Source: Verrucomicrobia bacterium LP2A (lineage in GTDB: Bacteria; Verrucomicrobiota; Verrucomicrobiia; Methylacidiphilales; Methylacidiphilaceae). Taken from it: DNA of 64,000 bases. Positions 1-64,000 of this stretch are shown here, piece after piece (positions within the stretch are counted from its first letter, which is position 1; each line of letters starts with the position of its first letter). The notes under the pieces were generated by a model. It searched no databases. It was not told where the DNA came from and saw only the letters and a program-made list of their open reading frames with translations. Position numbers and translations under genes: made by a program. The stretch spans positions 496,001 to 560,000 of the forward strand of contig JAFS01000001.1 of assembly GCA_000526255.1 (NCBI GenBank), in the 5' to 3' direction.

Positions 1-39
1 GCACCCGGTCAATCCTGGTTCGACGATGATACTGGTGAT

Positions 40-126
40 GCAGAACGTGCCTTCTGCGGGCACGGATAGGCATCAAAAAGCAACTTTTGGCTTGATATGT
101 TCTATTGTATGAGCAGAACGTGCCTT
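40..126. promoter_or_regulatory. Direct repeats upstream of abiEi-1
   Basis: The 14-base word GCAGAACGTGCCTT occurs twice, at 40-53 and 113-126. The first copy is also half of a small inverted repeat (GCAGAA-6-TTCTGC). The second copy runs up to the possible TTG start at 125. AbiEi antitoxins are known to repress their own operon by binding upstream repeats, so this pair is a plausible operator. That role is inferred from position only. Confidence 0.4.
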
Positions 127-139
127 GGCAAGGCACCAA

Positions 140-973
140 ATGCTGACGAACAGTACATCCCTCAAGACCCTGGGCCCCCAGGCGGCCAAGCTGGTGACGA
201 CGCTCCACGAGCAGAGCCGTTCCGTCTTCCGCCTCGAGGACGTCCGCGGCATCACGGGCCTCTCGGAGACCTCCGCGAGGAGCTTCGTCCGCAAGCTCGT
301 GGACCGGGGCGTGGCGGCCCGCCTGAAGCCCGGTCTCTACGTCCTGGTCCCCTTCGAGTTGGGCAGGGAGTGCCAGTACGCGGGCAACCCGCTCGTCGTC
401 GCCCGCGAGATCATGCATGGCGAGGAGTACTACCTCTCCCACTCCACCGCCATGGAGATCCACGGCATGACGACCCAACCCCAGCTGGTCGTCATCGTCA
501 GCACGCCCGAGCCTCGGCGGCCCGTGACGACGCTGGGCGTGGAGTTCCGGTTCGTCCGCTGCCGGCGCAAGCACCTTTTCGGACTCACCGAACACTGGGT
601 GACCAAGCAGGAGAAGGTGTGCGTGAGCGACCTGGAACGGACAATCATCGACGGGCTCAAACAGCCCCAGCACTGCGGCGGTCTGACCGAGGTCGCCAAG
701 GGCCTCTGGATGCGGCGCCAGGACGTGAACGCCGACCGGCTCGTCGAGTACGCCAAGCGGATCGGGGTCGGAGCGGTCGTGCGCCGGCTGGGGTTCCTGT
801 TGGAGACCTACGAGCTGGCGGCGCCGCCCGATCTCGACCGCCTTCGCGAGGGTCTCACGGCGACCTACGTCCGCCTGGACCCGGTGTTGCCGGCTGAGGG
901 GAAGCGCCTGCGCCGCTGGCGGCTTCAGCTCAACGTCGAACCCGAAGAACTCCGGGCCGTCGCGAGGACTTGA
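140..973 (+). CDS. abiEi: AbiEi-type antitoxin (type IV toxin-antitoxin), module 1
   Basis: A 278-residue protein (ATG at 140; a TTG at 125 in the same frame would add five residues) with the layout of AbiEi antitoxins. The N-terminal winged helix-turn-helix region (about residues 15-70) has the pattern SETSARSFVRKLVDRGVA followed by the LKPGLYVLVP wing. It leads into the C-terminal antitoxin domain with 'YYLSHSTAMEIHG' and the VSDLERTIIDGL motif typical of the family. AbiEi is a DNA-binding autorepressor that neutralises the AbiEii nucleotidyltransferase without stable complex formation. The next gene begins four bases after its stop and is the matching toxin, but that gene is split by a transposon, so the antitoxin is probably now orphaned. 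Confidence 0.85.
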   Translation: MLTNSTSLKTLGPQAAKLVTTLHEQSRSVFRLEDVRGITGLSETSARSFVRKLVDRGVAARLKPGLYVLVPFELGRECQYAGNPLVVAREIMHGEEYYLSHSTAMEIHGMTTQPQLVVIVSTPEPRRPVTTLGVEFRFVRCRRKHLFGLTEHWVTKQEKVCVSDLERTIIDGLKQPQHCGGLTEVAKGLWMRRQDVNADRLVEYAKRIGVGAVVRRLGFLLETYELAAPPDLDRLREGLTATYVRLDPVLPAEGKRLRRWRLQLNVEPEELRAVART

Positions 974-1381
974 CCCATGATTCCCCAGCGGGACCTCTCG
1001 CTTCTTTCCAACCGCCTCGTCGAGCGGGGAGGCCGGCGCATCCCGGAGACCGTTCTGGAGCGCGACTACTGCCTCTCGTGGCTCCTGGTGGGATTGTCCC
1101 GCAGCCCGCTCCGGGACCGCCTCGCGTTCAAGGGAGGGACCGCGCTCAAGAAGTGCTACTTTGCGGACTACCGGTTCTCCGAGGACCTGGACTTCACGTT
1201 GGTGGAAGAGACGCCGTGGGATGAGATCGAACGGTGTCTCGACGCAGCCTTCGAGGAGACGCGGAGGGCTTCCGGCGTGGAGATCCGTCTCGACCGTCTG
1301 GACCATCATTCCCACGAGAACAGCCACACGTTCTACCTGGCCTATGAGGGCCCTCTCCCGTCGGCGCGCGGGAAGACCTTG

Positions 1382-1500
1382 ACATCCTCTCCGGCCTAAA
1401 GTTCGGAGATTCCTACGGCGCTCAATCCGGGCTTAAACCGGAATGAGCCGCTTCGGTGGGTTCCTGCTGCTGGCGGCTCGATGCCGCTCACTTCACAGGC
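1382..1500 (-). ncRNA. Putative omega (guide) RNA of the TnpB element
   Basis: TnpB nucleases of IS605-type elements use a right-end RNA that overlaps the 3' end of tnpB, and take the first bases of the flanking host sequence as guide. Here that RNA would cover the tnpB tail and the right-end hairpin (1390-1408), and its guide would be the host bases just beyond 1382, read on the minus strand as CAAGGTCTTCCCGCGCGC. The 5' limit is arbitrary. This is inferred from family behaviour; no expression signal is visible. Confidence 0.35.
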
Positions 1501-2667
1501 GATCCGGGCGTGTCCCGCCCTTAAAACATTGATCGCGCCGACCAAATCGGCGTTTTCCTCAAAACCGCACTCCACGCACTCGAACCGGGCTTGCGTCCGA
1601 CGGTTGTCCGCCGACACGTGGCCGCAACACGGACAAGTCCGGCTCGTGTTCCGCGGCGGCACGACCAGAAGGCGGCCGCCTCTCCACTCCATCTTGTACT
1701 CCAGCTGCCGCCGGAACTCGAACCAGCCTTGGTCGAGGATGGACTTGTTCAGTCCAGACTTGGCCCGAACGTTTCTTCCCGGCGCATCCGCCGCGCCCGA
1801 AGCCGACTTGGACATGTTCCGCACCTGCAAGTCCTCGATGCACACCATCGCGTGGTTTTTGCTGATCGTGGTCGTGACTTTGTGCAGGGAGTCGCGGCGG
1901 GCATTGCCGATGCGGGAATGAATCTTCTGGATTCGGGCCTTGGCCTTCTTCCAGTTGTTGCTGAACTTGACCTTGCGGCTCATGGCCTGCTGCGCCTTGC
2001 GCAGGGCGGTTTCATGCCGCTTGAAGCTGTTGAGCGGCGCATAGAACGTGCCATCCGAAAGCGTGGCGAACCGCGCCACGCCCATGTCGATGCCGACCGC
2101 GCCGCCCTTCGGGATGGGTTGCTCGACTTCGCGCTCGGCCAGGATGCTCGCGTGCCACTTGCCGCAGGACTGGCTGACGGTGACGCTCCTCACTTCTCCC
2201 AACACGTCCCGGCTGAGGCGATAGCGCAGCCAGCCGAGCTTGGGCAGGAAGAGGCGGCCATTCGCCTGGTCGAGCTTGATCTGCTTCGGGTCGGGGTAAC
2301 GGAAGCGATCCGACTGGCCCTTCCTCTTGAAGCGCGGGAAGTCGGCCCGCTTGGCGAAGAAATTACCGTAGGCCCGCTCCAAGTCCTTGAGCGCCTGTTG
2401 CAAGGGATGAACGGGCGCATCGGCCAGCCAAGGCGCGACACGCCCGGAAGGCATGGGATCGCCGTTACGCCATTTCGTAAGCTCCTTGCACAGCCCGGCG
2501 TAACCGAGCCTCTTCTCTCCGGCATCGTAACGCGCCATCTGCAAGTTCAACGCCTCGTTGAACACAACCCGACACGAGCCAGCGAAGCGGCGCATTTGCC
2601 GCTCTTGTTGGCCGTCTGGCCGCAGTTGAAACCTGAAGGCTTGCAGCCGCCGCATGCGCTCAATCAT
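1396..2667 (-). CDS. tnpB: TnpB RNA-guided nuclease, IS605 OrfB family
   Basis: A 423-residue TnpB that looks complete. The N-terminal part carries the usual RLQAFRFQLRP strand and the ADFPRFKRKG motif. The RuvC-like catalytic site is intact: Asp in GIDMGVARFA (about residue 193), Glu in VCIEDLQVRNM (about 276) and Asp in ENADLVGAINVL (about 372). Between the last two is a four-cysteine zinc finger (CPCCG ... CVECG, about 340-368). TnpB cuts DNA next to a target-adjacent motif using an RNA from the element's right end, helping the element persist at vacated sites. The gene lies antisense to the abiEii gene it interrupts. Confidence 0.92.
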   Translation of the reverse strand: MIERMRRLQAFRFQLRPDGQQERQMRRFAGSCRVVFNEALNLQMARYDAGEKRLGYAGLCKELTKWRNGDPMPSGRVAPWLADAPVHPLQQALKDLERAYGNFFAKRADFPRFKRKGQSDRFRYPDPKQIKLDQANGRLFLPKLGWLRYRLSRDVLGEVRSVTVSQSCGKWHASILAEREVEQPIPKGGAVGIDMGVARFATLSDGTFYAPLNSFKRHETALRKAQQAMSRKVKFSNNWKKAKARIQKIHSRIGNARRDSLHKVTTTISKNHAMVCIEDLQVRNMSKSASGAADAPGRNVRAKSGLNKSILDQGWFEFRRQLEYKMEWRGGRLLVVPPRNTSRTCPCCGHVSADNRRTQARFECVECGFEENADLVGAINVLRAGHARIACEVSGIEPPAAGTHRSGSFRFKPGLSAVGISEL

Positions 2668-2779
2668 ACGGGCGTATCATGATGGATGCAAACGTTCCCT
2701 GGTCTCCGTGAAATGTCCAGTGACGAGTCCATCCAGCAACGGACACTCAGCCAAAGCTAACGCCTCCCCCGCTATCCTT

Positions 2780-2799
2780 CCCCGCCCTGAACGGCGAGG
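2780..2799. repeat. Left-end hairpin of the TnpB element
   Basis: On the minus strand this reads CCTCGCC GTTCA GGGCGGGG, a seven-pair stem (one G:T pair) with a five-base loop, 15 bases inside the deduced element end. Subterminal hairpins like this are the single-strand recognition structures for the Y1 transposase of the IS200/IS605 family. Confidence 0.6.
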
Positions 2800-3390
2800 C
2801 TTGTCGCGCTCCAGGTCAAGACGGACATTACGATCCGCGAGCGTTTAGTCCTGCCCCTTGAGGACCGCCCGGTGCTGCGCGGCTACGAGGAATACCGCGA
2901 CTTTCCCGAGGATGCCCGGATCCGCGTCTACTCCCTCGACGAGGTGGCGGTCGAGAAGACGGTCGCACTCTTGGACCGGGCCCGAAACGAGCCGCGTGAC
3001 CTGTACGACCTCTGGTTCCTCACGGCGGGCGGCCACGTGGACCTCTCCGACCTCACCGATCCCGTGGCTCGTAAACTGGAGTTCCGAGGGCTGACGCTGG
3101 CGCAGGTGCGCAAGGAGTTCACCGCCAAGGAGGCGCGCTACAAGAAACTCTGGCAGGTCCGCCTCGCGGCTCAGATGGCCGACCTCCCGGAGTTCGGCGC
3201 GGTCTACCGCGAGGTCCGGCGCGCCCTCCGGCAGGGAGGTTTCAGCGGATAGCCAAGTCGCTCGCCGGCAGCGCTGTTAGCCGCCGCAGTCAACCTTCGT
3301 GAGAAATGGCGGCTAGCCCAGCGTTGGGTGGCGGGGCGCGTCCCGAACCACCTGAACGAGAGCACAAATCGTGGCTTAACCCAATTAGCC

Positions 3391-3424
3391 GCTCCCCCCC
3401 TTACCCACTCAATTCAGCGAGGCC
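3391..3424 (-). mobile_element. Solo ISL3-type terminal sequence
   Basis: The minus strand from 3424 reads GGCCTCGCTGAATTGAG then TGGGTAA and a G-run. This is almost the same as the terminus of the ISL3 element ending at 7035 (GGCTCCTCGCTGAATTGAG, then the same TGGGTAA and G-run), with two bases missing. No matching transposase or second end is adjacent, so it is probably what remains after deletion of most of an insertion. It lies exactly where the helicase reading frame at 3409-3534 is cut off. Confidence 0.55.
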
Positions 3425-3534
3425 AGATCGACCTGCGCGTCGAGCAGAGTACGAGCCAGCTTCGCGGCATCCGCCACGGAATGCCGCCTGTTTAGCTCAT
3501 GAGCGAATAGCTTGGCGTGGTACTCGGTTATCAA
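3409..3534 (-). pseudogene. Truncated SNF2/DEAD-box helicase (first 41 codons)
   Basis: A TTG start overlaps the stop of the upstream HTH gene. The frame then reads ITEYHAKLFAHELNRRHSV followed by DAQVDLASLN and a stop. This resembles the extreme N terminus of large SNF2-related helicases found in accessory and restriction-like loci, which begin with a YHAKYFAHELTRR-like segment and DAQVDLNPHQV before helicase motif I. The match breaks off after DAQVDL at the ISL3-type end, so the helicase domains are missing. The assignment rests on recalled family sequence and the short length limits certainty. Confidence 0.6.
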
Positions 3535-3725
3535 GCCTTGCTGTCCCTTCTTTGCTCCTCGACTTTGCGCTTCATCCAGTTGGCGATCTCCTGACGTTCA
3601 AACCGCCAAGAACCGCCAACCTTGAAACCGGGAAGTCTGCCTTCCGCAGCAAGCTTGTAGGCCGTCTTCTCATTGATCTTGAGAAGCTCGGCCACTTCCC
3701 GGATCGTGAGAATCTCGTCGGTCAT
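3531..3725 (-). CDS. Excisionase-family HTH DNA-binding protein
   Basis: A 64-residue protein made of a single MerR-like/excisionase winged helix-turn-helix (HTH_17 type): ILTIREVAELLKINEKTAYK, then LAAEGRLPGFKVGGSWRF and IANWMKRK. The motif is complete. Its stop overlaps the TTG start of the helicase remnant (3409-3534), so the two were probably one operon, with the small protein as regulator. The rest of that system has been lost. Confidence 0.75.
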   Translation of the reverse strand: MTDEILTIREVAELLKINEKTAYKLAAEGRLPGFKVGGSWRFERQEIANWMKRKVEEQRRDSKA

Positions 3726-3881
3726 ATGCCACCCGGAATTGCCAACCGGGACAATATAGGGAAAAAACTGGAAAATCCGAGAAAAAACTTACTGGATTTC
3801 ATGGCCAGGCACGGACACTTGGGGTATGCTTGGTAGTTGGACGTGCTTCGGGGAAGCGACTGGGTTAGGGCTTTTAGGAAT

Positions 3882-3922
3882 CAATTGCGCAAAGTATCAA
3901 AAAATGATATCTTGCGCAATTG
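3882..3922. promoter_or_regulatory. Long inverted repeat (operator) over the start of abiEi-2
   Basis: Arms CAATTGCGCAAAGTATC (3882-3898) and GATATCTTGCGCAATTG (3906-3922) are inverted repeats with two mismatches, separated by seven A/T bases. Each arm contains the palindrome TTGCGCAA. The right arm reaches into the TTG start at 3920. AbiEi proteins repress their own promoter by bending DNA at inverted repeats, so this is very probably the operator, set so that binding blocks both promoter and start. Confidence 0.65.
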
Positions 3923-4723
3923 CGTACGGATTCTCCTCCCCTGCACGCCAGGGGCTATATAGAGGCCCTCGCCTCGCGCGGACGCTATCAGTTCAGCTCT
4001 GAAGAGGCCCGCAAGGCACTCGGGGTTTCGGGGCCTGCGGCCAAGCTGGCGCTGAACCGGCTGGCCCGGCAGGGCCTGATCGCCAGCCCGGCACGCGGCT
4101 TCTACGTCATCGTTCCGCCGGAATACCGCCGTCTCGGCTGCCTGCCGGCCGACCAGTTCATTCCGTCCCTGATGCAGCGGCAGGGCCTTGCCTACTATGC
4201 CGGACTGCTTTCAGCCGCCCAGTTTCATGGCGCCGCCCATCACCGGCCGCAGGAATTCCAGGTGATGCTCGCCAAGGCGCGCCGCCCCATTCGCTGCGGG
4301 CAGATGCGCGTCACCTTCCATATACGCAAGCGCCTCAAGGATGTGCCCGTGCAGACCTTCAACACGCCGCGCGGCACGGTCCTCGTCTCCACGCCCGAAG
4401 CGACGGCTCTCGACCTTGTTGGCTATCATGAACAGGCGGGCGGACTTGATGTGGTTGCGACCGTGCTTGCGGAGCTTGCCGAAAAGATCGATCCGGAAAA
4501 ACTGGCGGCGGCGGCGCAGACGGCACCGCTGCCGTGGGCACAAAGGCTGGGCTATCTCCTGCAAAAGATCAGCGCCGCGGACAAAGCCACCACATTGAAA
4601 GATTACGTCAGGCAGCATGCACGGCAGAGCGCCGCACTGCTGCCGGGAGCGCCTGCCAAAGATGCGCCGCGCGATGCGGCGTGGAAGGTGATCATCAATG
4701 CCGATGTGGAGGCGGAACTATGA
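3920..4723 (+). CDS. abiEi: AbiEi-type antitoxin, module 2
   Basis: A 267-residue antitoxin. The start is TTG at 3920, the only plausible one: an in-frame TGA sits at 3905 and no ATG or GTG follows in the conserved N terminus (ARGYIEALASRGRYQFSSEE). An N-terminal winged HTH (SGPAAKLALNRLARQGLI, then ARGFYVIVPPEYR) precedes the AbiEi C-terminal domain (LAYYAGLLSAAQFHG; STPEATALDLVGY). It is related only in fold to the antitoxin at 140-973, so the two modules are independent acquisitions rather than a recent duplication. Its stop overlaps the toxin start by four bases (ATGA), implying coupled translation. Autorepression through the inverted repeat at 3882-3922 is likely. Confidence 0.88.
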   Translation: MRTDSPPLHARGYIEALASRGRYQFSSEEARKALGVSGPAAKLALNRLARQGLIASPARGFYVIVPPEYRRLGCLPADQFIPSLMQRQGLAYYAGLLSAAQFHGAAHHRPQEFQVMLAKARRPIRCGQMRVTFHIRKRLKDVPVQTFNTPRGTVLVSTPEATALDLVGYHEQAGGLDVVATVLAELAEKIDPEKLAAAAQTAPLPWAQRLGYLLQKISAADKATTLKDYVRQHARQSAALLPGAPAKDAPRDAAWKVIINADVEAEL

Positions 4724-5541
4724 TTCCGCGCGACTACATCACGGAGTGGCGGGCGGAGGCGCCATGGGTGCAGGATTTGCAGGTCGAGCAGGACCTTGTC
4801 ATCAGCCGCGCGCTCGTGGCGATCTTCACCCATCCTCTGCTTGGGCGCGTGCTCGCCTTCCGCGGCGGGACGGCACTTTACAAGCTGCACCTGAAGCCGC
4901 CGGCGCGATACTCCGAAGATATCGATCTCGTACAGGTCAGCGCCGAACCCGCGGGTCCGATCATGGACGCGCTCCATGAGGCGCTCGATGGCTGGCTTGG
5001 TAAGCCGCGGTACAAGCAAAGCGAAGGCCGGGTGACGTTTTTCTATCGGTTTGACTCGGAAGACATGCCGCCGATCCCGCTCAGGCTCAAGGTCGAAATC
5101 AATTCGCGGGAGCATTTTGCAGTTTACGGCTACGCTCGCCTCCCGTTCGCCGTGTCCTCGCGCTGGTTTGAAGGCGACTGCGAGATCGCGACCTACGCAC
5201 TTGATGAGCTGCTCGGCACGAAGCTGCGCGCCCTTTATCAGCGCAAGAAAGGCCGCGACCTTTTCGATCTTTCCGTCGCGCTCAAAGAACCGTCTGCCCA
5301 TCCTGATCGCGTGATCGATGCTTTTTCTCGATACATGGCGCATGGTGGCCATCAGGTGTCGCGCGCCGAGTTCGAACAGAACCTCGATGCAAAACTGCGC
5401 GATCGGCAATTTGCCGCTGATATCGGCGCGCTACTCGCAACGGGCTACGCCTGGGACATTGGCGACGCCGCCGAAATCGTATCCTCGCGCCTCATCGCGC
5501 ACCTGCCGGGCGAGCCGTGGAAGGGCGAAGAAAAAAAATGA
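4720..5541 (+). CDS. abiEii: AbiEii nucleotidyltransferase toxin, module 2
   Basis: A 273-residue protein starting at the ATG that overlaps the antitoxin stop. The nucleotidyltransferase core is complete: LAFRGGTALYKLHL (about residues 46-60) followed by ARYSEDIDLV (about 65-74), the Gly-Gly plus paired Asp arrangement of the AbiEii/DUF1814 family. The C-terminal half has the usual LLGTKLRALYQRKKGRDLFDL motif. Unlike the first module, nothing interrupts this gene, so the pair is expected to work as a type IV toxin-antitoxin system giving abortive infection or plasmid-type maintenance. Confidence 0.9.
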   Translation: MIPRDYITEWRAEAPWVQDLQVEQDLVISRALVAIFTHPLLGRVLAFRGGTALYKLHLKPPARYSEDIDLVQVSAEPAGPIMDALHEALDGWLGKPRYKQSEGRVTFFYRFDSEDMPPIPLRLKVEINSREHFAVYGYARLPFAVSSRWFEGDCEIATYALDELLGTKLRALYQRKKGRDLFDLSVALKEPSAHPDRVIDAFSRYMAHGGHQVSRAEFEQNLDAKLRDRQFAADIGALLATGYAWDIGDAAEIVSSRLIAHLPGEPWKGEEKK

Positions 5542-5596
5542 TGCGGTGCAGGCAACTTCATCGGCCGGTCGTAATGGCCGGTCATTGGGTTATTTT

Positions 5597-5620
5597 AGGA
5601 TTGATATCCTGAATATTTTT
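5597..5620 (+). terminator. Possible weak terminator after abiE module 2
   Basis: AGGAT (5597-5601) and ATCCT (5606-5610) form a short hairpin followed by an A/T-rich tract ending in five T residues (5616-5620). The stem is only five pairs, so termination would be weak. It sits directly before the ISL3 end at 5621. Confidence 0.35.
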
Positions 5621-7035
5621 GCCTCTTCGCTGTTTCAAGTGGGTAGAGCGGGAAGATCGAGCCGCAACTTTCCGACTTTGAGGAACGCGGCAATTCTCAG
5701 GTAGGGGAAGCTCCGAAAGCCTCTGGCCATCCTTTTGGCCAGCTGGATCAGCCCGTTGATCGCTTCGATGGTTCCGTTGGTGATCCGGCTCTGGAGAAAG
5801 GCGATGATTCCCCCCAGAGGCTCTTGGATGGTTTTGGAGAGTCTTCGGAAGGGGGCAAGCCGACTGCGATCCGCCCACCGGAACCACCAGCGGAGCTCTT
5901 GGGGATCCTCCTGGGAGAGGATCTCTTGGAGAGCCTCCCGCAACCCAATGGCTCTTCCCAATCGAGGATAGGCGGCGCAAAGGGAACTCCGCAGACCCTT
6001 CTGCTCCTCGCTTCGCGTCCATTCGTTGCCTCAGAGCGCCCAGAGGCTTCCTTTCGGCAGCAACCCTTGACGCCCGAACTCCTTGCGCACCTGGTCCACC
6101 GCCTCTCCCGCCATCGGCATGAGCGGGAAAGGATCGAAAATCCTCTCCGCCTTCGGAAAAAACTCCCGGGCTCCAGAGATGGAAGAGGAGCTCATCTCCA
6201 TGCAGATTGCTTCGATCTGCCCTGGATCGGCATTCTGTTCCTTTCTCTCCTTGGCGAAGGCCTCCAGAGCCTCCTTTCCTCTCCCCTCGGCAAGGAAGAG
6301 CCGCTTCCGGCTCTTCGCATCGGTAACGACCGTCACGGAACGGTGGCCCCGCTTGCTCCTGGTCTCATCGACCAGGATCTTCTTGACCTCGCCCCAATCC
6401 CCGCGTCGGTAGGCCTTTTCCGCGGAATGCCCCAAGACGCGCCCGAGCCGGGGTTCTTGCTCCTTGAGCATCTCCGCCATCGCGGAAACCGATATCTCCC
6501 GGGAAAGCATCCACATGACCGCCTCCCTCATGAGGGTAAACCCGCTCCCCGCCCTGGCCCAAGGAACCTCCCCAGCCGAACTCCCTGCTCCAGACAGTCG
6601 ATCCGAGGAACCCGAGCGATCCACTCGGTCCGGTACTACCAGAAGTTCATCTGCCTCCAAAGCTTCTCCCACGGTGTCCTGCGTGGGGGGAAAGTCTTCG
6701 ACATTCCGGACAGGGAAACCGATGGCCTTGCTCGAAACCCTGGGCAGATCTTCAGAGCATGCTCCTTCGCGGAGAGCTCACTCCGGCTCACCTTCCCTTC
6801 CGAACCCAGTTGCAGCGCCGCAGCAAAAAGCTTGTTCGCGTCCATCCCGCAGCATCAACCAGGCAGCCCGGTCTGGCCATCCGCCCTCAAGGAGGATCGA
6901 CGAAGTCGAAGTGTCCTTGACGGCTTCCTCTCTCCCCAAAAATCCGTCGAAGACGGATGGCAAGAACCCCGCTTCTTGCCATCCCTTAACCGAAATCCGC
7001 TCCCCCCCGTTACCCACTCAATTCAGCGAGGAGCC
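5621..7035 (-). mobile_element. Decayed ISL3-family insertion sequence
   Basis: The ends are imperfect inverted repeats: plus strand from 5621 GCCTCTTCGCTGTTTCAAG then TGGGTA, and minus strand from 7035 GGCTCCTCGCTGAATTGAG then TGGGTA. The length (about 1.4 kb) and the GGCTC-type ends fit ISL3. The single transposase gene on the minus strand is broken into at least three frames. The eight bases outside each end do not match (ATATTTTT versus CGGAAAGG), so a target duplication is absent or was lost. The right end lies inside the yafQ-like toxin gene and truncates it. Confidence 0.75.
5635..6845 (-). pseudogene. ISL3-family transposase, frameshifted
   Basis: The coding remains run from ATG at 6845 to the stop at 5635 on the minus strand. 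The N-terminal piece (6636-6845) has the ISL3 start MDANKLFAAALQLGSEGK and a degraded zinc-finger segment with EKLWRQMNFW. The middle piece (6031-6672) has the DDE region: AMAEMLKEQEPRLGRVLG, ILVDETRSKRGH (catalytic Asp), VTVVTDAKSRKRLFLAEGRG and EAICMEMSS. The C-terminal piece (5635-5961) has FLQSRITNGTIEAINGLIQL and RGFRSFPYLRIAAFL (Glu region). At least two frame changes separate these, so no functional transposase is expected. Confidence 0.8.
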
Positions 7036-7195
7036 CGGAAAGGTCATGGTCCCGATGGCGTGGATCCAATGGCTTGTCACTCGCTAGCGCGGCCAGTATT
7101 AGCTTGAGCACGTCGTCAAGCGTTCTGCGGTCTCGCCCCTTGGCCTCCCCCTTGTAATCCCGCTTGAAGGCGGCCGGACGTTCAATCGTCCGCAT
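7014..7195 (-). pseudogene. yafQ: YafQ/RelE-type mRNA interferase toxin, C-terminally truncated
   Basis: The frame begins MRTIERPAAFKRDYKGEAK and reaches KPLDPRHRDHDLSG, the N-terminal two thirds of a YafQ-type ribosome-dependent endoribonuclease. At that point the sequence enters the ISL3 terminal repeat and ends after GLLAELSG. The missing part would hold the catalytic segment (the YafQ pattern continues with a CH..PDxLLIY region and a terminal His). The start overlaps the upstream antitoxin gene by 14 bases. The toxin is almost certainly inactive. Confidence 0.72.
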
Positions 7196-7447
7196 GCAGG
7201 TCAGCCATTAATTCGTCAACAGCGATAAACTTCTTGCCTTTGCCGACCTCCAGCTCGGCGATAGCCTCCCTTGTTGTCGCGTTCGGCACCTTTACCTCAA
7301 AGGGCAAGCGGCGTTCCTTGGCAACGCGCAGAAGAAGGACACGGATGGCGTCCGAGATCGATAATCCCATCGCCTTAAGCGCACTGGCCGCGTGCTCCTT
7401 GGTGGCGGTGTCGATCCGGGCGCGGACTAAGTATCGGCGGTGCTCAT
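7182..7447 (-). pseudogene. dinJ: DinJ/RelB-type antitoxin with a start-proximal frameshift
   Basis: The conserved body reads LVRARIDTATKEHAASALKA, then MGLSISDAIRVLLLRVAKER and LPFEVKVPNATTREAI, the ribbon-helix-helix DinJ family. The natural N terminus MSTADT begins at ATG 7447, but one base is missing before LVRARID, and the ATG frame stops at once (7427). An internal ATG at 7370 could give a 62-residue form lacking the first strand of the DNA-binding domain. Together with the truncated toxin this looks like a dying module, although a one-base sequencing error cannot be excluded. Confidence 0.7.
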
Positions 7448-7617
7448 GTGCCTTGCTGTAGTCACATTGTGACTATCCCGCAAGGCCCAAGATTCACGCC
7501 GACAACATCCGGGGGCTGCTGGTGATGACGGCCCTGTACAGCCAACGCGGCATCTCGATCTCCACTGAGTCGATCTGCCCAGAACTAGGGGGTTGCATCT
7601 ATTCTCGGACGGATGGA

Positions 7618-7850
7618 TAGTTCCTCGGCCACTCGGATCAAGCGCTGCTGGGAATGCGTGGGCCCTCTTCATGGGCAGCGCCTCGGCAAAACAGCGGTAT
7701 GGCCCGATCCCAAGGAGACCGTGCCGCCCCAGCGCATCGTGAACCGGCATGAGGAAGATTGCCCTGTGCCAGCTCGGAGCTAAACTAAGATTTGAGGGTT
7801 AGCTCTCAGGAGATGAGAACCCCTTGGGAGGTCTTGTGAAAAAGCCATCT
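7618..7850 (+). repeat. Upstream region of the Sel1 gene, copy A (repeated at 9627-9862)
   Basis: About 230 bases before and into the Sel1 gene start match 9627-9862 at roughly three bases in four. Shared stretches include CGGCCACTCGGATCAAG, CCCAAGGAGACCGTGCCGCC and GAAGATTGCCCTGTGC, ending in the ribosome site and TTGTGAAAAAGCC start region. The conservation suggests promoter or leader elements duplicated together with the gene. Confidence 0.65.
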
Positions 7851-9506
7851 CTTCTTGCCGCAGCCATCTTGTGCTTAACTTTAGCCAGCCTGCCAGCAGA
7901 GGCCAGCAGCTTGGCGGAATTGGTGCAAGCGGCCAAGAAGGGGGATGCCGAGGCGCAGTGCAAGCTGGGCCTTGCCTATTACCAAGGCCAAGGAGTTTCC
8001 CGGGATTATGCACAGGCGGTCTATTGGTATCGAAAATCGGCAGAGCAGGGGAATGCCCTGGCGGAATTCAGCCTGGCTGTTGCCTATGAGCGGGGTCGAG
8101 GCGTTCCGCAGGATTACGCTCAGGCGGTGTATTGGTATCGGAAAGCCGCTGAGCAGGGGGATGCCCAGGCGCAATGCAATCTGGGTGTTGCCTACCACAA
8201 AGGGGAAGGCGTTCCGCAGGATTACGCTCAGGCGGTGTATTGGTCCCGGAAAGCCGCTGAGCAGGGGGATGCCCAGGCGCAATTCAACCTAGGTGTTGCC
8301 TACCACAAAGGGGAAGGCGTTCCGCAGGATTCCACGCAGGCGGTGAATTGGTTTCGGAAAGCAGCCGAGCAGGGGGATGCCAAGGCGCAATGCAATCTGG
8401 GCGTTGCCTACCACAAAGGGGAAGGCGTTCCGCAGGATTACGCTCAGGCGGTGTATTGGTCCCGGAAAGCCGCTGAGCAGGGGGATGCCCAGGCGCAATT
8501 CAGCCTGGGTGCTGCTTACCGCGAAGGGGAAGGCGTTCCGCAGGATTCTACCCAGGCGGTGAGTTGGTTTCGGAAGGCGGCCGAACAGGGGGACGCTGCC
8601 GCGCAATTCAGCCTGGGTGCTGCCTACCACGAAGGGAAGGGCGTTCCGCAGGATTATGCTCAGGCGGTGAATTGGTATCGGAAGGCGGCCGAACAGGGGC
8701 TTGCTCAGGCGCAACGCATCCTGGGCGTTGCCTACGACGAAGGGGAAGGCGTTCCGCAGGATTCCACCCAGGCGGTCAGTTGGTTTTACATGGCCGCCGA
8801 GCAGGGGGATGCCCAGGCGCAATTTAGCCTGGGCGCTGCTTATGACCGGGGCCGGGGTGTACCGCAGGATTATGCTCAGGCGGTGTATTGGTATCGGAGG
8901 GCCGCCGAGCAGGGGGATGCCCAGGCGCAATGCAACCTGGGCGTTGCCTGTGACCAGGGCCGGGGTGTGCCGCAGGATTCTACCCAGGCGGTGTATTGGT
9001 ATCGTAAAGCAGCCGAGCACGGGCTTGCCCAAGCACAATTCAACCTAGCCTTTGCCTACCACAAAGGCCGAGGTGTGCTGCAGGATTCCACGCAGGCAGT
9101 GAATTGGTATCGGAAGGCGGCCGAGCAGGGGCTTGCCCAGGCGCAATGCAAGCTGGGCTTTGCCTATTTGCTTGGCCAAGGCGTTCCGCAGGATTCTACC
9201 CAGGCGGTCAATTGGTTTTACAAGGCTGCCGAGCAGGGGGATGCCCAGGCGCAGTTCAGCCTGGGCTATGCCTACGACCGGGGTCGAGGTGTGCCGCAGG
9301 ATTATGCTCAGGCGGTGTATTGGTATCGGAGAGCCGCCGAGCAGGGGGATGCTGGGGCACAAACCTCGCTGGGCTTTGCCTACGAGCTTGGCCAAGGCGT
9401 TCCGCAGGATTATGCTCAGGCGGTGTATTGGTATCAGAAAGCCGCCGAGCAGGGGGAAGCCGAGGCGAAGAAGCGTCTGGCCGTCCTCGAAGGCGGAGGA
9501 AAATAG
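7836..9506 (+). CDS. Secreted Sel1-like repeat protein, 14 repeats
   Basis: The start is the GTG at 7836, seven bases after a GGGAGG ribosome site; an upstream in-frame codon at 7824 has no such site. The 556-residue product has a signal peptide (KKPSLLAAAILCLTLASL, cleaved near PAEASS). It is then almost entirely 14 tandem 36-residue Sel1 units of the pattern AEQGDAQAQ.xLGxAYxxGxG VPQDYAQAVYWYRKA. Each unit folds as a pair of TPR-like helices, so the protein is a long solenoid scaffold in the periplasm or outside the cell. The partner is unknown. The units are near identical in DNA as well, so copy number may vary by recombination. A second, dead copy lies downstream (9839-10034). Confidence 0.9.
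   Translation: MKKPSLLAAAILCLTLASLPAEASSLAELVQAAKKGDAEAQCKLGLAYYQGQGVSRDYAQAVYWYRKSAEQGNALAEFSLAVAYERGRGVPQDYAQAVYWYRKAAEQGDAQAQCNLGVAYHKGEGVPQDYAQAVYWSRKAAEQGDAQAQFNLGVAYHKGEGVPQDSTQAVNWFRKAAEQGDAKAQCNLGVAYHKGEGVPQDYAQAVYWSRKAAEQGDAQAQFSLGAAYREGEGVPQDSTQAVSWFRKAAEQGDAAAQFSLGAAYHEGKGVPQDYAQAVNWYRKAAEQGLAQAQRILGVAYDEGEGVPQDSTQAVSWFYMAAEQGDAQAQFSLGAAYDRGRGVPQDYAQAVYWYRRAAEQGDAQAQCNLGVACDQGRGVPQDSTQAVYWYRKAAEHGLAQAQFNLAFAYHKGRGVLQDSTQAVNWYRKAAEQGLAQAQCKLGFAYLLGQGVPQDSTQAVNWFYKAAEQGDAQAQFSLGYAYDRGRGVPQDYAQAVYWYRRAAEQGDAGAQTSLGFAYELGQGVPQDYAQAVYWYQKAAEQGEAEAKKRLAVLEGGGK
7924..9440 (+). repeat. Tandem array of about fourteen 108-bp units
   Basis: The Sel1 coding units recur every 108 bases with strongly conserved blocks such as GGCGTTCCGCAGGATT and GCCGAGCAGGGGGATGCC. 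Two subtypes alternate irregularly: one with 'DYAQAVYW' and one with 'DSTQAVNW' after the VPQ box. This is a coding minisatellite and a likely hot spot for unit gain and loss. Confidence 0.85.
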
Positions 9507-9626
9507 ACCGAATAGGGCGGTTTTTGCTGAAATGCAACGCCCCGAGCCAACTCTCCGAAGCTGGTATGCCATGACGCCGGTGGGCATCCGGAACCCCAAG
9601 CACTTCCTTAGCCCCACAAGCAGTTT

Positions 9627-9862
9627 TTCGGCCACTCGGATCAAGAGCTGCTGGGAATCGCAGGGGCTCTCCCGTTGAGCAGCGCCTCGACAAAGCAATC
9701 GCGTGCTGGACCCCAAGGAGACCGTGCCGCCCAGCACATCGGTGAACCGGCATGGGGAAGATTGCCCTGTGCGGATCTGGAGCGGAACCGGTGCTTGAGG
9801 GTCGAGCCTCACGAGACAAAAGGCACTTGGGAGATCTTGTGAAAAAGCCGCATCTTCTCGTC
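9627..9862 (+). repeat. Upstream region of the Sel1 gene, copy B
   Basis: This is the second copy of the leader described at 7618-7850, ending in GGGAGATCTTGTGAAAAAGC. It stands in front of a dead Sel1 remnant, showing that promoter, leader and gene were duplicated as one block. Confidence 0.6.
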
Positions 9863-10034
9863 GGAGCGGCTCCACTCTGACCATGGCGAGCATTCCGGTT
9901 GGGGCCGCCGGCTCGGCGCGATTGGAGCCATTCGCCCAACGGGAAATGCCCAGGCTCAAGGCAACCTGGGCCTTGCCTGCTCCGAAGGCTCGAAGCGTTC
10001 GGCAGGCTTATGCTCAAGCGGTGGATTGGTTCTG
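9839..10034 (+). pseudogene. Remnant of a second Sel1 repeat gene
   Basis: GTGAAAAAGCCGCATCTTCT at 9839 matches the start of the intact Sel1 gene. Further on, the segments GNAQAQGNLGLA and (in another frame) QAYAQAVDWF are recognisable pieces of one Sel1 unit, but the frame is shifted and most repeats are gone. The tail overlaps the 3' end of the convergent hydrolase gene. Confidence 0.6.
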
Positions 10035-10826
10035 ATCGAGCCAGCGTTCCAGGATGCCCGCGACGCGCTCCGGCTGCTCGAAGGGGGCAAAGTGCCCCGC
10101 ATCGGGAATCTCGGTATACTCCACGGTTCCCCCGCCCTGGCGAATCTCCGTCGCCAAACGGCGCATGTCGGTGGGTGGGCTGGAGATGTCTTCCCCGCCG
10201 GCTAAGACGCAGCAGGGGACCCCGATCGCCCGGGCTGTGGCGACCGAGTCGGGTCGAGCCGCCAGCCCTTCCTGGACGGCGATGAGGGCCTCGGGGGGGA
10301 CGCTTCGCATCATCTCCCGAGCCGCTTCGACGAGGTGGGGGGACCGCTGGCGGGCCGTGGGGCCGATGAGCGCGTTCAATTGCGCCTCGATGAAGGCCGC
10401 CCTCTCCCCCGCCTTGATCTTGGCGATGGTCTCCCGTCGTCGGGAGAGGACCGCGTCGTCATCCGCCTGCGGACGGGAGCAGCAGAAGGCGAGCCCGCGG
10501 ACGCGACTGGGGATTTGCCGCCAGATCTCAAAAAGAGTGTAGCCGCCGATCGAGCATCCCCCGAAGAAGGCGTTGCCAATGCCCAGGTGGTCCAAGAGTG
10601 CGGCGGCATCCTCGGCGAGCCTTTCGACCGTGATCGGCCCAGCACCTGCTTCCGACCGGCCATGGCCGCGCAGATCGGGGAGGATCACGCGGCAACGGGA
10701 GGAGAGGATCTGGGCGACCGGCAGCCAGAAGCGGTGGTCGACCGGGGTGGGGTGGAGCAGCATCATCGCCGGTCCTTCGCCAATGGCGGTGAAAAAGAGT
10801 GCCGAACCCTGCGAATGGAAGGTCAT
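10014..10826 (-). CDS. Alpha/beta-fold hydrolase
   Basis: A 270-residue hydrolase of the 3-oxoadipate enol-lactonase/BioH-like group. The oxyanion segment LHPTPVDHRFW, the nucleophile elbow FGGCSIGGY (Ser about residue 93), the acid in AGGEDISSP (about 219) and the histidine in DAGHFAPFEQPE (about 249) make a complete catalytic triad. No signal peptide is visible, so it is cytoplasmic. The substrate cannot be predicted. It is transcribed away from the DUF748 gene, with about 100 bases between the two starts. Confidence 0.85.
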   Translation of the reverse strand: MTFHSQGSALFFTAIGEGPAMMLLHPTPVDHRFWLPVAQILSSRCRVILPDLRGHGRSEAGAGPITVERLAEDAAALLDHLGIGNAFFGGCSIGGYTLFEIWRQIPSRVRGLAFCCSRPQADDDAVLSRRRETIAKIKAGERAAFIEAQLNALIGPTARQRSPHLVEAAREMMRSVPPEALIAVQEGLAARPDSVATARAIGVPCCVLAGGEDISSPPTDMRRLATEIRQGGGTVEYTEIPDAGHFAPFEQPERVAGILERWLDQNQSTA

Positions 10827-10930
10827 CGATAAAGGTCAGGAGCGATTGCTCATGCGTAGTTGGGGTGCTGGCCGATGGTCAATCCGATTCGTCTTCTTTA
10901 CAGAGAGGCATCCAAACACAATCTTAACAC

Positions 10931-13900
10931 ATGAGATCGTGGCCAATGCGATTCCATGCCCTTACCCGGTACCGTCTCCCCCTGCTGGTCCTGATCGCGG
11001 GGATGATCGCGGCACCTCTCCTTCTGGTCTCCGTTCTCTCCCACTTCATTAGCAGCGAAACCCTCCGCGCGTACTTGGAACGGCAGATGAACAGCCGGCT
11101 CAAGGAGTACACGGTCCGCGTCGGCCGGGCCTATCTGCATCCTTTTTCCTTTTCTCTCGATGTGGACGAGCTGCTCCTGATGCAGAATAGCCATCCGTAT
11201 CCCCCAGTCGCCCATCTCCGGCGGATCCATGCGAGCGTCCACTGGTATGAGCTCTGGAGAGGGAAGCTCGTGGCGAATTTCCGTTTCGAGCATCCGGCCA
11301 TCCACATCGATGTGAACAACATCGAGGAGGAGAGGCGCAGCAAGGTCCCTTTCGGAAAGAAGGGGTGGCAGGATGCGATCCAGTCGATCTATCCCCTCAA
11401 GATCAACTTGCTCACGATCCGGGAGGGCGAGATCACCTACGTGAACGTCAAGCCTTACCCGCCACTGCACGCCTATGGGATCAATCTCTCGGCCAGCAAC
11501 ATCCGGAACATTGAGGATGTGGCCCAGCTCTATCCCTCCCCGGTGCATGGCGAAGGCCTCATCTTCGATCATGGAAAATTCTCCGTGGATGGCCGGGTCA
11601 ATTTCCTGCAGCAGCCCTTTGCCGGCTTTCAAGGCCGCTTCGCGCTCACGAATATCGACCTGGTCTATTTCAACCCCTTGCTGATCGACCAGAATCTCGT
11701 GGTTCGGAAGAACGGCTTCCTCTATGCCAAGGGAACCTGGGAGAACGCGCCCCGGAAGACGAACCTCGACATCGAGGAGCTTCTGCTCCAGGGGATCGGG
11801 ATCGACTATGTCAACCTGCCCGAAAGGGTCGTCGTGGAGCGGGAGAGGGTCAAACGGGCGATGAGCACGGCTGCCCGATTGCGGAACAAGGCGGAAACCA
11901 AGATCCGGGTGCGCAAGGTCGAAATCGAGGATGCTGCCTTCGGATACGAGGACAAGTCCTTCCAGCCGACCGTGCGTCTCTACGTCGAGCATACGAACCT
12001 CTTGCTCCGCAACCTCAGCAATCAGTATGGAGATCCCCCCGGCTCCTTCGTCTTCGATGGCAAGTTCATGGGTCAGGCCGGCATTTCCGTTCACGGCGAC
12101 TACTGGCTGGAAAGCAACCGGCTGAAGGGGGAGATCGACCTCCAGAGGGTCTCCTTGTCCCACTTCCTCCCCTACCTGGCAAAGGAGCGGAATCTCCGGA
12201 TTCACGGAGGAGTTGTCTCCCTTGCCGGGAATCTCGATTCTGCGCCGCGCTCTTCCCTTTTCGATGTCAAGCAGGCAGAGATCGACGACCTCAATGTCGA
12301 ATATCTCCACCTTCCGGAGACGGCCCAACGGGAAAAGGAGGAGGTCGACCGGGTGCGGCAGAGCTCCAAGAACCTCACCAACAACTCGAAGAAGAAGATC
12401 AGGATCGAATCGGCGAATATCCGGGGTGCCCGCTTTGCGTATGAGGATCGGGTAGCCAAGCCCGGCTTTCGCTTCTTTATCGATCAGACGAATCTCTCCT
12501 TGAAAAACATCAGCAACCAGTTCGCAGACGGTCCCGGCTCCTTCGGGCTCGACGGGAAGCTCATGGGGGAGGCGGGGATCGCCATCCACGGGGACTACTG
12601 GATGGAAACGAGCCGTGTGACGGGCGGAATCCGCCTGGAGCGCGTCTCGCTTTCCTATTTCACGCCTTTTTTGGAAAAGGAGCAGAACTTCCAGGTGCGC
12701 AGCGGGGTCGTCTCCCTGGCCGGGAAGCTGGACTACTCCCCGCGCTTTTCCGATCTCGATATCCAGAGGGCCGAGATCGCCGGGCTCAGGGTAAATTATG
12801 TCCATCGGCGGGAAACCGCGAAGAAGGAGAAGGAGAAAGCGGAGAAGGCGCTGAAAAGCTCCAAGGGCCTGGTCAATAATCCCGTAAAGAAGGTGAAGAT
12901 CGAATCTGCGGAGATCAAGGACGCCTGCTTTGGCTACGAAGACAAGGAGGCGCGTCCGAGCTTCCGGCTCTCCCTCGATCATGCGAACCTTTCCCTCCGG
13001 AACATCAGCAACCAGTTCGCGGACGGCCCCGGTGCCGTCCGGCTGGACGGAACGTTCCTGGGCACGGGAAAGATCGATCTCGAAGGATCGTACTGGCTGG
13101 AAAAGAGCCTGCTGCAGTCGAAGTTCGCGCTCGAGGAGATTTCGCTGATCCCCCTGACCCCGTTCCTCGCGCGCGATCCGAATCTCAAGGTACGCAAGGG
13201 GATTGTTTCGGCGAGAGGCAGCCTCGACTACTCCGCTCGAAAGAGCGACCTGGTGGTCCATCTCGCGGAAATCCAGGGTCTCCGCGTCGACTATGTGCAT
13301 GCCCCCTCCACGGCCGTAAAGGAGAAGGAGAAGTTCCGCAAGGTCGTCCGATCGGCGCAGCGGGAGAGCAACCGCTCCGACCAGAAGTTCAAGGTTGATC
13401 TCCTCAAGCTCGAGGATTGCCTTTTCGCTTACGCCAACCGGACGACCGATCCCCCCTACGAGCTCTTCCTTTCCGGCGCACATGGGGAGCTCGTCAATCT
13501 GAGCAACCAGCGGGCTGATGGATTCTCCCACTTCGATCTCCAGGGGAAGTTCATGGGCACTGGAGAAACCAACATCCACGGCACCTTCCTCTCGGAGACA
13601 CACCGTCCCGATCTCGATCTGCGGATCGCCATCGAGCGGACGCAGATGGCGGCGATGAGCGATCTTTTCAAGAGCTACGGGAAGTTCGACGTGAAATCGG
13701 GCCTCTTCTCCTTCTATTCGGAGCTGAAGATCCGAGGTACGGAAATGGAGGGATATGCCAAGCCATTCTTGAAGGATATGGAGGTTTACGAAAGGGACCC
13801 GGCGAGGCGGCGTGATCTCGGCCACTGGATTTACATCCAGGCGGTGAGCGGCGTCAGCAAGGTGTTGAAAAACAGGCACAGGGAGGTAGCCACCCGAGCC

Positions 13901-14044
13901 CGCATTTCTGGATCCTTGTCGAATCCAGAGGTCGATCTCATGGAGGTGGTCGGGAACCTGATCCGAAATGCGCTCATCGAAGCGATCGCTCCGGGATTCG
14001 AAGGGCGGCAAGGGAGCGGCCGGGTGGCTTCTTCCGGCGAGTAA
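10931..14044 (+). CDS. Large DUF748/AsmA-like membrane protein with four internal repeats
   Basis: A 1037-residue protein anchored by one N-terminal helix (LPLLVLIAGMIAAPLLLVS), with the rest predicted periplasmic. From about residue 323 it contains four modules of about 165 residues, starting near 324, 489, 653 and 820. Each begins with a KIRVRKVEIEDAAFGYED-like strand, then LSNQxxDxPGSFxxDGKFMG, GDYWLE, LRxxxGVVSLAGxLD, YxHxPETAxxEKE and a basic linker. Two of the modules keep the almost identical NISNQFADGPG. This architecture fits the AsmA/TamB-like repeating beta-groove proteins implicated in moving phospholipid between the two membranes. Function is inferred from fold type. The gene stands alone on the plus strand, followed by a small secreted protein. 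Confidence 0.75.
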   Translation: MRSWPMRFHALTRYRLPLLVLIAGMIAAPLLLVSVLSHFISSETLRAYLERQMNSRLKEYTVRVGRAYLHPFSFSLDVDELLLMQNSHPYPPVAHLRRIHASVHWYELWRGKLVANFRFEHPAIHIDVNNIEEERRSKVPFGKKGWQDAIQSIYPLKINLLTIREGEITYVNVKPYPPLHAYGINLSASNIRNIEDVAQLYPSPVHGEGLIFDHGKFSVDGRVNFLQQPFAGFQGRFALTNIDLVYFNPLLIDQNLVVRKNGFLYAKGTWENAPRKTNLDIEELLLQGIGIDYVNLPERVVVERERVKRAMSTAARLRNKAETKIRVRKVEIEDAAFGYEDKSFQPTVRLYVEHTNLLLRNLSNQYGDPPGSFVFDGKFMGQAGISVHGDYWLESNRLKGEIDLQRVSLSHFLPYLAKERNLRIHGGVVSLAGNLDSAPRSSLFDVKQAEIDDLNVEYLHLPETAQREKEEVDRVRQSSKNLTNNSKKKIRIESANIRGARFAYEDRVAKPGFRFFIDQTNLSLKNISNQFADGPGSFGLDGKLMGEAGIAIHGDYWMETSRVTGGIRLERVSLSYFTPFLEKEQNFQVRSGVVSLAGKLDYSPRFSDLDIQRAEIAGLRVNYVHRRETAKKEKEKAEKALKSSKGLVNNPVKKVKIESAEIKDACFGYEDKEARPSFRLSLDHANLSLRNISNQFADGPGAVRLDGTFLGTGKIDLEGSYWLEKSLLQSKFALEEISLIPLTPFLARDPNLKVRKGIVSARGSLDYSARKSDLVVHLAEIQGLRVDYVHAPSTAVKEKEKFRKVVRSAQRESNRSDQKFKVDLLKLEDCLFAYANRTTDPPYELFLSGAHGELVNLSNQRADGFSHFDLQGKFMGTGETNIHGTFLSETHRPDLDLRIAIERTQMAAMSDLFKSYGKFDVKSGLFSFYSELKIRGTEMEGYAKPFLKDMEVYERDPARRRDLGHWIYIQAVSGVSKVLKNRHREVATRARISGSLSNPEVDLMEVVGNLIRNALIEAIAPGFEGRQGSGRVASSGE

Positions 14045-14188
14045 GGCCCCCTCGCTCGTCAAGGGCAGGCGCGGTTGCGAGAGCCCGCCCGAGCATTCCC
14101 CCGATGATCCGAAGGGATCGATGCGAAGCCGTGATCCTCGCGATTCCGAGCTTGACCTCCAACGCCTCTCGCCTTTCCATAAGCCAGG

Positions 14189-14578
14189 ATGCAACTCAGG
14201 CTCGGCCATGCGATTGCGCTCGCGGCGATCTGGCTCTCCCTCTCTGCGTCCGCACGGGCTTCCCAAGCCTACTGGTACGAGATCCGCGTGACCCATGCTC
14301 AGAACAAGGGTCCGGTCGTCAAGCGGATCGGCCCCGAGTACGACGAGAAGCCCGGCATCCCGATCTACCTGCGAGGCACGCCCGCTCGCTACCATATCCT
14401 GGGAGCCATCTACATCGACGAGACCCGCCTCATTGATTCGACCTGGCGTCCCGTCGAAAGAGTGGCCGTCAAGCATGGGGCCCGCGGGGTGATTCTCTTC
14501 ACCAAGCAAGAGAAGAAGCGCTATTCCCGCGCATCGGGAAATCTCTCCGACCAACTCTGGGTCTGGTGCTATCGATAA
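14189..14578 (+). CDS. Small secreted protein, paralogue of 56406-56786
   Basis: 129 residues with a signal peptide (LGHAIALAAIWLSLSASARA). The mature part contains YHILGAIYIDETRLIDSTW, then RPVERVAVKHGARGVILF. The same layout (YVIIGSIRATGG, then RAVEVAREHGADAILW) occurs in the protein at 56406-56786, so these are members of one family although distant. The repeated Y-x-I-x-G-x-I ... V-x-x-A-x-x-HGA-x-x-I/V pattern suggests a small alpha/beta domain. No function is known to me. Confidence 0.65.
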   Translation: MQLRLGHAIALAAIWLSLSASARASQAYWYEIRVTHAQNKGPVVKRIGPEYDEKPGIPIYLRGTPARYHILGAIYIDETRLIDSTWRPVERVAVKHGARGVILFTKQEKKRYSRASGNLSDQLWVWCYR

Positions 14579-15178
14579 GGATCGGTCTTCCCATATTCCA
14601 ACAGGAAGGCGATCCGGTCCGTGCAGGCTCCTTTTGGAGCTATGCGGGTCCAATTCCTTTTGGCCTTCTTTCCTCCATTCCATAACGGGTGCGCGGTAAA
14701 CGGGCTGGGAAGCGACCCGGCTTTCCATCGGAGCGGCATGAGGAGATTCGGCGTGGAGGGAAAAGCGAGCGAGGGCGAGGCAGGTCGTTGTGGAACGCAG
14801 CAGGAGAAAGCTTTCGACAAATGACAGCTCGGAAGAATGAGGGTATCATTCCATTCTGAGTGCAACGACTGCTCCGAATGCTAACGCTTCTCTCACTTTC
14901 TGAACGCCCGCAGATGCGTATCGTGTGAGTTATCGAAAATAGCATCTGTCTCTGTATCACGTACTTGTAGTGTAGCTCCGCACAACGAACGTTCCCGGAG
15001 CGGAAAAACTTTCCCGTTGTTCGCTCGCTGCTCGGCCGTTACGGTTACTGTCGAAAACCCGATCAGCAAATGCCGAACGGTCTTTCGGCCGACATCCCGG
15101 CAGGATGACGGCCTCGTATGAGAAGTCAGTAATATGAGGCACGACAAAGTGCAGTGAGATGAGGGAGGAATCACCGAT
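14579..15178. other. Long intergenic region ahead of pmoC
   Basis: 600 bases with no convincing gene; the short frames present lack homology and ribosome sites. The part from about 14820 is richer in A/T than the surroundings and should hold the pmoC promoter. I could not pick a convincing -35/-10 pair. A clear ribosome site (GAGGGAGGAA) lies just before the pmoC start. Confidence 0.5.
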
Positions 15179-16018
15179 ATGGAAGAAACTCAAGTGACGA
15201 CCGTGGCGGTTGCAAGCCCGCCGCTGACCGCCTTTTCCTGGAAACGTGCGGGGATCGCCATCGGGGCGCTGCTCGCCTTTGATCTATTGATCAATGTGTA
15301 TGAAAGGCTCTACGGCTTTTCGAAGGGTCTTGATTACTCGTCTCCAGAATATGGCTCCTACTGGATGGCCATGCTCCTCGCGGAGCTGGTCCTCGAGATG
15401 ATCACCGCGGCGGCTCTCTGGGGCTGGCTCTGGAAGAGCCGGGACCGCGCGCTCGACCGGCTCGCCCCGGCGGAGGAACTCAAGAGGTATTGGGCGTTGG
15501 GGCTCTTCTTGCTGACCTATGCCTGCGCGGCCTATGCGGGTGCGAGCTACTTCACCGAGCAGGGCGCTGCCTGGCACCAGACGGTAATCCGGGATACCGA
15601 CTTCACGCCGACGAACATCGTCGCGTTCTACCTCAGCTATCCGATCTACATCCTCTTCGGAGTCGGCTCGCTGATCTACGCCATGACCCGGTTGCCTCAG
15701 TTTGCTACGGCAATGTCCTTGCCCTTGACGGTGCTGGTGGGGAGCCCGCTCATGAACTTCCCGAACGTGGCGATGAATGAGTTCGGCCATACGCGCTGGT
15801 TCGTGGAGGAGCTCTTCGTGGCTCCGCAGCACTGGGGATTCGTCGTCTTCGGGTGGGGTGCGCTGGCGATCCTCGGGACTTGGCTGCAGATCTGCCCGCG
15901 GGTCATGGCGCTGATCCAGCATCTCTACTCCGGAAAGCCGCTTCCGAGCGCGGCCGAGACGATGAAGGATCCGCAAGGCTCCGTCCATCCCATCGCGCGG
16001 GCGGCTCGAACGAGCTAA
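15179..16018 (+). CDS. pmoC: Orphan PmoC (particulate methane monooxygenase subunit C) lacking two metal ligands
   Basis: A 279-residue integral membrane protein with the CuMMO subunit C signature: WHQTVIRDTDFTPTN, FYLSYPIYI, FPNVAMNEFGH and RWFVEELFVAPQHWGFV, within about six helices. The start follows GAGGGAGGAA. In characterised PmoC the CuC/CuD site is Asp-x3-His-x12-His. Here the same positions are Gly129, His133 and Asn146 (EQGAAWH and FTPTN), so two of three ligands are replaced. No pmoA or pmoB is adjacent. The protein may be catalytically silent, bind copper differently, or act in assembly or regulation. The family call is certain by motif; the ligand comparison relies on my recollection of family sequences and should be aligned. 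Confidence 0.88.
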   Translation: MEETQVTTVAVASPPLTAFSWKRAGIAIGALLAFDLLINVYERLYGFSKGLDYSSPEYGSYWMAMLLAELVLEMITAAALWGWLWKSRDRALDRLAPAEELKRYWALGLFLLTYACAAYAGASYFTEQGAAWHQTVIRDTDFTPTNIVAFYLSYPIYILFGVGSLIYAMTRLPQFATAMSLPLTVLVGSPLMNFPNVAMNEFGHTRWFVEELFVAPQHWGFVVFGWGALAILGTWLQICPRVMALIQHLYSGKPLPSAAETMKDPQGSVHPIARAARTS

Positions 16019-16043
16019 GCCTGGAAAGGAGAGAGCGCCACGG

Positions 16044-17081
16044 TCAAGCGGGGCGAGAAGCCTCTCGTCCCCGCTTCCGCGTCTCCTGCTCCGATGCAGC
16101 GAGGCAAAGCTCGACCTGCGCCAAGAGTGGCTCCAACCCGGGGATTCGTCGGAGCACCTCGGCGAGCAGCCGCAAGGCCACGGGAATGTGGGAGAGAAAC
16201 TCCTCCTTTTTCTTGACCAGTCCGAGATAGCCATAGGCCCCCAGGGCCTGCATCAGCCGCTGGAGGGCTGCCCAATCGAATGCCTCTTCAAGATCTTCTG
16301 GTGGCCTGAGCGAGTCCTCCCGCCACAGGGAGGCATAATAGCTCCGGAGCTCTGTTCTCCGCTCTGCGTCGAGGCCGACGTAGGGATCGTAGAGGAGGGA
16401 TGCCAGATCGTAGGCGGGCAGCCCGAGCCGCATTCCTTGGAAATCGATGAGATAAGCTTGCCCCGCCCGGATCAGAACATTCTTTGACTGGAAATCGCGA
16501 TGGATCAGATGGCGAGGGAATGCCGCGAGGCGCTCGGCGATCCAGGTGAGCCGCGGAAGGGCTGAGAGGCGGGAGAGCGGACCGGCATCCAGGTGGAAGA
16601 AGCGTCCGAGGCAGTTCCGAAAGAAGTAGCCCTGCTCCCAAGCGTAGAGATCCCGGGTGAATGGCGGCTCCGTTCGAAGCCCTCCGAGCCTCCTCTCGCC
16701 CTTGGCGTGGAGGGTGAAGATTTCCCGCAAGGCCGAGCGATAAAGGGAGCCCAGCTCCGGCCAAGGCGCGTTACGATAGCTCCAGAGATCCGAGTCCCCC
16801 AGATCCTCGATCCAGAGCAGCCCCTGCAGCGGATCCTGGCTGTAAATCCTGGGAGAGCGAACTCCGAGGGAGTGGAGAAAATCACCCAGGGGACCGTGCA
16901 GGGCATTTTCGAGTCGGCTCTTTCCGTAGCGGACGAGGATGAGTGAAGAGCTCGGCTCGACGCGAATTCGATAAAATTCCCGGTCCGATCCCCCCTTTTC
17001 GAGCTTGGTGATCCAGGTCCGGTCCGGCTCGTACTGCGGAAAGCGGTGTGCGGTTTCCGCCAGAAGCTGATCGAGGAGCAT
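16044..17081 (-). CDS. amgK: AmgK-like anomeric sugar kinase (peptidoglycan recycling)
   Basis: A 345-residue aminoglycoside-phosphotransferase-fold kinase. The catalytic loop HRDFQSKNVLI (about residue 190) and the metal loop IDFQGMRLG (about 208) are intact. GGSDREFYRIRV near the N terminus matches the GSDRxFYR segment of the cell-wall sugar kinase branch. The upstream gene, three bases away on the same strand, is a nucleotidyltransferase of the MurU type. That pairing defines the AmgK-MurU salvage route, which phosphorylates N-acetylmuramate at C1 and then makes UDP-MurNAc, bypassing MurA. Context supports the role; GlcNAc may also be a substrate. Confidence 0.78.
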   Translation of the reverse strand: MLLDQLLAETAHRFPQYEPDRTWITKLEKGGSDREFYRIRVEPSSSLILVRYGKSRLENALHGPLGDFLHSLGVRSPRIYSQDPLQGLLWIEDLGDSDLWSYRNAPWPELGSLYRSALREIFTLHAKGERRLGGLRTEPPFTRDLYAWEQGYFFRNCLGRFFHLDAGPLSRLSALPRLTWIAERLAAFPRHLIHRDFQSKNVLIRAGQAYLIDFQGMRLGLPAYDLASLLYDPYVGLDAERRTELRSYYASLWREDSLRPPEDLEEAFDWAALQRLMQALGAYGYLGLVKKKEEFLSHIPVALRLLAEVLRRIPGLEPLLAQVELCLAASEQETRKRGREASRPA

Positions 17082-17084
17082 GAG

Positions 17085-18038
17085 CTAAAGATCTGCGTCC
17101 ACCAGGTTGCCCTTGGCAAGACGGGAGTTACGGACGACGCAGCGTTCGAGCACGCTGCCCGGGGCAACCTCCGCGCCTTCCCAAAGAATCGAGTCACGCA
17201 GGAGGGCGCCGCTGCCCACGCGGCATCGCGGTCCGATCGCCGTCGCCCCTTCGAGGAGTGCATCCGGTGCCACCCGAGCCGTGGGGTCGATCCAGCAGAG
17301 GGGTTTCCACCCTCCCGGGTTTCGGTGCAATTCACGGTGGACCCAGAGATAGGCCTCGCGCGTTCCCAGGTCGAACCAGCACCCTTGGTCGAGGAGGACT
17401 CCTCCGATGCTGCCGGATCGGCGAATCGCCTCCAGGAAAACGGGGATCAGAGAGGCTGGGCCGTCTCGAGGAATCCAGGGGAGAAAGGAGGGGGAGAGGA
17501 CCGCGATCCCCGTGTAGAGGCAGGGAGGAACGTCCTCCCTTCCCAGCCGCCCATGGATGTCGACCACCTTCCGCTTCACTGGATCGAAGCCGACGTGCAG
17601 CGCGGGGCCAGCGGAACGGAGAACGAGCGTGGCCAAGTCGTCGCCCGCCAGATGCTGCTCGACCGCCTTCTCGATCGGCAGATCGGTGAGGATGTCCCCG
17701 TTATGAATCAAGAAGGGTCGATCGCCAAAGAGCTCGCCTACGTTCCGCACCCCCCCGCCCGTATCGAGCAAGATGGGCTCGTGGCTCCATCGGATGCGTC
17801 GTCCCCGGTAGGACGCTTCGGGGAAGGCTTTCGCGTAGGCTTCGGGCCGATGGTGGGTGTTGACGACGAATCCCCCGATCCCCATAGCGATCAGACGATC
17901 GAAGGCGAAGGTGAGCAGCGGCTTGTTTGCGATCGGGATCAGCGGCTTGGGACATTCGTCCGTGAGAGGTCGCAGCCGTGTGCCGAGCCCGGCTCCCAGC
18001 ACGAAGGCGTCGTCCGCAAGACGAGGAAACGATGGCAT
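17085..18038 (-). CDS. murU: MurU-like MurNAc-1-phosphate uridylyltransferase
   Basis: A nucleotidyltransferase with the sugar-1-phosphate signature FVLGAGLGTRLRPLT and KPLIPIANKPLL, followed by LIHNGDILTDLPIEKAV (metal Asp) and GCWFDLGTREAYL. The chosen start is the ATG at 18038, where homology begins; the frame is open to 18128. The C-terminal region (IDPTARVAPDALLEGATAIG onward) is a left-handed beta-helix of hexapeptide repeats, longer than in Pseudomonas MurU, so a GlmU-like or mannose-1-phosphate guanylyltransferase role is the alternative. It is the first gene of a two-gene unit with the kinase at 16044-17081. Confidence 0.75.
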   Translation of the reverse strand: MPSFPRLADDAFVLGAGLGTRLRPLTDECPKPLIPIANKPLLTFAFDRLIAMGIGGFVVNTHHRPEAYAKAFPEASYRGRRIRWSHEPILLDTGGGVRNVGELFGDRPFLIHNGDILTDLPIEKAVEQHLAGDDLATLVLRSAGPALHVGFDPVKRKVVDIHGRLGREDVPPCLYTGIAVLSPSFLPWIPRDGPASLIPVFLEAIRRSGSIGGVLLDQGCWFDLGTREAYLWVHRELHRNPGGWKPLCWIDPTARVAPDALLEGATAIGPRCRVGSGALLRDSILWEGAEVAPGSVLERCVVRNSRLAKGNLVDADL

Positions 18039-18256
18039 GGCAGAGAAGCGCAGCTCCCCTTTAAGGGGCAGGGCGATCTTCCCGAGATCGCTTGCGGGCA
18101 AGCTATCCGACCCGTCGCGGAGCCTCAATCCGAATCACCTCGGAGCTCACCCCGGGCCTGCCATTACGGCTGCCCGCTCGTGTGAAGGTTCTTGGAGCAT
18201 GTGAACTCCCGGCGCGCAGGCTCGGAAGGAAAGTCGCGGTGGGTGCAGCCGGTGAT

Positions 18257-18329
18257 CGCACCCGGCAGGATTCGAACCTGCGACCAACGGATTAGAAATC
18301 CGCTGCTCTATCCCCTGAGCTACGGGTGC
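18257..18329 (-). tRNA. tRNA-Arg (UCU)
   Basis: On the minus strand it folds as a full cloverleaf: acceptor GCACCCG/CGGGUGC, D arm GCUC...GAGC, anticodon arm GCGGA-UUUCUAA-UCCGU giving anticodon UCU, T arm GCAGG-UUCGAAU-CCUGC, discriminator G. CCA is not encoded. It sits between murU and the AsmA-like gene. Confidence 0.95.
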
Positions 18330-18494
18330 TGGTGGAGGGAGCCGCTCGCACGGACCTCCGCGCAAGAAGAGAAGGGATTTTTTTGGTCTTGGCAAGAACG
18401 GCCACGTTTTCTTGTAAAGAAGGGGCAAAAAAGCATCGGGCCGGAGCGGCGGGTTGGCTATGCTTCCGAGCGGAAACCAATCGAACGGAGCCGT

Positions 18495-19832
18495 ATGGGC
18501 ATTTCCAAAGAGCACTGGCTGCGATGGCTCCGGATCTCGAGCCTGGTCCTCCTCGCCACTCTCCTGGCTGGGGTGGGAGCGGCTGCTCTCTGGGCCAACC
18601 GGTTCATGCGGGGCAGGGAATTTGCCGATTATGCGGCGAAGCTCGTGGAGCGGGCGACCGGCTGCCAGGGAACCTTCGACTCCTTTTCCTTTGCCGGCTT
18701 CGGGCTTGCGACCAAGGGCTACCAAGGAAAGGGCGGGCCGGGTTCCCGCTTTGCCTCGATCGAGGCAAAGGGCATCCGGATCGGGATCGACCCCTTTGCC
18801 CTGCTGCACCTCTCCTTGCAAGTGCGCCGAGTCTCGATCGTGAGGCTCAAGGTGATCTTGCAGAAGGTCTCGAGCCAGGGAGGGGCGACGCCGGCGAGAC
18901 TGCTGATTCCGGGAGGAGGGGAGGAACGGAGCCCGCTTCCCCGGCGGTTCCGGATTTCCTTTTTCAGCGTCGGGTGGCCGGGAGAGCTCCCGGGGGGGGC
19001 AATCGCTGACGGAATCGATCTGCGCGGAGAGGAGAGCGAGGAAGGCTGGGGCCTCCGGGCGCGGGGAGGGCGCGTTCGGATGTCGGGACTGCCGGAGTTG
19101 ACGCTTGCGGAAGCGCACGGGCTCCTGGAGGGAAAGACGCTGCGCCTGGAAGCGGTGGAATTGCACCCCAAGAGTGCACCCGAAGCGCTGGTCGCGGGGA
19201 CGGGAAAGGTGGGCCTCTCCCCTTCCGAGCCGACCGATCTTTCCTGGCAGGTCCGGGCGTTGCCCACCCAAACCGTTCTTCCCAGCCCATGGAAGGAGCG
19301 GGTGGTCGGGGAGATTCGCGGCTTCGGGAAAGTGCTGGCGAAAGAGGGAAAGCCGTATGAGGCGCAAGGGGATCTCTTCCTCGATCCGGGTTCCCTTCAC
19401 GACATTCCCTTTCTCTTGGCGCTCGATGCCGTCTTGCGGGCGCGGACGCTGCGGGATTTGCCCTTGAACCGGGCCCAGTGCCATGTCGAGGGGAAGGGAG
19501 ATTGGATGCGCATCTCCAACATCGACATTCAATCAGGGGATACGATGACGATGAGCGGCTGGGTCGAGATCGAGGGGAAGCGGGTCTCCGGCGTCTTGCG
19601 CGTGGGGCTCCGTTCCGATCTTGCTCGACTGATCCCCCAGGTCAATGCCGGTCTCTTTCAATTGGGGGCGGCAGGCTACTTTTGGACGACCGTCCGACTT
19701 TCAGGGACCACCGATCACGTGCAGGAGGATCTGACGCCGAGGATCGATTGGGCTCTCAAGCAAAGCGTGCCGATGCAGATCGAGCGAAAGGGGCAGCGGC
19801 TCCTCCGGCGCGTGGTACCCAGGGTTCCTTAG
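18495..19832 (+). CDS. AsmA-like membrane-anchored protein
   Basis: 445 residues from ATG 18495 (the frame is open further upstream, but that part overlaps the tRNA). One N-terminal membrane helix (LRISSLVLLATLLAGVGAAA) is followed by FADYAAKLVERATGCQGTFD. The later part has ISNIDIQSGDTMTMSGWVEI and VGLRSDLARLIP, the repetitive beta-strand style of AsmA/DUF3971-type proteins that face the periplasm. It may act in envelope lipid or outer-membrane protein homeostasis. It is not obviously related in sequence to the DUF748 protein at 10931-14044. Confidence 0.6.
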   Translation: MGISKEHWLRWLRISSLVLLATLLAGVGAAALWANRFMRGREFADYAAKLVERATGCQGTFDSFSFAGFGLATKGYQGKGGPGSRFASIEAKGIRIGIDPFALLHLSLQVRRVSIVRLKVILQKVSSQGGATPARLLIPGGGEERSPLPRRFRISFFSVGWPGELPGGAIADGIDLRGEESEEGWGLRARGGRVRMSGLPELTLAEAHGLLEGKTLRLEAVELHPKSAPEALVAGTGKVGLSPSEPTDLSWQVRALPTQTVLPSPWKERVVGEIRGFGKVLAKEGKPYEAQGDLFLDPGSLHDIPFLLALDAVLRARTLRDLPLNRAQCHVEGKGDWMRISNIDIQSGDTMTMSGWVEIEGKRVSGVLRVGLRSDLARLIPQVNAGLFQLGAAGYFWTTVRLSGTTDHVQEDLTPRIDWALKQSVPMQIERKGQRLLRRVVPRVP

Positions 19833-19920
19833 CGGAAGCAGCCGGCGCGGAACGCGCCGCTTCGGAGCTTTCGGCTGGCTCGCTCTGTTCCAGGGAGAGG
19901 GGAGAGAGGAAGAACGGAAG

Positions 19921-20652
19921 CTATGCCTTCTTGCGCCAGAGGGTGGCCTCGGTGAGGCACCACTGGAACTTTCGGGGATGCTCGCGGAGGACGAGTGGCA
20001 GGTCCCATCGGCTCAGGAGGGTAAAAAGGGGTTCGAGAAGGGCGGCGACCCGTTCGGAGCCCGGAAGGAGCCAATGCTGCCGCGGCGTGTATTCCGGGAG
20101 CCAGGTGAAGGGGGAGGTGAGCAAAAGCTGTCCGCCGGGACGGAGAAGGGAAGAAAACCGTTGGAGGAGTGCTGCGGGATGGGGAACCCGATCGAGGAGG
20201 TTGGCGGCGAGGAGGAGATCGAAGGAATCGCCCAAGGGGGACGAAAGGGCGTCGCCGACGTGAAAGGAGATGCGCTCCGGGCGAACTCCCGGAGGAAGGG
20301 AGAAGAGCCGTTCGGCGGCCTGGTCGCCCTCGAGGGGAACCCGGGAAAGGAGGGAGCCGTTCTTCTGGAGGAGGCGGGCGGCTTCGATGAAGGTTTCGGA
20401 GCGGTCGAGCCCGACGACGCGGCGGCAGATCCGGGAGAGCTCGAAGCAGGAGCGCCCGACGGCGCAGCCGAGCTCCAGCGCATGGGGATCGGGGGGAAGT
20501 TCTTCCCACCGGAAGCCTTCCCGGACGCAACGGACGGGGAAGTCGGCCAGCGCGTGGAAGGCCTCGCTTGGCAACTGCCAGCCCGGCGGGCCGTAGTGGA
20601 GGACCAGGTACTGGGCCAGGGCCGGCCCCGTGTCGTAGAAGTCCGCGCTCAT
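19921..20652 (-). CDS. OvoA C-terminal-type methyltransferase (4-mercaptohistidine N1-methyltransferase)
   Basis: A 243-residue class I SAM methyltransferase. It opens with MSADFYDTGPALAQYLVLHYG, then HALELGCAVGRSCFELSR (SAM motif I), and later LLAANLLDRVPHPAALLQRF and LTSPFTWLPEYTPRQHWL. This is the pattern of the stand-alone proteins homologous to the C-terminal domain of the ovothiol enzyme OvoA. The expected reaction is N1 methylation of 4-mercaptohistidine to ovothiol A. The 5' end overlaps the 3' end of the upstream gene by four bases (ATGA), so the two are co-translated. No OvoA N-terminal (sulfoxide synthase) gene is in the window. Confidence 0.75.
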   Translation of the reverse strand: MSADFYDTGPALAQYLVLHYGPPGWQLPSEAFHALADFPVRCVREGFRWEELPPDPHALELGCAVGRSCFELSRICRRVVGLDRSETFIEAARLLQKNGSLLSRVPLEGDQAAERLFSLPPGVRPERISFHVGDALSSPLGDSFDLLLAANLLDRVPHPAALLQRFSSLLRPGGQLLLTSPFTWLPEYTPRQHWLLPGSERVAALLEPLFTLLSRWDLPLVLREHPRKFQWCLTEATLWRKKA

Positions 20653-21803
20653 CCCGTGCGCCCCAGCAGCTTGCGGAAGCAGGTGCCCAACCGGTACTCC
20701 TCGAGAAGGATCCGGGTCTCCCCGCCTCGTTCCATCCGTACCTGGGGAACTTCGATCTCGGGAGTCTTGAAAGGGGCGAAGAGGATGTCGTCGTGGGTCG
20801 CATTCCGGGGGTTGCGGAAGCCCGAGGGTCCCAGCGGGCCCCCGAGGTGGTCGGAGCGTCCGGTTGCGATATGAAAGGTGCCGAGAATCTTCTCGTCCTG
20901 GATGTCCGCCCCGGCGGGCGGAAGCTCCTGGGTGCCGAAGCCGAGCTCACCCACCTCTCCCGTAGCGGGGTCCTCGGCCAGGCGACGGTTGTAGAGGTCG
21001 ACCCGGGCAGGATCGCCGCGGACGAGCTGCGCCTCCCGGGCTTGTCCGCCACAGACTCGGACGATCGCCGTGGTCCCGTCCTCCCAGCGATGGGGGAACG
21101 CACCTTCGGCGCCGGTAGGGACAAAGTAGACTTCCCCCGCCGGCAGGTTGACGATATCGGGCTTCTCCCCGCGGCAGAGCCCATGGCTCTTCTGGGCCTC
21201 CGCTCCGCGGGTTTCCAGGGTCAGCGAGAGGGGAGTGCCCTCGATCCGGAAGTCGATGCGGATGCGATCGGCCCCGGAGAGACCGGAACGGAGGAGCTCT
21301 GCCCCTCGGCTCACCTCCTCGTAGTCGACCGAGAGGCCGCTCGCCAAAATCGTCCGGTTGAGCCCGTGCATGGTCGCCCCCCGGAAGCCGAACGCCTTGG
21401 CCTTGGCGGTGAGCGGGGCGGTCGCCGAGAAGCGGGAGAAGCAGAGGAAGAGGTCGAAGCGGGGATAGAGGTCCTGATCGAAGAGGAGGCGATTCCCGGA
21501 GGGATCGAAGGCCTCGGAGGGGAGATCGAGGTTGCTTCCTCCGGTCTCCCCATAGGCGAAGAGATCGCCTCCCATAAGCGCAAGCTCGTCCAAGACCCCC
21601 TGCCGGAGACCTTCAAAAAAGACCGCGTGGGCGAGTCGTTGCACCGAAGCGCTCGGGTCGTTGAGGAAGGCGAAGTCCCGAACCTTTCGGGGATCGGGAA
21701 GGTCGATGAGGAGGGCAATCCGCTCCCCCCGGCGCGGTGCGAAGACGGTCCGAAGGAGACGCGAGAGGTCGAAGGGGGGAAATGGGGTCAAATCCGGGCG
21801 CAT
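20649..21803 (-). CDS. M29-aminopeptidase-like protein coupled to the ovothiol-type methyltransferase
   Basis: 384 residues. The N-terminal half starts with a Rossmann-like segment (RIALLIDLPDPRKVRDFAFL). The C-terminal half has PAGEVYFVPTGAEGAFPHRW, DEKILGTFHIATGRSDHLGG and RNATHDDILFAPFK. The GEVYxxP and GTxHIAxG patterns resemble M29 (AmpS/T) metallo-aminopeptidases, with Glu and His residues in the right style. Whether all zinc ligands are present needs an alignment. Tight coupling to the downstream methyltransferase suggests it acts on the same thiol pathway, possibly on a cysteine conjugate, but this is conjecture. Confidence 0.55.
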   Translation of the reverse strand: MRPDLTPFPPFDLSRLLRTVFAPRRGERIALLIDLPDPRKVRDFAFLNDPSASVQRLAHAVFFEGLRQGVLDELALMGGDLFAYGETGGSNLDLPSEAFDPSGNRLLFDQDLYPRFDLFLCFSRFSATAPLTAKAKAFGFRGATMHGLNRTILASGLSVDYEEVSRGAELLRSGLSGADRIRIDFRIEGTPLSLTLETRGAEAQKSHGLCRGEKPDIVNLPAGEVYFVPTGAEGAFPHRWEDGTTAIVRVCGGQAREAQLVRGDPARVDLYNRRLAEDPATGEVGELGFGTQELPPAGADIQDEKILGTFHIATGRSDHLGGPLGPSGFRNPRNATHDDILFAPFKTPEIEVPQVRMERGGETRILLEEYRLGTCFRKLLGRTG

Positions 21804-21928
21804 GGATCAAGTAAAGGATAGGAGTTGGTCTCTCGGCAAGAAGAGGTTGCTCCAAGGAAGAAGAGAAGAGGATGGAGCGAGAAGCTGGAAGAAACCGGGC
21901 GGAGTGTTAAGGTGGAGAGGAGCAGCCC

Positions 21929-22999
21929 ATGAAAGCGCAGGTATTTCTTCTGATCCCCTTCGACATGGGGCTCGAGCTCGACTTCCGGGAGCCGGAGACC
22001 AAGGGTCTCATGAAGCAGTTCGCCCGGCCGAGGACCGAGCCCGTCTCCTTTCGGGGAACGCCTCTGGCCGAAGGCGATGCGGTGGCCCGGATCTACAACT
22101 TTGGGGTCGGCATCCTCCAGCTCTCCTTCTTTGTCCAGGGCGATTTGAATTTCTACGCGAACCTGGCTTCCCGGATCGACCTGCTCCGGCTTGGGGCCGC
22201 TTCGATCACCGATTGGGCGCGAACGACCGTGGGCGAGGTGCTCGCGGAGGCGAAGCAGTTCGCCACCTACCAGTACGAGGTCCGTCTGGAAGAAATCCAG
22301 GTGTTCCCGGTCCTCTCCCTGGAGCCGGGAATTGTCGGCGATGCGGAAGCCTTTCTCCGGGAGAACCTGAAGACCTTGTACGGGATGGTTTCGGGGGAGC
22401 CGAGCTATGACATTCTCTCCTCGTTTGTTCTGGACCAGGAGAAGCTGGTCAACTTCGGCTACTACGAAAACGAGCTTATCCTCATCAAGCGGTTCGGAGC
22501 GGTTGTCTCTTCCCTGGAGGCGGGAACGATCCTGGATATGATCCGCCTCGCCTACGCGCTCTACTGGAACCTCCGGTCGTACAACTCCCTCCTCGATCGG
22601 GAGATCGGGCGGGCCCGGGCGCTGGTCGCCCATCTCCCCCCCTGGCACAGGTTCTGGGTCATGCCTCGCTGGTATGAGCGCTTCTCGAGCGAGGCGATCG
22701 ACTTCGTCCGCGACAAGCTGGCGATCGTCGAGTCGATCTATCAGGTGTTCGGCAACGTCCTGCGGATCGACTCCGATTGGCACCTGCGCACGATCCACCG
22801 CTATGTGGAGCAGGTCTTCGACATCGGCGATCTTTCGAAGGCGGTCAACGCGAAGCTCGACCGGATCGAGCAGTGCTACAGCTCGGCGCAGAACTTCATC
22901 TCCACCAACTTCTTCATCGCAGTGGAGATTCTCCTCATGCTCTCGTTCGCCTGGATGGTTCTCGACACGGCCTTGCTCTTCGTGATCGCCCACAAGTGA
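21929..22999 (+). CDS. RMND1/DUF155-family protein with C-terminal anchor
   Basis: 356 residues. The conserved DUF155 core includes the VARIYNFGVGILQLSFFVQ start, an internal FVLDQEKLVNFGYYENELIL segment and the final VNAKLDRIEQCYSSAQNFIS then a membrane helix (FFIAVEILLMLSFAWMVLD). Eukaryotic relatives RMND1/RMD1 act in mitochondrial translation or sporulation; the bacterial role is unknown. The single C-terminal helix points to a tail-anchored inner-membrane protein. It is divergently transcribed from the M29-like gene. Confidence 0.75.
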   Translation: MKAQVFLLIPFDMGLELDFREPETKGLMKQFARPRTEPVSFRGTPLAEGDAVARIYNFGVGILQLSFFVQGDLNFYANLASRIDLLRLGAASITDWARTTVGEVLAEAKQFATYQYEVRLEEIQVFPVLSLEPGIVGDAEAFLRENLKTLYGMVSGEPSYDILSSFVLDQEKLVNFGYYENELILIKRFGAVVSSLEAGTILDMIRLAYALYWNLRSYNSLLDREIGRARALVAHLPPWHRFWVMPRWYERFSSEAIDFVRDKLAIVESIYQVFGNVLRIDSDWHLRTIHRYVEQVFDIGDLSKAVNAKLDRIEQCYSSAQNFISTNFFIAVEILLMLSFAWMVLDTALLFVIAHK

Positions 23000-23024
23000 G
23001 CGAGGCGGTGCCGGAGATCCCCCC

Positions 23025-23579
23025 TCAGGGCCCCGCTTCGCGCTCAGAAACGGGATTGCCCCGGTCGAGGACGGTTGGCGAATCAGGAAGCTCGTTCGTT
23101 TTTCCTTCTCGGACAGGGAAGTGGCGGCTCAGGTGGTTCGCCACCAGCTGAATGGCCTCGAGGCTTCCTTCGAGAAAGCGGCTCTTCCCGAATTCCGCTT
23201 CCATGCGGGAGCAGATCGTCTTCCACTCTGCCTCCCCAACGGCTTGGTGGATCGCCCGATCGGCGATAATCTCAATGCTCCGGTCGGGCACCAGGACGTA
23301 GAGGAGAACCCCGTTGTTCCTTTCCGTGTCCCATACGCCGAGCTGCGCGAAGAGCTCGCAGGCCCTTTCGTGCGCAGTCATCCCGCGGAGAAGCCGGCGC
23401 CAATCGAGCGCATGCTCGATGACAAAGCAGATCTCTCCGTCGTAGCGCCGTTCGGTTTGGGCAATGGCCGCCTCGATCCGCTCAAGCGCCCCCGGCGGGA
23501 AAGGCCGGGCGGCAAATCGTGTGCCCGCGCGCCAGTGGCGGAAGAAACGATGGGCGGCTTCGAATCCGTTCCTCTTCAT
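23025..23579 (-). CDS. TPM-domain protein (third gene of the lemA operon)
   Basis: 184 residues with a TPM (TLP18.3/Psb32/MOLO-1) domain: ALERIEAAIAQTERRYDGEI, ELFAQLGVWDTERNNGVLLY and EIIADRAIHQAVGEAEW. Unlike the upstream TPM protein it has no signal peptide or membrane helix, which is the usual state of the second TPM gene in such operons. Its ATG follows directly on the stop codon of the upstream gene. Function is poorly known; a role in envelope maintenance is inferred from context. Confidence 0.78.
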   Translation of the reverse strand: MKRNGFEAAHRFFRHWRAGTRFAARPFPPGALERIEAAIAQTERRYDGEICFVIEHALDWRRLLRGMTAHERACELFAQLGVWDTERNNGVLLYVLVPDRSIEIIADRAIHQAVGEAEWKTICSRMEAEFGKSRFLEGSLEAIQLVANHLSRHFPVREGKTNELPDSPTVLDRGNPVSEREAGP

Positions 23580-24503
23580 CTACCACCTTCCGGAGGCGCC
23601 TCCGCCTCCGAATTGTCCACCTTGTCCACCTTGTCCACCTTGCCCTCCGCGGAAGCCGCCGGACAGGCCGCCCCAACCGCTCCAGCCCGAAAAATCTCGG
23701 CCATCCCGCCAGACGATCGGACCGCGTCGGCCCGTAAGGAAGCCGGCAAAGAAGAGTGCCGCTCCGGCGGCGAGCAGACCGACGAGCAGTCCGATCCAGA
23801 ATCCCCCCAGGAGCGCCCATCCCGCCAGGAGCCCGAGACCGCCCGCGAGGGCGGCGCCGAGGAAGGGTCCGAAGAGGCTGCTGACGATCAGCACGAGCAC
23901 GAAGAGTCCGCCGAGGATGGGGCCCCGATCGGGGCCCTCCGATCGGAGTGCAGCCTTCGGAGTTGCCTTAAGGGGGGGAAGGGGCTCTCCCGAGATCTTG
24001 GCGAGGATGGCATCAAGCCCGACCGAGATCCCGGAAAAGAAAAGACCCTTCTTGAAAAACGGGAGGATCCGGTCCTCGATGATCCGTTTGGCTTCCGCAT
24101 CGGGGATCACCCCTTCCAAGCCGTAGCCGACTTCGAGGCGGACCACCCGCTCCTCGGTCACGATCAGGAGGAGAGCCCCATCGTCGATCCCCTTGCGGCC
24201 GAGCCTCCACTTCTCCACGACACGGATGCCGTAGCTCTCGGGCGATTCCGGCCGGGTGGTCGGGACGATGAGCACGGCCACCTGACTCCCTTTGTGCTGA
24301 GTGAAAAGGCTCAGCTTCCGGTCGAGGGAGGCTTGCTCGCGGCTGGAGAGGAGCCGGGCCTGGTCAACGACGTAGCTCTGAAACGGGGGAATCGCCGCCG
24401 CTTCGGGCTCCTCGGCTTCATCCTGGGCCGACAGCGGGTCGCCGCTCAACAAGAGAAGCGCGAACAAGATCCAGGGAACCGACCGGAGGAGAAACGCACT
24501 CAT
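23580..24503 (-). CDS. Membrane TPM-domain protein (YgcG type)
   Basis: 307 residues from the ATG at 24503, which overlaps the lemA stop (ATGA). A signal peptide (FLLRSVPWILFALLLLSGDP) precedes the TPM domain (YVVDQARLLSSREQASLDRK; VEKWRLGRKGIDDGALLLIV; RLEVGYGLEGVIPDAEA). Then come two to three membrane helices (GPILGGLFVLVLIVSSLFG and GLLVGLLAAGAALFFAG) and a Gly/Gln-rich tail ending GGGGASGRW. This is the standard partner of LemA, probably exposed on the periplasmic side. Confidence 0.85.
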   Translation of the reverse strand: MSAFLLRSVPWILFALLLLSGDPLSAQDEAEEPEAAAIPPFQSYVVDQARLLSSREQASLDRKLSLFTQHKGSQVAVLIVPTTRPESPESYGIRVVEKWRLGRKGIDDGALLLIVTEERVVRLEVGYGLEGVIPDAEAKRIIEDRILPFFKKGLFFSGISVGLDAILAKISGEPLPPLKATPKAALRSEGPDRGPILGGLFVLVLIVSSLFGPFLGAALAGGLGLLAGWALLGGFWIGLLVGLLAAGAALFFAGFLTGRRGPIVWRDGRDFSGWSGWGGLSGGFRGGQGGQGGQGGQFGGGGASGRW

Positions 24504-25141
24504 CGCGGGGAGGGACCGGGAGAGGAAGCGCCCGGAGCGGGCCCATGGAAATCGACGGGAGGCGGTTGGGCAATCTGCGCTTCGTTTTCGACCGAGAAGG
24601 TCGGCTTGACAGGATAGTGGAAGAGCAGAGAGGTCAGGTTCGTCGGAAAGGTGCGGATCAGCGTGTTGTAGGTTTGGACTGCCTGGATGTAGCGGCGACG
24701 AGCCACCGCGATCCGATTTTCGGTGCCTTCGAGCTGGGCCTGCAGGTCTCGGAAAAGGCTGTCGGCCTTCAGCTGCGGATAATTTTCGGCGACAGCCATG
24801 AGCCGGCCCAAGGCCGCGCCCAGCTCGCCTTGCGCGGCGGCAAAGTGCTGCATCGCCTCCTTGTTTTGGAGGAGTTCGGGCGTCACCGCAAGCGAGCCTA
24901 GACGGGAGCGAGCATCCGTGACCTGGATGAGCACCTCCTTTTCGTGGGAAGCGTATCCCTCCACGACAGAAACCAGGTTGGGAACGAGATCGGCCCTCCG
25001 CTTGTACTGGTTGACGACTTCCGCCCAAGCCGCCTTGACCTTTTCGTCGTCCGACTGAATCTGGTTGTATCCGCAGCCGTCCAGGAGGAGGGGAAGGGCC
25101 AGAAGCCAGGCGAGCCGGCGGGCCCGGAACGTCGCCGTCAT
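24500..25141 (-). CDS. lemA: LemA family lipoprotein
   Basis: 213 residues from ATG 25141; longer in-frame starts exist (25192, 25237). The chosen start gives a neat lipoprotein signal with lipobox LLDGC. The LemA core follows: KVKAAWAEVVNQYKRRADLV, PNLVSVVEGYASHEKEVLIQ and YNTLIRTFPTNLTS, a long antiparallel helical coiled coil. It is the first gene of a three-gene overlapping operon lemA-TPM-TPM (25141-23025). The C-terminal extension is rich in Pro and Ser. Confidence 0.88.
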   Translation of the reverse strand: MTATFRARRLAWLLALPLLLDGCGYNQIQSDDEKVKAAWAEVVNQYKRRADLVPNLVSVVEGYASHEKEVLIQVTDARSRLGSLAVTPELLQNKEAMQHFAAAQGELGAALGRLMAVAENYPQLKADSLFRDLQAQLEGTENRIAVARRRYIQAVQTYNTLIRTFPTNLTSLLFHYPVKPTFSVENEAQIAQPPPVDFHGPAPGASSPGPSPR

Positions 25142-25443
25142 CGAGGGGACCGCCGGACCGAAGGGAAGCGAAAACCGTTGCCTGAGGTTCATGATGCCGC
25201 TACTCCTAATCCGAGCGGGGCGGGAGAAGCAAGCCATCCGGACGCGGCACTAGGGGTTGGGCTCAGAGAATCTCGTGCCCGGACGCGAAACGCGATTGCT
25301 CAGAGAAGCAAAAGCCTGCTTACTCAGCGCAGAGCGTTTTCTCGAGAGGCGAAGCTAGTAAAGCTTGCGTCTTCGGGAAGAATGCGATTTACGATGGAAG
25401 TGATTGCCGCCCATCGGGGGCGGTACGGAAGGAAGGAGAAGCG

Positions 25444-26511
25444 ATGCCCTATCATCGGGCCACACTGAGTACGTTCTTAATCGACGAGCGGCGAAGAACG
25501 CCGAACTTCGATCCGGAGCTCGAGGGGTTGATCAAGGATGTGGAGGTCGCCTGCAAATATATTGCCTCGGCGGTCTCCCGCGGAAGGCTGGCCGAGGCGA
25601 AGGCGAGCACGAGGGTCAACATCCAGGGCGAGGAGCAGAAACCCCTCGACGTGATTGCCAACGAGATGGTCCTCCAGACCTGCGACTCGACCGAGCAGCT
25701 CCTCGGCGTGGTCTCCGAGGAGATGGAGAACCCTTACCCGATCCAAAGGGGCCGCAACGGACGCTATCTGCTGGTCTATGACCCTTTGGACGGCTCGTCC
25801 AATCTCGATTTGAACGTGACCGTGGGCTCGATCTTTTCGGTCCTGCGCGCCCCGGAAGGAGCCCAGGAGCTCAAGCCCGAGCATTTCCTGCAACCGGGGA
25901 TCTCCCAGGTTGCGGCGGGCTTTACCCTTTACGGCCCGAGCGTCATGCTGGTCCTGACCCTGGGACGGGGTGTTCATGGATTTACGCTCGATCGGGAGGT
26001 TGGAACGTTCATCCTCACGCATCCCGACATGCGCATTCCGGAGGAGACGCGAGAGTTTGCGATCAATGCCTCCAACGAGCGCTTCTGGGAAGCCCCGGTC
26101 CGCCATTACGTGGATGAATGCAAAGAGGGGAAGAGCGGACCCCGCGGTGTGGATTTCAACATGCGCTGGATCGCCTCGATGGTCGCGGAGGTCTACCGGA
26201 TTCTGATTCGTGGCGGGCTCTTCATGTATCCCCGGGATACGAAGGACCCGAGCAAGGGGGGTCGGTTGCGGCTCTTGTACGAGGCCAATCCGATGAGCCT
26301 GATCGTGGAGCAGGCGGGCGGCTCCTCCTCGACGGGGCGGGAGAGGATCCTCGAGGTCAAGCCGACCGCGCTCCACCAGCGGATTCCGGTGATTCTGGGA
26401 TCGCGCAATGAAGTGGAACGCCTCGTGAGCTACCACCACGCCTACGACCAGGGGGAGGAGCTCTCGTTCAAGTCCCCGCTCTTTGCCAATCGGTCGATCT
26501 TTCACAGCTAA
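25444..26511 (+). CDS. fbp: Class I fructose-1,6-bisphosphatase
   Basis: 355 residues, start preceded by GGAAGGAG. The metal and substrate motifs are complete: VSEEMENP (Glu pair) and VYDPLDGSSNLDLNVTVG (about residues 111-128), with MSLIVEQAGGSSSTG near the C terminus. It hydrolyses fructose 1,6-bisphosphate in the Calvin-Benson cycle and gluconeogenesis. The gene is 15 bases upstream of phosphoribulokinase, so the pair is an operon of Calvin-cycle type. This fits verrucomicrobial methanotrophs, which oxidise methane for energy and fix CO2 through Rubisco. Confidence 0.95.
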   Translation: MPYHRATLSTFLIDERRRTPNFDPELEGLIKDVEVACKYIASAVSRGRLAEAKASTRVNIQGEEQKPLDVIANEMVLQTCDSTEQLLGVVSEEMENPYPIQRGRNGRYLLVYDPLDGSSNLDLNVTVGSIFSVLRAPEGAQELKPEHFLQPGISQVAAGFTLYGPSVMLVLTLGRGVHGFTLDREVGTFILTHPDMRIPEETREFAINASNERFWEAPVRHYVDECKEGKSGPRGVDFNMRWIASMVAEVYRILIRGGLFMYPRDTKDPSKGGRLRLLYEANPMSLIVEQAGGSSSTGRERILEVKPTALHQRIPVILGSRNEVERLVSYHHAYDQGEELSFKSPLFANRSIFHS

Positions 26512-26526
26512 CCGAGGATTCATCGC

Positions 26527-27402
26527 ATGTCTGCAAAGCATCCTGTCGTCGCCGTTACGGGTTCGTCGGGGGCCGGCACCACGACCGTCAAGACCGCCTT
26601 TCAGCGCATCTTCCGCCGGGAAGGGATCAACGCCTGGGTCGTCGAGGGAGACGCCTTTCATCGGTACAACCGCGTCGAAATGAAGGCCCGGATGGAGGAG
26701 ATGGAGAAGAAGAACAACCGCCATTTCAGCCATTTCGGACCGGAGGCCAACCTCTTCGAGGATCTGGAAAAGCTCTTTCAGAGCTATGGGGAGACCGGCA
26801 CTGGAAAGGTGCGCAAGTACCTGCACAACGAAGAGGAGGCTGCCCCCTACCAGCTCGAGCCGGGCACCTTCACCGCATGGGAAGATATTCCGGAAGGGAC
26901 CGATCTCCTCTTTTACGAGGGGCTTCACGGCGCTGTCGTCACGGACAGGGTGGATGTGGCGCGCCATGTCGACCTGCTGATCGGGGTCGTGCCGATCATC
27001 AATCTCGAATGGATCCAAAAAATCCACCGGGACAAGAAGGAGAGAGGCTACTCTCAGGAAGCGATCGTCCATACGATCCTTCGGCGCATGCCGGATTACG
27101 TTCACTACATCTGCCCGCAGTTCTCCCACACCCATGTCAACTTCCAGAGGGTGCCGACGGTGGATACCTCGAACCCGTTCATTGCGCGGGATATCCCTTC
27201 TCCCGACGAGAGCATCCTGGTGATCCGATTCCGAAATCCGAAGGAGATCGATTTCTCCTATCTCCTTTCGATGCTCCATGGCTCGTTCATGTCCCGACCG
27301 AACACGATCGCCTGTCCCGGCGGGAAGATGCCCTTGGCGATGGAGTTGATCTTCACTCCGATGATCTGGAAGCTGATGCATCGGCAGAAGCAGGTGCACT
27401 GA
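26527..27402 (+). CDS. prk: Phosphoribulokinase
   Basis: 291 residues with the P-loop GSSGAGTTTVK (about 12-22), the substrate segment VEGDAFHRYNR, the acid in DLLFYEGLHGAVV and the class I (proteobacterial-type) C terminus PGGKMPLAMELIFTPMIW. It makes ribulose 1,5-bisphosphate for Rubisco. Co-transcription with fbp is evident from the 15-base gap. Phosphoribulokinase has no common use outside the Calvin cycle, so this is strong evidence for autotrophy. No Rubisco genes are in the window. Confidence 0.96.
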   Translation: MSAKHPVVAVTGSSGAGTTTVKTAFQRIFRREGINAWVVEGDAFHRYNRVEMKARMEEMEKKNNRHFSHFGPEANLFEDLEKLFQSYGETGTGKVRKYLHNEEEAAPYQLEPGTFTAWEDIPEGTDLLFYEGLHGAVVTDRVDVARHVDLLIGVVPIINLEWIQKIHRDKKERGYSQEAIVHTILRRMPDYVHYICPQFSHTHVNFQRVPTVDTSNPFIARDIPSPDESILVIRFRNPKEIDFSYLLSMLHGSFMSRPNTIACPGGKMPLAMELIFTPMIWKLMHRQKQVH

Positions 27403-27464
27403 AGGTGTTCCCGGGAACGGCGGGAAGGATGTTCCGCCCGGGTACTAGCTGCGAGGGGCGTCCG

Positions 27465-28892
27465 CTACCTCTTCGTCCAGTCGAGCGCCTCGGCCAAGTT
27501 GGCCGCCGCCGCTTCCCGATCGGAGAGAGACTTGAGGTTGAAGCGCCACTCGAGCAGACGGAGGAACGAGAGCGTTTCGTAGGTCTGGTGGTTCACCGCC
27601 CCTTTCCGTGCGTAGGGGGAAATCAGGATCGCCGGCACCCGGGGCCCCGGACCCCATCGGTCTCCCGCCGGTGGGGCAACATGGTCCCAGAAGCCGCCAT
27701 ATTCGTCGTAGGTCAGGAGAATCACGCACCGGGACCAGTAGCGGGAGTCCTGGATCGCCCGAATGAGTGAGAGGACATGGCGCTGTCCCTCTTCCACATT
27801 GGAATACCCCGGGTGCTCGTTCTCTTTCCCCAGGGGCTTCACGAAGCAGACCGAGGGGAGATTGCCCTTTTTTAAATCACCGAGCAGATCGGCTTCGTCC
27901 TTGAGATGGAGCTTTCCCTCCGGAGATTCCGGACTGTAACGGGCAAAATAGGCGAAAGGCTGATGGTGGAAGCGAAAGGAGGGTGCGGGGTGTCCTGCGA
28001 CCGCGTCCCGCCACCCCCCCGAATACCAGGCCCAGGATACGCCGGCATCGGTGAGCCGCTCTCCGATGGTCGGAGCGGTGAGGGGTGGGAGAAGATGGTC
28101 TTGCGGGATTTTGACGCTATGAGGCGCTTGGGCTCCTTGGACCGACCCCACGACATAGCCATCGGGTGTCAGCTTGCCGTCCTTTTGCAGCCCGACCAGG
28201 CGGCCCGATCCGTCCAAGACTGGCTCGGCGACCCATTCGCTGGGAGGGTTGCCGGGCCAGCGGGGAGTCTGACAGGAGACCAGCCAGATGTGATTGAGGA
28301 AGGAGGAGCCGAAGGCGCTCTGGAAGAAATGGTCGAGCACCGTGTACTCTCGGGCGAGGGGAAAGAGGGGGAGTCGCTTGGTCTCATAATAGCCCATGGG
28401 GAGCGCTCCGGTGGTTCCCCAGGCGACATATTGGTTGCTCGCTCCTCCCGCGATCTGGAGCTGGCAATGATAGAACGAATGGGTCGGGTCCGGGGTGAGC
28501 TCGCGCAGCGAAACGTAGGAGAGGAGCGGGAAGGGGCGGTTGGGGAGGTTCTGCGGGAATCGCGGGTCGGGATGCTTCTCCTTGTCCTCTAGGACAGGAG
28601 GGAGGTGGGAATAGGGGACCCCCGACCGATCGACCTGCGTCCCTGACTCTCCCGCTTGGGAGATGCCCTCAGCACCGGGAAACTCACCCAGGAGGTTGTC
28701 GAAGCTATGGTTTTCCTGAAAGATGAGGATGATGTGATCGATGGGTGCCTTGGAGGGAGGCGGCAGGGCTGCGCCAGCGGCCGTGCCGTGGAGAAGCGGA
28801 AGGGCAATGCCCAGGGCGAGAAGGCTGCGGGAGAATAAGCGCGGGCCGAGCTTGGGGGAGATCATGGGGTTTTCCAGTTCGTTGCTAGGCAT
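27465..28892 (-). CDS. Secreted phosphoesterase (acid phosphatase/phospholipase C family)
   Basis: 475 residues with a signal peptide ([20 protein letters not shown]). The phosphoesterase family motifs are complete: [19 protein letters not shown] near the mature N terminus, [14 protein letters not shown], and [18 protein letters not shown] followed by [14 protein letters not shown]. These carry the Asn/His/Asp metal ligands and nucleophile region of AcpA-like acid phosphatases. The gene begins 11 bases after the stop of the TonB receptor, so the two are probably one operon. A phosphorus-scavenging role, with the receptor importing a released product, is a reasonable guess. Confidence 0.85.
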
Positions 28893-28903
28893 TCCAACTG
28901 GTT

Positions 28904-31615
28904 TTAGAAGCTTGCGCCGACGCTTCCGTAGATCGTGAACGGAGCTCCGGGATAGCCGAGCATGTAGCCCGCTTGATAGGCGGTCGGGACGTTGGGGTTG
29001 CCCGCCGTCCCGTAGTAGCCGCCGCTGGTGATATAGTCGTAGCCGTTGTAGCGGAGGTCGGTGATGTTCAGGAGGGTGAGGTTGAAGTTGAGCAGCCGTT
29101 CCCGCTCGAAGAGGCGCATCGGAACGGCCGCGTTGATCGAGGCATTGAGGGTGTAGTATTGGGGCATCGCCTGGTTGCTCGGCGCCCCTGTGTTGTTATT
29201 GAAGACATACTGCTCCCCGTTGAAGATGAACCAGAGGCTTGTGCGGATCGCGACCTTGCCGACCTGCTGGGTCTGGTAGATTCCGCCCGAGAGCATGACG
29301 CTCGGCACGTAGGGGACGTGGCGGCCGTTATACGAAACCGCTTGCGGGGTCCCGGGGCTGACAACGTAGCTTTCATAGACCGCGTTTTCCACAGCACCAT
29401 TCATAAAGAGGTGAAAGGTGTCGATCGGGTTGTCGTCCAAGAAGAAGTCTGCTCCCTGGTAGATTGAGGTGCCCAGACCGGTGATCGAATTGCCGACGAA
29501 GTTGACCGTGTTGATCGCCTGTTCGGCATAGCGTAGCCAGAAGTAGTTGGCGCCGAAAAGCAGGTTGTTGAGCCCGGGCAGCTTTTCAAAGTGGGTCTTC
29601 GCTCCTGCGATGCCATACTGGGCGAGCGAAAGGCCGTAATAGGAGGCTGGAATCGCCTGAAAGAGTCCCCCTCCGCCTCCGACGGTATCGGTCTGGTAGG
29701 TTTCCGAATAGCTGCCGTAAAGGGCGAGCCAGCGGGTGACCTCCAAGTTGAGGAGGATGGATGGCTCGATGCCGCCAAGGTTGCGCGTGGCGTTCGGCAA
29801 CGTGCCCTGATTTTGTCCCGGGTTGAATTGATACGCCAAGGGGAACTGCTCCTGGGCGTTCATCGAGTAGGCGGTGTGGAAAACGTCGTAGCGGATGCTC
29901 GGGACGATCTGGAGCGCCTTGATCGGCGTGATCGTGTCCTGGAGATAGACTGCGATATCGGTCTGATCCCAGTAATCGTTCCGGTATTTGCTGTTCGGAG
30001 TGAGCTCTCCGCCTGGAATCGTCGTTCCAGGCAGGAAGTAGTTCGGGTTGTAGAACGCATTGCGGGTATTGTAGGTGGAAGAGATGTAGTAGCCGCCGAC
30101 ATCGACCGTGTTGTAGGGGAGGACCTTGGTTAATCCGATCTGATCGCCAAAGCCTCCTTCGGATGGATTATTGTACTCGAAGGCGTTCGCGATGTTATCA
30201 TAGAAGTTGTAATAGCGGCTATGCTTACGCTGAGAGGCATTGTAGAATAGCATGTTGTGGAGAGTGGTCGTCTTGTCGTCGTCGAGATAGATATTCTGCT
30301 TGGCATAAGCGATCTGAGACGACTGGCTGTCGAGCTTGCGCCAGGTATCGTAGGCGAGATTGCTGTAGTAACCGCTGGTCGCCTGGCTATAGGGGGTGCC
30401 GGGGTTCGGCACGCCCGTGGCACTCTGTCCGTTGAGCGTCACGTAGGGGTTGGCGCCAACCGGAAGAATGGTGGGTCGGTAGCCGCCCGCGTCGGCGTAC
30501 CAGGCTCCGAAGCTGATGTCGCCGTGGTTGAAGTTCTTGATCGTCTTTCCGTAGACCGCATACTGGTAGCTGGGGCTGCGGAATCCATCCGGCGACATCC
30601 GAAAGTTGTTTCCGTCGCCGACCCCTCCCGAGATCACCGTGGACCAGCCATGGATGTTTCCGGTCCGGTAGTCGGCGGTCAACAGCTTCTGGTTGAAGCT
30701 TCCGTAGGTCATGTTGATATCGGCCCCCGCATGCTCGGTCGGCTGGATCGGCGTGAATTCGACCTGTCCGCCGACGTTGTCATACCAGCGGCCCGCCGCC
30801 GTTCCCGGGCCGTAGGTGACCGCGGTGCTCGAGATCATCGCCATGATCGGGACTGACGGCGACTGCCAGAGGCCCGTGGAGACGTTGTTCATCGGCACCC
30901 CGTCGAGGGTCATCATGATCGAGGCCCCACCCGTGTATCCCCCGAAGCCGCCCCAGCCGTTCCCGATGCCGTTGATCGAGACGGTGTACTTGGTGGCACC
31001 CGTGTTTCCGTAGCCATTGACGTTCACGCCCGGAGAGAACTGGAGCACCTGGGCTGCGCCCGCAACCGGGCCGGCGCTCGCAGCCATGTTCTTGTCGATC
31101 ACGCGGGTCGTCGTCGCGGACCGGAAGATCTCCTCCTGGGTCGGGGCCTGGGTGGCTCCGGGAACGAGATCGGTGGGAGGAGAGAGGAGGGGGTTGTCGG
31201 GATCGGCCATCACATTGGTCGTGGGCATCTGAACGGCCCCGTCCTTACTGCTGAACGTCGTCGCTGCAGGGTCATCCCCGGAGTTGGCGCTCCCCCTAGG
31301 CGAGCTGGAGGCGAGAAGCGGTTGCACGTCTGCGAGATCCGATCCGGGAGCGCTCCGTCCGTAGACGGAGGAGGGCCCCGAGGCGGGCTCCTCGGGCGGG
31401 GAGGCATCCCAGGATGATGGTCCTCCGGCCAAGGCGCTCGATCCGGAAGCCCCGTCCGCAAGGGGGTCGGCTACTTGTGGAATTTCGGAAGCGACAACCC
31501 CCATCTGCGGCAGGCTGACCAGGACGCTAAACAGCAGAAGGCGAGAAATGAGGGAAGAAATCCGATGTCGAAAACGGACCGGTCGAATCATTAAGCAACG
31601 ACTAATACACGACAT
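28904..31615 (-). CDS. TonB-dependent outer membrane receptor 1
   Basis: 903 residues. A basic N terminus and signal helix ([19 protein letters not shown]) are followed by a long low-complexity Pro/Ser/Gly region to about residue 150. Then comes a plug domain ([49 protein letters not shown]) and a 22-strand-type barrel rich in aromatic residues, ending in [10 protein letters not shown] with the terminal Phe needed for outer-membrane insertion. The substrate is unknown. The downstream phosphoesterase and the A/T-rich operator-like region upstream (31732-31850) are the only context. Confidence 0.88.
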
Positions 31616-32438
31616 GATTCTCTCCTCTGCATAGATCTCGACACGGTACTCTAATCCACGAGTCTCACCGGGAAAAGTGCGAACGTGGCCGCGAGGATAG
31701 TTGGCGCAGTGGATGCGGCCAACAAAAAACTATGTTACAATTAGGTGACAAGAATATGCCAAAGAGATGGCGATTCTATGACGATAGTGCGACAACTATG
31801 CGTCAGTTGTGTGACGATTGTGTGTACGAAATGTTACAGAATTGTGACATGACCCACCAGAGGTCGTGCGATCACTCGGCACAAGAATGCGACGACGCCG
31901 GAGATCGGCGCGACGATCCTGGTGGCCTTCGGAAGGCGACCGTCGCTTCCTTCACGCGCTAGCGAAGCCGGCGCTCGTGAAGCTTCCCTCCATCCCCGCT
32001 CCGAACGGCGAGGAGCTCACCGATCCCCTCTTTTGCCAAGAAGCGGAGGGTGCTCGATTCGCCCGGCGAAGCATCGATTCCCGTCCGTATCTCTTTCCGA
32101 ATTGAGCGGGAAAGCGGAGAGATCGGACCTGTCGGACCTGGAATGCTCAAATCCCGGTTCGAGCATGGCGAACGTGCTGGATGGCGTCCCTCACCGCCAG
32201 CCAGGACGCTGCACGCTCTGGCTGAAGCCAGCCTCCGACGGGGGAAGAGGCGATTGCGCCGCAAAAGTCAATCGGAAGTCTTGCCAACAGGAATGGGAAT
32301 GCGCACGAGGCTCGCCAGGATCGGTCTTGCGCTTGCTTCCGAAAGCGGGGAGGATACTGTCATAACAAGCGGGTCGCGGGGCCGATGGCCCCTCTGGTGA
32401 AGTGGGGATCGGCGTGGACCAACACAAGGAGCGATGGG
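31616..32438. other. Long intergenic region between TonB receptor 1 and DUF302
   Basis: About 820 bases without a convincing gene. The segment 31720-31860 is strikingly A/T-rich and repetitive for this genome and is listed separately as a regulatory candidate. The rest (31900-32400) is G+C-rich; a minus-strand frame at 31959-32264 lacks a ribosome site and a family resemblance. Confidence 0.5.
31732..31850. promoter_or_regulatory. Cluster of TGTNACA-type repeats upstream of TonB receptor 1
   Basis: Two related 19-base sites, ATGTTACAATTAGGTGACA (31732-31750) and ATGTTACAGAATTGTGACA (31831-31849), lie 99 bases apart. Between them is a perfect inverted repeat ACAACT-7-AGTTGT (31792-31810), plus several further GTGACGA or TGCGACA words. 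The arrangement, in an A/T-rich pocket 120-240 bases upstream of the receptor gene on the other strand, looks like a multi-site operator. The regulator is unknown. Confidence 0.45.
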
Positions 32439-32831
32439 ATGAAGAACAGTTATGGCTTCGGCAAGGAAGTGTCTAGCTCGTTTGAAGAGACGGTGCCCAA
32501 GGTCGTGGAGGCGCTGAGCCGGGAGGGCTTCGGAATCCTGAGCGACATCGACGTGGCCGCCACGTTGAAGAAACGCCTCGGAAAGGAGATGCCGCCTTAC
32601 CGGATTCTGGGAGCCTGTAATCCCGCCCTGGCGCACCAAGTGCTCGAGATGGAGCCGACCGTGGGGCTGCTCATGCCGTGCAATGCGGTCGTCCGGCAAG
32701 ATAGCGCGGGCAAGGTCCATGTCGAGTTGATGGATCCCGAAGTCATGTCGATGATGTTGCCCCAGCCGGAAGTCAAGCCTCTGGCTGTGGATGCCAAGGC
32801 ACGGCTGCAGCGGGTGCTCGACTCCCTCTAG
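32439..32831 (+). CDS. DUF302 domain protein
   Basis: 130 residues from ATG 32439, seven bases after AAGGAG. It matches DUF302: SSFEETVPKVVEALSREGFG, LSDIDVAATLKKRLG, YRILGACNPALAHQVLEME and VGLLMPCNAVVRQD. DUF302 is a small alpha/beta fold of unknown activity, often near sulfur, metal or redox genes. No signal peptide. It stands alone. Confidence 0.88.
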   Translation: MKNSYGFGKEVSSSFEETVPKVVEALSREGFGILSDIDVAATLKKRLGKEMPPYRILGACNPALAHQVLEMEPTVGLLMPCNAVVRQDSAGKVHVELMDPEVMSMMLPQPEVKPLAVDAKARLQRVLDSL

Positions 32832-33324
32832 CCTGCGCATTTCCCGCAAAGTTCGTATCGCAGACGGAAGCTTGGAGAACTGCAGGTCGGCCTGCGCTTG
32901 GAGGCGGGGAGCTTCAGGCAATTCCAGGCTCCGAGCTGCCGGATCGCGCGAGGCGCCGGCATCCTTTTGCTTGGGAAGCCGCTCATGCGCCGCTGCGGAA
33001 TGGGGAGGCTGCTCTGCCGTAACCCTGCGGTCGCAGCGGATTTCCCCGCCGTTTCGATAAACTTTTGGGAAAGCCTTGACATCGCCCCAGGAGTATCGCT
33101 ATGTGCGTTCCTCCGGGCGATGGGGCTCGCCCAGATAAGACCGCTCGCAGACCCGAGCTGATAGCTCCTACGTTTGGTTCCAGAAGGCGATAGCCTTTTT
33201 GGAGAGGGAACGGGAGCATGGCGGGAAACGAGCTGCAGTCGGGGGGCGGGCACTTACCCAAAGAGGCGGGGCGGGGGAGCGGTGTGTGCCGTTCCGAGGG
33301 AGCCACATCGACGGGAGGCTTCCC
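32832..33324. other. Intergenic region before the efflux operon
   Basis: About 490 bases in which I see no supported gene. A plus-strand frame starting at 33199 joins the transporter frame, but the sequence before 33325 has no homology-like character. The word TTGACATCG at 33078 may be a -35 element for the downstream operon; a matching -10 is not clear. Confidence 0.45.
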
Positions 33325-34926
33325 GTGAGCTCTGCCGATGGCTCCCCGTTCGGGACTCCGCCGGGGCGATTCGGCCGGCTTCACCTCGTGCTGGTTGGTG
33401 CCAGCCTCTTTTCCCTGCTCAACACCGGGGCTTTCACCGGGATTATTCCCTATTGCGTGGCCGAGCTGGGCCAGCACCAGAGCCATGGGGCCTGGATGAA
33501 CGGGGAGTTCTTTGCGGCCCAGGCGCTCGGGATGCTGCTGGCGAATCCGCTGGCGCAGCGGATCGGCGCCCTCCGGCTCTTCCTCTGGGCGGGTTGGGCC
33601 GCAGCCGTGGGGGCCTTTCTCTGCGCTGGAGCACCCGGCTTCGTTGTCTTCCTGCTGGCCAGAATCGTGCTCGGGGCGGGAGGAGGAGTGCTGATCCTTC
33701 TCGCTCAGGTGCTCCTCCTGGAAGAGTACCGACCCAGCCTGCGGCCTCTCGCCCCGGTGCTTTGGGCCGTAGTTGCCATCGTCCCCTTTGTGCTCGGCCC
33801 GCTCTTCGGTGGCTGGCTCGAGGAGGGTTGGGGGAGGGAAGGGGTCGGCTGGCGTCTCTGGTTCCTGCTCGACGGACTGGTCCTCCTGCTCTGCACCTTA
33901 GGGGCCCGGAAGCTGCTGGCTCCCCGGCCGCCCGATCGCTTGGGAAGCCCGTTCGACTGGGTTGGCTTCGGCCTGCTGTCGATGGCGCTCTTCGCATTTC
34001 AGACCGCGATCGACATGGGCGACGACTACGACTGGTACAACTCATCCCTCTTGGATAGCCTGATGGGGCTCGCATTCTTGAGCTTGCTCGGGTTTCTCGG
34101 CTGGGAGCTCCATGTCCGGAAGCCGCTGGTGCGCATTACCCTCTTCCTGCGGCCCGCCTTTGTCGTGGGCATGATCTGCCTCTGCGGAGGCTTCCTCCTC
34201 TTTTACGGGCTCTGGAGCCTGCTCCTGGTGCGCCTCCAATCGGTGTGGGGTTATGGTCCGTGGCTCGGCGGCCTGGTCATGCTCTCTCTCGCGGTGGGGG
34301 CCCTCCCGTTCTCGCTCCTGAGCGCACGCGTCGTTGCCTGGAGCCGGAATCGGCTGCTGCTGGTCGGGAGCCTCTTGCTCTTTGCGGGGTTTGCGCTCTG
34401 GACGAGCTATTATGACATCCAGCACAAGAGGAACCTCTGGCTCGAATTCGTGGGGCCGCAACTGATCGAGGGGATCGGCCTGGGGATTTTCCTGGCGCCG
34501 GCGACGAATTTTCTCTGCCGCGGCCTTTCTCCCAAAAACCAGGAGATGGCGATCGAGCTTGCGGGGAGCTTTCGGGTCGCGGCCCAGGGGTGGGCGAGCC
34601 TGCTCCTGGGAACGATCCTCTACCGCCAAGCCGCCTTTCACAAGAGGCGGCTGGTGGAGTGGATGCCTTCCTCGCATCCGCTCCTCGATGAGTTCCTCGC
34701 CCGCCTGCGGGACCAGGGGATCGGGTGGGATCTCGGCCTGCGGCTCCTCGACCGGGAGGCATTGGCGCACGCTCAGGTCCTCGCGTTCGAGGATCTCTTC
34801 CGGGTCGCCGCTTGGGGGTTCTTCATTCTGGCAGTCCTGGCGCTGGTCTGCCCGAGCCCGCCCTCTCCGAAGGGAGCTGGTCTCGGTCAGGATGAGCGTC
34901 CGATGGACGGGAGGGAAGGCCCGTGA
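33325..34926 (+). CDS. EmrB-like MFS multidrug transporter (DHA2 family)
   Basis: About 533 residues from GTG 33325, which has GGGAGG seven bases upstream; the frame is open to 33199 without a better start. Fourteen predicted membrane helices, beginning with LHLVLVGASLFSLLNTGAFT. The loop WMNGEFFAAQALGMLLANPL and motif FLLARIVLGAGGGVLI are typical of DHA2 proton antiporters, though the usual motif D acid is replaced. The stop overlaps the GTG start of the membrane fusion gene by four bases. With EmrA-like and outer membrane factor genes downstream it forms a tripartite export system. Confidence 0.85.
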   Translation: MSSADGSPFGTPPGRFGRLHLVLVGASLFSLLNTGAFTGIIPYCVAELGQHQSHGAWMNGEFFAAQALGMLLANPLAQRIGALRLFLWAGWAAAVGAFLCAGAPGFVVFLLARIVLGAGGGVLILLAQVLLLEEYRPSLRPLAPVLWAVVAIVPFVLGPLFGGWLEEGWGREGVGWRLWFLLDGLVLLLCTLGARKLLAPRPPDRLGSPFDWVGFGLLSMALFAFQTAIDMGDDYDWYNSSLLDSLMGLAFLSLLGFLGWELHVRKPLVRITLFLRPAFVVGMICLCGGFLLFYGLWSLLLVRLQSVWGYGPWLGGLVMLSLAVGALPFSLLSARVVAWSRNRLLLVGSLLLFAGFALWTSYYDIQHKRNLWLEFVGPQLIEGIGLGIFLAPATNFLCRGLSPKNQEMAIELAGSFRVAAQGWASLLLGTILYRQAAFHKRRLVEWMPSSHPLLDEFLARLRDQGIGWDLGLRLLDREALAHAQVLAFEDLFRVAAWGFFILAVLALVCPSPPSPKGAGLGQDERPMDGREGP

Positions 34927-36278
34927 GAAACGAGGAGTGGGAAGGACAGGTTCCTCAGCCCGAAGCGGATTACAGGGATGGGTCCTGGGAGCCCCGAGAT
35001 CCGCGCGCCCGGGCTCCGCGGGCGCTGCGGCTGGGGCGAAAAATCTGGGGGCGCCTGGTCCGTTCGCTCCGGGCGGGGAGCAGGGCGGAAGCGGGAGCGC
35101 CCTTCTGGAGAGGAGTGGGCCCACGCTTCGCCTTTGGGCTGATTCTCTTCGCCCTGCTCTTCTGGGTGGTTTTCCTTCGGGGGTGGGTCGTGACCAACGA
35201 CGCCTACGTGACCGGGAACGTGGCCCCCGTGAAGTCCCAGGTTTCCGGCACGGTGGTCGAGGTCTGCGTCGAGAGCACGGAACGGGTGGAAAAAGGGCAG
35301 ACGCTGGTCCGACTCGACGGCCTCAAGGCCTGGGTGGCTCTGCGCAAGGCGGAAGCGGACCTCGCGGCCACGGTCCGCCGGGTCGAGAACCTCTTTAGCC
35401 AAGTCAGCCGGTTGCGTCACCGGCTCGAGGAGGAGAAGGCGGCGCTGGGTCGCTACCGCTACGACTTGGACCTCTACCGCGGTGGAACGGCATCCGGCGT
35501 CATCGCCGAGCAGCAGTCGGTCGACGCGCAGTGGAAGGTCCGGGAGTCGGAGCAGACGATCGCGGCGCTCGAAGCGGAGCTGCGCGGGAGCGAGGCGCTC
35601 GTCCAGGGGACGACCGTGGAGAGCAACCCGATCGTCCTCCAGGCGGCGCAGGCCGTCCGCGACGCCTGGCTCGACTGGTATCGGCGCAACATTCCCTCTC
35701 CGGTCGCCGGGTACGTGGCGCGGCGGACCGTCCAGCCGGGCGACCAGATCACCCCCGAAAAGCTGCTCATGACCGTCGTGCCGCTCGACTACTTCTGGGT
35801 GGTCGCCAACTTCCGGGAAAGGGAGCTCGGGCGGATGCGTCCCGGCCAGCCGGTCGTGCTCAAGTCCGATCTCTACGGCTGGGGGGTGCGGTACCATGGA
35901 GTCGTCGAGGGGCTCGAGCCGGGATCGGGCAGCGTCTTTTCCCTTCTCCCTCCCGACAACGCGACTGGCAACTACGTCCATATCGTCGAGCGCGTTCCGG
36001 TCCGCATTCGGCTCGATCCGAAGGAGCTCGAGCGCCATCCACTGGTTCTCGGTCTCTCCATGGTGACCTATGTGCATTTCAGCAGGGAGGAGAGGTCGAT
36101 CCGATCGCCGATCACCCAGATCCCCGTGAAGGCCTGGGAGGCCGACTATCGCTCGCGGATCTATCTTCGGGAGCTGGCTGCGATTCAAGGGAGGATCCGG
36201 AAGATCATCGAAGAAAACCGGAACCGGAGCGGAGACGCTCCGGAGGCTCCGCGGAGCGGAGGAAGGGGTTCGCCGTGA
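34923..36278 (+). CDS. EmrA/HlyD-type membrane fusion protein
   Basis: 451 residues. A long polar N terminus (about 60 residues) precedes one membrane helix (RFAFGLILFALLFWVVFLRG). The lipoyl/barrel-sandwich half-motif VTNDAYVTGNVAPVKSQVSG and VVEVCVESTERVEKGQTLVR follow, then a coiled-coil hairpin (about 130-230), the second half-motif NIPSPVAGYVARRTVQPGDQ and the beta-barrel DYFWVVANFRERELG. This is the periplasmic adaptor linking the MFS pump to the outer membrane channel encoded at 36698-38335. Confidence 0.92.
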   Translation: MRNEEWEGQVPQPEADYRDGSWEPRDPRARAPRALRLGRKIWGRLVRSLRAGSRAEAGAPFWRGVGPRFAFGLILFALLFWVVFLRGWVVTNDAYVTGNVAPVKSQVSGTVVEVCVESTERVEKGQTLVRLDGLKAWVALRKAEADLAATVRRVENLFSQVSRLRHRLEEEKAALGRYRYDLDLYRGGTASGVIAEQQSVDAQWKVRESEQTIAALEAELRGSEALVQGTTVESNPIVLQAAQAVRDAWLDWYRRNIPSPVAGYVARRTVQPGDQITPEKLLMTVVPLDYFWVVANFRERELGRMRPGQPVVLKSDLYGWGVRYHGVVEGLEPGSGSVFSLLPPDNATGNYVHIVERVPVRIRLDPKELERHPLVLGLSMVTYVHFSREERSIRSPITQIPVKAWEADYRSRIYLRELAAIQGRIRKIIEENRNRSGDAPEAPRSGGRGSP

Positions 36279-36356
36279 GAAGTACGGGGGCAAAGCGACC
36301 GGATTCGGGCTTGTGGAGGTTTCGGTTTCTCCTACCATGGAAAGGGCGGGGAACGG

Positions 36357-36776
36357 ATGCCGGGCTTTCAAAAGATTCTCGTCGGTTTCGACGGCTCGAA
36401 GGGGGCGGAAGTGGCGTTCGAGTTGGCCCTCGAGATCGCTGGGCGCTTCGGCGCCTCCCTGGAGGCATTGGCGACCGTTTCCCCTCCGATGACCGATCGG
36501 GATCCGGCGTCCACCGAGGAGCGGGAGCTCCTTCGGGCTCCGCTGGAGCGGTGCGCGGCCCGCGCCCGGGAGAAGAAGGTTCCGTTCGCCGAGCGGATCG
36601 AAACCGGGGACGCGGGTCAGCGGCTTCTCGAAGCGGTGCGCCACGGGCGATTCGATTTAGTCGTGATCGGACGGCGGAGGCTCTCCCGTCCCGCCTATTG
36701 GATCCTCGGTTCGGTTTCGGAGCAGGTGATCCGCCGCTCACCCTGTCCGGTCCTCGTGGTCGAGCCCTCGCCGTAG
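36357..36776 (+). CDS. Universal stress protein (UspA family)
   Basis: 139 residues: KILVGFDGSKGAEVAFELAL at the start, and the C-terminal DLVVIGRRRLSRPAYWILGS, then VSEQVIRRSPCPVLVVEP. The nucleotide-binding pattern is present but GxRG-H is altered to GRRRLSRP. The gene sits inside the efflux operon, and its 3' end overlaps the extended frame of the next gene, an unusual place for a stress protein. Confidence 0.85.
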   Translation: MPGFQKILVGFDGSKGAEVAFELALEIAGRFGASLEALATVSPPMTDRDPASTEERELLRAPLERCAARAREKKVPFAERIETGDAGQRLLEAVRHGRFDLVVIGRRRLSRPAYWILGSVSEQVIRRSPCPVLVVEPSP

Positions 36777-38335
36777 CGGCAAAGCTCTGGTCCCTCCGCT
36801 GGCTTCTGGCGGCGTTCCTGCCCTTGCTCTCCGGCTGCCTCACCCCCGCCTTCGAGCGGCCCCAAGTGCCGACCGCGCAGAGCTACAAGTGGGCTCCGCC
36901 GGCCAAGCCGGTGCACGCTCCTCCTGGGCCCACATGGAAGGTAGCCGAGCCCAGGGAAAACCTTCTCGGGAAGGGGGATTGGTGGAGGATCTATCGGGAT
37001 GCGGAGCTCGATCAGCTGGAGGCGGCGGCGCTCGCGGCCAATCCAACGCTGGCCGAAGCGTTTGCGCGGATGATGCAGGCGCGCGCCGAGGTCCTCGGAG
37101 TGAAGGCGATGTTCTACCCGACGCTCGACTTCACCCCCTGGCTCAAATCGGTCTCCAACGCGTCTCAAGGCCAGTGGCCGGTCCCGCCGTTCCCGCGTCA
37201 GCTCGATCCCTGGGCCGCGGTCGGCGATACCAACTATGAGTTTTCGCTCTGGCGCCAGCTTCCCCAGCTCCGGGCCGCCAAGGAGCAGGCAAAGGCGGTT
37301 CAAGCGGCATTCGAGGCGATCCGGCTGTCGCTGACCTCGGAAGTCGCGCAGAACTACTACCTAATGCGGCAGATCGACTTAGAGCTATCGATCCTCGACC
37401 ACATCATCGAAGTCTTCGAGACCGATCTCCATCTCACGCAGAAACGGACCAAGCTCGGCATCGGCCAGCAGCTCGACGTGCAGCGGGCGCGAAGCCAGCT
37501 CGAGCAGGTCCAGGGAGAACGGGAGGGGATCCGGTGGAGCCGGGCAAAGGTCGAGAACGGCTTGGCCGCGCTCACGGGCAGGTCGGCGTCAACGTTCCAT
37601 CTCCGCCCGCGTCCCCTCGCCGGCGATCCGCCGGCGGTGCCTGCGGGGGTGCCCTCCGAGCTGCTGGAGAGGAGGCCGGACGTCGCGCGGGCGGAGCGGA
37701 TCATGGCGGCCGCCAACGAGCAGGTCGGGGTGGCCCGGGCCGCTTTTTACCCTTCCTTCTACCTCGCCGGATTCGGCGGCTTCCAAAGCCTCTTCTTCAA
37801 TACTCTGCTGACCCTGCACAATGCATACTGGGCCGCAGGCCCGCTGCTCGACGTGCCGATCTTCGAGGGGGGGCGTCTCATCGCCAGCTTGAATGTAGCC
37901 AAGGCGAGCTACTGGGTGACGGTCCAGGAGTACCGGAAGGAAGTCCTCGCTGCCTTCCAGGAGGTCGAGGACTACCTTTCCGGGATTCGGATCCTGGCGG
38001 AGCAGCAGCGACGCTTCGGCGGCGCGGTTGCAGCCTCGAGCCGGCAAGTCGACATGACGATGGACCGCTACCGGCGGGGCTTGGCCAACTACTTCGAGAT
38101 CGTCCAGGCCAACAAGGAGTGGCTGACCAGCCAGCGGGACGATGCGCAGACGCTGGGCAAGCGCTTCGTGTTGACCGCGTTGCTCGTCAAGGGGCTCGGA
38201 GGGGGATGGGAGGACTCCTCCTTCCGTCCCGCTTCTCCCCAGACCCCGGCGCTGGGCGCTTCGGCCGCACCGGCCGGTCGTGCCCCCACTCCGACCCCGC
38301 CGTCACCGGCCGGGATTCCGTCGATCCGGCAGTGA
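36698..38335 (+). CDS. Outer membrane efflux protein (NodT/TolC family lipoprotein)
   Basis: The mature protein is a typical OMF lipoprotein: LRWLLAAFLPLLSGC (lipobox), then GDWWRIYRDAELDQLEAAAL, NYEFSLWRQLPQLRAAKEQA, two TolC repeats and SELLERRPDVARAERIMAAA. The C-terminal end is Pro/Ala-rich. No ATG or GTG occurs in a sensible position: the nearest candidate is TTG at 36698, inside the USP gene, which would give an over-long leader; the signal sequence itself begins near 36770. Either an unusual start is used or a base is missing. It completes the MFS-adaptor-channel pump. Confidence 0.85.
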   Translation: MDPRFGFGAGDPPLTLSGPRGRALAVAAKLWSLRWLLAAFLPLLSGCLTPAFERPQVPTAQSYKWAPPAKPVHAPPGPTWKVAEPRENLLGKGDWWRIYRDAELDQLEAAALAANPTLAEAFARMMQARAEVLGVKAMFYPTLDFTPWLKSVSNASQGQWPVPPFPRQLDPWAAVGDTNYEFSLWRQLPQLRAAKEQAKAVQAAFEAIRLSLTSEVAQNYYLMRQIDLELSILDHIIEVFETDLHLTQKRTKLGIGQQLDVQRARSQLEQVQGEREGIRWSRAKVENGLAALTGRSASTFHLRPRPLAGDPPAVPAGVPSELLERRPDVARAERIMAAANEQVGVARAAFYPSFYLAGFGGFQSLFFNTLLTLHNAYWAAGPLLDVPIFEGGRLIASLNVAKASYWVTVQEYRKEVLAAFQEVEDYLSGIRILAEQQRRFGGAVAASSRQVDMTMDRYRRGLANYFEIVQANKEWLTSQRDDAQTLGKRFVLTALLVKGLGGGWEDSSFRPASPQTPALGASAAPAGRAPTPTPPSPAGIPSIRQ

Positions 38336-38590
38336 GAGGAGGATGAGGCCGGCTGCCGGCGGCGTATGGGACCATGGGAGCGTTTCCCCCATTGACAGCC
38401 ATCGACTCGTTTCCCCATTATGGTCGATCCCAAGGGGATGGAGTTCCCCAAAACCGCCGCCTCGGCTGATAACTCCTACCGACGAGCATCCGAAGGGAGG
38501 AGGTATGGCTTTGCGGAGTTGGGTGGTTTCTTTCACATCGGGCGTAGGTTTGGCGGTCCAGCGAAGATCTCTTTCCTTGCGAGGTCGGCC

Positions 38591-39811
38591 GTGACTCAGG
38601 TTTGGGCGCTTGCCGCCCTCTGGTTTGGCCTGGCTCTGGTGGCGAGCCTCGCCTCGAATTGGCTCCGCATTTCGACGGCACTCTCCGAAATCATCGTTGG
38701 GATGATCGCCTCTACGGTCTTCGCGGCCACGATCGGCCCCGATCTGCTCGGCACGAACGAACCGTGGGTCAAGGTCTTCGCCGGCGTCGGCGCCATCCTG
38801 CTCACCTTTCTCGCGGGGGCCGAGCTCGACCCTCAGGTGTTTCGACGGAAATGGAAAGAGGCCGTGGCGGTGGGTGCGGCGAGCTTCCTGCTCCCTTCGC
38901 TCGGCTGCGCGGCCGCCGGTCATTATCTTCTCCGCTGGAACGTCATGCCGAGCATCCTTGCCGGCATCGCCCTCGCGGCGACTTCGGTCGCGGTGATCTA
39001 TACCGTAATGATAGAGTTTGGGTTCAATCGGACCGAGTTTGGGAAGACGATCCTTGCCGCTTGCTTCGTCACCGATCTCGGCACGGTTGTCACGCTCGGT
39101 CTGGTGTTTGCCCCGTTTACCTGGAAAACGCTGATCTTCGCGGCGGCCTTGGCGGTGGCTTTCGTGGGGCTTCCCTGGCTCACCCGGCACCTCTTTGGGC
39201 GATATGGGGAGCGCCCCTCCGAGCTCGAGGCGAAGTTCTTGCTTCTCTGCCTGCTCGGAATGGGGGCGCTTGCCACTTGGTCCGGCAGCGAAGCGGTCTT
39301 GCCGGCCTATTTGATCGGGATGACGCTCGCCGGAAGCGTTGGACGCGATCATTCCCTCATCCGGCGCCTGCGTACCGTCACGATCGGGCTCCTGACGCCA
39401 TTTTACTTTACGCGCGCGGGCTATCTCGTCTCGATCCCCGCCGTGATCGCCGCGCCGGCGGGCGTGCTTTTCTTTTTTCTCGCGGAAACCTTGACCAAGA
39501 TCGTCAGTGTCTATCCGGTCGCGAAATTGTACGGGTCGACCCACAAGGAATCCATGTACACCACTCTGTTGATGTCCTCGGGTCTCACCTTCGGGACGAT
39601 CGCCTCGCTCTTCGGTCTCTCGCGCGGGATTATCGACAAGAGCCAATATTCGACCTTGGTGGCGGCGATCATCGGGACTGCCATCATTCCCACGGTGATC
39701 GCCAATGGCTTCTTCCTTCCGCGCCATCTGCTGCCGAAGGCGGATCCACCGGCTTCTCCCGGCGAAGAGGAGGGAGAGCGGGTGCCGGCCCAGCGCGAGC
39801 GACTGGATTAG
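38591..39811 (+). CDS. Kef/NapA-like cation-proton antiporter (CPA2)
   Basis: 406 residues from GTG 38591 (GAGG upstream); the frame is open to 38420 but without membrane-protein character. About 12 helices. The CPA2 features are clear: LSEIIVGMIASTVFAATIGP, FAGVGAILLTFLAGAELDPQ, ALAATSVAVIYTVMIEFG and ILAACFVTDLGTVVTLGLVF (the conserved TD pair). It exchanges Na+ or K+ for protons. For an acidophile this fits pH homeostasis. A universal stress protein follows 15 bases later, a common partner of this antiporter group. Confidence 0.88.
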   Translation: MTQVWALAALWFGLALVASLASNWLRISTALSEIIVGMIASTVFAATIGPDLLGTNEPWVKVFAGVGAILLTFLAGAELDPQVFRRKWKEAVAVGAASFLLPSLGCAAAGHYLLRWNVMPSILAGIALAATSVAVIYTVMIEFGFNRTEFGKTILAACFVTDLGTVVTLGLVFAPFTWKTLIFAAALAVAFVGLPWLTRHLFGRYGERPSELEAKFLLLCLLGMGALATWSGSEAVLPAYLIGMTLAGSVGRDHSLIRRLRTVTIGLLTPFYFTRAGYLVSIPAVIAAPAGVLFFFLAETLTKIVSVYPVAKLYGSTHKESMYTTLLMSSGLTFGTIASLFGLSRGIIDKSQYSTLVAAIIGTAIIPTVIANGFFLPRHLLPKADPPASPGEEEGERVPAQRERLD

Positions 39812-39826
39812 CCTTCGGAGGTGCTG

Positions 39827-40246
39827 ATGTTTGAGAAGATCCTGGTAGCCAATGACGGATCGGAGCCCGCCTTCCGCGCGCTTTCCGTGGCGCTCGTCCT
39901 CGCCCGGCAGAACCGGTCCGAGCTTCACATGGTCTCTGTGGAGGAACTTCCCTATCTGCCCGAATTGCTCGAGGAGGTCCGCGAGGTGGCCGGAACCGAG
40001 GCGCGCCGCTTGCACCACGTCCTGGAGCGCTCGAAAGCGATGGCTGCGGCAGAGGCAACCCCCCTCGCAACCCACGTGATCGCGGGCCACCCGGTACGCG
40101 ATATCGTGAAGCTCGCCGCGGATCTTGGCGTCTCCTTGCTGGTCATTGGGGCACGAGGCCATTCGGCCTTCTACGAGCGCATGATCGGAAGCCGCGCGGA
40201 CCGCATCGTGCAGCTGGCACCCTGTCCTGTGCTGATCCTGAAATAA
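39827..40246 (+). CDS. Universal stress protein linked to the antiporter
   Basis: 139 residues from ATG 39827 (GGAGG upstream). Complete UspA fold: MFEKILVANDGSEPAFRALS, and LLVIGARGHSAFYERMIGSR, then ADRIVQLAPCPVLIL. The G-x2-G-x9-GS ATP-binding motif (GARGHSAFYERMIGS) is intact, unlike the USP at 36357-36776. Likely co-transcribed with, and perhaps a cytoplasmic sensor for, the antiporter. Confidence 0.9.
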   Translation: MFEKILVANDGSEPAFRALSVALVLARQNRSELHMVSVEELPYLPELLEEVREVAGTEARRLHHVLERSKAMAAAEATPLATHVIAGHPVRDIVKLAADLGVSLLVIGARGHSAFYERMIGSRADRIVQLAPCPVLILK

Positions 40247-40442
40247 AGTGCGCTATGGAGCCGTTTGCGGCCTGCCACCGTAGCTGCCGGGAATCCCCTG
40301 CCGCATCGGCGCGGCGCCGTGGCTTCTTGGGGAATCTCCAGGGGGCACCGGGTCTGGGCGCCACATTTCGAAGCCCGCACAACCGGATCGGATTCCTCAT
40401 GAAAAATCGGCTGGCCTTGGGGCGCGGGTGGGCTATGCTAGG

Positions 40443-40643
40443 ATGATGACCATCAAGAAGCTCGCTCTCTGTTGTCTCTTGTTCGCGGCCTGCCTCTCCT
40501 ACTCGCTGCCCGCCGGGGCCACGCCCGCCTGCTCGGGTCAGAAGTGCTCGGAGCTCTCGGGCAAAGGCAAGTGTAGCAAGAAGAAAGGCTCCTGCGAAAA
40601 AGGCAGCTCGAGTGAGAAGGGAAGCAGCGACCACTCTTCCTAG
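40443..40643 (+). CDS. Tiny secreted Cys/Lys/Ser-rich peptide
   Basis: 66 residues. A signal peptide (KKLALCCLLFAACLSYSLPA) is followed by a mature part with four cysteines spaced C-x4-C-x8-C-x6-C in a Lys/Ser/Gly background (ACSGQKCSELSGKGKCSKKK, then GSCEKG) and a Ser-rich tail. The GKC-type repeats recall precursor peptides of bufferin-like, copper-binding modified peptides and other low-complexity metal-handling peptides. No DUF692-type maturation enzyme is nearby, so that link is only a suggestion. It could also be a plain thiol-rich secreted protein. Confidence 0.6.
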   Translation: MMTIKKLALCCLLFAACLSYSLPAGATPACSGQKCSELSGKGKCSKKKGSCEKGSSSEKGSSDHSS

Positions 40644-40718
40644 TCTTCTCTAGAGGGGATCCGCCTTTCCTTCCGACGGCTGCTGTCCCAGGGCATGGAG
40701 GCTCCTCGCACGGTTCAT

Positions 40719-40767
40719 CCCAGCGGCGCATTGCCGCTGGGAATCGTCGCGATTCCCGGCATGCGGG
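40719..40767 (+). promoter_or_regulatory. Three overlapping, mutually exclusive hairpins
   Basis: CCCAGCGGC-GCATT-GCCGCTGGG (40719-40741, nine perfect pairs) overlaps GGGAATCG-TCG-CGATTCCC (40739-40757, eight perfect pairs), which overlaps CCCG-GCATG-CGGG (40755-40767). Each hairpin uses the three-base arm end of the one before, so neighbouring stems compete. The chain ends about 20 bases before the cupin start at 40790. The geometry fits an attenuator or RNA thermoswitch leader; no ligand motif is recognisable. Confidence 0.5.
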
Positions 40768-40789
40768 CGAGGGCGGGAACGGGGATGTC

Positions 40790-41264
40790 ATGAAGGTGAA
40801 CCTCGCGGAAGTTCCTTGGGAGGATCGCCGATCGCCCAAGGGGCGCTATCATCTCTTTCAAAAAGCGATCAGCCTCGCCCTGGGAGACAAGAAGGATATC
40901 GGGACCTGGGCCGGAGGACATCCCTTCGACGCTACCCTGGTTCGAATTCCGGCGGGCGCAGTCGATTGGCCGCTCCATGCTCATGCCGCCCCGATGGGAG
41001 CTCTACGGGGTCGAAGAAGGCAACGGGTGGGTTCGGATGGGCGAGCGGCGGATCGATGTCGGGCCGGGGGACTGGTTCCTGGCAAAGCCGCAGGAGGCTC
41101 ACCAGATCGAAAATCCGGGTCCAGGCGATCTTGTGCTGCTCGTGATCGCCAACAACCCCGAGGCGGACGTGGTTTCCTACGCTCAGTCGGGCAAGTTTTG
41201 CATCAAACCCGAGCGAAAGATCGTTACCGAAAGCCCGCTCTCCTACTACGACGGGGAGGAGTAG
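40790..41264 (+). pseudogene. Cupin-domain protein with a one-base frameshift
   Basis: The first part (ATG 40790) reads MKVNLAEVPWEDRRSPKGRY through RIPAGAVDWPLHAHAA. The continuation WELYGVEEGNGWVRMGERRI, then DVGPGDWFLAKPQEAHQIEN to the stop at 41264, is in another frame. Dropping one C from the CCCC run at about 40989-40992 restores a 157-residue single-domain cupin with both cupin motifs (PLHAHA, and PGDW...P.EAHQ). A real mutation or a homopolymer sequencing error are both possible. The 3' end overlaps that of the convergent PfkB gene by 19 bases. Confidence 0.72.
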
Positions 41265-42178
41265 CCGGAGAAGATTGTTTGCGGGCGTGGGTCCACTCGC
41301 CCGAGGAGCTCGGCAACCATCTCGGCCGAGGGAAGCCCTTGCCTCGCTCCGAGGCGAGTGCAGGCAAGGGCGCCCGCGGCGGAAGCAAAGCGGAGGAGAT
41401 CGCTCCAATCCATCCGGCGTGCCACGCCGAGTGCGAAGGCTCCGTGGAAGGCATCGCCCGCTCCGGTGGAATCGACGCAAGGGACGGGATAGGCGGCAAG
41501 CCTGCCCCGCTTCCCCTGCGAGGACCAGATGAGCCCCCGTTCTCCGAGTGTCACGACGACGCAGGGGTGGGAAGCAGCAAGCCGACTCAAGGCTTCCTCC
41601 GGGTCGGTCGAGCCCGTGGCTTGTGCGGCGAAGCGTTCCGAAGCGACCAGGTAGTCGACAACCTCGGCGAGCGTCCGGGTTCCCTCGTGGAAGGAGCCAG
41701 CGTCCAGGACGGTCAGGACCCCGCGGCGCCGGGCTTCTTCGGCTAACGGCGGGGAGACATTCGGCTCGTGGCCGTCGAAGAGGATGGCCCGTGCCGTCGT
41801 CCAGGGCCAATTAGGGAGGGTCGCTTCCAGCTTCGGCGTTGCCGCACTGTGGTTGACGACGGTTCGCGCGCCATCCGGCTTCACCAGGCCGACGGCGAGG
41901 GGGGTAGGGGCGTTGCCGCGTACCAGGAGGGATGTCTCGACGCCCTCTTCTGCCAGCTCACGAGCGTGGTGCTCGCCAAACGGGTCTTTCCCGAGATAGG
42001 CGAACAAGGAAGCCCTTCCTCCGAGCCGGCGGACCGCGACGGCAGCATTCGCGGCGGGACCGCCGCCGGCCAGGGCGAGCTGCTCGGAAAAGAGCTTTTC
42101 ATCCGGACCGGGATGGTGCGGAACCAAAAAAGCGAGGTCGTAGCAGGCATGCCCCACGCAGAGAACGTCCACCTCCAT
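41246..42178 (-). CDS. PfkB-family carbohydrate kinase
   Basis: 310 residues, start preceded by AAAGGAG. N-terminal signature GGGPAANAAVAVRRLGG (PfkB motif 1) and C-terminal DSTGAGDAFHGAFALG (motif 2, with the catalytic Asp). The ribokinase fold is complete with the lid strands and LAVGLVKPDGARTVV. The substrate could be a ketose, a sulfosugar such as sulfofructose, or a nucleoside. The stop overlaps the frameshifted cupin gene; the two are convergent and not necessarily related. Confidence 0.85.
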   Translation of the reverse strand: MEVDVLCVGHACYDLAFLVPHHPGPDEKLFSEQLALAGGGPAANAAVAVRRLGGRASLFAYLGKDPFGEHHARELAEEGVETSLLVRGNAPTPLAVGLVKPDGARTVVNHSAATPKLEATLPNWPWTTARAILFDGHEPNVSPPLAEEARRRGVLTVLDAGSFHEGTRTLAEVVDYLVASERFAAQATGSTDPEEALSRLAASHPCVVVTLGERGLIWSSQGKRGRLAAYPVPCVDSTGAGDAFHGAFALGVARRMDWSDLLRFASAAGALACTRLGARQGLPSAEMVAELLGRVDPRPQTIFSGYSSPS

Positions 42179-42224
42179 CCGACTCCTTTTACCAGAGAGG
42201 AGCGGCTGAGGTCGATGGTCGCGA

Positions 42225-42695
42225 TCAGGCCCAGATCGTGCCTTCCGCCCGCTGCTTGAGCGCCTCGCTCATCGCCTCCATTCCTTGCCGTGCCTTCTGC
42301 CTCAGAGGAGACCAGAGAAAGGGAATGGCCAGGCCACGGAAGACCGCCCGCTGGAGGAGGAAGGTCATTTGCGGTCCTTGGGCTTCCAGGAGGAAACGGT
42401 GCTCCCAGTCGACAACTCCCGGAGAAAGCCAGTAGCCGAGCCAACGAAGCTCCTGGTAGGGGATGACCCGGAGAACCTCGGCGCTCAGGACGAGGGGCGG
42501 AGATTCCGGAGGGGAGACTCGAAGAGCGAGCTTCGTCCCCGAGCGGGGTTCGCCCGAGACTGATCGGAAAAATGGATTCCACTGAGCGTAGGAGGGAAAA
42601 TCCGTTAGCTCCCTCCAGATCATCTCGAGGGGCGACTCGATTTGGATTCGCGTCTTAATGATTCTGCCTGGCGCAATTGCCCATTGAGAATCCAT
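42225..42695 (-). CDS. SRPBCC (START-like) domain protein
   Basis: 156 residues from ATG 42695 (the frame extends upstream without homology). The polyketide-cyclase/SRPBCC pattern is clear: IESPLEMIWRELTDFPSYAQ, WNPFFRSVSGEPRSGTKLAL, and WEHRFLLE near the end. These small proteins bind hydrophobic ligands. It lies 46 bases downstream of the PfkB gene on the same strand orientation, so it may follow it or have its own promoter. Confidence 0.8.
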   Translation of the reverse strand: MDSQWAIAPGRIIKTRIQIESPLEMIWRELTDFPSYAQWNPFFRSVSGEPRSGTKLALRVSPPESPPLVLSAEVLRVIPYQELRWLGYWLSPGVVDWEHRFLLEAQGPQMTFLLQRAVFRGLAIPFLWSPLRQKARQGMEAMSEALKQRAEGTIWA

Positions 42696-43158
42696 TGGTT
42701 CTTGATGCTCGGGACGGTTCCTTGGAGTGCGCAGGCCTGCGCCGACCCGCTCCGAGGTTCGACGCACGGATGGTGCCGTGCCAGCGGCCACCGGCCCATG
42801 CTCCCACGGACATGCGCACCTTTCGTAATAGCAGGAATTGGGCCAATGCAAGCCTCGCTGGGACCGATTGCTCGGTCAGGATCGGGTCTGTGGGTGCTGA
42901 CCGGGTCGTGTCGACGTGGGCGGGCGCTCTCTTCCGAAAGCGCGGCTGAAAAGGGACAAGGATCGGTATCCAGAGCCGCTGCGCAGAGGAAGGAACCTTG
43001 ACTCGTCCCCTCGGATCGGTTTTCCTAAGGCAAGATTACAGGTTGCATGCTCGTCATATCAAGTTAAGCTGCTTTTATACATCATGCCTATTCCCGGAGG
43101 AAATTCCCACTCTACGAAGTCCTCGCCGGTTTCCGATGCCCATCGGAAGAGAGCCATT
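42696..43158. other. Intergenic region upstream of the first AbrB gene
   Basis: About 460 bases with no supported gene. The short segment 43030-43090 is A/T-rich (AAGTTAAGCTGCTTTTATAC) and probably contains the promoter of the AbrB-type gene. A longer AbrB start at 43084 is possible but lacks a good ribosome site. Confidence 0.45.
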
Positions 43159-43341
43159 ATGAAGAAGGCCGAGGAGGAATCCACGCCAGCGGAAGCGGGG
43201 CCAAGCTTTTGGACGACTCACCTTTCCACGAAGGGGCAGGTAGTGATTCCGGAGCAGATTCGGAAAGACTTCGGCCTGCAGCCGGGAGACGAGTTCGTGG
43301 TGGTCGCGCTAAACGACTTGGTCTTCTTGAAACGGGTCTAA
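43159..43341 (+). CDS. AbrB/MazE/SpoVT-type DNA-binding protein 1
   Basis: 60 residues from ATG 43159, preceded by GGAAGAGAG. One swapped-hairpin AbrB domain: THLSTKGQVVIPEQIRKDFG followed by LQPGDEFVVVALNDLVFLKR. Such proteins are antitoxins or transition-state regulators. No toxin gene follows. A second AbrB protein is encoded convergently at 43487-43801. Confidence 0.82.
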   Translation: MKKAEEESTPAEAGPSFWTTHLSTKGQVVIPEQIRKDFGLQPGDEFVVVALNDLVFLKRV

Positions 43342-43486
43342 GTGAAACGCCTCTGAGAGGGCCGACCGTTCGGAATATTTCGCTGCGCAAGGTCAACGAA
43401 GTCGCCGTCTTGCGACGGGCCCGATCCATTTCCCGCTGACCCGCGCAACCTATGGCAGGGCAGTTGCGGGGCTCAGACAAGCAATG

Positions 43487-43801
43487 TCAGGCCGAGGCGG
43501 ACGTCTGGTTGGTTCCCGTCGTCAGGAGGTTGGCCAGCTCCTGAATCTGGGACCACTCGCGACTCGAGGGGGGATGGAGCAGACGAAGGCAAATCGTGTC
43601 CTTATCGGCGAGGACGAGAAATTGATCGCCTCTCTTGAGGCCGACCCGTTGGCAAACGGCCTCGGGAATCACAACCTGCCCCTTGATGCTCAAGCGCGTG
43701 GTGCCGGAAGTCCGCGTGGTTCGCTTCCTCGGAGTGGTCCTCCCCTGCGCTTCTTTGCCGGGCCTGACCTTAGCGGGCTTGTTGTGCAAGATGGTGGTCA
43801 T
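43487..43801 (-). CDS. AbrB/MazE/SpoVT-type DNA-binding protein 2
   Basis: 104 residues from ATG 43801. A basic N-terminal extension (residues 1-35) precedes the AbrB domain TTRLSIKGQVVIPEAVCQRV, GLKRGDQFLVLADKDTICLR, and a C-terminal helix (SREWSQIQELANLLTT). The core resembles the protein at 43159-43341. A perfect inverted repeat just upstream (43821-43840) may be its autoregulatory site. Confidence 0.82.
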   Translation of the reverse strand: MTTILHNKPAKVRPGKEAQGRTTPRKRTTRTSGTTRLSIKGQVVIPEAVCQRVGLKRGDQFLVLADKDTICLRLLHPPSSREWSQIQELANLLTTGTNQTSASA

Positions 43802-43820
43802 TTCTAGCAACTACTATGCC

Positions 43821-43840
43821 GACATTGCATCGTCAATGTC
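43821..43840. promoter_or_regulatory. Inverted repeat upstream of AbrB gene 2
   Basis: GACATTG-CATCGT-CAATGTC, seven perfect pairs of arms, lies 20 bases upstream of the AbrB start at 43801 and in the shared region with the divergent TMEM175-like gene. It is a plausible operator for the AbrB protein. Confidence 0.45.
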
Positions 43841-44403
43841 TTTGTCACGCAATTGTAACGATTCCGGGAGCAGAAAAGATTGCAGAAGCAGTTGTTGCGA
43901 GCAGACTTAGAGAACGGAATTCCTGTCGATGCGGAGGGGGAGAAGCGGCTTCCTTGCCGTGGCGTGTGCGGTGCGGCCGGGGAGGAGGGAGAAAGAGCCA
44001 TGAGTGATCGGATTCGATCCCTGGACGGAAGCGGGGTCTGGGCGTAGCGCATCAGAAGCCTTGGCGGCATTGACGAAAGCTCCCACGGCCCCTAGCATCC
44101 CGAGCGGCAACATCACCATGGAAAAGGGCCGGCTCGAAGCCTTCAGCGATGGTGTCTTCGCCATCCTCATCACGATCACCGTGCTCGAGCTGAAGGCTCC
44201 GCATGGGGTGAACCTCGCTGCGCTTGCTTCAGTTCTCCCGCTCTTTTTAAACTACGTGCTCAGCTACGTCTATCTCGGGATCTACTGGAACAATCACCAC
44301 CATCTGCTCAAGGCTTGCCACCAGATCAACGGAGCGATCATGTGGGTTGCCAACAGTTGACTAATCAATAGACATAACTCACGTTGCATGGCATTTTTTT
44401 CCC

Positions 44404-44964
44404 ATGAAGCTGAGCGTCTGGGCAAGGCGGCAGGGGATTGGCTCCAAGACGGCTTGGCGGATGGGGAAGGACGGGAAGATGCCGGTGCCGGTCGAGCAGC
44501 TGCCGACCGGGACGGTGATCGTGCATGCGGAGGAGAGGCAGCCCGGCGGAGTTGCCCTCTACGCGCGCGTCTCCAGCGCCGACCAGAAGGCCGATCTGGA
44601 CAGGCAGTTGGCGCGGCTGACGGAGTGGGCGCTCGCCAAGCGGTTGCCGATTGTCGATGCGGTCAAGGAGGTTGGCTCCGGGATGAACGGACCTCGCAAG
44701 GGACTCTTGCGGATCTTGCGCGATCCGAAGGTCGGCGTCATTCTGGTCGAGCATCGGGACCGGCGGATGCGCTTTGGATTCGAGCCTCTGGAGGCGGCCT
44801 TCGCTGCGCATGGCAGATCCCTGCTGGTTATCGATCCCGAGGAGATGACCGACGACATCGTCCGCGATCTGCACGAGGTCATCGTGTCGATGTGCGCGAG
44901 GCTCTACGGCAAGCGGTCCGCCAGGAACCGGGCGAAAAAGGTGCTGGAGGCTCTCCATGAGTGA
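44404..44964 (+). CDS. tnpA: IS607-family serine recombinase TnpA
   Basis: 186 residues. An N-terminal MerR-like helix-turn-helix (LSVWARRQGIGSKTAWRMGK, then DGKMPVP) is followed by the resolvase catalytic domain with the active serine in YARVSSADQKADLDRQL (about residue 56). RDRRMRFGFEPLEAAFAAHG and IVRDLHEVIVSMCARLYGKR match the IS607 type. Complete and in frame, so presumably active. Confidence 0.93.
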   Translation: MKLSVWARRQGIGSKTAWRMGKDGKMPVPVEQLPTGTVIVHAEERQPGGVALYARVSSADQKADLDRQLARLTEWALAKRLPIVDAVKEVGSGMNGPRKGLLRILRDPKVGVILVEHRDRRMRFGFEPLEAAFAAHGRSLLVIDPEEMTDDIVRDLHEVIVSMCARLYGKRSARNRAKKVLEALHE

Positions 44965-46585
44965 TCGTCCGGTCTTCACCTATCAGACGCGCTTGAGGCT
45001 CGCGGCAGAGCAGGTCGCGGCTCTGGACGCCTATGCGGATCTCTACGGGCGAGCCGAGCGGGCCCTCTTTGCCAGGATGCGGGTGGGGATTCCGATGGGC
45101 GATCTCAAGTGCGAGTTCCTGCGGCGCTTTGGGATCACCGCCCGGCAGTTCAACGCGATTCGCGTGGGCCTCGAGGGCAAGATCGCCTCGATCCGGGAGC
45201 GGCTTCCGGAGTGGATCGCCGAGGCCGAGTCCCGCATCCAGAGAGCCGAAAGGGTCATCGGCATCCTCTCGGCGAGGGAGCCAGGCTCGGAGAAGCTGCA
45301 CCAGAAGAAGCGGCGGCTTGGGAGCCTTCGCGCCAGGCTCGCGGCGCGGATCGCCGACCGGGACTCAGGGCGCGTCCGCCTCTGCTTCGGCTCCCGCCGC
45401 CTCTTCCGCAAGCAGTTTGCCCTCAAGGAGAACGGCTACGCCAGCCATGCGGAGTGGAAAAAGGATTGGCAATCCGCACGGAGCGCCCAGTTCTTCGTGA
45501 TCGGCTCGAAGGACGAGACCGCGGGCAACCAGTCCTGCCAGGCTTCGGCCGAGGACGACGGCAGCCTGACCCTGCGTCTGCGTCTTCCCGATGCGCTGGC
45601 CTCGGATGGCAAGCTTCTGGTCATTCCCGGCGTGCGATTCGCCTATGGCCAGGAGGAGATCCTTCAGGCGCTTGCCGCGAGCCGGATCGTTCTGTCGCAA
45701 ACCAAGACGGGCAAGCCTGTCCGGAAGCGGGAGGGAGTGGCGGTAAGCTACCGCTTTTTAAGGGACCGGAAGGGCTGGCGGGTCTTCGCGAGCGTCCCGG
45801 CCAAGCCGGTTCCCATTGCGACAAGCCGTCTGGCGGGAGCGCTTGGGATCGACATCAACCACGACCATCTGGCCGTGGCGGAGACGGACCGGTTCGGCAA
45901 CCTGCGGCGGGCCCTTCGGGTGGATCTCAACCTCTACGGCAAGACCGAAGATCAAGCCAAGGCGATCATCGGCGACGCGGCGAGGATGATTGTGGAGATG
46001 GCCCGGGAGCGTGGTCTTCCCTTGGTCTTTGAGCGGCTGGATCTCAATAAAAGGAGGGCTGAGCTTGAGGTGGCGAGTCCATCCGCCGCCAGGAAGATCT
46101 CGTCGTTTTGCTACTCCAAGACCATCGCCATGCTCAAGGCGGCCTGTTTTCGAGCCGGAGTCGAGGGGATCGAAGTCGATCCGGCCTATACTTCCGTGAT
46201 TGGCGCGGTGAACCACGCGCGTCATCACGGTGTGAGCTCTCACCAAGGCGCGGCCTATGCCGTGGCCAGGAGAGGCTTGGGCCTCTCCGAGCGTCCGACC
46301 GTGCGGGAGGCCGTTGCGCCCGCCCGCAATGGCGGCCACCTCACCTTTGCCCTACCCGCGAGGAATCGGGCGAAGCATGTGTGGTCGTTCTGGTCGGAGG
46401 TTCGGAGGAGGCTCAAAGCGGCGCATGCAGCGCATGCCCGGTCGGGAGGCTTGCGAGAGCCGCCCGCGCCTTTGCTCCCGGAAACGCGGGCATTGGGCGC
46501 AACCTGGGCATTGCCGGCGGAATCCCGGCACGCGAACCGTCGGCAGAACTGTTCGGCCGACGTCATCGACGACCTTCCCTGGTAG
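44957..46585 (+). CDS. tnpB: Divergent TnpB of the IS607 element (no zinc finger)
   Basis: 542 residues. The RuvC Asp (LGIDINHDHLAVAETD, about 298) and Glu (VFERLDLNKRR, about 358) are present. After DPAYTSVIGAVNHARHHG there is no CxxC...CxxC finger, and the position of the third catalytic Asp reads SSHQGAAYAVARRGLG, with His/Gln/Gly/Ala and no acid. The N-terminal region contains a long helical segment (about 70-120). The C terminus ends in a low-complexity tail. It belongs to a distinct TnpB-related branch; whether it still cuts DNA or has become a regulator cannot be told from sequence. Confidence 0.8.
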   Translation: MSDRPVFTYQTRLRLAAEQVAALDAYADLYGRAERALFARMRVGIPMGDLKCEFLRRFGITARQFNAIRVGLEGKIASIRERLPEWIAEAESRIQRAERVIGILSAREPGSEKLHQKKRRLGSLRARLAARIADRDSGRVRLCFGSRRLFRKQFALKENGYASHAEWKKDWQSARSAQFFVIGSKDETAGNQSCQASAEDDGSLTLRLRLPDALASDGKLLVIPGVRFAYGQEEILQALAASRIVLSQTKTGKPVRKREGVAVSYRFLRDRKGWRVFASVPAKPVPIATSRLAGALGIDINHDHLAVAETDRFGNLRRALRVDLNLYGKTEDQAKAIIGDAARMIVEMARERGLPLVFERLDLNKRRAELEVASPSAARKISSFCYSKTIAMLKAACFRAGVEGIEVDPAYTSVIGAVNHARHHGVSSHQGAAYAVARRGLGLSERPTVREAVAPARNGGHLTFALPARNRAKHVWSFWSEVRRRLKAAHAAHARSGGLREPPAPLLPETRALGATWALPAESRHANRRQNCSADVIDDLPW

Positions 46586-46978
46586 GGGGATGGTTGTCTG
46601 TGGTTTGAGGAACGGCCAATCTCCATCTGCTATTCTGGCTTTCGCTCTTCCCCTTCGTTACGAGCTGGGCCGGAGACCACCATTCGGCGACGCTACCGAC
46701 GGCCGTCTACGGGGTCATCCTGCTCGCGGCCGCGATCGCCTATTTCGTCCTCCAGCATCTGATCATCCACGAGCAGGGCTGCGATTCGCGGCTGGCCGCT
46801 GCGATCGGCCGGGATGGGAAGGGCCGGCTTTCCATGATTCTCTATGCATCGGCGATCGGCCTCTCCTTCCTTCAGCCGTGGATCGCGCAATCGATCTATG
46901 CTCTGACCGCCATGCTCTGGCTCGTTCCCGACCGCAGGCTGGTGCGCGCTTTAGAGCAGGGATAAGCTGCCCATCGCT

Positions 46979-47776
46979 ATGACTCGATTGAATCTGGATA
47001 CCCGGGAGCTGGCGGAGAGCTACGACCGGTTGAGCGATTCGCAATTCCTCTTTGGGAAGCTCTTGATCGAGCGGATGAGGGTGCGAGCGGGAGAGCGGGT
47101 CTTGGATGTCGGCTGCGGCACGGGCCGTCTTGCGGAATACATCTCCCAGGTCGTTGGGCCCACCGGCACGGTCTTGGGCATCGATCCCCTGCCGCACCGG
47201 ATCGAGATCGCCCTGCGCCGGGCCAAGCCGGGCCTCGGCTTCGCGGTGGGAGGGAGCGACGACCTCGGGCGCTTTGCGGATGCTGCTTGGGACCAGGTCT
47301 GTCTCAACAGCGTCTTTCACTGGATCGAAAGGAAGGCGGAAGCCTTGGAGGAGATCCACCGGATTCTCCGGCCGGGCGGAAAGCTCGGAATCGGCACGGG
47401 CGAAAAGGACCAGCCCAACCCTTTTCGGAAGATCGTCGAGGGAGCCATCATTTCGGTGATGGGCACGGTTCCGGAGGGGACTCGGCTCTCCCCCTTTCTG
47501 CTTTCGGCAGAAGAATGGCGCAATCTCGTGTCGGAGGCAGGGTTTTCGGTGCGCCTTGTGGAGAGCCAGCTGTACACCGACTTTGTGGAGAAGGCCGAGG
47601 ATCTGATCGAGTTTCTGCGCTCGAGCAGCTTCGGCAATTTCCTCGCCGGCATCCCCGAGGAAGATCAACCGGCGATCCTGGAGCAGATTCGAGAACGGTT
47701 GGAGCGGCTCCGGACCGCACGCGGGATCGAGCGGAAGTTCCAACGCCTGCTCGTCGTCGCCGAGCGGAAGGCGTGA
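46979..47776 (+). CDS. Class I SAM-dependent methyltransferase 1
   Basis: 265 residues. SAM motif I is RVLDVGCGTGRLAEYISQVV; then VLGIDPLPHRIEIA, WDQVCLNSVFHWIERKAEAL and IHRILRPGGKLGIGTGE. It is clearly related over its whole length to the protein encoded at 51129-52085 (shared HWI..., EIHRIL(R/K)PGGKLGI, FR(x)... ER/R-L...). That copy differs by an N-terminal signal-like segment. Substrate unknown. The dienelactone hydrolase gene follows on the same strand 53 bases later. Confidence 0.82.
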   Translation: MTRLNLDTRELAESYDRLSDSQFLFGKLLIERMRVRAGERVLDVGCGTGRLAEYISQVVGPTGTVLGIDPLPHRIEIALRRAKPGLGFAVGGSDDLGRFADAAWDQVCLNSVFHWIERKAEALEEIHRILRPGGKLGIGTGEKDQPNPFRKIVEGAIISVMGTVPEGTRLSPFLLSAEEWRNLVSEAGFSVRLVESQLYTDFVEKAEDLIEFLRSSSFGNFLAGIPEEDQPAILEQIRERLERLRTARGIERKFQRLLVVAERKA

Positions 47777-47829
47777 GCCCCGCTTCCGGAGTTTCCATTT
47801 TCGCTCAGCGCGTCATGGAGGAGAAATCA

Positions 47830-48546
47830 ATGCAAAGAGAGGTGCATTCGCAGTGGATCGATCTGGAAGCCACCGACGGAAGCCGGTTTGCGGGCTTTCT
47901 GGCCCAGCCCTCCGCTCCCGGATCCTATCCGGGAATCCTCGTCTTCATGGAGGCGTTCGGCGTTAACCAGCATATTCGGAACGTCGTCGAGCGGCTCGCC
48001 CAGCAGGGCTATCGGGCGCTCGCCCCGGATCTCTACCATCGGAGCGCCTCTCGCTGGGAGGGGAGCTATGAGGATTTCACGCAGGCGCTCACCCATCTTC
48101 GGCAGGTGACGGTCGAGGGGCTTTCGGCCGACGTACAAGGCGGCTACCGGTGGCTGAGTGCGGGCGGCTGCGGAAGGGCGGTGGGGGCGGTTGGCTTCTG
48201 CTTCGGGGGCCGGGTGGCGTTCCTGAGCAGCACCGTGGCTCCGCTTCGCGCGGCCTGTTCCTTTTACGGCGGGGGGATCGCGCCGGATCTCCTGGATCGG
48301 GCGAAGGAGGCGAAGGCCCCGCTTCTTCTCTTCTGGGGAGGACGCGACCAGCACGTCCCGCCGGAAGAGGCCCGGGCGACCGCCGACGCACTCCGAGCCG
48401 CGAACAAGGAGTTCATCGAGGTGAGCTTTTCGGAGGCGGGCCACGGCTTCTTCTGCGAGGAGCGGGGCAGCTATGATCCCGAAGCGGCACGGATGTCCTG
48501 GCTGCTCGTCCAAGACTTTTTCGGCCACCACCTTCGGCCGAGCTAA
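47830..48546 (+). CDS. Dienelactone hydrolase family protein
   Basis: 238 residues from ATG 47830 (GGAGGAG seven bases upstream; ATG 47815 also possible). The nucleophile elbow GAVGFCFGGRVAF carries the catalytic Cys; the acid is in FWGGRDQHVPPEE and the His in SEAGHGFFCEERGSYDPEAA. It is a cytoplasmic hydrolase of the carboxymethylenebutenolidase type; the real substrate is probably not dienelactone here. The stop overlaps that of the convergent TonB receptor by four bases. Confidence 0.88.
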   Translation: MQREVHSQWIDLEATDGSRFAGFLAQPSAPGSYPGILVFMEAFGVNQHIRNVVERLAQQGYRALAPDLYHRSASRWEGSYEDFTQALTHLRQVTVEGLSADVQGGYRWLSAGGCGRAVGAVGFCFGGRVAFLSSTVAPLRAACSFYGGGIAPDLLDRAKEAKAPLLLFWGGRDQHVPPEEARATADALRAANKEFIEVSFSEAGHGFFCEERGSYDPEAARMSWLLVQDFFGHHLRPS

Positions 48547-51059
48547 AACGAAACCTGGATCATCGCCTGCATCCAGAAGGGCATCTGGAGGGCGGCATAT
48601 TCGAGGTTGGCGGTGCGCGCGGGGGTAAAGCCGGGAGCTCCCGCAATCCAGTAGTGGTTGTCGGTGAAGTTGTAGAACCAGACCCGCGCCTCCCAGTGCT
48701 TGGCGGCGTAAAAGAGGCTCGCGTTCAAGGTATACCAGGCCGGTGCCCGGACGGAGTAGTCATAGGAGAGGAATTGGCCGCCCTGCTCGATCGCCCAAAA
48801 GGAGGCGCCGAAGCCCGAGTCGGTCTTGTAGGTGAGCATCAGGTTGCCATACTCCTTGGGAAAGCCGATGAAGGGATAGACGCCTGGGGCGAGGGAGACG
48901 ATCTGGCTGACGGGCAGACCGTATTGCGCGGCCACGCTCGCGGTGTAGGGGGTAAAGGTGGTCGGGCCGACGCCGTCGGTGTTCGTCCAGTTCTCATACC
49001 CTTGCATGTAGTTGAATCCGAAGTTAGCCCAAAAATGGCGGTCCGGCCGGTAGCTCCCCTGGAGTTGCACCCCTTGGACATCGGCGGAAACGGTCGGGGT
49101 TGTGCCTCCCGGAAGAACGAAGGCGGGAATGAATCCAGACTGGGCGTAGGCCGAAAGCCCGAGAAAGAGCGTATCGCGGAGGAGAGAGAGCTTGAGGCCC
49201 GTCTCGTAGAGGGTCTGGGTCTGGTGGTAGTAGGTGCTGGTGAACTCCGGGGCGAAGGAGCCGAAGATCGATTGGGCGGTCGTCTGCCCGAAGTAGTAGG
49301 TCGCATACCAGGAAAGCCAAGGGAAGATCTGATAGGTGGGGCTGGCGGTGACCTGCGGCAGGAGGGCGCTTGTCGAGGTCGCGTCATAGCTCGGGCCGAT
49401 GAGCTGCGCCGGGGTGCCGGAGGGCGGCTGGGCGTTCACGAAGTAGGCGTCGACGCGGGCGCCGAGGAAGAGGCTCGCCTTTTCTCCGAAGTGGAGGATG
49501 TCCTGGACGAAGGGGGAGATCTCCCAGAAGTTGCACTGGGTCGAGGCGAAGTTGTCGACGTTGTAATACTCTCCCGGATAGCCCGGAATCGGAATGTCCG
49601 TGAGAAACGGATTGGCGTAGGCGGGGCTGGCCGCCAGCGAGTAGGGGACGATCGTGGAGGCGGAGGCGGGCGAAATCGGCCTGCTCATATCGGCTTGGTT
49701 GCTCGTCGGATGCCAGCTACCCGAATACTCCTCGTCGCTCAAGAAGCGGAAGGCGAGGCCGCTGTCGACGCTTTGCCAAAAGCTTTTGTTCTGCTTCTCC
49801 GGCTCCCAGCGGATTTCGAGCCGGTCGGCGACATTGACGCCGTAGGGCAAGACGACCCACGTCGGATCCGGGATCGGCTGGGCGGCGTTCGCCTGGAAAT
49901 ACTCGAAGAGCGTGTTGTTCACGAGGGTGAGCTCGTCGCTCAGTCGGATCGTGGCGATCGCCTGGCTGACGACATAAAGCTGATTCGAGGAGTCGAGCGG
50001 GGTATTGAAGAGGTTGGCCCGGCCGCTGATCGGGACTTGGGGTCCCCAGTCGATCGCGTATCCGGAGCCCGGCGGCGGCGTCCCTTGACCCGGGTGGAAC
50101 TGGCCAAACGGCTGTGCCGCAGTAGCCGGTGGGGTGTAATAGCCGACCCAGGCGCCGCTCTGGTAGAGACCGGAGTCGATGAGGGACTGAGTCGGCCGGG
50201 TGACCCCGGCGTACGGAAGAAAGGAGTTCTGATTGAACTCCCCATTCCAGTCGACGCGAACCTCCTCCGTGGGCTTCCAAGAAAGGGCGAGATAGGCGCA
50301 CTCCCGATTCAGGTAGGAGCCATCATAGTAGTTGTAGGGCGCGTAGCCCTCCTGCCCGAAGTAGTCGAACCGGTAGGCGAGCTTCTTTTCCTTGCCGATC
50401 GGACCGCCGATGTCGATGTTCCACAGGTTGGTGTCGTACATCCCCACGGTGTAGTAGGCGTTGCCGCGGAAGCGGTCGAAGAAGGGCTGCTTGGTCACCT
50501 CGTCGACATATCCCCCAGCGAACTCCTGAGGCCCATAGACGACGCTCACCGGCCCCGTGACGACATCGAGCGAATCGTCCGCGTTGAAGTTGAGCAGGGG
50601 GCCCCAGTTTCCGCCGCTGGAGAAGCCGACGAGCATCCCGTTCCGGAAGGCCGTCGCGGGAAGCCCGCGGACGACGGGCTCGCTCACGACGTTCCCGGTC
50701 GCTTGGGTCGGATTGACCGAGGGGCTGAAGGCGACCAGGTCGTTGACCTGCTGGGCCATCACCGTATCGAGCTCTTCCCGGGAGACGGGAAGGACATCGC
50801 GGGGGGTATCCATGACCGACAAGTCGGGTCCGTAGACCGAAGTGACTTCCTGGGCGGGAGGAGTGGGCCTCTCCTCTTCGGCGGTCACGATCACGTCGGG
50901 AAGCTGAGTGGAAGGAGCGGCCGCCGAAGGTGCGCTCGGCTCCGCCTCGCCGCTTGCAAGAGGGTCCGGCGGATCGGTCCTTTGGGATTCCTGGGCCCTC
51001 ACAGAGGCCAGGAGGGCGAGGCAAGCGAAGCAGGCGGCGGAGTACTTTCTAGCTCTCAT
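48543..51059 (-). CDS. TonB-dependent outer membrane receptor 2
   Basis: 838 residues with a signal peptide (KYSAACFACLALLASVRAQE). A Pro/Ser-rich spacer leads to an N-terminal box DVIVTAEEERPTPPAQEVTS, a plug (VNDLVAFSPSVNPTQATGNV; PVVRGLPATAFRNGMLV; SLDVVTGPVSVVYGPQEFAG), and a barrel ending FWMQAMIQVSF with terminal Phe. It is not closely related to the receptor at 28904-31615. A methyltransferase with a signal-like N terminus is encoded 69 bases upstream on the same strand and is probably in the same transcript. The ligand is unknown; a metal chelate is a reasonable guess in a methanotroph. Confidence 0.88.
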   Translation of the reverse strand: MRARKYSAACFACLALLASVRAQESQRTDPPDPLASGEAEPSAPSAAAPSTQLPDVIVTAEEERPTPPAQEVTSVYGPDLSVMDTPRDVLPVSREELDTVMAQQVNDLVAFSPSVNPTQATGNVVSEPVVRGLPATAFRNGMLVGFSSGGNWGPLLNFNADDSLDVVTGPVSVVYGPQEFAGGYVDEVTKQPFFDRFRGNAYYTVGMYDTNLWNIDIGGPIGKEKKLAYRFDYFGQEGYAPYNYYDGSYLNRECAYLALSWKPTEEVRVDWNGEFNQNSFLPYAGVTRPTQSLIDSGLYQSGAWVGYYTPPATAAQPFGQFHPGQGTPPPGSGYAIDWGPQVPISGRANLFNTPLDSSNQLYVVSQAIATIRLSDELTLVNNTLFEYFQANAAQPIPDPTWVVLPYGVNVADRLEIRWEPEKQNKSFWQSVDSGLAFRFLSDEEYSGSWHPTSNQADMSRPISPASASTIVPYSLAASPAYANPFLTDIPIPGYPGEYYNVDNFASTQCNFWEISPFVQDILHFGEKASLFLGARVDAYFVNAQPPSGTPAQLIGPSYDATSTSALLPQVTASPTYQIFPWLSWYATYYFGQTTAQSIFGSFAPEFTSTYYHQTQTLYETGLKLSLLRDTLFLGLSAYAQSGFIPAFVLPGGTTPTVSADVQGVQLQGSYRPDRHFWANFGFNYMQGYENWTNTDGVGPTTFTPYTASVAAQYGLPVSQIVSLAPGVYPFIGFPKEYGNLMLTYKTDSGFGASFWAIEQGGQFLSYDYSVRAPAWYTLNASLFYAAKHWEARVWFYNFTDNHYWIAGAPGFTPARTANLEYAALQMPFWMQAMIQVSF

Positions 51060-51128
51060 TCCCGGTCGACATGTCCGAGAAGAGTAGCTCCCTCGCCCGC
51101 TTGGCCGCTAACGGCGGGTTGCCAATTT

Positions 51129-52085
51129 TTAGCGCGCGCTTGTCTTCTTTTCGGGAGAGGGGGAAGGGCCGCTTCTTCGTCGGCTCGCTTCCCGCTCTGC
51201 CACAAGGAGAAGGGTTTTGCCTGTAATCCGGATGTCGGAACCGGCCCGGGCCGCCAGCCGTTCGGTGATGCGGCGCTCGATCCGTTGCCGCTGCCCTGGG
51301 GAGACGCCCGAAAGGAACCTCCCCGCGCTGCTGGCCCGCCAAAAGGCGAGCAGCTCCGCGGGCGTCTTGGCCCGATCCTCCGACTCGACGGCCTTCACCT
51401 TGAGAACCCGGAATCCGTTCTGCCGGAGCATTCCTTTGAGCTGCGCGAGGCCGAGGGGAGCCGTTGCCAGGAAGAGCCCGGGAGGAAGCGTCCCCAGGAC
51501 CTCCTTCGCCGACCGCTCGATGATCTCGTCGAGCTCCGAAGGTCGGGTGGTGTCCTCGAAGCTGATCCCGAGCTTGCCCCCGGGCTTGAGGATTCGGTGG
51601 ATCTCTCGGATGGCTTGCCGCCGATCATCGATCCAGTGGAGGACGTAATTGAGATAAACGACATCGAATGAGCGGGGAGGAAAAGCCAGAAGATCACGAG
51701 AGCCGGCAACGGCAAAGGCGAGGCCCTTCCTCGCCCTCCGCTCGGCGAGGGCGATGCGGTAGGGGGAGGGATCAACCCCCAGCACCTTGCCTTTGGGTCC
51801 GGTGATTCGGGAGACCCAGGAGGCGAGTTGTCCCGTACCGCATCCCAGGTCGAGGACCGAGCGTCCCGGGGAGATGGCGAGGAGGGAGAGGAGTTCCCTG
51901 CCGACCTCGTACTGAGCGGCGCTCTTCCAGTCATAGTCCTCGGCGAGGCGAGGGGAATCGAAGACCGCCGGCCTGCCGATCCCGACCGTGGTCGCGAGCA
52001 GAAGAAGGGAGAGGGAGAGGGCCGGCGGAGAGTGGCGCCATCGAAAGAGGAGGTTTCCCGGATCGCTCTTCCCGCGCGCGCGCAT
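51129..52085 (-). CDS. SAM methyltransferase 2 with a signal-like N terminus
   Basis: 318 residues. The first 40 include RWRHSPPALSLSLLLLATTV, a basic then hydrophobic stretch that looks like a signal peptide or anchor. The methyltransferase domain follows: SVLDLGCGTGQLASWVSRIT, VLGVDPSPYRIALA, FDVVYLNYVLHWIDD and IHRILKPGGKLGISFED. It parallels the enzyme at 46979-47776. An exported SAM enzyme would lack its cofactor, so a membrane anchor with a cytoplasmic domain, or a wrong start codon, should be considered. It lies directly upstream of TonB receptor 2 on the same strand. Confidence 0.78.
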   Translation of the reverse strand: MRARGKSDPGNLLFRWRHSPPALSLSLLLLATTVGIGRPAVFDSPRLAEDYDWKSAAQYEVGRELLSLLAISPGRSVLDLGCGTGQLASWVSRITGPKGKVLGVDPSPYRIALAERRARKGLAFAVAGSRDLLAFPPRSFDVVYLNYVLHWIDDRRQAIREIHRILKPGGKLGISFEDTTRPSELDEIIERSAKEVLGTLPPGLFLATAPLGLAQLKGMLRQNGFRVLKVKAVESEDRAKTPAELLAFWRASSAGRFLSGVSPGQRQRIERRITERLAARAGSDIRITGKTLLLVAEREASRRRSGPSPSPEKKTSAR

Positions 52086-52424
52086 CGATTCGCGATAAGG
52101 GCTCCTCTCGGCAACTTGCGCAAGAAGATCTTTGGGAGAGGCCGGGGGACGTCCTGGAAAAAGCGGATGCTGCCCTTCGATCTCCCGCGAGACGAAAACG
52201 GCCTCCCTCGCCGTTGAGGCGGAGGTGCGGATGGGCGCTTCTCTTTTTTCCGCAACAAATCGGGGTGACGTAAGTTTACTCTCACGGTGAGGAGTGTCGC
52301 TCGGGCAGGGGGATCTTCCTTTCGAGGAATCGGACTCACGGGAGGAGGCGAGCGCCCTTCAGCGGCTTCCGGATGCTCGGGCTCAGCGGATCCTCCGCGC
52401 CTCTCCGGATGGGCATGGCTCGGC

Positions 52425-53384
52425 TTGAGAGTCATCGCTGCTCTCTTGTCCGTCGGCCTCTGCGCGATTTCGCTGTACGGGCAGGAGGCAAAACCGCTGG
52501 CCACGACGCCGCCGATTGCGGAGGCCTTTCCGCTGGTCCAGCAAGGTACCGAGGTCCACGCCGGGTGTCCCCTTGCGCTCAACGAATACCTGGTTCTTTC
52601 GCCCCGGGAGGTTCTCCGCTGCCTTTACGTGAAAGCCCAGCGCCCAGCGGCAAGCGCGGAGAAAGGGGAATCCTCGGAGGGAGGCTCCCCTTCGGGCAGG
52701 CACCATGGAGGAGGGATGGGTGGCATGGGAGGAGGAGGGATGGGTGGCATGGGCGGGATGGGAGGAGGAGGGATGGGTGGCATGGGCGGGATGGGAGGAG
52801 GCGGCATGGGCGGGATGGGCATGGGGGGAGGCGGCATGAGGGGGAGGAGCGGCGGGATGATGGGCGGCGCGGGAGGCGGGACTGAAGGAAGGAGTGGCCC
52901 AGAGGCGGACCGGAAGGCTCTTTGGACTTCGGTCGATGCATTTCGGGAGGCACTCGCGGGCTTGGACGGATCCGACGTGCGGCTGGTCTTTGCGCCGCCT
53001 CCCGCGGCCCCCTCCACCGAGACAGCCAAACCGGACGGGGCCGAACACCCCAAGATGGACTCCGCGCACGGACGAGTCCGAGACGAGCCCCTGGTTCTGC
53101 CATTGGGCCTGCTGCTGGGCGAGCTGGCAGCGGGACCGACCGTGCTCGCGGTCGAAGCCGGGAGCGCGGGAGCCGAAGCGGGTCTTCGCTCGGGGGATCG
53201 GATCGTTTCTCTCGACGGTCAGTCCTGCTCCAAGCGTCTGTCCGTATTGTTGGATCTCTATCGCGAGGCAAAATCGCGGGGAGGTTCGTCGGTCTCCCTT
53301 GGGGCGGAGCGCGGAGAGGCGCGGCTTACGCTTGTCGTGCCTCTGCCACCCCGGCTTGGGGGAAGCATCCTCGACGTACCATAA
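52425..53384 (+). CDS. Secreted PDZ protein with a Gly/Met-rich tract
   Basis: About 319 residues from TTG 52425, which gives a clean signal peptide (RVIAALLSVGLCAISLYG); the frame is open to GTG 52287. A unique N-terminal domain (ATTPPIAEAFPLVQQGTEVH) is followed by RHHGGGMGGMGGGGMGGMGG and further repeats, with about 14 Met in 60 residues (nucleotides 52698-52885). Then ALWTSVDAFREALAGLDGSD and a C-terminal PDZ-like domain (VLAVEAGSAGAEAGLRSGDR, IVSLDGQ). The adjacent gene (53643-54551) encodes a paralogue without the Met tract. Met-rich tracts in exported proteins often bind Cu(I); function here is unproved. Confidence 0.7.
   Translation: MRVIAALLSVGLCAISLYGQEAKPLATTPPIAEAFPLVQQGTEVHAGCPLALNEYLVLSPREVLRCLYVKAQRPAASAEKGESSEGGSPSGRHHGGGMGGMGGGGMGGMGGMGGGGMGGMGGMGGGGMGGMGMGGGGMRGRSGGMMGGAGGGTEGRSGPEADRKALWTSVDAFREALAGLDGSDVRLVFAPPPAAPSTETAKPDGAEHPKMDSAHGRVRDEPLVLPLGLLLGELAAGPTVLAVEAGSAGAEAGLRSGDRIVSLDGQSCSKRLSVLLDLYREAKSRGGSSVSLGAERGEARLTLVVPLPPRLGGSILDVP
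52716..52860 (+). repeat. Coding microsatellite of GGxATGGG-type units
   Basis: An imperfect 33-base unit containing GGATGGGTGGCATGGG and GGAGGAGG repeats about three times and then degrades. It encodes the Gly/Met tract of the PDZ protein and could change length by slippage without breaking the frame when whole units are gained or lost. Confidence 0.8.
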
Positions 53385-53642
53385 GCCTGCATTGCCGTCC
53401 GGGCATCCGCACGCAGCCAGGAAAGCTGGGGAACGCCTCCTGCTCTTCAAATTCAGAGAAAATCGAGGTAGTTTCTTTCGGTGATCGGGGAATTGTGGGG
53501 CCAGAAACAGTTGCTGCGACCTGGGAATGGGGCGGCGCTTGCGGTGCGGAGCGGCTTCCTCGGAGTGGGAGCGGACGGTGTGAGGACTTTTACGCAAGGA
53601 GGGGCGAATCGGACGGATCAGCAGAGAGAGTGTGCGAGCCTG

Positions 53643-54551
53643 GTGTCTCGAGGAGGCGCGCTTCTCCGGCTCTGCACGAGCCTGCTGATCCTTTCTCTCG
53701 GCGTGTTCGCCACAGGCTTCCTATCCGCCGAGGAGGTGAGCCCGCTCAGGACCACCCCGCCGCTTTCCGTTGCCTTTCCGCTCGTACAACAGGGAAGAGA
53801 GGTTCGCGTGACCTATCCCGTGGCGATCAACGAAGAGGTTGTCGTCCGTCCAAACGCCCGACTCCACTTCCTTTACGTGAGGCCGGAGAGAGGGAGGGCT
53901 TCAGGTGAAGAAGGGGAGTCGGAAAGAGCTCTCCGCAGAAGGGTCATGCCGCTCGACGGCTTGGGGCTCGGTAGCATGCGCATGGGCACGACCGCCGGGA
54001 CGCCGTTGGGAACAAACCGGGATGGGAGCCAGAACGGCAACCTGCGACATGGGGTCGATTGCACCACGGTCTGGACCTCCACGGACGCCTTTCGAAAGGT
54101 CTTGTCTGGCCTGGGCGGATCCGATCTGCGGCTGGTTTTCTCCCTGCCCGCGACGATCGTCCAAGAGGCGGGACCGGTGGAGGAAGGGGAGGAGACGCCC
54201 GGCGCAAAGCCGCGTTTGCAGCCAAGACGGGTCCGTGATGAACCCCTGGTCCTTCCCCTCGGCCTGCTGCTGGCGCAGCGCAAAGGGGCCCCGACCGTGC
54301 TCGCAGTCGAGGAAGGGAGCAGGGGCGAACAAGCGGGGCTCCGCGTGAGGGACCGAATCGTCTCTCTCGACGGGAGGCGCTTTCCCAAGAGCCTCTCGGG
54401 ATTTCTCGCTCTCTATCGCCAGGAGAAAGGCCGTGGGCTCAAGGCGCTGAGGGTCGTCGTCGAACGCGCCGGGAATCTCTCCCCGGTCTCCCTGACCGTG
54501 CCCCTTCCGCCCCGATCGGATGGGAGCATCGTCTCCGCGCCGGGGCGGTAG
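53643..54551 (+). CDS. Secreted PDZ protein, paralogue of 52425-53384
   Basis: 302 residues from GTG 53643 (the frame is open to 53481); the signal peptide is LLRLCTSLLILSLGVFATGF. Shared blocks with the upstream protein: TPPLSVAFPLVQQGREV, WTSTDAFRKVLSGLGGSDLR, RVRDEPLVLPLGLLLAQ, VLAVEEGSRGEQAGLRVRDR, IVSLDG and LTVPLPPRSDGSIV. The Gly/Met tract is replaced by a shorter Gly/Arg/Asn segment. The PDZ fold would bind C-terminal peptides of envelope proteins. Tandem duplication followed by divergence of the central insert is the simplest history. Confidence 0.72.
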   Translation: MSRGGALLRLCTSLLILSLGVFATGFLSAEEVSPLRTTPPLSVAFPLVQQGREVRVTYPVAINEEVVVRPNARLHFLYVRPERGRASGEEGESERALRRRVMPLDGLGLGSMRMGTTAGTPLGTNRDGSQNGNLRHGVDCTTVWTSTDAFRKVLSGLGGSDLRLVFSLPATIVQEAGPVEEGEETPGAKPRLQPRRVRDEPLVLPLGLLLAQRKGAPTVLAVEEGSRGEQAGLRVRDRIVSLDGRRFPKSLSGFLALYRQEKGRGLKALRVVVERAGNLSPVSLTVPLPPRSDGSIVSAPGR

Positions 54552-54594
54552 GGCAAGGGGGGCGCGATCGGGCCGCCAGACTAAATGGGAATCC

Positions 54595-55017
54595 TCAGCC
54601 GGAGCGGTTGGGGGTGCCGAGGAGATGAGTGCGCGGGGGAAGCATGAGGTCGTCGAAGCGTTGCGTAAACATCGCCGCCGCAAAAAACGCGACCGCCCGT
54701 AAGGTGCTTTGCCCCGTATTGGCCAGGTCGTGGCGCACGTCGGTCGGGATGACGAATACGCTGCCGGGGCCAAGGGGATAGACGCCCGACTCCATGCGCA
54801 GCTCCCCGGAGCCCGAGAGGATGTATTGGGTCTCTTCGGTAGCATCCGTATGCCAGCCCAGCCGTCCTCCGGGCTCGATCTCGTAGACGATCGTCGAGGA
54901 TTGGGTCGCGCCGCGGCCGCCACACGATGCGAATGCGCCGGCCCAACGCACGGAGGCATCGTTCTCGCCGTGAACGGCGATGCGTTCCAACTCAGCACTC
55001 TCGACGACAGGGTTCAT
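54595..55017 (-). CDS. Small cupin-domain protein
   Basis: 140 residues, start preceded by GGAG. Single cupin with motif 1 GRLGWHTDATEETQYILSGS, then GELRMESG, and motif 2 YPLGPGSVFVIPTDVRHDLA. The His/Glu/His metal ligands (GWH.D...E, RHD) are present, so a metal-bound cupin, possibly a sugar-binding or dioxygenase-like protein, is expected. Convergent with the PDZ gene pair. Confidence 0.82.
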   Translation of the reverse strand: MNPVVESAELERIAVHGENDASVRWAGAFASCGGRGATQSSTIVYEIEPGGRLGWHTDATEETQYILSGSGELRMESGVYPLGPGSVFVIPTDVRHDLANTGQSTLRAVAFFAAAMFTQRFDDLMLPPRTHLLGTPNRSG

Positions 55018-55300
55018 GGACTCTCCTTGGTTTCCCGGCAGGCCGGATTGGGTCCGATACTAGCGGTTCCGCATGGCCGGAACAAGGGGCCTACGTGTTT
55101 TTTTTGTTGCGTACGAACGCATTCGGGTCTAACCGGCCTCATCGGGATTGGGCTCTCCTTTCTCGTGGTATATCTCCCCGCAGCTCCCGGGGGAAACCGG
55201 CGCCCCTCTGCACATCCTCGACCTGGGTAGATTGCAACCGTCGGAAAAATGAATGCGGTCTGAGCGCAATCCTGCTAAGACCATTGCCCTGCAGGCTTGG

Positions 55301-56380
55301 ATGGACAGCGCGCGAAGAGTTTCCGGCAGTGGGTGGCGAACAGGAGCGTCCCTGAGGTCGAGCAGGCCGGCTCTAGCGGCTTCTCTGGCTTGGCTTCTTT
55401 CCGCGCTCCTGAGCTGGGCGATCCTTTCCGGCGCTCATGCCCACGGGGCCAAGCGCGCTGTCGTGCCATTCGCTGACCTTCACCGCAAGGCTGCAGCACT
55501 CGGCAACCGACCGCGCAATCTTTGGACCTACGGCGAATTCACCGCCTGGAGCCCGGTTCGGGAGGGGGTGTTTGCCGCAGGTTTTCCTCGGCTCGTGAGC
55601 TACACGATTCTGCAAAAGCTCGCTCCCTTCTCGGTTTTGCCGACCGAGCCCATCGTCCAGATCGCGATCTGCGAAAGCAAGTTTCCTATTCCGGGACTGC
55701 AGGAAGGGAGGCGCTTCGCAATCTCCGGGGAAGCGCCCGCTGAAGTGCTGGAAATGTTGCAAGGGAGCTGCTTTTATGCACGGCTTCGCCTTTCGGCAGC
55801 GCCCAAGCCGCTCTGGAAGAACGACGGGAAGGGGACGGACGCGGAGACCGCCAAGCAGAATGGGGAGAATCGTCCGACGGCAGAAGGAGCAGAGCGGGAG
55901 AGAAGGGGAGATCGTCATCAAGGGAAGGTGGAAGCCGTTTCCGCAGAGCCACCGATGCTCCTCCATTTTGCCGATATCGCCCGCGCGTGGAAGCAGCGGG
56001 GAACCCGTCCGGCCCGGACATGGGTTTATGGACGGTTCTTCGTCGATACCGACGCGCAAAACGGCCTCTTTATCGCGCATGAAGCGGGCTTACCGACAAG
56101 AAGGATAGTCGAAGGATTGCTCGCCAGTGCGGCGATCTTTCCTTTCGGGGAGCGTTTCGATACCGCCATCGTCTCATCGCATCTCCCTCGCTTGCAGATC
56201 AAACGGAAGGCCGTAATCGAAGTCGACAAGAAGCATCCGGCTCTCGTGCGGGAGATCGTTCCGGCCGGAGGGCTGCTCGTACGGCTCGAGCTGGAGGAGG
56301 AGCCGGAGGTCGAAGGCCCGGGAGGAGCCCATGGCACCAGGGACTTCTTTTCCCCTGTCGTACGGCTCTTTTCCCCCTGA
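55301..56380 (+). CDS. Secreted protein with two similar halves, family unknown
   Basis: 359 residues from ATG 55301 (ATG 55253 is possible; neither has a strong ribosome site). A signal-like helix (ASLAWLLSALLSWAILSGAH, about 27-47) is followed by two related segments. The first has FADLHRKAAALGNRPRNLWT, YGEFTAWSPVREGVFAAGFP; the second has FADIARAWKQRGTRPARTWV, YGRFFVDTDAQNGLFIAHEA. Between them is a charged linker rich in Glu/Arg. I do not recognise the family. The internal duplication suggests a small alpha/beta module used twice. Confidence 0.6.
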   Translation: MDSARRVSGSGWRTGASLRSSRPALAASLAWLLSALLSWAILSGAHAHGAKRAVVPFADLHRKAAALGNRPRNLWTYGEFTAWSPVREGVFAAGFPRLVSYTILQKLAPFSVLPTEPIVQIAICESKFPIPGLQEGRRFAISGEAPAEVLEMLQGSCFYARLRLSAAPKPLWKNDGKGTDAETAKQNGENRPTAEGAERERRGDRHQGKVEAVSAEPPMLLHFADIARAWKQRGTRPARTWVYGRFFVDTDAQNGLFIAHEAGLPTRRIVEGLLASAAIFPFGERFDTAIVSSHLPRLQIKRKAVIEVDKKHPALVREIVPAGGLLVRLELEEEPEVEGPGGAHGTRDFFSPVVRLFSP

Positions 56381-56405
56381 GTCGCTCCTTCGGCTGCGGG
56401 TCCGG

Positions 56406-56786
56406 TTACCGAGGCGGGGTGGTCCAGCGGATCGCGAGATAGTCGCAATGGGACAAAAGGCCGATCAGCCCAATCGAGTTGGCTTCGGCATGGGTCTCCG
56501 CCTGGGTCCAGAGGATCGCATCCGCTCCGTGCTCCCGGGCGACCTCGACCGCCCGGGTGCGCGGAGAGCCCCAGAGCCCGCCAGTGGCACGGATGCTGCC
56601 GATGATGACGTAAGGCCGGCCGGGGGGAGTGGCGTAGCGGCGCATGTTCCAGACCAGCGAATACTCTCCCGTTCCGAGCGGGCCATGTGAGTAGGGTGGG
56701 TTTGCGGGAACCCACTGGGTCAGGATCGCATGCGAGGGGATCGCGGAGAGGATCAGCAGGAAGAGGGTGAATGGGATTCGGTTCAT
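56406..56786 (-). CDS. Small secreted protein, paralogue of 14189-14578
   Basis: 126 residues from ATG 56786. Signal peptide RIPFTLFLLILSAIPSHA, then WVPANPPYSHGPLGTGEYSL, YVIIGSIRATGGLWGSPRTR and AVEVAREHGADAILWTQAET. The second half matches the layout of the secreted protein at 14189-14578. A third, degenerate copy lies at 59040-59200, next to the second disulfide reductase, so this gene was part of the duplicated block. No known function. Confidence 0.65.
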   Translation of the reverse strand: MNRIPFTLFLLILSAIPSHAILTQWVPANPPYSHGPLGTGEYSLVWNMRRYATPPGRPYVIIGSIRATGGLWGSPRTRAVEVAREHGADAILWTQAETHAEANSIGLIGLLSHCDYLAIRWTTPPR

Positions 56787-56904
56787 CCGAGCCAGTTCCC
56801 CATAGAATATGGCTCTGAGGATATGGGTCAACGCTCAAGCGCAACCGCGGCATCCCGCATCAGCGATTGGGCGGGCGGCTGGAGTACCTTGCTCGACGGC
56901 CCTG

Positions 56905-57357
56905 TCACTCGAGTCTTCCGCGTGTCACCCCCGGAGGTAGTTGCCAGCAATCCGCTGCTCGATCACGGCCGCGCTGCGAAATTTCCCATTGATGTCCTTC
57001 ATGGTCCAACACGCGGTAGATTCGACCGCCCCAAAATCCATCTTCGGGTTCAGAGACGATGCGTGCGCCTTCTGCCTTCGCGTGCGCAAAATGCTGGTCG
57101 ACGTCTGCGACATACACTTTCATCACCAAACCCGGAGTCTCTGGTGTTTGGCGCCAGGTTACGTCCGGAGTAGCAATGGCGAAGAGGCTGTTCCCCACCT
57201 CGAACCAGCTCCTCCCCCCGCCCGGCCAGCTCAGGCGCGCCTCGGCACGCTCGCGAAAACCGAAGACGCGTTGCAGCCATTCGATGGCGCGAGGTAGATC
57301 GGAATAGGTGATCAAAGGAACGATGTCGGGCGCATCCCACATCTGTTGTGTTGCCAT
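56905..57357 (-). CDS. VOC (glyoxalase/bleomycin resistance) superfamily protein
   Basis: 150 residues. Paired beta-alpha-beta-beta-beta units: PLITYSDLPRAIEWLQRVFG, FRERAEARLSWPGGG, then MKVYVADVDQHFAHAKAEGA and RIYRVLDHEGHQWEIS. The GHQWEIS end carries the typical second-half Glu. The metal ligands are only partly obvious. It may act as a small-molecule binding or lyase protein. In the parallel duplicated block (59040-60614) this gene is missing. Confidence 0.82.
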   Translation of the reverse strand: MATQQMWDAPDIVPLITYSDLPRAIEWLQRVFGFRERAEARLSWPGGGRSWFEVGNSLFAIATPDVTWRQTPETPGLVMKVYVADVDQHFAHAKAEGARIVSEPEDGFWGGRIYRVLDHEGHQWEISQRGRDRAADCWQLPPGVTRGRLE

Positions 57358-57466
57358 TTTTTACCTCCCCTGCCTGGCCAGGTCTCCCCCGCAGTAAAAG
57401 AACGCTCAGGATCATACTGGACGGGATCCGCGTCGCAAGGCCCTCTGCGCTCGCGGGATGATCCAC

Positions 57467-58855
57467 TCAGAGCCCGACAGCACGGGCGGCGTGATTGATC
57501 CCTTCGCTGATCATCGGGTGCGGGAAGGCCATGTAGCTGAGGGTCTCTGCGGTCGTGCCGCTGCGGACCGCGAGGGCCAAGGGGGCGATCAGCTGCGCAG
57601 CTTCGATCCCCGCGATCTGCGCGCCAATCAAGCGGCCGGCCTCCTTTTCAAAGAGGAGCTTGATAAAGCCGTCTTCGTCGAAGATCTGGGCTCGCGTGTC
57701 CTTTCGATAGGAGTAGGTCGATGCGACGGTGGCCACATTTCGTGCGGCAGCCTCGGCCTCGGTTTGCCCGACCCAGGCGACCTCGGGCTCAGTGAAGACG
57801 GTGAAGGGGATCGACTCGAAGTCCACCGCCTTGCCGCTGCGCCCTTCGCTCAGGATGTCCTCGGCGGCGACAAGGCTCTGGTAGACAGCGGAATGGAAGA
57901 GCATGCTCCGTCCGTTCACGTCGCCGGGAGCGTAGATATGCGGATGCTGTGTGCGCAGCCGGTCATCGACCCCAATCTTTCCTTTCGTCGGAAAGCCAAG
58001 GGTCGAGAGACCTTCGGGAAGGATAGGCTCTCGCCCCGTCGCCATCAGGACGCAATCCGCCTCGATCGACTTCGTCTCTCCCGCCTGCTCGTAATGGACG
58101 CGCAGATCGCCCGCCGTGGCCCGCTCGATCGCCGTTACCTTCGTATTGACGAGGATGCGGAGCCGACGAGCGAGAGCCGAGTGGAGAAAGGAGGCGATCT
58201 CCGCATCGACCCCGGGGAGGATCTGCTCCGTGACTTCGAGCACCGTGGCTTCGGCGCCCAGATTTTGGAGCATCGAGGCGGTCTCAAGGCCGATGTAGCC
58301 ACCGCCGATTGCCACCAGCCGTCTTGGGAAGGGGAGATCGGCGCCGAGCCGGAAAAAGTCATGGGAGGTGAGGGCAAGCTCGGCACCCGGGATCGGGAGG
58401 ATATGGGGCCGAGAGCCCGTCGCAAGGATCAGGTGCTTGGCATGGTAGCGGTAGAGTTTTCCGTCCTCCGTTGCGATCTCGACCGTCCGCTCGTCGATAA
58501 TGCGTCCTTTCCCTTTATGGAAAACGACCGAGGCCTCCTCAATCTGCGCGCGATGTTGCGTGTAGCGAAGGGATTGAACATGGTCCTTGTGGGCGAGAAT
58601 GGTGCGCCAGTCGACATCCGGCTTCGTTCCTCGCAAGCCGAAGAGGGGATACTTGTCCGGCCAGGTGCGAGCGAGGGAACATTCCCGAACGGTCTTCGAG
58701 GGGACACAGCCCTCTGCCAGGCAGTCGCCGCCGAGATTGCCGATTGGATCGGCCATCACTACCGATTGGCCGTTCTTGGCAAGGCGAAAGGCGGCCGGAT
58801 ATCCGCCTCCTCCAGCCCCGAGAATCATTACATCGACATGGGATTCAATCGCCAT
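57467..58855 (-). CDS. Flavin-dependent disulfide reductase (dihydrolipoyl dehydrogenase-like), copy 1
   Basis: 462 residues from ATG 58855. FAD motif VMILGAGGGGYPAAFRLAKN, redox-active pair GGDCLAEGCVPSKT, NAD motif VAIGGGYIGLETASMLQNLG, and the second FAD motif IYAPGDVNGRSMLFHSAVYQ. The C terminus AFPHPMISEGINHAARAVG keeps the His-Pro..Ser-Glu catalytic element. This is the class I pyridine nucleotide-disulfide oxidoreductase family (Lpd, mercuric or glutathione reductase type). It has no extra Cys pairs of MerA, so the disulfide substrate is uncertain. A copy about 90% identical lies 370 bases upstream on the same strand (59226-60614). Confidence 0.88.
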   Translation of the reverse strand: MAIESHVDVMILGAGGGGYPAAFRLAKNGQSVVMADPIGNLGGDCLAEGCVPSKTVRECSLARTWPDKYPLFGLRGTKPDVDWRTILAHKDHVQSLRYTQHRAQIEEASVVFHKGKGRIIDERTVEIATEDGKLYRYHAKHLILATGSRPHILPIPGAELALTSHDFFRLGADLPFPRRLVAIGGGYIGLETASMLQNLGAEATVLEVTEQILPGVDAEIASFLHSALARRLRILVNTKVTAIERATAGDLRVHYEQAGETKSIEADCVLMATGREPILPEGLSTLGFPTKGKIGVDDRLRTQHPHIYAPGDVNGRSMLFHSAVYQSLVAAEDILSEGRSGKAVDFESIPFTVFTEPEVAWVGQTEAEAAARNVATVASTYSYRKDTRAQIFDEDGFIKLLFEKEAGRLIGAQIAGIEAAQLIAPLALAVRSGTTAETLSYMAFPHPMISEGINHAARAVGL

Positions 58856-59039
58856 TCCGTTTCCTCCTGTTCCGCAGCCGTCTGTCACATTTAACATAAT
58901 TCTCCTGCACAACTCCGTGTCGCCACAAGCAGAAAGTAGGGAGGCAAGGCTCTCTCTCCCGAGCCCGCTTTCTGTTTTCTTAATTAAAAGAGATCGTCAC
59001 TCCGCGCAGAAGATATCAATCGAACTTCTCTTCAGCATC

Positions 59040-59200
59040 GATCTCTGCCTGGGTCCAGAGAATGGCGTCGGCTCCCTCCTCTCACTCTGGCCAGGGTGGG
59101 TTCGCGAGAATCCATTGGGTCCGGATCGCATGGGAGGGGATCGCGGAGAGAATCAGGAGGAAGACCGCAAACGGGATTTGCTTCGTCGGAGCCGGACCCC
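59040..59200 (-). pseudogene. Degenerate third copy of the small secreted protein gene
   Basis: The plus-strand text TCTGCCTGGGTCCAGAGAAT ... CAGGGTGGGTTCGCGAGAAT ... GAGGGGATCGCGGAGAGAAT matches 56500-56530 and 56690-56790 of the secreted protein gene, but about 150 bases in the middle are missing and the start codon is changed (ATG to ACG). It marks the left part of the second duplicated block, before disulfide reductase copy 2. Confidence 0.7.
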
Positions 59201-59225
59201 TCCGCGCTTGCGCGATGAGATCCAC

Positions 59226-60614
59226 TCAGAGCCCGACGGCACGGGCGGCGTGGTTGATCCCTTCGCTGATCATCGGGTGCGGGAAGGCCATGTAGCTGAG
59301 GGTTGCAGCGGTCGTGCCGCCGCGGACCGCGAGGGCCAAGGGGGCGATCAGCTGCGCAGCTTCGATCCCCGCGATCTGCGCGCCAATCAAGCGGCAGGCC
59401 TCCTTTTCAAAGAGGAGCTTGATAAAGCCGTCTTCGTCGAAGATCTGGGCTCGCGTGTCCTTTCGATAGGAGTAGGTCGATGTGACGGTGGCCACATTTC
59501 GTGCGGTAGCCTCGGCCTCGGTTTGCCCGACCCAGGCGACCTCGGGCTCAGTGAAGACGGTGAAGGGGATCGACTCGAAGTCCACCGTCTTGCCGCTGCG
59601 CCCTTCGCTCAGGATGTCCTCGGCGGCGACGAGGCTCTGGTAGACAGCGGAATGGAAGAGCATGCTCCGTCCGTTCACGTCGCCGGGAGCGTAGATATGC
59701 GGATGCTGCGTGCGCAGCCGGTCATCGACCCCAATCTTTCCTTCCGTCGGAAAGCCAAGGGTCGAGAGTCCTTCGGGGAGGACGGGCTCTCGTCCCGTCG
59801 CCATCAGGACGCAATCCGTCTCGATCGACTTCGTCTCTCCCGCCTGCTCATAATGGACACGCAGATCGCCCGTCATCCCCCGCTCGATCGCCGTTACCTT
59901 CGCATGGACGGGGATGCGGATCCGGCGAGCGAGAGCGTTGTGGAGAAAGGAGGCGATCTCCGCATCGACCCCGGGGAGGATCTGGTCCGTGACTTCGAGC
60001 ACCGTGGCTTCGGCGCCCAGATTTTGGAGCATCGAGGCGATCTCAAGGCCGATGTAGCCCCCGCCGATTGCTACGAGCCGTCTTGGGAAGGGGAGATCAG
60101 CGCCGAGCCGGAAAAAGTCGTGGGAGGTGAGGGCAAGCTCCGCCCCTGGGATCGGGAGGATATGGGGCCGAGAGCCTGTCGCAACGATCAGGTGCTTGGC
60201 ATGATAGCGGTAGAGTTTCCCCTCCTCCGTCGTCACCTCGACCGTCCGCTCGTCGACAATGCGTCCCCTTCCCTTGTGGAAAACGATCGAAGATTGCTCG
60301 ATCTGTACGCGGTGTTGCGCATAGCGGGAGGATTGAAGCCGGTCCTTGTGGGCGAGAATGGCACGCCAATCGGCATCCGGCTTCGTGCCTCGCAAGCCTA
60401 AGAGGGGATACTTGTCTGGCCAGGTGCGAGCGAGAGACGCTTCCCGAACGGTCTTCGATGGACCGCAGCCCTCCGCCAGGCAGTGGCCGCCGAGATTGCC
60501 GATTGGATCGGCCATGACTACCGATTGGCCGTTCTTGGCAAGGCGAAAGGCGACCGGATATCCGCCTCCTCCAGCCCCGAGAATCATTGCGTCGATGTCG
60601 GATTCAATCGCCAT
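59226..60614 (-). CDS. Flavin-dependent disulfide reductase, copy 2
   Basis: 462 residues from ATG 60614, the same length as copy 1 with roughly nine residues in ten identical. All cofactor motifs are kept: VMILGAGGGG equivalent AMILGAGGGGYPVAFRLAKN, GGHCLAEGCGPSKT with both redox Cys, VAIGGGYIGLEIASMLQNLG, IYAPGDVNGRSMLFHSAVYQ and AFPHPMISEG. Changes next to the redox centre (Asp to His and Val to Gly) might shift potential or substrate. About 80 bases of upstream sequence (GCACAACTCCGTGTCGCCAC) are shared with copy 1, so the promoter region was duplicated too. Confidence 0.88.
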   Translation of the reverse strand: MAIESDIDAMILGAGGGGYPVAFRLAKNGQSVVMADPIGNLGGHCLAEGCGPSKTVREASLARTWPDKYPLLGLRGTKPDADWRAILAHKDRLQSSRYAQHRVQIEQSSIVFHKGRGRIVDERTVEVTTEEGKLYRYHAKHLIVATGSRPHILPIPGAELALTSHDFFRLGADLPFPRRLVAIGGGYIGLEIASMLQNLGAEATVLEVTDQILPGVDAEIASFLHNALARRIRIPVHAKVTAIERGMTGDLRVHYEQAGETKSIETDCVLMATGREPVLPEGLSTLGFPTEGKIGVDDRLRTQHPHIYAPGDVNGRSMLFHSAVYQSLVAAEDILSEGRSGKTVDFESIPFTVFTEPEVAWVGQTEAEATARNVATVTSTYSYRKDTRAQIFDEDGFIKLLFEKEACRLIGAQIAGIEAAQLIAPLALAVRGGTTAATLSYMAFPHPMISEGINHAARAVGL

Positions 60615-60947
60615 GCGACTTCCTACTTCCTCCTGCGCCGCAGCCCACCGCCCGTTCAAAAAATTCTCCGGCACAACTCCGTGTCGCCACAAGAAGAAAG
60701 TAGGGAGGCAAGGCTCTCTCTCCCCACTCGCTTTTCGACCTTCTCAAGAGAGATTGTTTTCGGCTGGCGAGCGCCCAAACCCGGTGCAAGCAAGATGAAA
60801 GAGGAGCCGGGCAGAGGCCAAAATCGTCGAGCCAAATCGCGCAATCCAGCATCGCTGCGGATTTCTCCGCCGCGGATTCTCCTTGAGAAGCGCCCGCAAA
60901 CCGAGAGCGATCGAGGGAAGCCCATCCGCTTCAGCGGATTGGGCGTG
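60615..60947. other. Intergenic region between disulfide reductase 2 and vapC
   Basis: About 330 bases. The first 120 repeat the upstream sequence of reductase copy 1 (58890-58960), including GTGTCGCCACAAG and GGAGGCAAGGCTCTCTCTCC. The rest shows no gene that I can support. Confidence 0.5.
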
Positions 60948-61127
60948 TCACGGATTCATTCCCCTTCCTGCCGCCGCCTTCTGCCGGGCCAGCGCAAGGG
61001 GAGCCTCGAGCTTGATAAGAGGTGAAGCGAAGAAAGGACCGACGTGGGAAGCAAAACGTCGCTCGATCGTCTCGTAACCCGGCTCACGTCCGAGAATCGC
61101 GACGACAGCTGAAGCGTCGATGAACAT
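60948..61127 (-). pseudogene. vapC: VapC PIN-domain toxin, truncated
   Basis: The frame starts MFIDASAVVAILGREPGYET (first PIN-domain Asp) and continues to FFASPLIKLEAPLALARQKA (the conserved Glu), then ends after about 59 residues. Complete VapC toxins have about 130 residues and two further acidic residues in the missing half, so RNase activity is unlikely. Its ATG shares one base with the vapB stop (TGATG). Confidence 0.78.

Positions 61128-64000: not shown

Follow-up and report, generated by a model that had tools for sequence, protein, structure and literature searches.

The solitary gene, its family and its surroundings

The window (the whole 64,000-nucleotide stretch of DNA that was analyzed) carries a solitary pmoC gene on the forward strand, the reading frame of which opens with an ATG at position 15179 and closes with a stop codon ending at position 16018 (15179..16018; coordinates exact). 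The product is an intact PmoC of 279 amino acids that scored 295.5 bits against the Pfam AmoC profile (PF04896), with a span of 13-243 out of 245, and 283.3 bits against the subunit C family TIGR03078, narrowly above the cut-off of 280.6. The score against the AmoC_BACT equivalog was 299.8, under the cut-off of 319. Identity to the two operon-encoded PmoC proteins of the same Methylacidimicrobium genome (2.47 Mb) is 76-78%. A structural model of the protein built with AlphaFold from a 42-row alignment free of plasmid-borne loci (pTM 0.73) had only solved PmoC and AmoC chains as significant structural matches, and the best 22 Foldseek matches were all PmoC or AmoC (TMt 0.79-0.83 in the top ten). 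An AlphaFold model from 13 rows, with a pLDDT of 52, was discarded. In the model that was kept, confidence is low in the copper segments (residues 133-142 and 195-222; pLDDT <50), so consequences for metal binding rest on the sequence and on published structures, and no geometry was read from the model.

The genome encodes three pmoC, two pmoA, and two pmoB genes. Both pmoA and both pmoB sit in tandem operons at G000:C1:1.247-1.254 Mb, far from the solitary gene, and tblastn searches with PmoA and PmoB returned no match in the window or at the orthologous loci. The gene is thus an orphan, as the earlier note had described it. Upstream, on one side of the insertion site as defined by synteny, lies a gene for a 129-aa protein (14189..14578, forward strand) with no Pfam or NCBIfam match; downstream, on the other side, synteny and family profiles place an APH/AmgK-like sugar kinase on the reverse strand (16044..17081). 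This kinase and an adjacent MurU-like nucleotidyltransferase occupy positions 16044-18128, both scoring under the curated NCBIfam cut-offs. Together with a DUF748 protein, these are the neighbors of the orphan, and neither ftsH nor a copper gene adjoins it. Elsewhere in the window, a 108-bp unit is repeated in tandem approximately 14 times (7927-9467), and these units may be Sel1-like repeats.

Copper-site residues

In M. capsulatus numbering, the CuC site of PmoC consists of Asp156, His160, and His173 and the CuD site of Asn227, His231, and His245 (PMC12576850). For the PmoC of Methylocystis Rockwell, Asp129, His133, and His146 are given (PMC6572826), a numbering that coincides with that of the earlier note. 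When aligned to the PmoC of M. capsulatus Bath, residues 129, 133, and 146 of the orphan correspond to Bath positions 156, 160, and 173 and read Gly (codon GGC, 15563..15565), His (CAC, 15575..15577), and Asn (AAC, 15614..15616), all on the forward strand. The first and last CuC ligands are therefore replaced, at exactly the residues that had been proposed, and the D-x3-H-x12-H motif is absent; all three orthologues have G-x3-H-x12-N in its place. The CuD triad is whole, consisting of Asn200 (AAT, 15776..15778), His204 (CAT, 15788..15790), and His218 (CAC, 15830..15832) on the forward strand, and N-H-H is likewise found in all three orthologues. The statement that two of three CuC/CuD ligands had been lost consequently applies to CuC but not to CuD, and the description of the protein as ligand-less is too strong given that only CuC is affected.

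Nine sites that are near-invariant elsewhere carry changes shared by the orphans alone: T114S, D156G, G157A, S172T, H173N, I220N, G225A, M236V, and L244Q/T. Among these are Asn193 in place of Ile220 of Bath (AAC, 15755..15757, forward strand), which is common to the three orphans, and Gln217 in place of Leu244 (CAG, 15827..15829, forward strand), which adjoins a CuD ligand. For eight of the nine, a CuC or CuD ligand is no more than 8 residues away (Fisher p 0.028), and for six it is no more than 2 residues away (Fisher p 0.009). These p-values are indicative only, because several thresholds for the distance were applied, one of which (4 residues) gave p 0.05, and because the ligand positions are part of the counts. 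One orthologue (G003) additionally has Phe240 replaced by Ser, this being one of three Phe that surround CuD. Arg165 and Phe177 are retained, as is the Asp of the methane-type RDTDF motif; a substrate-preference residue has been proposed (discussed in PMC8630023), and this Asp is taken here as the putative site. The orphans have also lost the operon-type C-terminal Cys tail (CxxC, e.g., PAACAACAM). Most operon-encoded PmoC proteins of Methylacidimicrobium have such a conserved tail, an example being L043:9077-9913.

Distribution of the ligand pattern

Both triads, D-H-H and N-H-H, were present in 24 of the 24 other aligned rows, which comprise verrucomicrobial PmoC of all types and that of M. 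capsulatus. This agrees with the Asp-x3-His-x12-His pattern that the earlier note gave for characterized PmoC, and every operon copy of the clade has D/H/H at the standard columns, so the ligands do not lie elsewhere in this group. Misalignment as the source of the ligand loss was rejected. The literature describes the CuC motif in all PmoC proteins of Methylacidiphilum (PMC6688271), Asp156, His160, and His173 in phage PmoC proteins (PMC7674155), and, in a 2025 paper, conservation of CuC across known methanotrophs (PMC12576850). A literature search of partial coverage, with supplementary files outside its scope, yielded no report of a PmoC without these CuC ligands.

The orphan resembles PmoC from the pmoCAB operons of Methylacidimicrobium (TIGR03078, PF04896) in sequence (74-79% identity), fold, leader, and CuD triad, but it differs in the loss of the CuC Asp and His, in altered pocket residues, in the absence of the C-terminal Cys tail, and in having no accompanying pmoA or pmoB. 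Solitary pmoC of Methylocystis and solitary amoC of Nitrosomonas likewise provide an extra stand-alone C subunit beside full operons; however, those examined, which belong to a set of eight plasmid-borne PmoC, AmoC, and HmoC, keep D-H-H and N-H-H, as does the rest of that set. Stand-alone phage PmoC (PMC7674155) also represents a C subunit without A and B, yet all six ligands are present in 80 of 80 viral copies, a set of 80 loci obtained from a scan with proteobacterial-type PmoC, whereas the orphan has lost two. A viral scan with the verrucomicrobial PmoC alignment gave no matches, and the phage GenBank collection contained no PmoC-like match. Finally, the pmoC4 and pmoCA clusters without pmoB in Methylacidiphilum Kam1 are comparable as divergent extra pmoC genes outside a full operon, but they keep the ligands and are paired with pmoA, neither of which is true of the orphan. 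Genes from Methylacidiphilum (L031 and L032) that were considered as candidate orphan pmoC genes were rejected as being pmoCA pairs.

Selection and evolutionary history

Two further genomes carry an orthologue, G002 with 96% identity and the MAG STC_89 with 87%, at a locus with the same order of genes: that for the 129-aa protein, pmoC, the kinase gene, and the murU-like gene. The Gly/Asn pair that the earlier note proposed to look for in relatives is thus present at the same locus in two other species, and its occurrence in three separate assemblies led to the rejection of sequencing error or chance. The residues have been held through synonymous drift: Gly129 is encoded by GGC in two of the species but by GGA in the other, and the codon of Ala130 varies between GCT and GCG. 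Between pairs of orthologues, omega was 0.12-0.16 by NG86 and 0.07-0.09 by YN00, with bootstrap 95% upper limits below 0.24, and dS between the orphan-bearing species was 0.5-1.0. In the closest species pair, omega of the orphan equals that of the operon copies, and in more distant pairs it is approximately 2-3 times as high, indicating that the constraint is real and somewhat weaker. These codon comparisons indicate that the orphan is under purifying selection, and the earlier suggestion that the gene is kept under selection is borne out by the full range of omega (0.07-0.16).

The three orphans group together as one clade (100/100), which is nested among the pmoC genes of Methylacidimicrobium and set apart by a long stem (0.23). 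The orphan is an old duplicate of an operon pmoC that kept a pmo-type leader. M. thermophilum AP8 and M. tartarophylax have the two flanking genes next to each other with no pmoC between them, so the orphan is dispensable, a conserved gene that the genus can nevertheless do without. In trees built from the flanking genes, M. tartarophylax and STC_89 group as a pair (90/90 and 98/93), so the simplest history is that the gene was gained here once, long ago, and was later lost in some lineages.

The absence from two relatives, the long stem branch, and the loss of an essential-looking motif would also be expected of a redundant duplicate in slow decay, but omega is well below 1 between species at a dS of 0.5-1.0, and the three open reading frames are intact with the replaced residues constant. 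Decay by frameshift, which the earlier note named as a competing possibility, was rejected, as a frameshifted copy was found in no relative. Slow decay is therefore already disfavored and is considered very unlikely. As a separate observation, the stretch matched by the flanking kinase contains one TAG stop in M. tartarophylax (G006:C4:3560-4576) and in AP8 (G005:C1:1593923-1594924), the two genomes without the orphan; this TAG may simply be where a shorter protein normally stops.

Leader and regulation

Upstream of the orphan, on the forward strand, is an 88-nt leader (15038..15125) that blastn showed to be homologous to the pmoCAB operon leaders of three relatives and that shows modest covariation. 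A leader model (R1) had sites only upstream of pmoC genes in seven Methylacidimicrobium genomes and no site in six other genomes of the family; because R1 was built from these same leaders, their recovery is expected, and what is informative is the lack of sites anywhere else. No Rfam match was obtained at the orphan locus. The leader matches that of the AP8 pmoCAB2 operon with 81% identity over 78 bases, the second tandem operon of AP8 (G005) having been equated with pmoCAB2 by locus-tag order. In AP8, pmoCAB2 is highly expressed at the maximum growth rate and pmoCAB1 is hardly expressed (PMC7907005). Codon adaptation to pmo genes, which is weak evidence, was 0.61 for the orphan, 0.65 for pmoC, and mostly 0.49-0.57 for the neighbors, one of which reached 0.66. 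A single sigma-70-like match was found in the orphan region, near chance level. The solitary amoC of Nitrosomonas is characterized by a sigma E-type stress promoter of its own.

A stand-alone gene with a pmo leader, an altered metal site, and a lost operon-type C-terminal CxxC tail could encode a PmoC that acts alone as a copper sensor or quality-control protein, and a role of this kind has been speculated for solitary pmoC beside ftsH in Methylocystis (PMC3794950). With no ftsH or copper gene adjoining, with neighbors limited to the DUF748 protein, the 129-aa protein, and the AmgK/MurU-like pair, and with all ligands retained in the solitary PmoC and AmoC examined elsewhere, such a function seems improbable for the orphan.

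Possible functions and significance

The earlier note envisaged either a PmoC that serves assembly, copper sensing, or regulation without catalysis or one with a different active site, and the present evidence fits both. The explanation favored here, for which the chances appear about even, is that a duplicated PmoC has become specialized as an accessory subunit that lacks CuC and retains CuD, acting either with the operon PmoA and PmoB or alone in the membrane. An operon pmoC was duplicated and the copy kept its pmo-type leader. The copper pocket changed, with CuC lost and CuD kept, two hydrophobic residues near the ligands becoming polar, and the Cys tail disappearing, and the protein most likely no longer supports normal methane oxidation. 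Presumably produced alongside the operons, it may join the operon PmoA and PmoB or sit alone in the membrane, and as an accessory subunit it could tune assembly, the loading of copper, or how much active pMMO is present. That normal methane oxidation is lost or impaired in the orphan is probable by analogy, because mutagenesis of the homologous ligands in HMO abolishes activity, according to the passages of PMC6572826 that cite this work, and because Asp156 and His173, together with Arg165, keep a second-sphere water in place near CuD (PMC12576850). It probably joins PmoA and PmoB as an accessory or regulatory subunit, which is the weakest step of the argument.

Whether CuC or CuD is the site of methane oxidation in PmoC is debated, recent work favoring CuD (PMC12576850). 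The orphan is possibly still active, since the CuD ligands, Arg165, and Phe177 are kept and some groups currently favor CuD as the place of catalysis. As a variant subunit, it might swap into the operon PmoA/PmoB complex and work with the CuD copper alone, its polar pocket conferring another copper affinity or substrate. The intact His160 of the CuC site, the low omega, and the retained putative substrate-preference Asp (RDTDF) would fit such a subunit, as would the observations that simultaneous occupancy of CuC and CuD has never been seen and that work with product analogues backs CuD as the active site (PMC12576850). Nonetheless, the inactive HMO mutants and the second-sphere water ordered by Asp156 and His173 count against it, as do the polar residues that Ile220 to Asn and Leu244 to Gln or Thr place beside ligands and the Phe240 to Ser change beside CuD in G003, which together make an active variant unlikely. 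The stronger proposition, that a natural lineage of PmoC null for CuC and intact for CuD assembles a working complex in which copper-dependent oxidation in vivo, possibly of another substrate, relies on CuD alone, is held to be quite unlikely.

In a genus that can be cultured, and beside full operons, selection has maintained a PmoC from which CuC is gone while CuD remains, so that the two sites are naturally separated. Engineering such a separation is difficult, as pMMO has proved refractory to heterologous expression (PMC6572826). Verrucomicrobial PMOs are reported to lack the CuB ligands in PmoB (PMC8630023), in which case PmoC would hold the candidate sites, and an altered gene preserved by selection in three related species offers a natural test of which copper carries out the reaction. 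It also adds to the unexplained solitary pmoC genes a case in which the changed site speaks against a mere effect of gene dosage. In M. cyclopophantes, a divergent pmoCA pair (L042:6289-7943), with no pmoB within the 15-kb stretch, has in its vicinity a homologue of the DUF748 protein found beside the orphan in the window.
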